NCBI GenBank assembly: GCA_011192195.1 | Contig: DUEH01000007.1 | Span: forward strand, 1-33,314 | Source: Chloroflexota bacterium | Lineage (GTDB): Bacteria; Chloroflexota; Anaerolineae; 4572-78 | DNA length: 33,314 nt | Reading direction: 5' to 3' | Shown: positions 1 through 33,314 of the stretch, in pieces | How the letters are laid out: each line of letters starts with the position of its first letter | Position numbering within the stretch: position 1 is the stretch's first letter | Program-made: the position numbers and the translations under genes | The notes under the pieces: generated by a model | What the model was told of the DNA's origin: nothing | What the model saw: the letters and a program-made list of their open reading frames with translations, nothing else | Database searches by the model: none

Positions 1-894
1 ATAGCTCCTGCTATTTTTATTTTACCGGCTGTTGCCGTTCTGTTTGTTGGCTTGATTATCCCGGTAGCCAATGCTCTTTATCTCAGTTTCTTTGATTGGG
101 ACCTGGGAACCCCGTGGGAATCAGCCAAATTTCTGGGGCTGGACAACTTTCAACGGATGCTGACCGATGAAGGCGTGCGGTCATCAATCTGGGTCACGCT
201 TCGTTACACCTTTTGGACAACGACCCTGGAGATGATACTGGGGATTGCATTGGCGCTGGCGCTCGAGAAGCCAATCAAGGGCGCAGCAATTTTTCGCACC
301 GTGTTCATTCTGCCGCTGATGGTTTCGCCCATTGTTGTGGGTCTAATCTGGAAATATATGCTCGATGCCCGCACCGGTGTCATCAATCACTATGTTGAAG
401 CTATCGGCGAAGCGATTCCATTCTTGCAGAATTTGGGATTTGTTCGTCAAGCCTACCTGGGTGATCCAAACCTGGCCTTGCCCGCCCTGATCATCACAGA
501 TATCTGGCAGTGGACGCCGTTCATCTTCATTATCATCCTGGCCGGCCTCCAGGCCTTGCCCGAAGAAGTTATGGAGGCTTCCTTAATCGACGGCGCTAAT
601 TGGTGGCAGATGACATTGCGCATCAAGTTACCTATGATTTTGCCCCTGATTATCGTAACGCTTCTGATGCGTATCGTTGATGTGTTCCGCGCTCTGGAAG
701 TCATCTTCATTATGACCTTTGGCGGCCCGGGACGAACCACAGAGGTGCTGTCGTTAAAAATTTACCGTACGGCATTTACCGCCCAGGACCTTGGTTACGC
801 ATCGGTCATTTCAGTAATCTTGATTGCGATCACCTTTGTGTTGAGTATAGGTATTCTGCTTTACAACAATCCCGTCAAGGCGCAGGAGGGCTAA
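1..894 (+). CDS. Sugar ABC transporter permease, MalF/UgpA type (5' end cut by window edge)
   Basis: This is an inner-membrane permease subunit of a carbohydrate ABC importer. The frame is open from base 1, reading IAPAIFILPAVAVLFVG, which is the first membrane helix of MalF-type permeases, so the true start lies upstream; the in-frame TTG at 52 is only the first start codon inside the window. About six hydrophobic segments are visible. The cytoplasmic EAA loop that docks on the ATPase is clear: EEVMEASLIDGANWWQM, near positions 560-610. The 3' end overlaps the ribosome site of the next permease (AGGAGG at 884-889), so the two are one operon. The solute-binding protein and ATPase are not in the window. 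The downstream Ula-type enzymes suggest a sugar acid or related pentose/hexose as substrate, but the sequence does not fix this. Confidence 0.92.
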   Translation: MAPAIFILPAVAVLFVGLIIPVANALYLSFFDWDLGTPWESAKFLGLDNFQRMLTDEGVRSSIWVTLRYTFWTTTLEMILGIALALALEKPIKGAAIFRTVFILPLMVSPIVVGLIWKYMLDARTGVINHYVEAIGEAIPFLQNLGFVRQAYLGDPNLALPALIITDIWQWTPFIFIIILAGLQALPEEVMEASLIDGANWWQMTLRIKLPMILPLIIVTLLMRIVDVFRALEVIFIMTFGGPGRTTEVLSLKIYRTAFTAQDLGYASVISVILIAITFVLSIGILLYNNPVKAQEG

Positions 895-898
895 ACCG

Positions 899-1906
899 AT
901 GCAATCGACAACTCTGAACAAATCAACTGCAACCAAAAAAAGTTCATCAGGATTCCGGATCAAGTGGTCGCAGGTTACTCATTATGCGCTGTTGATTATC
1001 CTGGCATTAATCATTATTGGTCCGCTGTATTTGATGGTGCTGACCTCATTCAAACAGCAGGTTGTGATTATGTCGCGCGAGCCGGTCTGGTTTTTTGTGC
1101 CTACCGTACACAACTACCAGCAGATTATTCAGGAAGAGAATTTTCTGCGTCACCTGCTTAGTTCATTCACCGTAGGGCTGCTTTCAACCGCCCTCACGCT
1201 CTTTGTTTCAGGATGGGCCGCCTACGCCATTGCCCGAATGAAGTTTCCGGGCCGGGGGTTAATGGCTAACACAACATTGGTTGTCCGCATGGTGCCTCCT
1301 GCCGTGTTAACCGTTCCCATTGTCGCAATGTGGGGAGCCTGGGAAATCAGTCTGTCCACGGGCGGTTCTATTTTTTCCGGCCTAAACAATGCCTATCTTG
1401 CCTGGATCAATTCCACCGCGCTATGTACCTCAAATTCACCCTGGTTAGAAGCGGTTTGCCCCCTGTTAAATGACGGTCTGGCCGATGGCCGGCTGGGCTT
1501 GATCTTGTTTTACTCCGCGCTCAATCTGCCGTTCACCGTCTGGCTGTTGATCGGGTTCATCCAGCAGATTCCGATTGATCTTGAAGAAGCCGCTATTGTT
1601 GATGGGGCAACCCCGTTTCAGGTATTCAACAAAGTACTCTTCCCCCTGTTGAAAAGCGGCTATGCTGTGGCCGCAATCTTCACCTTTCGCATTGCCTGGA
1701 ATGAATTTCTGCTTGCCTTGATCCTCACCGGACGCACCTCTTACACCTTGCCGGTGAAAACAACCCTGTTCATTCGGGAATCTGGCGTGCAATGGGGCCT
1801 AATTATGGCAATGGGCACCCTGATTCTCATCCCGCCGTTATTGCTCACATTCTTCTCCGCCCGCCAGATAATTCAAGGTATGACCGCCGGAGCCGTGAAA
1901 GGATAA
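899..1906 (+). CDS. Sugar ABC transporter permease, MalG type, with an extra periplasmic loop
   Basis: This is the second permease subunit of the same importer. ATG at 899 sits 9 bases after AGGAGG (884-889). The first about 25 residues are polar, followed by a first helix (YALLIILALIIIGPLYLMVL). The EAA loop reads EEAAIVDGATPFQVFNKVLF near residues 228-248. At 335 residues it is about 40-50 longer than usual MalG proteins. The excess is a loop after WGAWEIS, near residues 145-195, containing two cysteines (STALCTSNSP and EAVCPLLN) before the next helix. By family topology this loop should face the periplasm and could contact the binding protein or form a disulfide; that is inference. It is followed after only 5 bases by the UlaD-like gene. 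Confidence 0.93.
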   Translation: MQSTTLNKSTATKKSSSGFRIKWSQVTHYALLIILALIIIGPLYLMVLTSFKQQVVIMSREPVWFFVPTVHNYQQIIQEENFLRHLLSSFTVGLLSTALTLFVSGWAAYAIARMKFPGRGLMANTTLVVRMVPPAVLTVPIVAMWGAWEISLSTGGSIFSGLNNAYLAWINSTALCTSNSPWLEAVCPLLNDGLADGRLGLILFYSALNLPFTVWLLIGFIQQIPIDLEEAAIVDGATPFQVFNKVLFPLLKSGYAVAAIFTFRIAWNEFLLALILTGRTSYTLPVKTTLFIRESGVQWGLIMAMGTLILIPPLLLTFFSARQIIQGMTAGAVKG

Positions 1907-1911
1907 ATACA

Positions 1912-2604
1912 ATGAACAAACCTTTACTCCAAATAGCCCTGGATACCTACGACCTCCCCTCTGCATTGGGGCCTTTGCAAAGAGCGCACCAGCAGATTGA
2001 CGTGATTGAAGTAGGCACGATCCTCTGTCTATCTGAAGGGATGCACGCCGTGCGGGCCATCCGCAGTCTGTATCCCGACAAAATTGTGCTGGCCGATGTG
2101 CGCATCGCCGAAGCCGGCAGCATCATCTCTAAAATGGCCTTTGAGGCCGGGGCTGATTGGGTCAGCGTGGTCAGCGGGGCCGCCCCCAGTTCCTTTGAAG
2201 TTGTCCTGGCCGAAGCTCAAGCCCGTCAAAAGGATATGCAGATTGAATTGAGCGACGGCTGGACCTGGGAAATGGCGCAACGCTGGTCAGATATGGGCGT
2301 ACAGCAGGTGATTTTCAAACGCAGCCGCGACCTTGAAGCGCAGGGCCAACTCAGTTGGGGCCAACAAGACTTTGACCAGATTCACCGCCTGGCCGAAATG
2401 GGCTTCAAAGTTACCGTCACCGGCGGCGTGAAACCGGCGGATATCCCTCTTTTTGCCGGAACGCCGGTCTACATCTTCATCGCCGGACGAGCCATTGTCA
2501 AAGCCGATGACCCGGCGGCTGCGGCCAAAGAATTTCAAGACGTCATTTCCCAAACCTTTGGCGCAGCGCCCGCCAGCCCGCCAGGGATTGAAACCCCAGG
2601 CTAA
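1912..2604 (+). CDS. UlaD-like 3-keto-L-gulonate-6-phosphate decarboxylase family protein with altered active site
   Basis: This is an (beta/alpha)8-barrel protein of the OMP-decarboxylase suprafamily, KGPDC/HPS branch, 230 residues. I chose ATG 1912 because MNKPLLQIALDTYD lines up with the E. coli UlaD N-terminus (as I remember it); the open frame continues upstream to 1792, but only through the preceding gene. D11, E33, D62, R139 and the phosphate-binding tract VTVTGG and FIAGRAI agree with UlaD at the same numbering. Three residues differ: Lys64 is Arg (LADVRIAEAG), Asp67 is Glu, and His136 is Lys (IFKRSRD). UlaD converts 3-keto-L-gulonate 6-phosphate to L-xylulose 5-phosphate and CO2. The UlaE and UlaF homologues that follow would use that product, so the context supports the pathway, but the changed residues leave the exact substrate open. 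Confidence 0.85.
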   Translation: MNKPLLQIALDTYDLPSALGPLQRAHQQIDVIEVGTILCLSEGMHAVRAIRSLYPDKIVLADVRIAEAGSIISKMAFEAGADWVSVVSGAAPSSFEVVLAEAQARQKDMQIELSDGWTWEMAQRWSDMGVQQVIFKRSRDLEAQGQLSWGQQDFDQIHRLAEMGFKVTVTGGVKPADIPLFAGTPVYIFIAGRAIVKADDPAAAAKEFQDVISQTFGAAPASPPGIETPG

Positions 2605-2611
2605 TGGTCTA

Positions 2612-2629
2612 AGTCGGCTCAAGCCGACT
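2612..2629. repeat. Short perfect hairpin in the 2605-2756 gap
   Basis: AGTCGGCT and AGCCGACT form a perfect 8-bp stem with a 2-base loop, 8 bases after the UlaD-like stop. There is no T-run, so it is unlikely to end transcription. The rest of the 152-base gap holds further weak inverted repeats (for example around GAGCTTCAGCTC near 2680) and no gene. It may act as an RNA-stability element or be a repeat remnant. Confidence 0.6.
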
Positions 2630-2756
2630 AAACAATCTCAAAAATTAGTGCGCTTTGGCGTACTTGAGTTATTAGCCCTGAGCTTCAGCTCGAGGCGGAC
2701 TCGGGGCGGACACCGCAAGTTGAGCAATTACAATCTTAAATCACAGAGTGTGCTTT

Positions 2757-3611
2757 ATGACCAAACAACTCCCCATTGGCATTTACGAAAAAGCCCTCCC
2801 CTTCAACGTAGACTGGTTTGAGCGATTATCCAAGGCAAAAGAAGCGGGCTTTGATTTTGTCGAAATTTCAATCGATGAAAGCGACGAGCGTCTGAGCCGT
2901 CTCGACTGGTCTGCCAAAGAACGGGCCAACCTGCGAGCCGCCATCGCTGAAACCGGTGTGCCGCTGACCACTATGTGCCTCAGCGGTCATCGCAAATACC
3001 CCCTCGGCAGCGCAGATACCGCCATTCGCCAACGCGCCTACGACATTATGCAAAGAGCGGTTGACTTTGCCGTGGATGTCGGGGTGCGGGTGATCCAATT
3101 GGCCGGCTACTACGTTTACTACGAACCCCACACCGCCGACTCTCTGCCCCGCTACCAGGAAGGGCTGGCCCAGGGGCTTGAATGGGCCAGCCAGGCCGGC
3201 GTGATGCTGGCTATGGAAAATGTTGACGGCAACGATGTCGATTCCGTAACGCAGGCAATGTACTTTGTGGACGCCTTCAACTCCCCCTGGTTCCAGGTTT
3301 ACCCGGATATCGGCAACCTGTCGGAACACAGCCTGGACGTTTGCGCCGAACTTGAACTGGCGCGCGGGCATATGGTCGGCGTCCACGTCAAAGACACCGT
3401 TCCCGGCGAACCCAGGCGCGTACCATTCGGCCAGGGCACAGTTCCTTTTGTCGAAGCCTTCAAAAAACTGGCCGAAATGAACTTCACCGGCCCCGTTTTG
3501 CTGGAGATGTGGAACGACGACTCACCCGACTCAATGCGCATTATTCAGGAGTCTCGTGAGTGGGTGATGACCAAAATGCGTGAAGGCGGATTAATCTCCG
3601 AGGAGAAATAA
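2757..3611 (+). CDS. ulaE: L-ribulose/L-xylulose-5-phosphate 3-epimerase, UlaE family
   Basis: This cytoplasmic TIM-barrel epimerase would convert L-xylulose 5-phosphate to L-ribulose 5-phosphate, using a metal. ATG 2757 is chosen because MTKQLPIGIYEKALP matches the UlaE N-terminus (from memory MLSKQIPLGIYEKALP); a GTG at 2748 is an alternative. With this start the metal and acid/base residues are E154 (LAMENVD), D184 (YPDIGNL), H210 (GVHVKDT) and E250 (LLEMWND), one position off the E. coli numbering (E155, D185, H211, E251). FDFVEISIDESDERLSRL and PWFQVYPDIGNLS are near-identical family tracts. The length of 284 residues is normal. It follows the UlaD-like gene after 152 bases and precedes the 4-epimerase by 4 bases. 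Confidence 0.93.
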   Translation: MTKQLPIGIYEKALPFNVDWFERLSKAKEAGFDFVEISIDESDERLSRLDWSAKERANLRAAIAETGVPLTTMCLSGHRKYPLGSADTAIRQRAYDIMQRAVDFAVDVGVRVIQLAGYYVYYEPHTADSLPRYQEGLAQGLEWASQAGVMLAMENVDGNDVDSVTQAMYFVDAFNSPWFQVYPDIGNLSEHSLDVCAELELARGHMVGVHVKDTVPGEPRRVPFGQGTVPFVEAFKKLAEMNFTGPVLLEMWNDDSPDSMRIIQESREWVMTKMREGGLISEEK

Positions 3612-3615
3612 ACCT

Positions 3616-4296
3616 ATGATGCTAGAAGAATTGCGAAAAGAAGTATGGCAGGCTAATATGGCGCTTCCCGAACACGGATTGGTCACCTGGACCAGCGGTA
3701 ACGTGAGCGGGCGAGACCCTGAAACCGGGTTGGTGGTCATTAAACCCAGCGGCGTGATGTTCAATGAACTTACGCCTGAAAATATGGTTGTTGTGGATGC
3801 CGAAGGTATGGTGGTCGAGGGAGACCTCGGCCCCTCATCTGATACCGCATCACACCTTTACATCTACAACCATCGCCCCGATGTGATGGGCGTTGTTCAC
3901 ACCCATTCAAATTATGCCACCGCCTTTGCCGCTGTTGGCAAATCTATCCCTGTTTACCTGACCGCTATTGCCGACGAATTTGGCGCAACTATCCCCTGCG
4001 GCGGCTATGCCGGTATCGGCGGCGAGGAAATTGGCGAGGAGATAATGCGCTCGATTGGCAATTCTCCGGCTATACTTATGAAGCAGCATGGCGTATTTAC
4101 CATTGGCAAGTCGGTTAAAAAAGCCTTGCAAGCAGCAGTTATGGTTGAGGATATTGCCAAAACCGTGTGGATGGCTATGCAAATTGGCGAGCCGGAAGAA
4201 CTTCCCGTTGAAGAGATTGACGCCAACTACGACCGCTACCAGCATCGATACGGCACGTTTGAAGCCAGCACGGGTATTTCAACCAAAGAAGGTTGA
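3616..4296 (+). CDS. L-ribulose-5-phosphate 4-epimerase, UlaF/AraD family
   Basis: This class II aldolase-fold enzyme would convert L-ribulose 5-phosphate to D-xylulose 5-phosphate, feeding the pentose phosphate pathway. The Zn ligands are visible as D76 (SSDT), H95 and H97 (VHTHSNYAT) and H158 (MKQHGVFT). IKPSG at 42-46, D120 (IADEFG) and Y212 (HRYGTFE) match the phosphate-binding, acid/base and catalytic Tyr positions of AraD. Two ATGs (3616, 3619) compete; a GAGGAG tract at 3599-3605, in the end of the 3-epimerase gene, serves either. The 226 residues are typical, slightly shorter than E. coli AraD. The 4-base spacing to the 3-epimerase indicates one transcript. Confidence 0.93.
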   Translation: MMLEELRKEVWQANMALPEHGLVTWTSGNVSGRDPETGLVVIKPSGVMFNELTPENMVVVDAEGMVVEGDLGPSSDTASHLYIYNHRPDVMGVVHTHSNYATAFAAVGKSIPVYLTAIADEFGATIPCGGYAGIGGEEIGEEIMRSIGNSPAILMKQHGVFTIGKSVKKALQAAVMVEDIAKTVWMAMQIGEPEELPVEEIDANYDRYQHRYGTFEASTGISTKEG

Positions 4297-4303
4297 ACTG
4301 CCT

Positions 4304-4366
4304 GAGAAATTAGAATTTAGAGGCCGTCTGGCATATTACATTTTTCTAATTTCTTGTTTCTAATTC
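4304..4366. repeat. AT-rich inverted repeat between the 4-epimerase and kinase genes
   Basis: The left arm GAGAAATTAGAATTTAGA (4304-4321) faces the right arm of 4343-4366, which holds CTAATTTCTTGTTTCTAATT. The arms are imperfect complements built from a roughly 7-bp unit (AATTAGA/TCTAATT). It belongs by structure to the tandem-unit palindromes seen through the window. It could also weaken or end transcription inside the operon. Confidence 0.5.
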
Positions 4367-4395
4367 CGGTTAATCCGGTCATTGGAGAATAAACA

Positions 4396-5355
4396 TTGCC
4401 TCGTTTTGATGTAACCACCATAGGTGAAGGACAATTACGTTATTGCGTCCCCGCCGGAAAACGTATGGAGCAGGTAAACCGGTTTGACGTGTTTGTTTCC
4501 GGCACCGAGGCCAATGTCAGCGGCCTGCTCTCGCGCCTGGGCTGGAATTGCGGCTGGATCAGCAGTTTGCCCAACAACCCGCTGGGTCGCCGTATTCGCA
4601 ACGAGTACCGGCTGGCTCAACTGGATTTGTCGGCGGTGGTCTGGACAGAGACGGGGCGGGTGGCCATCTATTACGTGGAATACGCCGTCCCGCCCCGGGC
4701 CACCACCGTATTTTACGACCGCAAAGATACCAGCTTCACCAAACTTACCACCGAACAAATTGATTGGGATTATCTGCTTGATACTCGATTGCTCCATTTG
4801 TCAGGGCTAACCGTGCCACTTTCAAAATCGCTTCAAGAAATTGTTATTGAAGCGGCCCGGCGGGCTAAAGCCAAAGGCGTGCCGGTTAGCTTTGATATGA
4901 ACTATCGCAGTCGCCTGTGGACGCCGCAGGAGGCCGCCGAAGCGGTCAAGCCCATCTTCAAAACGGTTGACTTACTTTTCTGCGGTCGAGGCGACGCCCA
5001 GCGGATGTTTGGCTTTGACGGTACTCCTGAAGAAATTGTGACCCAACTGAGCCAACTAACCGGAGCTAAATACATCATCACCTCGCTATCCGGCGAAGGC
5101 ATCATTGGCTGGGACCGGCAAAATTTTTACCGCCAACCCGCCAGAGAAGTGGGCATTGTGGACCGCATCGGCGCCGGCGATGCGATGGTGAGCGGCGTAC
5201 TGCACGGCTGGCTGCAAGGAGATTTTGCCAAAGGTCTGCGCTACGGAGTCTTAACCGCGGCCCTGGCCCTCAGTCAATGGGGCGACCAGTTGATAACCAG
5301 AGCCGCCGAAGTTGAAGCCCTGTTGACCAGCGACACTGTCGATATTTCGCGTTGA
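4396..5355 (+). CDS. PfkB-family sugar kinase, 2-keto-3-deoxygluconate-kinase-like
   Basis: This 319-residue ribokinase-fold kinase transfers phosphate from ATP to a sugar or sugar acid. The start is TTG 4396, with GGAG at 4384-4387 at good spacing; MPRFDVTTIGEGQLRY is a normal PfkB opening strand. The N-terminal substrate-binding tract GTEANVSGLLSRLGW and the C-terminal signature DRIGAGDAMVSG (residues 256-267, catalytic base D262) are present. The usual DTTGAGD has R257 in place of the first T. In this operon it can supply the phosphate that the PTS gives in the E. coli ula system, so it may phosphorylate the imported sugar acid; that is inference. It is last in the operon. Confidence 0.9.
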   Translation: MPRFDVTTIGEGQLRYCVPAGKRMEQVNRFDVFVSGTEANVSGLLSRLGWNCGWISSLPNNPLGRRIRNEYRLAQLDLSAVVWTETGRVAIYYVEYAVPPRATTVFYDRKDTSFTKLTTEQIDWDYLLDTRLLHLSGLTVPLSKSLQEIVIEAARRAKAKGVPVSFDMNYRSRLWTPQEAAEAVKPIFKTVDLLFCGRGDAQRMFGFDGTPEEIVTQLSQLTGAKYIITSLSGEGIIGWDRQNFYRQPAREVGIVDRIGAGDAMVSGVLHGWLQGDFAKGLRYGVLTAALALSQWGDQLITRAAEVEALLTSDTVDISR

Positions 5356-5362
5356 ATCATAT

Positions 5363-5652
5363 TCAAAGCCCCGCCATAAACTGGAAAACTGTATCCGTAT
5401 GGCCGGGAAGTTCTTCATGCCCATAGTCGGGATAGAACGCCAATGATTTTGAGGTCTTGATCTTGTTTTAGGCACTTGTTGTAGGCAGCAAACTGCGTTG
5501 AAGGCGGGCAAATCTCATCCATCAGACCCACGCCCATCAAAATCTCAGCGCGAATTCGCGGAGTTAAATACTGCACGTCAATGTAGCCCAGTTTGGTGAA
5601 GATAGCTTCTTCTCTCTCGTGGCGGGGGTCAAAACGGCGGAAAAGGGTTGCG
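5363..5652 (-). pseudogene. Remnant of acetyl xylan esterase (AXE1 family), frameshifted 3' fragment
   Basis: The - strand reads [16 protein letters not shown], then [19 protein letters not shown] and [20 protein letters not shown], which are the last hundred residues of AXE1/cephalosporin-C deacetylase proteins, including the catalytic Asp of LMDEICPP. Near 5438-5446 the frame breaks. In the next frame the text continues as [20 protein letters not shown] and ends at TGA (5363-5365), giving the catalytic His of YGHE. Upstream of about 5652 the match stops, so the N-terminal two thirds are gone. It runs convergently to the kinase gene, whose stop is 7 bases away. The call rests on remembered family motifs; a sequencing frameshift cannot explain the missing 5' part. 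Confidence 0.72.
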
Positions 5653-5677
5653 AGATTGTACTTAGGAATGAGAATTT

Positions 5678-5759
5678 GGTAATGGTTAAGTTGTAAGTGA
5701 TGATTGCGGAATTCAAAACTGTAGTTTTGGACTCCATCACTTACTTTTTTACCACTACC
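5678..5759. repeat. Imperfect long hairpin with T-run
   Basis: GGTAATGGT pairs with ACCACTACC, GTAAGTGAT with ATCACTTAC, and CAAAACT with AGTTTTG, giving nested stems over 82 bases. Six T residues follow the GTAAGTGAT stem at 5745-5750. It lies at the truncated end of the esterase remnant. It may be a degraded mobile palindrome or a terminator. Confidence 0.5.
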
Positions 5760-5767
5760 GAGAATTT

Positions 5768-5872
5768 AATAACTTACCCAATCCGCCGGGAGATTGGAGA
5801 TTAGAGATTGGAGATTGCAGGCTAATAATCTCTTTATCTCCCAATCTCCAATCTCCAAATGGGTAAGTTATT
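5768..5872. mobile_element. 105-bp element with perfect 13-bp terminal inverted repeats and inner heptamer palindrome
   Basis: AATAACTTACCCA (5768-5780) and TGGGTAAGTTATT (5860-5872) are perfect inverted repeats. Inside, tandem ATTGGAG-like units run forward (about 5790-5817) and their complement runs back (about 5837-5857). No target duplication is clear. The element forms the exact 5' limit of the PKD fragment that follows. Confidence 0.6.
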
Positions 5873-6261
5873 TACGCACCATTCCTTACGCAGTCAAACT
5901 ATTGCTAACCGATGACAAAGGGCGGCAAGGTCAAGTCGGCCACAAAATTAAAATTTCCGGCGCGGCAGAGCCAGAACAGCCGCCCGTAGCCGTTATCACT
6001 GCCCCGGGGCAGGCGGCGGTAGGGGAAGAGGTTATTTTTGACGCCAGCGCCTCTCACGGAGAGAGCGCCCTTGTCAACTATCGCTGGAACTTTGGCGACG
6101 GCAATACCGCTGACGCCATCAGCGTGACCAAAAGCTATAACGCTGCCGGTATCTACAACGTAACCTTGACCGTAGTTGACGACAGAGGGCTGGAAAGCGA
6201 TAGCGTCTCCGTTCAGGTAGAGATCATTGCTGAATCAACGCCGATGCCGGCAGGGGGATAA
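5794..6261 (+). pseudogene. 5'-truncated PKD-domain protein fragment
   Basis: From about 5879 the frame reads PYAVKLLLTDDKGRQG, the closing strand of one PKD repeat, then a full PKD domain: PPVAVITAPGQAAVGEEV, the core YRWNFGDGN, YNVTLTVVDDRG and a final strand. It ends with TPMPAGG and a stop. PKD domains are extracellular beta-sandwiches used in surface proteins and glycoside hydrolases. There is no signal peptide, and the first 28 residues of the open frame are encoded by the repeat element just upstream (IRDWRLQ and SPISKW are translated heptamer units). I read it as the surviving 3' end of a larger secreted protein, not as an intact gene. Expression from the ATG at 5794 cannot be excluded. 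Confidence 0.65.
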
Positions 6262-6341
6262 AGCGTTAACGTGAATGTCAAAGGCAGGCAATTCGGATAA
6301 TTTTCCAAAAATAGCAAAGCCTTGTAAAATCCAGGGTACTC

Positions 6342-6385
6342 AGTTAGCTCCCTTGTTTCCAAACTAAGCTTGGGAATGAGGTGGG
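6342..6385. repeat. Imperfect palindrome related to the 6788 hairpin
   Basis: GCTCCCTTGTTTCCAAACTA faces a right arm with GCTTGGGAATGAGGTGGGC. The core (TTCCAAACT / TTGGGAA) resembles the CGTTCCC/GGGAACG hairpin 440 bases downstream, so both seem to be copies of one dispersed palindrome. The rest of 6262-6425 shows only the ribosome site of the next gene. Confidence 0.5.
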
Positions 6386-6425
6386 CCTTGGATAACGATA
6401 ATAACGCTATTTGGAGGATTTTTAT

Positions 6426-6731
6426 ATGAAACGACAGAATGAACAAGCCGCTGTTTTTTTGCTTGGCGCGGCCATTGGCTTGATATTAGCGTTACTTTTT
6501 GCCCCGCAAAGCGGCGAAGATACCAGACAATTGATCAAAGACCGCAGCAGTGAGCTAAAAGACAAAGCCATTGCCGATAAAGACCATTTTACGCAGCGTA
6601 TTCAAAGCGCTACCGATGAATGGATCACCCAATTACGCGCCGTCACCGATGATCTGGTAGCGCAAGGCCGCCTCAACGCCGATGACGCTCGCGCGCAGAT
6701 AAACGGGCTGATAGCTAAAATGCGGAGTTGA
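6426..6731 (+). CDS. YtxH-domain small membrane protein
   Basis: This 101-residue protein starts at ATG 6426 with GGAGG at 6413-6417; a TTG at 6411 in frame is less likely. One N-terminal helix (AAVFLLGAAIGLILALLFAP) is followed by the YtxH hallmark APQSGEDTRQLIKDRSSELK and a charged, probably helical tail to residue 101. YtxH proteins are small membrane-anchored stress or envelope proteins of unknown biochemical role. It stands alone, between the PKD fragment and a strong hairpin. Confidence 0.85.
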   Translation: MKRQNEQAAVFLLGAAIGLILALLFAPQSGEDTRQLIKDRSSELKDKAIADKDHFTQRIQSATDEWITQLRAVTDDLVAQGRLNADDARAQINGLIAKMRS

Positions 6732-6787
6732 GTTGCAGAAGTAATATCAGGCAAACCCTAATCTTTTGTTGCACCCGACTGAACAGA

Positions 6788-6846
6788 AAAAGCCTCAACT
6801 TCCTCGTTCCCGAACAGAGTTTGGGAACGAGGAAGCTGAGGCTTTT
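6788..6846. terminator. Strong bidirectional hairpin terminator between convergent genes
   Basis: AAAAGCCTCAACTTCC... (6788-6811) pairs with a right arm at 6823-6846 over 24 bp with one G-T wobble and an 11-base loop. The stem starts with an A-run on one side and ends with TTTT on the other, as expected for termination on both strands. It lies between the YtxH gene (+) and the NRPS/UPF0182 gene (-). The inner CGTTCCC/GGGAACG part also looks like a dispersed palindromic repeat. Confidence 0.75.
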
Positions 6847-6857
6847 CTTCTGATTTC

Positions 6858-6998
6858 GTAACTACTAAGGCTCAGGTGCGACGCACTTAACAAATTGCTT
6901 TTTCTAGCAAATAACTGTCCAATACAGTCAAAATTTGCACTTGAAAACCGTTTCGTGAAGTGCGTTGCACCTGTTTCCGCTTGTGGCTGAGTAGTTAC
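6858..6998. mobile_element. 141-bp IS66-like MITE with 8-bp target-site duplication
   Basis: The ends are GTAACTACT (6858-6866) and AGTAGTTAC (6990-6998), perfect inverted repeats. An inner pair AGGTGCGACGCACTT (6874-6888) and AAGTGCGTTGCACCT (6958-6972) pairs with one mismatch. The direct repeat CTGATTTC flanks it exactly (6850-6857 and 6999-7006). GTAA ends with 8-bp duplications are the hallmark of the IS66 family, so this is probably a non-autonomous derivative. There is no transposase frame inside. Confidence 0.82.
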
Positions 6999-7012
6999 CT
7001 GATTTCTTTCTT

Positions 7013-13705
<6,693 letters not shown>

Positions 13706-14232
13706 TGGCCCAAATTCAAAAGCATAACGAATGGTAATTGAGCCGCGGCTTGATTAGTTTTTAACCGAACCGAAGTTTTCCCGGTCGACTCAAATTGCGT
13801 TGTTATATGGCGTTACAGGGCGCTCCATCTCTATCAGCACGATTTATCTTCGTTTGCCGCCTTCAAAATTGCCATCCACGCAATAATCTAACAAGTCTTT
13901 GCTTTTTCCGTCCTCTATAATTCCAGGCAATTTTCTCCTCTTTTTTCGGAATTGTCGAAATTCGTGAGGTTGGAGTTTTTTAACTTGTTTGGGTCTTTGA
14001 GGTTGGAAATCTCTGTTTTTTCGCTTGCTTTTTTCTTCGCTTTTTCTCTCTCCGCTATTCAGCTAACTTATCAATTTCTCCACTTCGACCTCGATAGTTA
14101 GCCTTCCAGCGTTTGGCTAACTTTTTGATTTCCTCATCACTTGGTTTTTTCATAATTTTGTTGCATCCTTCATCTGTTGTTTGCCAGGTATGTTTTGAAG
14201 CACATTTTTCTTCCTGGCAACGTTGTTGCGCC
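13706..14232. other. Gap between second NRPS and toxin gene; only small doubtful frames
   Basis: The stretch is AT-rich and unlike its neighbours. On the - strand a 32-codon frame (14055-14153) is followed, in another phase, by an open run ending at TAA 13844-13846 (EDGKSKDLLDYCVDGNFEGG near its end), which could be a broken small gene of about 100 residues. A palindrome AGCCGCGGCT lies at about 13742. I see no clear promoter. Confidence 0.4.
14055..14153 (-). CDS. Small charged ORF, possible 5' part of a broken gene
   Basis: ATG 14153 to TAG 14055 codes for MKKPSDEEIKKLAKRWKANY plus 12 residues. A weak AAGGA lies upstream. I do not recognise it. The lysine-rich, helix-prone sequence and an open run in another phase directly downstream suggest a frameshifted small protein. 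Confidence 0.3.
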   Translation of the reverse strand: MKKPSDEEIKKLAKRWKANYRGRSGEIDKLAE

Positions 14233-14631
14233 TTACCAAATCGTATTGATATTCGACGCTTGAATCTTTCTATCCCGACTAATCAATGGAAGGTTGAAGT
14301 ATAGCGCAGTCGCGGCAATGATTCGGTCTGGCATATCGGGTATGGCTGATCGGGCTACGGTTTGAACTCGTAAGGCGATTTCTTCGGTGAGGGGGATAAG
14401 TTTGAGAACAGCTTGTCCCGTCAGCAATTCTTGCTTTAATTGCTGAAGAGCCGCTGGCGGGATACGCCGCTTCTCAGTCAGGTAGACGATCTCGACAATG
14501 CTGATAGCGGGAATGCCAACAGGGTCACTCCGAGTTACAGCATCATCAAAAATAGCCCGCGCAGTCGTTGAAAGACGTGGGTCATTGAGCAAATACCATA
14601 TAATAGCGTGGGTGTCGGCAATTGCCAGCAT
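14233..14631 (-). CDS. PIN-domain ribonuclease toxin, VapC-like
   Basis: This 132-residue PIN-domain protein is likely an RNase toxin. MLAIADTHAIIWYL supplies the first acidic residue (D7), SIVEIVYL the conserved Glu of the middle helix, and MPDRIIAATAL (with Asp) followed by LPLISRDRKIQ the later acidic pair. These are the four metal-binding acids of the family. The ATG at 14631 overlaps the stop of the antitoxin by one base (TGATG), typical of toxin-antitoxin pairs. The pair sits between two NRPS genes. Confidence 0.88.
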   Translation of the reverse strand: MLAIADTHAIIWYLLNDPRLSTTARAIFDDAVTRSDPVGIPAISIVEIVYLTEKRRIPPAALQQLKQELLTGQAVLKLIPLTEEIALRVQTVARSAIPDMPDRIIAATALYFNLPLISRDRKIQASNINTIW

Positions 14632-14960
14632 CAGAAGCTTCGCTCGCCAAAATTACCCCACATCTCCCGACGCGCCTCGGTAATATCTTCCTCGCTTATG
14701 GTAAAACCTTGCCACAAGCCAAGTAGAGAGTGGAGCGGCTGTGGTTGAGTTGCTTCGTATGCTTCGGGTGATAATGGCAATTGAGGTTGGCTGGATTTAT
14801 AAACAGCCTCACGTAATAGTTGAAAGGCTTCGTCTATTAGTTTGAGCTTTTCAGAAGGCTGCGCTAATAGATTTTTGAAGATAACTTTGACCAGTTCCAT
14901 CTGCTCACGCGGCGATAGGTTTTGGGTAAAATCAATGGATTGTTGCAGTTGTTTGCTCAT
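14631..14960 (-). CDS. Antitoxin partner of the PIN toxin
   Basis: ATG 14960 follows AGGAGG by 7 bases, so I prefer it to the longer frame from 14984. The 109-residue protein starts MSKQLQQSIDFTQNLSPREQ, is helical, and ends with ISEEDITEARREMWGNFGER, a C-terminal tail of the kind that blocks PIN toxins. I do not recognise the family with confidence; it resembles DUF2281-type or other PIN partners. It is translationally coupled to the toxin. Autoregulation is usual for such pairs, but no operator was picked out. Confidence 0.75.
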   Translation of the reverse strand: MSKQLQQSIDFTQNLSPREQMELVKVIFKNLLAQPSEKLKLIDEAFQLLREAVYKSSQPQLPLSPEAYEATQPQPLHSLLGLWQGFTISEEDITEARREMWGNFGERSF

Positions 14961-15032
14961 ATTCCATCCTCCTCGTTTAGTCATCAGACTTTATTGGAAA
15001 TAAGACAGTTATGCCAAAGACAAAAATATTTC

Positions 15033-15108
15033 ACCGCGAAGACGCCAGGTACGCAAAGTTTTTTTGTCTTTTCCTTTAAATTCTTGGCAATCTTTGCATC
15101 TTCGCGGT
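15033..15108. repeat. Inverted repeat ACCGCGAAGACGC...CTTTGC..CTTCGCGG
   Basis: ACCGCGAAGACGCC plus ACGCAAAG (15033-15058) faces CTTTGCATCTTCGCGG (15092-15108), an imperfect palindrome around an AT-rich centre. It fills part of the 230-base gap between the antitoxin start and the NRPS stop and can serve as a terminator-like structure. Otherwise the gap is empty. Confidence 0.6.
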
Positions 15109-15190
15109 TCATTTTTAGCCATCTCGCTATTTCCGATAATGTCTCTAATGAAAGTATACAACTGCCGATTGAACTTGCAAATTCAACAGA

Positions 15191-18100
15191 TCACAACTCT
15201 CCTTCTTCACGAAGTTCCCCGTTTGAAGATGTGGCCTCAGTTCGTCCATAAGCTGCCCAACGAACAGTCTCTATGTATTCAGCCAGCCCGGCGACAGTTG
15301 GCGCGCTGAAAAGGCGACGCAGGGGCAATTCTACCTGAAAGGCGTCTCGCAGGCGAGAGATGAGCTGCGTTGCCAGCAGGGAATGTCCCCCCAACTCAAA
15401 GAAGTCATCGTGAATGCCCACCTGCTCCACGCCCAACACGGCGGCCCATATTTCGGCCAGATTCGCCTCTGTTGGGGTGCGGGGAGTCGCAAATTCCTGA
15501 GACAATCCCGCCCGCGATGAGTCGGGCGCGGGCAAGGCGCGGCGATCCACTTTATTGCTGGCTGTCAGCGGAAATGCGTCCAGAAAGACAAAGGCAGCCG
15601 GAATCATATAATCCGGCAAACGCGCAACTAAAAACTCACGCAGAACACTAATGACCGCCGACCGCTGACCGCTGACCGCCAAGCCAACGATGTAAGCAAC
15701 CAACCGCTTATCTCCCGGTCTGTCCTCCCGAAGCGCGACCACCGCCTCACTCACCGCCGGATGCCGGGCTAACGCGGCTTCAATTTCGCCCAGTTCCACG
15801 CGAAAACCGCGAATCTTCACCTGATTATCGACCCGGCCCAGAAACTCAATACTGCCATCGGGGCGGTAGCGGGCAATGTCGCCGGTCTTGTAAAGATGCA
15901 GGTGGGCAGGTGAGCGGGTGGGCAGGTGTGTAGGTGAGATTTTTTCTCCCCTGCCCACCTGCTCCCCTGCCCACCTGCTCACCTGCTCACCTGCCCACTT
16001 GCTAAATCGCTCCGCCGTCAACTCCGGGCGATTGAGATACTCGCGGGCCAGGCTGAAGCCGCCAATATGAAGTTCGCCGGGGAAGCCGATGGGAACGGGC
16101 TGGAGAAAGCGGTCCAGCAGGTAGATTTGGGTATTGGCAATGGGGCGTCCGATGGGGGGCAGCGCCGGCCAAGTATCTGCCGGGCCGGTCAAAGTGTGGA
16201 CGGTGACAACGTGGCTTTCGGTGGGGCCGTAGTGGTTGTGCAGGGCGCAGTTGGGCAAGCGATTGAACAGTTCAACAATCGCCGGGGTGATTTGCAATTG
16301 CTCGCCGGCGGTAACAATATCGCGGAGGTTGGCGGGGAGGACATCGGCGCTGCGCGCGGCCTCTGCCAGTTGGTTGAGGGCCACAAAGGGGAGAAACAGG
16401 CGCTCTATGCGGCGCTCGGCTAAAAAACGCAGCAAAGCCATCGAGTCGCGGCGCGTCTCCTCCGGCAGTAAAACCAGCGTTCCCCCCGCCGCCCAGGTAG
16501 AAAACATCTCCTGAAAAGCCACGTCAAAACTCAACGAAGCAAATTGCAGCGTCCGCGCAGGGCGAGATAAAGGCGAATCTTGCAAGTGCCACTGGATCAA
16601 ATTCGCCAGGGAACGATGGGGCATCGCCACCCCTTTTGGCCGCCCCGTAGAGCCGGATGTGTAGAGAATGTAAACCAATGACGAATGACGAATGACGAAT
16701 GACGAATGACGAATTTTTTCTGCTTTCACAGAATCGTAGTTCGTAGTTCGTAATTCGTAGTTCGTAACTCGTAGTTCGTAATTCTCCTGTTGGGTCAACA
16801 ACGCATTAATTCCAGCATCTTCCCTCATAAAGGCCAGACGTTCTTCAGGGTAGCCTGGGTCAAGGGGAACGCAGACGCCGCCGGCCTTGAGAACGCCCAG
16901 CACGGCTACAGCCATTTCGATGGAGCGTTCCAGACAGATGCCCACCGGTATATCCGGCTCCACGCCCAGCGATTGCAACTGACGCGCCAGTTGCCCGGCC
17001 CGACGATTTAGTTCCGCGTAGGTCAGGGATTGGTCTTCAAAGGTCACGGCAATGGCTTCGGGAGCGCGGGCGGTTTGCGCCTCAAAGAGGTGATGGACAA
17101 GGATGTCGGCGGGGTAATCGCGTTGGGTATCGTTCCAGTCAAGCAGCAGTTGACGCTCTTCGGCGGGCGTCAGGATGGGAAGTTGGGACAAGGGCGCGTC
17201 CGGCTGCCGGATAGCCGCATCCAAAAAAATCTCAAAACGTTGTTTCAGTTGCGCCGCGTCATCAGGGGAAAAAACCCTTGGATCCAGCAGCCAACGACAG
17301 CTTTGGCCGTCACTTCGGCCAGACTCAGTGCAGGCTTGAGCAATACCAACGGTCAGGTACGCGCCGGGAGCCGAACGCAGGGACTCAAGGTCTTCAAGCA
17401 GTTCAACGGCAACCGGCAGGGTGAAACGCGCCGGATCGCTCCGCAGTTCAGGATAGCGGGCAATCAGGTCGAGCGGGTAGGTGTGGCGTTTTTTAAGAGC
17501 CGCAATTTCTTCTTGCAGAGAATCCAGAGGAGCAAGCGGGTCCAAAGTAATGCGCCAGGGGATGTATGGCGCAAAAAACGCTTCCAGTCCGGCGACAGTT
17601 TGACGCAATTCCGGATAGGTAAAGGCCAGGTCAAAGGTGTATTGGTCGTTGAGGCGGGCGAGGAAGGCGGCAATGAGCGAGTGAGCGGGTAGGCAGGTGG
17701 GCAGGTGAGCAAAGAAATCACACCTGCCCACCTGCCCGCCTGCCCACCCGCTCACCTGCTTTTCACTGAACGGGAGAACAAGGGGCTGAAGGTCAAGCAG
17801 CCGTTTGCGCCAAAAAGACTCGCGGGGAGCAAGTTGGGCGTTGATTTGGGTCAGGCGATGGGCCAGATCCGGCGAAAGTGCGGGCAGGAGGTCGCCGGGA
17901 CGAAGGTTGTAACGGCTTGTCAAGGCGTTTGAGGGGAGCGATTGGCCGTCGAGGGCGGTTATCCGGCGCAAAATCGCGTTCCGGTCAGCGGCGGCGACGG
18001 TCAGCGCGTTCGGAGCGATAGCGACGATTACGCCGGGCAGCGCTGAAGCGGGGGCATCAAGGACTTCAAGGCTGCCAACAGCCAATGTCTCATCACCAAG

Positions 18101-18826
18101 CAAAAATTTAGGCAGCCCAAGTGGATTGGGATAGGCGCCAAAGGTGAGGGCGCGAGCCAGCGCGTCAATATCCAGAGCGCTGCGAGACCAGTCAATGACG
18201 CCGGCGGCAGGCGGACGTTGGCGGCGCGGAAAGTAGCTGCGTTGGCTTAAATCTTGAGGAGTACGCGTAATTTCAGCGCGGGCCTGCCCTGGGCCTGTCG
18301 AATGGGACAAGTCGTCAATCAGTTCGCGGAAAAGGCGCAGCGCTGTATCGTAGCTTTTGGCGTTCAGGGTGAGGGCGGTATCGGCGGGGCTAATATCAAA
18401 GAAACCCTGCTTCAAAATGTCGCCTGCGTCTGCCTGTTCGGTCATAATATGCCAGGTGACGCCGTGGCGAGTTTCCCCGTTCAAAATAGCCCACGATGTA
18501 ACGTGGAGACCGGCGTAACGGGGCAGCGGGCCATCGTGGTAATTGATGGCGAGTTGGCGGGGAGCGTTCAGGATGGGGAGAGGCAGAATCCGGTGGTTGA
18601 CAATGCTGAAGAGGTAGTCAACGGGTTGCCGCTGAAGGACGGTCAGAATGTTGTCATCGGGGGTGAAAAAGGGGAGGCCGCGTTCTTTTGCCCAGCGGGC
18701 CGCATCTGCGTCCGGGGAAACAAGAGCCTTGATGGTGTGTCCTTGCTCCAGCAAGATTTCCGCGCATTGAATGGGGAGCGTAGTTTCGCCAAAGATGGCG
18801 CAGGTGAATTTGCCGACTGACGACAT
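15191..18826 (-). CDS. NRPS starter: formyltransferase, partial condensation domain, adenylation and carrier domains
   Basis: I choose ATG 18826 (MSSVGKFTCAIFGETTLP), 7 bases after the stop of the cNMP gene; an upstream frame to 18895 adds 23 residues over that gene. The 1211 residues hold an N-formyltransferase domain with catalytic N95 and H97 (AINYHDGPLPRYAG) and D133 (QADAGD); a partial condensation-like region (about 345-600) that lacks HHxxxDG; an adenylation domain (YILYTSGSTG, YGPTESH, YKTGDIARY); and a carrier domain with S1149 (LGGHSLLA). By eye the code is DVQFVAHVVK, close to published Pro codes such as DVQLIAHVVK. It would load and formylate a starter residue, as LgrA does for gramicidin. 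Four in-gene repeat elements stay open. It ends with a carrier domain, so the next module should start with C, as the second NRPS does. Confidence 0.88.
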   Translation of the reverse strand: MSSVGKFTCAIFGETTLPIQCAEILLEQGHTIKALVSPDADAARWAKERGLPFFTPDDNILTVLQRQPVDYLFSIVNHRILPLPILNAPRQLAINYHDGPLPRYAGLHVTSWAILNGETRHGVTWHIMTEQADAGDILKQGFFDISPADTALTLNAKSYDTALRLFRELIDDLSHSTGPGQARAEITRTPQDLSQRSYFPRRQRPPAAGVIDWSRSALDIDALARALTFGAYPNPLGLPKFLLGDETLAVGSLEVLDAPASALPGVIVAIAPNALTVAAADRNAILRRITALDGQSLPSNALTSRYNLRPGDLLPALSPDLAHRLTQINAQLAPRESFWRKRLLDLQPLVLPFSEKQVSGWAGGQVGRCDFFAHLPTCLPAHSLIAAFLARLNDQYTFDLAFTYPELRQTVAGLEAFFAPYIPWRITLDPLAPLDSLQEEIAALKKRHTYPLDLIARYPELRSDPARFTLPVAVELLEDLESLRSAPGAYLTVGIAQACTESGRSDGQSCRWLLDPRVFSPDDAAQLKQRFEIFLDAAIRQPDAPLSQLPILTPAEERQLLLDWNDTQRDYPADILVHHLFEAQTARAPEAIAVTFEDQSLTYAELNRRAGQLARQLQSLGVEPDIPVGICLERSIEMAVAVLGVLKAGGVCVPLDPGYPEERLAFMREDAGINALLTQQENYELRVTNYELRTTNYDSVKAEKIRHSSFVIRHSSLVYILYTSGSTGRPKGVAMPHRSLANLIQWHLQDSPLSRPARTLQFASLSFDVAFQEMFSTWAAGGTLVLLPEETRRDSMALLRFLAERRIERLFLPFVALNQLAEAARSADVLPANLRDIVTAGEQLQITPAIVELFNRLPNCALHNHYGPTESHVVTVHTLTGPADTWPALPPIGRPIANTQIYLLDRFLQPVPIGFPGELHIGGFSLAREYLNRPELTAERFSKWAGEQVSRWAGEQVGRGEKISPTHLPTRSPAHLHLYKTGDIARYRPDGSIEFLGRVDNQVKIRGFRVELGEIEAALARHPAVSEAVVALREDRPGDKRLVAYIVGLAVSGQRSAVISVLREFLVARLPDYMIPAAFVFLDAFPLTASNKVDRRALPAPDSSRAGLSQEFATPRTPTEANLAEIWAAVLGVEQVGIHDDFFELGGHSLLATQLISRLRDAFQVELPLRRLFSAPTVAGLAEYIETVRWAAYGRTEATSSNGELREEGEL
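15653..15680. repeat. Heptamer repeat (ACCGCTG), four units, before the A10 region
   Basis: Four units of ACCGCTG/ACCGCCG coding for LAVSGQRSAV on the - strand at about residue 1050, just before RLPDYMIPAAF. Same unit as the 9873 repeat; same loop as the 10660 repeat of the other NRPS. Confidence 0.85.
15899..16003. repeat. GC-rich octamer palindrome before the A7 motif
   Basis: GGTGGGCA/GGTGAGCG units (15899-15936) face CACCTGCC/CACCTGCT units (15948-16003) around GATTTTTT. It codes for KWAGEQVSRWAGEQVGRGEK and THLPTRSPAHLHL, in front of LYKTGDIARY (about residues 942-976). Confidence 0.9.
16677..16784. repeat. Heptamer element (ATGACGA)n ... (GTTCGTA)n before the A3 motif
   Basis: ATGACGA units at 16677-16714 and GTTCGTA/ATTCGTA units at 16733-16784. 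Coding strand: NYELRVTNYELRTTNYD and then IRHSSFVIRHSSLV, directly before YILYTSGSTG (about residues 682-717). Confidence 0.9.
17678..17761. repeat. GC-rich octamer palindrome in the partial C domain
   Basis: GGTGGGCA-like units (17678-17710) face CACCTGCC-like units (17720-17761). Coding strand SGWAGGQVGRCDFFAHLPTC at about residues 356-383. Confidence 0.88.
18280..18312. repeat. Degenerate copy of the GCTCAGGACAGGC repeat family in the formyltransferase domain
   Basis: On the - strand ATTCGACAGGCCCAGGGCAG, coding for SHSTGPGQARAE in a loop of the formyltransferase domain. It resembles the copies at 27867 and 31181. Confidence 0.5.
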
Positions 18827-18833
18827 AGGTTTA

Positions 18834-19697
18834 TCAATCCAGCGCGTCATAGAGTTTATGTAAAGCGCGAGGCTTGGCGCGGGTAAGGGCGGCAACCTGC
18901 TGATTGGCGTCGCGGAGGCGCTGGCTCAAGACGTTGATCAGTTTCAATGATAGCTCGGAATTCTGGCGAGCCAGAGCCACCAACGGTTCGTGACGCAGAC
19001 TTAGAGTCAAGGTGTCTTGCAGGGCAACAGCCGCGGCAGAGCGAGCGCTGTTATCAAACAAGGTCATTTCGCCAAAGTAGGTATTTGCCCCCAGGCTTGC
19101 CAGACGAATGAAAGAGCCTTTGCGCTTGGCCTCCTGCTCAATGCCGACTTTGCCGCTGACAACCATGTAGAGCGCGCCGCCGGGGTCTCCCTGATTGAAG
19201 ATGCGTTGGTCTTCCTCAAAAATCTCTTCTTCGCACAGGGCGGCCAGGGATTTGAGCTGTTCGATGGTCATATCCTGAAAAAAAGGCACTTTCTTCAGGA
19301 AAATAATCTTCTCGATACTGGAAAGCATAGCGTCTTCCTCCTGATGAGCCGCGGTTCGTTGGGATACGGATTCACCTTGAGCGCGTCTTGCTCGATAGGC
19401 GGCCAAGCGTATTTCGGCAATTGACTCGCCGGCCATCAATCGTTGGGCGGCGCGGGCGGCCTGACGCACTTCGGCTTCGGGGTCATCAACGGCGGCCCGC
19501 ACAATGGCTTCGACTTCGGCCTGGGTTTTGGGCAGGTAGGCAGGTGGGCGGGTGGGCAGGTGGGCAGGCGAGACCTGAACCTCTGCATCAAGTGCATCCA
19601 AAGCGGCCAAGGGATCAATCGCGCGACTTCGACGAGCCGAGCGCGGTTTACGCCTCTCAGTCCGGTCTTCACTCTCATCGTCCAGCGCAGCCAGCAA
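18834..19697 (-). CDS. Cyclic-nucleotide-binding domain with a preceding HEAT repeat, detached C-terminus of the transporter-HEAT protein
   Basis: The first listed start is TTG 19697, but the frame is open further up through an octamer tract, and it probably continues the upstream gene in another phase. Residues 55-95 (KTQAEVEAIVRAAVDDPEAE) are a HEAT repeat that fits directly after those of the upstream gene. From residue about 130 comes a CRP-like cNMP-binding domain: VPFFQDMTIEQLKSLA, NQGDPGGALYMVVSGKVGI, and the phosphate cassette YFGEMTLFDNSARSAAAVAL with the Glu and Arg that bind the cyclic phosphate. It should bind cAMP or a relative. A long helix (LINVLSQRLRDANQQVA) closes it. The gene overlaps the upstream one by 262 bases and precedes the first NRPS by 7 bases. 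Confidence 0.8.
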   Translation of the reverse strand: MLAALDDESEDRTERRKPRSARRSRAIDPLAALDALDAEVQVSPAHLPTRPPAYLPKTQAEVEAIVRAAVDDPEAEVRQAARAAQRLMAGESIAEIRLAAYRARRAQGESVSQRTAAHQEEDAMLSSIEKIIFLKKVPFFQDMTIEQLKSLAALCEEEIFEEDQRIFNQGDPGGALYMVVSGKVGIEQEAKRKGSFIRLASLGANTYFGEMTLFDNSARSAAAVALQDTLTLSLRHEPLVALARQNSELSLKLINVLSQRLRDANQQVAALTRAKPRALHKLYDALD

Positions 19698-22645
19698 ACC
19701 AGAGGCACGAACACGTCTCTCTCCCCGCTTCCTCGCCCCCTTTCTCCCTTTCTCCCTTTCTCCCTTTCTCCCCTGCTCCCCTGCCCACCCGCTCCCCTGC
19801 CCACCCGCTCATTCGCCCAAACTTCCCCCAGCGCGTAAACGGTAATCGCCCGCCGCCACGCATTACCGGTATTGGCGGTGAAGGCGTCAATGACGGCGTT
19901 GGCATCAAGGGGCGTAATGCCCCAGGTTTCTTCGCCAAGCTGCGCCAGCCGCGCCGAGGCGGCATCGGGGTCAAAGAGCGGCCCCATCAATTCAGCAGTT
20001 TGAGGACTGGTGAAGGTTTCAAGCGCTTCCAAAGCGTTGCTGCGGGCGCGCGCTTCGGAGCTATCCAGAGAATCAACCACCACGTCAATGGCCTGGCTCC
20101 CGTTCTGAACAGCGAGGAGAGTAAAGATTTCATCGAGCGTGTTCTGATTTTGCTCCCGCAGCGTGTCTTGCAGCAGCGTAACGCCGGTAGAACTGGCGAA
20201 AGGAGTCATAACCTGTAAATAGCCGTGATTGCGATAAATGGCTTGCAGATTATGGTTAATATGCTCCTCGATGAGCGGGCCAAATTCCCGGCGATCAACC
20301 CGGCTCAAGACCACAGCCGCCATCTTGCGCAACGCGGGGTCGGCGGCATTCAGATGAGGCCGGACGAGCGGAATAATCGCTTTGCCCGCCCGCGCCAGAC
20401 TTTCGACGGCGGCGGCGCGAACATCGGGGCTGGCATCGTTCAGGACTTTGACCACAGCTTGTTGGCTCTTCCGGCTGTCAATACGATTCAACACGGTCAA
20501 CGCCAATTGGCGAACGCGCGCAACAGGGTCATCAAGGCGGCGGATCATTAACGCCAACACTTCCGGCGCGCGCGTTTTGGTCAACAGCAAGTCATCCGGC
20601 AGGCTGGCAAAGGCCAGCATCGCTTCCAGGCGAGGAGAATCGGCGGGGTGTTCAAGGAAGTCAGACAGGGTTTTCATCGCCCGAAAATTGGCAATTTGCC
20701 CCAGAATTTTCATTCCTTGCGCTTGTAAATGAGGGTTATCGGCGTTTAGCAGACGGTCAAGCGCGTCAACAGCAGGGCGCATCTGATAAAAATCGCCTGA
20801 TTGGGACAAAATGGAGAAAGCCTCCATGCGCACGGCTGCGTTGGAATCTTGCAGCGCATCAAGCGCCGGTTGGCGAAGCGCGGCGTCGTCAGGGCCGTTT
20901 AATGCGGCCAATGCGGACAGGGCAGACTGCCGCACCCGCCCATCGGGATCGTTCAGGCAGTGGCGAAAGGTCTGAGCAACGGCCTCTTCGCGCATATCCG
21001 CCGCCGACATCGCGTCGATAATGGCGGCGCGCGCGTAAGGCGTACCGGCGTTTGTTAGGGCGCGGGTCAAAATGGGCGCAGCCGCCGAACCGCCAATCCG
21101 GGCGATAAGCCGGGCCATAAAAATGGCAAATTCCGGGTCGTCGCTCTTTTCCAGGCGACGTTCAAGGGAGGCCAGAGCCGCCGGGTCGGTCACGCTTAAG
21201 TCTGAGGCTTCCTGAGAAAAGAGAAAAGAGTAATCTTCCTCTGCCAGCATTTTGATGAGCGCGCGACTATAAAACTTGCGCACCGTCAAAATACTGACCA
21301 GGCAAGCAACCGCCAAAATTACCATTAAACCTGATACAAACCAGAGCGTTGAAACCAGGGGCAGCAGCAGAAGCAAACCGGCTAACAACGCGCCAACCGG
21401 CGTCACCAATCCGTTGACAAAGGCGCGCGCCCGCCCTTTTACCCGCAGAGGCACGGCGTTGTAGAGCAACCCTTCCACCGGATACCAAAAGGTCAAGCGA
21501 AATACGTTGCGGTCAAGATAGGCGGCCGAAGCGGCAATCAGGATAGCTGCGTCGCCGGTTAAACCGGATGAAGCCTGCCCTGATGAAAACTGAAGGGCTA
21601 TCAACCCCAGTACGATGACCAAGTTGCTGGCGGGAAAAATCAGCGTGGCGTTGGCTACTCCCAGACGGGCAATGATGCGGCTCACGCCAAATAGCAGCAT
21701 CGGCAGGACAATGATGTTGCCCGCGCCGCGCAAGTAGCCCACAAAGTTCGATATGCTTCCTGTGGGATTGGGGCTGTCGCTGTAAACCCGCAAAAAGAGT
21801 TCGCTGGCCCGGTATTCCAGCAAGGGCATCAAAATGGTTAGCAGCAACGTTCCGGCCACCATCCAACGCAGATAGGGTGATTTAAGGGTGTAGCGAAAGC
21901 CTTCGCGGAGATTATCCAGATATGCCTGTACTGAGCCTGGCCGAGGTGAGGCGCGTTGTTTTTTGGCGCTTGCGGCGGCTGTCGAGACGACGGACGGACG
22001 TTGGGTCTTGATGAGATGCGGCATTAGCCAAACCAGCGCCATCACCACTGCGTGGGCCGCCAGCCAGGCCGTAACAACGCCGCGCGGGTCGCCCAGCCAA
22101 TAGTTCAGCAAGAAAACGCTCAACCCGCCCACAATGGCGCCCACCCTGTAACCGGCAATGATCACCGGCATCATCCGTTTGGCGGTCTGGATGTCGTAAA
22201 ATTCATTGGTGTATGTAATCAAATGGGGGCCGGCCACCGCCAGCCAGGCCAATCCGATGACGTAGAGAAAGGAGAAGGCCATATCGGAATAGCCAAGCTC
22301 AAGCAGAAGCAGTCCCAGGATAATGCCGCCTGTTTCAACCGCGAAGATGATGTTCAGGAGTTTGTCGTTGGCAATACGATCAACAAAGGGGGTATAAGCG
22401 GCAATAGCCACGATAGACAGCGCGGCGCTGAAAATAAATATCCAGGGCAGCCCTGCCAGGCCGTCCCGCTCAAGAAAAGCGGCGTAAACTATAGAGTTGC
22501 CCCACACAGTCCCCATATTGACAAACACAAACATCAAAAACAGCATCGAGACGCGAGGCCATTCGGCGGGGCGAATGTTAAAGAGCTTGCTCAGTGAAGG
22601 GATAGTTGTTCTCCCGTTATTCAGCAGCCAAACTATCAGCCACAA
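19436..22645 (-). CDS. ATP/ADP-translocase-like (MFS-fold) membrane protein with HEAT repeats, C-terminus frameshifted
   Basis: Residues 10-450 hold about 12 hydrophobic helices (NIRPAEWPRVSMLFLMFVF and onward) as in Npt/TlcA-like carriers. Residues 480-1010 are HEAT repeats (for example DPDGRVRQSALSALAAL and DASPDVRAAAVESLARAG). After residue about 985 (LGEVWANERVGRGAGG) the text is low-complexity and ends as LRWTMRVKTGL..., out of phase; the true continuation is the cNMP-binding gene at 18834-19697. The start is uncertain: TTG 22645 overlaps the ParA-like gene by 29 bases, and a CTG or the ATG of VSMLFLM are other choices; a GGGAGA lies near 22610. The full protein would be a membrane HEAT protein with a cyclic nucleotide sensor. 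It may act as a receptor and not as a carrier; that is inference. Confidence 0.8.
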   Translation of the reverse strand: MWLIVWLLNNGRTTIPSLSKLFNIRPAEWPRVSMLFLMFVFVNMGTVWGNSIVYAAFLERDGLAGLPWIFIFSAALSIVAIAAYTPFVDRIANDKLLNIIFAVETGGIILGLLLLELGYSDMAFSFLYVIGLAWLAVAGPHLITYTNEFYDIQTAKRMMPVIIAGYRVGAIVGGLSVFLLNYWLGDPRGVVTAWLAAHAVVMALVWLMPHLIKTQRPSVVSTAAASAKKQRASPRPGSVQAYLDNLREGFRYTLKSPYLRWMVAGTLLLTILMPLLEYRASELFLRVYSDSPNPTGSISNFVGYLRGAGNIIVLPMLLFGVSRIIARLGVANATLIFPASNLVIVLGLIALQFSSGQASSGLTGDAAILIAASAAYLDRNVFRLTFWYPVEGLLYNAVPLRVKGRARAFVNGLVTPVGALLAGLLLLLPLVSTLWFVSGLMVILAVACLVSILTVRKFYSRALIKMLAEEDYSFLFSQEASDLSVTDPAALASLERRLEKSDDPEFAIFMARLIARIGGSAAAPILTRALTNAGTPYARAAIIDAMSAADMREEAVAQTFRHCLNDPDGRVRQSALSALAALNGPDDAALRQPALDALQDSNAAVRMEAFSILSQSGDFYQMRPAVDALDRLLNADNPHLQAQGMKILGQIANFRAMKTLSDFLEHPADSPRLEAMLAFASLPDDLLLTKTRAPEVLALMIRRLDDPVARVRQLALTVLNRIDSRKSQQAVVKVLNDASPDVRAAAVESLARAGKAIIPLVRPHLNAADPALRKMAAVVLSRVDRREFGPLIEEHINHNLQAIYRNHGYLQVMTPFASSTGVTLLQDTLREQNQNTLDEIFTLLAVQNGSQAIDVVVDSLDSSEARARSNALEALETFTSPQTAELMGPLFDPDAASARLAQLGEETWGITPLDANAVIDAFTANTGNAWRRAITVYALGEVWANERVGRGAGGQGSRGEREKGRKGERGRGSGERDVFVPLVCWLRWTMRVKTGLRGVNRARLVEVARLIPWPLWMHLMQRFRSRLPTCPPAHLPTCPKPRPKSKPLCGPPLMTPKPKCVRPPAPPND
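19530..19571. repeat. GC-rich octamer repeat, single arm, in the cNMP gene
   Basis: About five GGTGGGCA-like units. On the - strand it gives PAHLPTRPPAYLPK at residues 43-56 of the cNMP protein. No reverse arm is close by. Confidence 0.85.
19718..19812. repeat. Octamer tract (CCCTTTCT)4 plus GC-rich units, site of a frame break
   Basis: Four exact copies of CCCTTTCT (19738-19769) follow an imperfect arm and lead into CACCCGCT/CCCCTGCC units. All three - strand frames are open here. Upstream of it the transporter-HEAT frame is the real one; downstream the cNMP frame is. A gain or loss of one 8-bp unit shifts the phase. Confidence 0.88.
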
Positions 22646-23375
22646 CCTGCAAGCTTTTGGCTATGGCGTGGTCGGGATAGTGAAGCGCAAAAATCCCCTT
22701 GCTGGCTAAAATCATCAGCTCGTCAGAGTGGGGTAAGATGGCGCCGACAGTGCAATCAAAAGTTTCTTCCATATCAGCTTGCATTTCGGCAAAATTGTAG
22801 ATGGTGGGGGCTTTGTTGACAATCAGGGTCAGGTTGGGTACTTTGAGTTTGCGCGCCACGTCAATGGTCACGCCCGTTCCCTGAATGTCCTGCTGGTCGG
22901 GGCGCATTATCAGCAGCAGGGTATCGGAAATGGCGATGGAGAGGAGCGTTTCTTCGTTGAGGCCGGGGTGGGTGTCAATCATCAGCACATCCAGGTCCAG
23001 CATTTCAATCAAATCCTGAAAGCCATCGTTGAGCAGGCCCACGTCGTAGCCATCGCGGAGGATGCGGGTTATGTCGGCGGCTTTTACGCTGGAAGGCACC
23101 AGATAGAGTTTTCCATCGCCTTGAATGTCCATTCTGGCGGTCATATCGTAGGCCGCTTCTTCAATGTCGCAGCGCTCCCAGAGAAAATCATTGAGAGTGA
23201 GGCCGGTCTCTTCCTCTTTCAGGCCAAAGAGAACGTGAATGCCCGGCGAGTTGATGTCGGTGTCTATGGCGCAAACTCGCAGCCCTTTTGCGGCCAGCAG
23301 GGCGCTGATGTTGGCGGTGGTGTTTGATTTGCCCGTACCGCCTCTAAATGAGTGAACTGAAACTATTTGGGACAT
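22617..23375 (-). CDS. ParA/MinD-like ATPase with Arg in the deviant Walker A motif
   Basis: ATG 23375 has AGGAG at good distance and starts MSQIVSVHSFRGGTGKSNTT; the longer frame upstream runs through a repeat and is not used. The 252-residue SIMIBI-class ATPase has the P-loop FRGGTGKS (residues 10-17), Walker A' VCAIDTDINSPG and Walker B VLMIDTHPGLNEET. Dimer-type family members have Lys at the position that is Arg here (K-G-G), so the signature lysine is replaced. Such proteins position cargo at the nucleoid or membrane, or act as molecular switches. It is 118 bases downstream of the cyclase gene and overlaps the transporter-HEAT gene, suggesting a shared complex with a membrane target. 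The target is unknown. Confidence 0.9.
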   Translation of the reverse strand: MSQIVSVHSFRGGTGKSNTTANISALLAAKGLRVCAIDTDINSPGIHVLFGLKEEETGLTLNDFLWERCDIEEAAYDMTARMDIQGDGKLYLVPSSVKAADITRILRDGYDVGLLNDGFQDLIEMLDLDVLMIDTHPGLNEETLLSIAISDTLLLIMRPDQQDIQGTGVTIDVARKLKVPNLTLIVNKAPTIYNFAEMQADMEETFDCTVGAILPHSDELMILASKGIFALHYPDHAIAKSLQVVADSLAAE

Positions 23376-23395
23376 GGTTTTGCTCCTGTTTGTGG

Positions 23396-23478
23396 GTTTG
23401 TAGTCAGGTACGCAACGCAGTGGAGTACCGTCCGTTGTAAAACGCCACTCCGCTATCGCTGCGAGGCTCGCTACAAAC
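23396..23478. repeat. Inverted-repeat element between the cyclase and ParA-like genes
   Basis: GTTTGTAG (23396-23403) and CTACAAAC (23471-23478) bound 83 bases with an inner pair GCAGTGGAGT / CCACTCCGC. It fills most of the 117-base gap. It may be a dispersed palindrome; it can fold in the operon mRNA. Confidence 0.6.
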
Positions 23479-23492
23479 AATTACAACGCACG

Positions 23493-26400
23493 CTATGAAT
23501 CTAACGCAGACCAGATATCTATGGAAGACGATTTCTCTCGTTTCTCTCGCTTACGGTCAAAACCGGCCCGGTAGCGTCCGGTTTTTAGCTGACGCACGTA
23601 GCCTTTTTTGATCAGATCGTCCAATGCGCTTTGAACCTGCTCCGGCGGCAACTGTAAGTCATCGGCCAATTCGGTCAGGCTCAACCTGCGCCGCATAATC
23701 TTTCTGAAGATACTGAGCGACAAAGGCGGCAAATCCAGCAAAGCCGTTGGCGAGAACGGGGTCTGCAAAACGCTTTTGGCAAACTGTTTGAGCCAGATGT
23801 GATAATCGCCCGGCGAATTGTTGGCTTGAAGAGTTTTGAGCAACTCCGTCAATCCGGCGCGCGCGCCATCCTGGAGATTATGCTTATTCAAGGCAGTTTG
23901 CGCCAATTTCAGGGCGGGTTCTGTGCGCCCTTTTTGAGCCAGCAGCCAGGCGCGCCCGCCGTCAGCCCAGGGCTGCAACTCCGGCGTTGGCTCAAGCAAA
24001 GACAACGCATCCAAATCACCGGCGACGATAGCTTGTTTTTGCCGGGCGGCGGCGTTTCCCAGGGCTGCGCTGCGGGCGTAGGCTTCGGCAGCGGCGCGGT
24101 AATCGCCGCGAAGGGCCAGCGCGTCCGCCAGGCTCTCAAGAATAGCCGCTCGTTCCGGAGCGGGCAAGTCTGGCAAAGCCAGGACTTGCTGATAGTGTTC
24201 CAGCGCGCCGGCGTATTCGCGCCGATTTCTGGCCTGATCGCCGGCGCGGCGTCCATACTGGGCCGCTTTTGCGTCATCGTCGCCGCGCAGGTAATGGTAG
24301 GCAATTAGCGAAAGGGATTGTTCAGCCTGCCCGGACCGGGCCAGCCAATCGCCTGTTTGGGTGTGCCACCCGCGCCGCTGGGAAAATGACAGGGTGTTGT
24401 AGATGGCTTCCTGCATCAAAGGGTGCTTGAAACGATAGGTTGAATTGTCTACGGCAGTCACTAACGATGCCCGCGCGGCCTCTTCTAATGCCGTAAAAAC
24501 GGTCTCCTTGTCCAGCAATTCAGCGCAAATAGCTTGCAATCCCCTGGCGTCAAAGGTAGTTCCCATCACGGCGGCCCGTTTGAGAACGTTTTGATAGGCC
24601 AGCGGAAGTTCATCCAGACGAGCCAGCAAGAGGGCGTGCAAAGAGAGAGGCAGGGCGGGCGACTCTCTGGTCCAACCGGCCCAGCCGGTATGTCTGTCCA
24701 GAAATACGGCGTCGGCCCGTTCCAGCGCCCGGCATAACTCTTGAACGTACAAAGGGTTTCCCCCTGAGCGATGATAGATCCAGCGGGTCAGGTCATCGTC
24801 CAGAGTGCGCGCTCCCAAATGATGCCGGGCCACGCCCAGCGCCGCCTCGTTATTCAAAGGGTGGAGTTTCACCAACTTCGGAGACTTGTCCTGAGCGTGG
24901 TCGAAGAATTGAAGATTGGAGATTGGAGATTGGAGATTGTTAGAGTCGTTAATCTCCAAATCTCTAATCTCCAATCTCTGAAGACGCCCGGTCAGAAGCA
25001 GCAACAGCGGCAGGTTTTGCATTTGAGACAACAACTCATTCAGCAAATCCAGCGAAGTTGCGTCCAGCCAGTCAATATCTTCCAGAATGAGCAGGAAGGG
25101 CGAACGGGCGGTCAGTTTTTTGAACAGGACAGTCAGAATGTGAAGCGGGTCAACATCCGCTTCATCCGAAGCGCCCGATTCCCCCAAAGTGGCCTCTGCG
25201 GGCAGGTTCAGCAAATCGGCCAAGCGATTCTCCCACCGAGACAGGCCCAACGCGGCCAACTCCACCGACAGGCGTTCTCGCTGCTGAATTGCGTCGCCGC
25301 CGCCATCGGGGTCCAGCCAGCCAATCAATAAATCCAGCCAGGGAAAGAGGGGGACGTGCTTGCCGTGGGGTTGGCAGCGCCCAATCAAAATTGGCAAATC
25401 CTTTGCCTGCGCCGCCTGCGCCAGATGTGTAGCCAGCGCGGTTTTTCCCAGACCGGTTTCGGCAATGAGCAGCAGAACGCCTCCCTTGCCGTTTTGCAAA
25501 GCGTTCAGCGCGCCGGTCAAAAAATCCTGCTCAATTTCCCGACCCAGCAGCGGGCGTTCCAAAGGCTGCAATTGCGCGCCGTAACGCACATTGCGCACGT
25601 TGACAATAACCACCCGGCCATCTATGCCCTTCAACTCAACCGCCGGAAGTTCCTCGCCCACAAAAGCAGAGCGGGCGTCGCTCCAGATGTCGGAATCCAC
25701 AATCACCTGGCCCGGCCTGGCCTGACTCATCAGCCGCGCTCCTCTATTGACCGCCGGCCCGGCAATGACCGATTCGCGGCGGTAGCGGGCGCCAATTTCG
25801 CCGTTGAAGACCAGCCCGTGGGTAATGCCGCCTCGCTGGCGGAGGGGCGGATCCAGTTCAAATTCCCTATTGACCTGATCCAGCATTTGCGCCAGTTGCA
25901 GCGCGGCAGAGATGGCGTAGCGCGTGGTTCCTTCGTGCATTTTGGGGGAGCCGTAAGTGTTGAGCAAGAAAAACCCTTTGGCGCAGGCGTCTACCTGACT
26001 GATAACGCCTTCGTGCCGGGTGACAATCTCTTCGGCGCGAAGGAAGTAGCGCTGCAAAACCTGAGTAGCCAGTTCCGGGCCGCGCGCTGTCGCCAATTCT
26101 TCCAGCCCCAGCAGATTGATGTACTGCACCGCCGTAGGTCTAAACTCTGACTCTAAATGGCGATGGCGTTTTGTATTCACCAGACGGGCCAGCATATCTT
26201 CCGGCAGAAAAGGGGCCAAGCGTTCAACGTGTTGCAGCGAAACGTTCAGGGTTTGCAATACGTCGGGGAGGTCTTTGCTCAACAGAAGGGCGCCGCCTCG
26301 CTTGCGTGTGGGGGGCGATACTTCGTAATCGCCCAAATCGTCGCCCAGATCATCCACCACCTGCGCGCCGTTCAGGGTGAAATGCCCGGCGGCAGCTTGA

Positions 26401-27131
26401 CGCGCGCTCTCTCCCAAAAAGACGCGGCCCGGTTCGGCCTGAGCTTCTGCCAGCATTGCAGCGTGAACGCCCGATCCGCTGACCAGCAGTTCCATTCGCT
26501 CTGCATCCCCAACCACGCCGGCGTAAGCCTGACCGCGCTCTACGCCAATGCGCATCGAAAGGCTGCATTGACCAAATTCATTCTCGAAGGTGGAAAATGG
26601 CTTTATGGCGCGCTGCATTCGCAGTCCGGCCCGCGCCGCCTGAAGGGTATCTTCCGCATCATCCTGAGCCGGAAAATAAGCCAGCGCGGCGTCGCCGGCG
26701 AAGATCAACAAATCGCCCCCGGAAGCAATGAGCGGGTCCAGCAAGCTGCTAAACAGCTTGTTCAGCATCCGGTTCATCTCTTCCTGCCCGCGAGCGCGTC
26801 CCTGCCGGGCCAATAATTCGGTCAGCGCGGTGAAGCCTTTCAGGTCGGCGTGCATAAAGCTGCCGCTCAAAATTTCGCCGCGCGCCTGGCCGGGAAGCGG
26901 GGCCAGTTCGATGAGGTAGCGGGGCATATATTGAAGCAGCGTCCGGCGCAGCGGCTCCAGAGCGCGATTAGCCTTGAGCAGTTGCTGCGCCGCCCGACGC
27001 TGGGCAGCGTCATCAAGCTGCCGCAGATCATCCGGCAGGGCCAGCAGCCGATTGAATGTCTCGGCGGGCAGGTAGCGGGCCAATCGAGGGCGTATAGTTG
27101 ACCAGACTGGTGTGGTTGTTAAAGCGCTCAT
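23493..27131 (-). CDS. Soluble adenylyl-cyclase-like protein: two class III cyclase domains, NTPase, TPR-like region, winged helix
   Basis: The 1212-residue protein (ATG 27131, weak ribosome site) has the architecture of mammalian sAC and bacterial CyaB-type relatives. The first cyclase domain gives the two metal Asp: D96 (MHADLKGFTAL) and D147 (IFAGDAAL). It lacks the Asn/Arg pair (SGSGVHAAML). The second has Asn339 at the first Asp site (VQYINLLGLE) but keeps N462 and R466 (PAVNRGARLM). So one composite active site is expected between the two. LLGREIEQDF precedes a P-loop, AETGLGKTA (K563, T564), with Walker B LLILEDIDWLD. Then follow helical TPR-like repeats (EYAGALEHYQQVLALPDL) and a terminal winged helix (SLTELADDLQLPPEQVQSAL). 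A repeat element is inserted in the NTPase at about residues 717-745. It heads the - strand cluster with the cNMP-binding protein. Confidence 0.92.
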   Translation of the reverse strand: MSALTTTPVWSTIRPRLARYLPAETFNRLLALPDDLRQLDDAAQRRAAQQLLKANRALEPLRRTLLQYMPRYLIELAPLPGQARGEILSGSFMHADLKGFTALTELLARQGRARGQEEMNRMLNKLFSSLLDPLIASGGDLLIFAGDAALAYFPAQDDAEDTLQAARAGLRMQRAIKPFSTFENEFGQCSLSMRIGVERGQAYAGVVGDAERMELLVSGSGVHAAMLAEAQAEPGRVFLGESARQAAAGHFTLNGAQVVDDLGDDLGDYEVSPPTRKRGGALLLSKDLPDVLQTLNVSLQHVERLAPFLPEDMLARLVNTKRHRHLESEFRPTAVQYINLLGLEELATARGPELATQVLQRYFLRAEEIVTRHEGVISQVDACAKGFFLLNTYGSPKMHEGTTRYAISAALQLAQMLDQVNREFELDPPLRQRGGITHGLVFNGEIGARYRRESVIAGPAVNRGARLMSQARPGQVIVDSDIWSDARSAFVGEELPAVELKGIDGRVVIVNVRNVRYGAQLQPLERPLLGREIEQDFLTGALNALQNGKGGVLLLIAETGLGKTALATHLAQAAQAKDLPILIGRCQPHGKHVPLFPWLDLLIGWLDPDGGGDAIQQRERLSVELAALGLSRWENRLADLLNLPAEATLGESGASDEADVDPLHILTVLFKKLTARSPFLLILEDIDWLDATSLDLLNELLSQMQNLPLLLLLTGRLQRLEIRDLEINDSNNLQSPISNLQFFDHAQDKSPKLVKLHPLNNEAALGVARHHLGARTLDDDLTRWIYHRSGGNPLYVQELCRALERADAVFLDRHTGWAGWTRESPALPLSLHALLLARLDELPLAYQNVLKRAAVMGTTFDARGLQAICAELLDKETVFTALEEAARASLVTAVDNSTYRFKHPLMQEAIYNTLSFSQRRGWHTQTGDWLARSGQAEQSLSLIAYHYLRGDDDAKAAQYGRRAGDQARNRREYAGALEHYQQVLALPDLPAPERAAILESLADALALRGDYRAAAEAYARSAALGNAAARQKQAIVAGDLDALSLLEPTPELQPWADGGRAWLLAQKGRTEPALKLAQTALNKHNLQDGARAGLTELLKTLQANNSPGDYHIWLKQFAKSVLQTPFSPTALLDLPPLSLSIFRKIMRRRLSLTELADDLQLPPEQVQSALDDLIKKGYVRQLKTGRYRAGFDRKREKREKSSSIDIWSALDS
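24876..24978. repeat. Heptamer palindrome (GATTGGA)n plus adjacent GCTCAGGACA-family copy in the cyclase gene
   Basis: GATTGGA units at 24912-24939 face TCCAATC-like units at 24950-24978, coding for LQRLEIRDLEIND and LQSPISNLQF. Directly beside them (24876-24906) CTTCGGAGACTTG and CTGAGCGTGGTCGAAG encode FDHAQDKSPKL. Two different repeat families sit side by side in one NTPase loop. Confidence 0.85.
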
Positions 27132-27350
27132 TTGAGATACAAATTTGGAAGCTGAAGGTTGGATGCCCCCCGCTGGGTGGTGTTAGCTGAGATGGCGCTT
27201 CAGACAGCTTTTAACTTTGGGGGGATGGTCGTTTGCGGTTCATGGTAGCAGTCTTGCCTGATTTTCACAAAATTTACGTGTTGGCTTGGCTGCTAATTCT
27301 GTACGCGCTCATCCCCTCTAGCCTTTACAAAATACCTGTGTTAAAATGTT
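27132..27350. other. Upstream region of the cyclase gene
   Basis: No gene is seen in these 219 bases. On the - strand a weak promoter-like pair TTGTGA, 17 bases, TACCAT lies near 27240-27270 and could serve the cyclase operon. I see no clear operator. Confidence 0.3.
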
Positions 27351-27520
27351 GGCACTGGTTCAGTTGAATGGGAATGAGATTTTTCAACACCAGACGAAGG
27401 ACGAAAGACAAAGGACGAAGGGAATTAGCGGACAAAATCCGTCCTTCGTCCTTCATCTTTCGTCGAAAAGTGGCGAATGACAGGCCGTCAAACCAAATCC
27501 CATACAACTGAACCAGTGCC
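27351..27520. mobile_element. 170-bp MITE-like element with 23-bp terminal inverted repeats and inner heptamer palindrome
   Basis: The ends, GGCACTGGTTCAGTTG... (27351-27373) and ...CAACTGAACCAGTGCC (27498-27520), match at 22 of 23 positions. In the centre GACGAAG units (27393-27421) face GTCCTTC units (27440-27465). There is no transposase frame. The GGCACTG terminus recalls IS6/IS26-family ends, but that is only an analogy, and no target duplication is obvious. Confidence 0.7.
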
Positions 27521-27724
27521 GGAGAATTTGAATGACGAATTTGCCGACCACCTGTCCCTCAAATTCTCAAAGCGCACCGTCCGAAAGCGCCATAGGTGAG
27601 CGTAGCCGAAGTATCGGCAAAATGCCGGTTACAGTTTCACTTCCTGCGGTCGCTGTAACCATCACTGTCGCGGCTTAAGTTGGTAGTCTGGTTCCACAAC
27701 ATTTGCGCCGTCCGCGAGATTTTT
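27521..27724. repeat. Intergenic stretch with two further inverted repeats
   Basis: GAGAATTTGA (27522-27531) and TCAAATTCTC (27559-27568) are perfect inverted repeats; GGTTACAG and CTGTAACC (27627-27660) are another. A copy of the CTTCGGCTACGCTC repeat lies reversed at 27595-27613. No gene is seen. Confidence 0.6.
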
Positions 27725-27754
27725 TTGGACTTTACTGGAACAGGCGCTTATAGT
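27725..27754 (+). promoter_or_regulatory. Likely sigma-70-type promoter for the DUF2157 operon
   Basis: TTGGAC (27725-27730), 18 bases, TATAGT (27749-27754), with the start codon at 27781 and AAGGA at about 27768. It agrees with the consensus at 4 of 6 and 5 of 6 positions. Confidence 0.45.
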
Positions 27755-27780
27755 AGAATGATATGTAAAAGGACACACCT

Positions 27781-28806
27781 ATGGACGAACATAGCTCATT
27801 AGATTTGCCGCCGTCGCCGGAAAATCTGCGTTGGTTGGCCAGAAACGGAATATTGAACGCGGCGCCCCTTCGGCTACGCTCAGGACAGGCCCTGGAACGC
27901 GCGCTGGAGATCAGCGGTCACGCGCCCGATAGAGGCCGCTGGCTGCGCTTTTTGGATATCATCTTGCTCGTGCTGGGCGCCGGCTTTGCAGTTAGCGGAA
28001 TTTTCTTTTTCTTCGCCTTCAACTGGGCCGATATGCACCGTTTTTTCAAGCTTGGCTTATTGGAAGTTGCGATACTGGCAGCGGTTGGGCTGACATCCTG
28101 TTTAGGACTGGACAAACTTGCGGGGAAAATTGCGCTGACTGCCTCGGGGCTGCTGGTGGGCGCGCTGCTGGCAGTATACGGACAGATATACCAGACCGGG
28201 GCCGATTCCTATACCTTGTTCTTGAATTGGGCGCTATTGATCGCCGGTTGGGCGCTGATCGGCCAATTTGCCCCTTTATGGGTGGTATGGGTCCTGCTCT
28301 TCGATCTGAGCCTGGTATTCTACTGGATACAGATTGTGGGCGACGTCAACGGCCAGCTTTATCTATGGCTATTTCTGCTGAACGGAGGCGCTATCCTGGC
28401 CTGGGAAATCGCCTCTGCTCGCGGCGTGGCCTGGCTTGAAAATCGCTGGACCCCTCGCCTGCTGGCGCTGCCGACCTTTATCGCGCTGGTTGCGCCGACG
28501 ATAACGCTGATCTTTTCTTCGACCGGTGAACGGAGCCGCGATCCCCTGCTGTTTCTGATGTTGGCCTTGTTCATCGGGGCAAGCGTCGCGACGCTCTATG
28601 TGTACTCGCAAAAAATACTCGACCTGTTCATGCTCACCCTCTGCGCTTTCAGCTTGATCATCGCCTTCAACGCCTGGGTGTCCGAAACGCTGGATTTTGA
28701 AGAATTCACCCTATTCCTGGTGAGCGCGCTATTCATCGGGCAGGCGGCCCTGATAGCAGTCTGGTTGCGCCGGGTGTCGCAACAATGGGAGGAACGCAGC
28801 GCATGA
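27781..28806 (+). CDS. DUF2157 membrane protein
   Basis: A 341-residue membrane protein. A polar N-terminal part of about 55 residues (with NLRWLARNGIL, a helix typical of DUF2157) precedes about ten hydrophobic helices (from FLDIILLVLGAGFAVSGIFF). Residues 29-40 (APLRLRSGQALE) are coded by a repeat element. Function unknown; DUF2157 proteins commonly lie beside DUF4401 and GDYXXLXY proteins, as here. Its stop overlaps the next start (ATGA at 28803), so translation is coupled. AAGGA precedes ATG 27781. Confidence 0.87.
   Translation: MDEHSSLDLPPSPENLRWLARNGILNAAPLRLRSGQALERALEISGHAPDRGRWLRFLDIILLVLGAGFAVSGIFFFFAFNWADMHRFFKLGLLEVAILAAVGLTSCLGLDKLAGKIALTASGLLVGALLAVYGQIYQTGADSYTLFLNWALLIAGWALIGQFAPLWVVWVLLFDLSLVFYWIQIVGDVNGQLYLWLFLLNGGAILAWEIASARGVAWLENRWTPRLLALPTFIALVAPTITLIFSSTGERSRDPLLFLMLALFIGASVATLYVYSQKILDLFMLTLCAFSLIIAFNAWVSETLDFEEFTLFLVSALFIGQAALIAVWLRRVSQQWEERSA
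27867..27892. repeat. GCTCAGGACAGGC-family repeat inside the DUF2157 gene
   Basis: CCTTCGGCTACGCTCAGGAC and on to 27892, in frame, coding for LRLRSGQALE. Reversed copy at 27595; relatives at 18280, 24876, 31181 and 33031. Confidence 0.75.
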
Positions 28807-29867
28807 ATTCGTCACTGACTCTACGAGATGTATTGGCTCAACTGGCTGATGAGGGCTTCGCCTTACCCGATGACTACGAAAACACCATTTCCGGCCTGGA
28901 GCTTGAGACGCAGGAGCCGGGCGCGCCCTGGTATGTCCGTCTTTTTGCCGGTTTGAGCGCCTGGATTGCAGCGCTTTTCCTGATCGCCTTTTTGTTCACC
29001 GCGAATATTCTTCAAGAGGACGAAAGCGCAATTTTTGCCGGATTGCTATTTTGCGCGATTGCGGTAGGCTTGAAGCGTCCGGGGTCTCGAAATGATTTTT
29101 TGGAACAGCTCGGTCTGGCGCTCAGTTTGGCGGGACAAGTACTTTTCGTCGTTGGTCTGGGCAGCCTGTGGGAAGAGGTTGTCCCGGTGGCTCTGGCTCT
29201 GATCGTTCTGGAAATTCTCCTGCTCTGGGCCTATCCAGATATACTCCATCGCTTCATCTCCACCATCATAATCGTCGGGGCGCTTCTGGCGATTATCCTT
29301 AACCAAGATATGCTCGAAGCCACGCATATCCTCATTTTTGCCCTGTCAGTCATCGCCTTTATTCTCTACTGGCAGGAAAATCGCCTGCTGCTCACAGGGT
29401 TGAGAGAATTGACGCGCCCTGTGAGTTACGGGATCGCCGTATCTCTGCTGGGGCTGCTGATCCTGCCGCTGATAGAAGATGCTGATGTACGTTGGTGGCA
29501 GCTCACGGCGGCGCTGCTGCTGGGGGTATTATTGTTTCTGGTGTGGCAAATTGCGGCAGATTTGGGCCTTGCTTCGCGCAGCGAGGTGATGATTTGGCTG
29601 GCGGCGGGGTGCGTCGCCTTGTTCATCCCCGCAATTCGTATGCCCGGCATCCTGGGGGCGCTGATCATCTTGCTGCTTGGTTTCTGGCGAAATAACCGGC
29701 TGCTGATTGGGCTGGCGTCTGTCTTCCTGGTCTTCTACCTGGGCGCTATCTACTATGTGTTGGAGTGGACGCTGCTGGAAAAATCTTTCGCCCTGCTTGT
29801 AACCGGCCTCGTCTTATTCTTGCTGCGCTACGTCTTACTGCGCTTCACTGAGGGGGACGCGATATGA
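28803..29867 (+). CDS. DUF4401 membrane protein
   Basis: I choose ATG 28803 because it overlaps the previous stop as ATGA and has GGAGG at 28787-28791; an upstream start at 28785 is less likely. The 354-residue protein has a soluble N-terminus (MNSSLTLRDVLAQLADEGFA) and about ten membrane helices with short loops (VRLFAGLSAWIAALFLIAFL onward). The middle protein of the DUF2157-DUF4401-GDYXXLXY set; biochemical role unknown. Its TGA overlaps the next ATG (29864). Confidence 0.87.
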   Translation: MNSSLTLRDVLAQLADEGFALPDDYENTISGLELETQEPGAPWYVRLFAGLSAWIAALFLIAFLFTANILQEDESAIFAGLLFCAIAVGLKRPGSRNDFLEQLGLALSLAGQVLFVVGLGSLWEEVVPVALALIVLEILLLWAYPDILHRFISTIIIVGALLAIILNQDMLEATHILIFALSVIAFILYWQENRLLLTGLRELTRPVSYGIAVSLLGLLILPLIEDADVRWWQLTAALLLGVLLFLVWQIAADLGLASRSEVMIWLAAGCVALFIPAIRMPGILGALIILLLGFWRNNRLLIGLASVFLVFYLGAIYYVLEWTLLEKSFALLVTGLVLFLLRYVLLRFTEGDAI

Positions 29868-30352
29868 AAATTCGCATTATCATCCTGTGGTTGGTTGCTG
29901 CGCTGGCGCTGCTTGTGATCAACGTACAAGCTTTTCAACGAGAGCGCCTGGCTGCGAGTGGGCAGGTCATCTTTTTGGAATTGGCGCCGGTAGACCCGCG
30001 CTCGCTGATTCAGGGCGACTATATGCGCCTGCGCTACGCCGTTTCCGGGCAAGTGAAAAAGGGCGCCGGCGCGCGAGACGGATTGATCGTCCTTCAGTTG
30101 GACGAAAACAACATCGCTCGATACGCGCGCATCCACGACCCACAGACGCCGCTCGCCAAAAACGAAATCCTGCTGCGCTACCGGCAACAAGATTCCGATG
30201 CGCGTATCGGCCCTGAGTCATTCTTCTTTCAAGAGGGGCAGGCAAAATATTACAACGCTGCCCGCTATGGCGAACTGCGCGTCTCCCCTGCGGGGGATGT
30301 GATGCTGGTAGGACTGCGGGGAGAAAGCCTGGAGACGCTTGGGCCGCCCTAA
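29864..30352 (+). CDS. GDYXXLXY-domain protein
   Basis: A 162-residue protein with an N-terminal membrane helix or signal anchor (IIILWLVAALALLVINVQAF) and the naming motif QGDYMRLRY near residues 50-58. The rest is a predicted beta-rich extracytoplasmic domain (DARIGPESFFFQEGQAKYYN). It overlaps the DUF4401 gene by 4 bases. Family members are found with the two membrane proteins before it; role unknown. Confidence 0.9.
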   Translation: MKIRIIILWLVAALALLVINVQAFQRERLAASGQVIFLELAPVDPRSLIQGDYMRLRYAVSGQVKKGAGARDGLIVLQLDENNIARYARIHDPQTPLAKNEILLRYRQQDSDARIGPESFFFQEGQAKYYNAARYGELRVSPAGDVMLVGLRGESLETLGPP

Positions 30353-30447
30353 GCGCAGGGCAGTCCTCTGCCTGATCCTGAAGTAAGCTCCAGCCAATTC
30401 CCGCTTCGTTTATGGCGCTAAAAACCGACGCCAAAGGGGTGAAAAAT

Positions 30448-30476
30448 TTGACATTACGCCTTGCCCCGACTACTCT
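30448..30476 (+). promoter_or_regulatory. Likely promoter of the second transporter-HEAT gene
   Basis: A consensus TTGACA (30448-30453), 17 bases, TACTCT (30471-30476). The start codon at 30497 leaves a leader of about 14 bases. The -10 is weak. Confidence 0.45.
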
Positions 30477-30496
30477 TGAGTCTGAGCGAGGCAATA

Positions 30497-33314
30497 ATGA
30501 CCACTACTTCAACTACACCCAGCGCAAGCCTGAACAAACTGGCGCTGGCCTTGAATATTCGCCCCGACGAAAATCGCCTGGTGATGTTCTTCCTGTTCCA
30601 CTCATTCTTTGTGGGGATGGCGCAGGTATTGGTCTCCACAACCGCCAGCACCTTATTCCTCGATAGCTTTCAAGATCAAAGCGCCCGGTACCTGCCTTAT
30701 GTCTATATCGGGACGGCGATAGTCGCCTCGTTGATTGGGATTTTATACACCAAACTTGAAAAACCGCTTTCCTTCACCCATTTGCTGAGCGCCAATTTAA
30801 GCTTGCTCATCATCGCTCTGGTTGGGTTTCGACTTGCGTTCACCCCCCAGGCCCGGGCCGTCGTTATGGCGCTCTACATCTGGTACTACGTGCAAGACGC
30901 CCTGATTAATCTGGAATTTTGGGGGCTGGCCGCCAGCATCTTCAACGTGAGGCAGAGCAAGCGTCTCTTTGGACTCATTGGCATTGGCGAAATGCTTGCC
31001 CGGATCATCAGCGGCTTTTCAGTGCGCCCGCTGGTCAAGGTAATTTCTCCGGAAAATTTACTGTGGATTGCGGCCGGCGCCATTGCGCTGTGTCTGGTTT
31101 TTATGCTGAAAATTATGCGCGCTCACCAAAGCAGTGGCGGACAGACGCAAAACGCCCGCGCCGCAGACTCTTCAGCAAGCGCAGGACAGGCCCATTCGTC
31201 ACCTTCGGCAGGGCAGGCCCGGCGATCATTTCGAGAGTTGCTTCAAAGTCGCTACATTCAATTGATGGTCGCGCTGACCGTTTTATCGCTGCTGGGCTAC
31301 TACTTTGTGGACATTGCCTTTCTGGGTCAGGCGCAGGCGCAATTTCCGGACAAAAACGAATTGGCCGGCTTTTTGGGCGTCTTTTTCGCCATCATTGGCG
31401 TACTGGCCTTTTTGAGTCGCCTCTTTTTATCCGGCCCGCTCATCAGCCGCTATGGTCTGGCCGCGGGGCTGCTGGCCCTGCCGATAGCGGCGGCGGTGGG
31501 CGCCGCATCAATGGCGGTCATGGGAACAGTTTCCGGCGCAACAACCGCCCTCTTCTATCCCGCCGCGCTGACCAAGCTGAATTTCATCGTCTTCCGCAAA
31601 TCAACCGATAAATCCGCCTTCCCCATTTTGTACCAACCCCTGCCGGAAAATGAACGCGTCACCGTTCAAACCGTGATGGAAAGCATTGTGGCGCCTGTTG
31701 CCAGCGGTTTGGCCGGAATACTTCTCTTACTGTTATCGTTTAGCATTGTGCAAATTTCCTGCGCCCTGCTTCTTGTTTTTGGGGTCTGGATTGTCCTGAT
31801 TATCTCCCTGAACCAGGAATACAAAAACGCCCTCCTGAATGCCATTACTAAACGCAGGTTGGGGGGGATTGATCTGAATCTAACTGATAACGCCAGCCTG
31901 AGCGCTCTGGAAAAAAGCCTGAAAAGCCAACATCCCGGCGAAATCATTTACGCTCTGGACGTAATGGAAGAGGCAGAACACCCGAATTTGGAAAAAACCC
32001 TGAAAAAGCTGCTCCGCCACCCCGCCAAAGAAGTGCGTCTGGACGTATTGCGGCGCATCGAGCGCCTGGAACTGACCGGCGCGTTGAAGCGCGTTCAAAA
32101 TCGCTTGCGCCTGGAAAGTTCGCCGGAAGTATTGGGCGCAGCGGTGCATGCCTATACCGCGCTGGGCGAAAGCGACGCGCTGGAAGAAACGCTGCCTTAT
32201 CTGGATGATTCCCGCCCGCAGGTTCGACTGGGGGCGATGGTTGGGATGCTGCGCAGCGGCGGCGTTGAGGGAGTGTTGGTTGCCGGCGAGCGATTTATCG
32301 CCCTGAGCCGTTCAGACAAGCCGGAAGAACGCGCCTTTGCCGCCGAGGTTCTGGGCGAGGTTGGCATCCCGAATTTTTACCGGCCATTGCTCGATCTGCT
32401 GCAAGATGATTCTTTCGCAGTCCGTCGAGAAGCCTTGCAAGCCGCCGGAAAGCTGCGCGTTCCGCCGCAACTACGTCCTCTGGTAACGGCCAATTTAAAT
32501 GACTATCGCGTTAGAACGGCAGCGGTCTCAGCTCTAACAACTGGCGGCAAAGCAATCATCCCTTTCCTGGCCGAAGCTTTGGAACAACCCGGTCAATCAT
32601 CCCGCGCGCTGAGCCAAATTGCGCGCGCAGCCGGACAGATCAAGGGCAATGAAGCCACCGACCTGCTGCGAGACAACATCGCCTGTCCCGATGAAACCGT
32701 ACGCACTCAGGTATTGACCTCTCTGAGCCAGCGCCGCTACCAGGCCAATGAAACCGAAACTCTTTTCATCCAGGAACGCATCCGCGCCGAAGCCGCCGAC
32801 GCCGCCTGGACTTTAGCCGCGCTGGTTGACCTTGCGGGAGAGCGGGTGAGCAGGTGGGAAAGTGAGCGGGTGAGCAATAACAAAAAAAATCACCCGCCCA
32901 CCCGCTCACCCGCTCTATCCCTACTGCGGAACGCGCTGAGGCGCAAATTAGATGGCTGCCAGGAACGCATCCTCTTGCTCCTCAGCTTGCTCTACAACCC
33001 GGAAGCGATTCTACAAGCCAAAAAAATTCTTGCCCTGAGCGCAGCCGAAGGGCTGGGAAAGTCCGGCGCGTCGAAGGCTTGTCTTGAGCCTGGTCGAAAG
33101 AATAAAAACAGAGCCTACGCTCTGGAAGTGATTGACGTCTTCATCCCGCAAGCGTTGAAGCCAATGCTCTTCCCTCTACTGGAAGAACTGCCCCCCGACG
33201 AGCAATTGGAGCGGCTTGCAGACGCCTTTCCGCAGCCGCAGCTATCTCTTGAAGAGCGGTTGGTTCAAATCATTCAGACAAATGGCGAATTACGAATTAC
33301 GAATTACGAATTAC
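30497..33314 (+). CDS. Second ATP/ADP-translocase-like membrane protein with HEAT repeats (3' end cut by window edge)
   Basis: ATG 30497 with GCGAGG upstream opens MTTTSTTPSASLNKLALALN. The frame stays open to the window end, 939 codons. About 11-12 hydrophobic helices fill residues 28-440 (LVMFFLFHSFFVGMAQVLVS first). HEAT repeats follow from about residue 480 (HPAKEVRLDVLRRIERLEL, DDSFAVRREALQAAGKL). It is related in layout to the protein at 19436-22645. Three repeat elements lie in frame: AGQAHSSPSAGQARRS in a cytoplasmic loop, GERVSRWESERVSNN, and a run of NGELRITNYEL at the edge. Whether a cNMP-binding domain follows cannot be seen. It lies 144 bases after the GDYXXLXY gene. Confidence 0.85.
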   Translation, partial: MTTTSTTPSASLNKLALALNIRPDENRLVMFFLFHSFFVGMAQVLVSTTASTLFLDSFQDQSARYLPYVYIGTAIVASLIGILYTKLEKPLSFTHLLSANLSLLIIALVGFRLAFTPQARAVVMALYIWYYVQDALINLEFWGLAASIFNVRQSKRLFGLIGIGEMLARIISGFSVRPLVKVISPENLLWIAAGAIALCLVFMLKIMRAHQSSGGQTQNARAADSSASAGQAHSSPSAGQARRSFRELLQSRYIQLMVALTVLSLLGYYFVDIAFLGQAQAQFPDKNELAGFLGVFFAIIGVLAFLSRLFLSGPLISRYGLAAGLLALPIAAAVGAASMAVMGTVSGATTALFYPAALTKLNFIVFRKSTDKSAFPILYQPLPENERVTVQTVMESIVAPVASGLAGILLLLLSFSIVQISCALLLVFGVWIVLIISLNQEYKNALLNAITKRRLGGIDLNLTDNASLSALEKSLKSQHPGEIIYALDVMEEAEHPNLEKTLKKLLRHPAKEVRLDVLRRIERLELTGALKRVQNRLRLESSPEVLGAAVHAYTALGESDALEETLPYLDDSRPQVRLGAMVGMLRSGGVEGVLVAGERFIALSRSDKPEERAFAAEVLGEVGIPNFYRPLLDLLQDDSFAVRREALQAAGKLRVPPQLRPLVTANLNDYRVRTAAVSALTTGGKAIIPFLAEALEQPGQSSRALSQIARAAGQIKGNEATDLLRDNIACPDETVRTQVLTSLSQRRYQANETETLFIQERIRAEAADAAWTLAALVDLAGERVSRWESERVSNNKKNHPPTRSPALSLLRNALRRKLDGCQERILLLLSLLYNPEAILQAKKILALSAAEGLGKSGASKACLEPGRKNKNRAYALEVIDVFIPQALKPMLFPLLEELPPDEQLERLADAFPQPQLSLEERLVQIIQTNGELRITNYEL
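31181..31222. repeat. Two linked copies of the GGACAGGC/CTTCGGC repeat
   Basis: GCGCAGGACAGGCCC and CCTTCGGCAGGGCAGGCCC in tandem, in frame, coding for AGQAHSSPSAGQAR in a loop between membrane helices of the second transporter-HEAT protein. Confidence 0.65.
32837..32915. repeat. GC-rich octamer palindrome in the HEAT region
   Basis: GAGCGGGT/GAGCAGGT units (32837-32875) face CACCCGCC/CACCCGCT units (32891-32915) around an A-rich loop. It codes for GERVSRWESERVSNN and HPPTRSPALS. Confidence 0.9.
33031..33100. repeat. Paired GCTCAGGACA-family repeat arms in the HEAT region
   Basis: CCTGAGCGCAGCCGAAGGG (33034-33052) and TCGAAGGCTTGTCTTGAGCC (33071-33090, then TGGTCGAAAG to 33100), in frame, coding for LSAAEGLGKSGASKACLEPG. 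Confidence 0.65.
33283..33314. repeat. Heptamer repeat (ATTACGA) at the window end
   Basis: Four units of ATTACGA run to the last base, in frame (ELRITNYEL). The expected reverse arm lies outside the window. Confidence 0.9.

Follow-up and report, generated by a model that had tools for sequence, protein, structure and literature searches.

The 33,314 nucleotides analysed here (contig DUEH01000007.1 of the Chloroflexota bacterium assembly GCA_011192195.1; this whole stretch is hereafter called the window) contain, at positions 6858-6998, a 141-bp noncoding element with the outward appearance of a MITE. Such an element raises the questions of whether it belongs to a mobile family, which transposase moved it and where its interior came from. 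An initial annotation, made from the window alone, had described it as a recently moved MITE of the IS66 family and had anticipated a full-length relative, with tnpABC genes and the same ends, elsewhere in the genome. As discussed below, some of these proposals hold well, while the expected partner appears to be of another kind.

The element and its surroundings

Direct reading of the sequence recovered every position given in the initial annotation (6850-7006, including the 141-bp length, the ends, the inner pair and the duplication) to the base. The element starts and finishes with perfect 9-bp inverted ends, GTAACTACT (6858-6866) and AGTAGTTAC (6990-6998), which form part of imperfect 14-bp terminal inverted repeats: GTAACTACTAAGGC on the plus strand at 6858-6871 and, read inward on the minus strand, GTAACTACTCAGCC at 6985-6998. 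The 8-bp target duplication CTGATTTC is exact and abuts both borders (6850-6857 and 6999-7006). Between the terminal repeats lies an inner core (6874-6972, plus strand) made of a spacer and two 15-bp arms that pair with one mismatch, AGGTGCGACGCACTT at 6874-6888 on the plus strand and AAGTGCGTTGCACCT at 6958-6972 (minus strand, AGGTGCAACGCACTT). The element is therefore short, has inverted ends and carries no transposase gene. A scan of the window for perfect 9-bp inverted pairs, 60-400 bp apart and abutted by an exact 8-bp direct repeat, yielded a single instance, against none in 20 mononucleotide shuffles. The element strand is also predicted to fold strongly, at -53.2 kcal/mol versus a shuffle mean of -30.6 (z = -6.4). 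No match to the element was found in plasmid and phage collections.

Regarding a possible role as RNA, an Rfam search of positions 6500-7300 returned sub-threshold microRNA models over a neighbouring hairpin and none over the MITE, and these were taken as chance. A regulatory role for the core was also considered, but two-sided changes were observed in only 3 of 22 predicted pairs, the clearest being a single split between families, and these are too few to claim it.

The element had been placed between a terminator hairpin and the stop codon of a UPF0182 gene, and this setting is as described, with two qualifications. A hairpin with 28-bp arms does lie beside the element (6788-6846) and a minus-strand ORF does stop at 7013, six bases beyond the right duplication. 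A simple terminator scan, however, found no terminator at this hairpin, whose T run lies within the stem, and it is at most a putative terminator. The ORF, in turn, does not encode UPF0182 alone: positions 7013-13705 (minus strand) form a single frame of 2230 aa in which an NRPS module (TubC_N docking, condensation, adenylation and carrier) precedes a complete UPF0182 membrane protein, either as a true fusion or as an effect of assembly.

Copies in the genome and their target duplications

The end search and copy count that the initial annotation had suggested were carried out in the host assembly (3.23 Mb, 301 contigs, 74% complete). They revealed 24 other near-complete copies, that is, 25 including the window element, with one cut by a contig end. 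The copies fall into two subfamilies that differ at 20 diagnostic sites, A (141 bp, which includes the window element) and B (140 bp), and most show 0-6 differences from the consensus of their own subfamily, a similarity that supports the proposed recent movement. A simple check of reading frames placed no copy inside an ORF of at least 120 aa. More diverged relatives are also present, such as L027 (73% identity) and L029, of 142 bp, which is flanked by the exact 8-bp duplication AATAGGTG.

Of the 25 copies, seven are flanked by an exact 8-bp duplication of their own (L001, L005, L008 and L021-L024) and L025 by one matching at 7 of 8 positions, while more than half of the copies have none of their own. 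Additionally, seven exact 8-bp matches link two different copies, the left flank of the one being repeated to the right of the other; L003 (left) and L006 (right), for instance, share AAACCAGG, and L004 (left) is paired in this way with L002 (right) and L010 (left) with L004 (right). At 181 control offsets within these flanks, the corresponding totals were 2 and 2, against 7 self and 7 crosswise duplications at the borders. The identification as a MITE, which the initial annotation would have given up if there were no other copies or none with duplications, is thus sustained by dispersed copies with duplications at their borders and almost none at control offsets, with the caveat that the copies lacking their own duplication are likely explained by assembly error.

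One might instead take the crosswise duplications as the trace of MITE copies that recombined in the living genome, since such recombination would leave precisely this kind of sharing between loci. We consider this unlikely. Of the 18 N bases in copy L010, 17 coincide with positions among the 20 diagnostic sites, so that L010 is a blend of the two subfamilies in which the assembly merged copies. Moreover, copies with private variants retain their own duplications, whereas those that lack a duplication are mostly near-identical ones. Given the crosswise duplications and the blended copy, the missing self-duplications are probably wrong assembly joins at repeat copies, and MITE copies of this kind should be regarded as liable to be misjoined in metagenome assemblies.

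The ends and the IS66 family

A search for IS66 transposases (PF03050) gave no match in the host assembly, 74% complete, or in five genomes belonging to its family, and a clade-specific transposase profile had no match in the host genome or its family. Consequently, neither the full IS66 relative expected in this genome nor any transposase of the ISBst12 group was found there. Single GTAACTAC ends in the host genome were considered as ends of a full insertion sequence and rejected, as no convincing long partner was found. One GTAACTACTCAGGC end, at L031 (~3007; G000:C30 near 11000), stands alone between hairpin arms CAATACCTTCGCCA and TGGCGAAGGTATTG, without a convincing partner end.

PF03050 is present in 8 of 25 genomes of the order. 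Single-ORF IS66 transposases that are 37-73% identical to that of genome G015 (same order), and classified as IS66 by both NCBIfam and Pfam, are flanked by ends that agree with those of the MITE at 10-14 of 14 positions. The clade spans related bacteria and other phyla: complete autonomous elements were found in genome G340 and, with the G015 transposase as query, in Chloroflexota, Gammaproteobacteria, Paenibacillus and others. They measure ~1.5-1.7 kb, and the 14-bp ends of most are perfect. Exact 8-bp duplications flank seven autonomous loci (L138, L141, L142, L151-L153 and L158), while several autonomous elements with matching ends have no exact duplication. For instance, genome G340 has two complete copies of 1549 bp with ends GTGACTATTCAGGC and duplications TCAATTTG and GTATTTTC, the same two insertions as in the Caldilineaceae MAG ACE_CHL8 (L138 and L141), a coincidence that would point to Anaerolineae as the class of the window. 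Like the MITE, L134, L135, L138/L141, L145 and L146 have inverted 14-bp ends, perfect in their case, that match those of the MITE at 11-14 positions (those of L145 and L146 are identical to GTAACTACTCAGCC), and L138/L141 share with it the exact 8-bp duplications; unlike it, they measure ~1.55-1.57 kb, carry a transposase gene and have unrelated interiors. Contig ends in G183, G238 and G272 carry what remains of IS66 transposase genes, which continue directly into GTAACTACTCAGGC or GTAACTACTCAGCC.

A described member of the ISBst12 group of the IS66 family, ISDge4, has ends GTGACTACTCAGCA and GTAACTGCTCAGCA with an 8-bp direct repeat and has been seen to transpose (PMC12898284). These ends are close to the terminal repeats of the window element, and the direct repeat has the same length; by contrast, ISDge4 is autonomous and encodes a transposase of 449 aa, while the MITE has 141 noncoding bp and only the ends in common with it.

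More distant IS66 elements of the order and class (23-27% identity) have ends that mostly match the MITE at 6-8 of 14 positions, and end similarity therefore appears to track the transposase clade to a large extent. As one outsider at 27% identity, L051, matches at 11 of 14, the end motif does not seem to be strictly confined to the clade. Regarding the tnpABC-type partner initially proposed, the only element of tnpABC size whose ends were read, L047 of the same order (2356 bp; assigned by size, with tnpA and tnpB unchecked), has ends GTAAGCGCCCTATG that match at only 6 of 14 positions. We conclude from the compared ends, together with the 8-bp duplications observed at MITE copies and autonomous loci alike, that the ends belong to the single-ORF (ISBst12-type) branch. 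The association of GTAA termini and 8-bp duplications with IS66 is accordingly well founded, autonomous IS66 elements with near-identical 14-bp ends and 8-bp duplications being found in other genomes, while a tnpABC-type partner is not what these ends suggest. Beyond the ends, the MITE bears no likeness to any IS66 element examined.

The same kind of end is frequent in the class. The 14-mer GTAACTACTCAGGC occurs in 50 of 396 genomes, with a reversed control near 0, and reaches 605 matches in G231, 93 in G389 and 61 in G136; the examples retrieved are mostly short and flanked by 8-bp duplications, and their interiors differ between genomes. In G231 (3.4 Mb, same class; L061-L063), the ends belong mostly to elements of 111-112 bp with exact 8-bp duplications. 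This genome is the richest in ends and its MITE density is unusual, yet a search for an IS66 transposase gave none. Long GTAACTACTCAG-like end pairs in G231 and G136 (735-1326 bp) were examined as possible full elements and rejected, as the intervening frames encode no transposase; at least the 1044-bp case consists of two neighbouring MITEs around a host gene.

The inner core

The interior of the element has a distribution of its own. The inner arm AGGTGCRACGCACTT has 115 matches with up to one mismatch in the host genome (control, 0). Apart from the GTAAC elements, it occurs in another MITE family, which is 164 bp long and has ends CAGGGCTGTTCAGTTCT; the few copies of that family that show a duplication have one of 6-10 bp. 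The spacer of diverged GTAAC copies is identical to that of the 164-bp family at 52-56 of 67 bases, the shuffle maximum being 36, and the window element aligns to this family with a score of 57 (shuffle maximum, 33). A common core in the GTAAC MITE and in a family with entirely different ends is thereby shown. The CAGGGCTGTTCAGTTCT ends have 68 matches in the host genome (e.g., L188-L201) and also bracket elements of 131 and 250 bp.

The AGGTGCRACGCACTT arm is present as well in two elements with ends AGGGCTTTCTCAAAGTC (L203 and L205), where the match is clear in the arms only. Conversely, the GTAAC ends of the host genome bracket at least two unrelated interiors, at C112:29422-29542, without its own duplication, and at C236 near 56333, with a duplication matching at 7 of 8 positions. 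As the core is shared across different ends and the same ends surround unrelated interiors, ends and interiors are decoupled. Capture, nested insertion and template switching may each account for the shared core.

The arms belong to a REP-like palindromic repeat that is widespread in the class; it is short and of high copy number, and may lie between genes. The palindrome, GGTGCRACGCACTT, was observed in 94 of the 396 class genomes, in many families and with up to 137 matches per genome. It occurs as inverted pairs with loops of 2-5 bp (e.g., L208-L215), often as a lone hairpin of ~32-36 bp. A literature search for it returned no relevant paper, with two incidental matches. The repeat resembles REP-type palindromes (PMC2817692) in being short, abundant, possibly intergenic and often arranged as inverted pairs; the arms differ in that they were matched to no known REP family, lie 70 bp apart as a pair in this element and are carried inside a MITE.

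Origin and mobilisation

With considerable confidence, we regard the element as a non-autonomous MITE that was most likely moved by a single-ORF ISBst12-type IS66 transposase encoded elsewhere. Such an enzyme, acting in trans, would recognise the 14-bp ends GTAACTACTMAGSC, and insertion by it would generate the 8-bp target duplication. A mover outside the IS66 family, with similar ends and 8-bp duplications, might be invoked because no IS66 transposase was found in the host assembly, in its family or in G231 with its 605 ends. Transposase genes are, however, often lost or unassembled, and the agreement with a whole IS66 clade in both 14 end bases and duplication length, together with the transposase remnants of G183, G238 and G272 that run into these very ends, makes a non-IS66 mover highly improbable.

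Regarding the interior, it is a separate module, in which two palindromic repeats common in the class frame a spacer of ~70 bp. As this repeat and its spacer are shared with a MITE with different ends, the genome probably contained the repeat first, and the IS66-type ends would have come to surround it. The textbook alternative, in which MITEs usually originate by internal deletion, would make the element a simple derivative of one formerly resident full-length IS66 and its interior leftover sequence of that element; the ends are indeed of IS66 type, and the parent may sit in the missing quarter of the genome. We nevertheless find this origin doubtful, given that the core is homologous, well beyond the shuffle maximum, to that of a family with unrelated ends, that the arm repeat occurs alone in many genomes of the class and that none of the IS66 elements examined has these arms beside its ends.

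Significance

In the part of a review on bacterial MITEs available for searching, these are described as noncoding, hairpin-forming elements of 50-500 bp with inverted ends and direct repeats (PMC10969869). The present family differs from this general picture in that the same core recurs in families whose ends are unrelated and a single set of ends surrounds unrelated cores; neither the term IS66 nor such an exchange of ends and cores appears in the text searched. Nor did the papers searched yield a MITE linked to the ISBst12 branch of IS66. As the link suggested here rests on the 14-bp ends, the 8-bp duplications and the class-wide distribution, this family offers a concrete substrate for asking what minimal sequence an IS66 transposase needs.

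Additionally, because ends and cores pair many-to-many, the old question of how MITEs arise becomes testable: under internal deletion of one parent, the interiors should match that parent, while capture predicts the pattern seen here, with one core inside both IS66-type GTAAC ends and CAGGGCTGTTCAG ends and IS66-type ends around unrelated cores across genomes. On balance, we lean towards the view that the ends and interiors of these MITEs are exchangeable modules, in which case the widespread palindrome would spread by borrowing several transposases. This modular pairing is the part of the finding that might surprise specialists.
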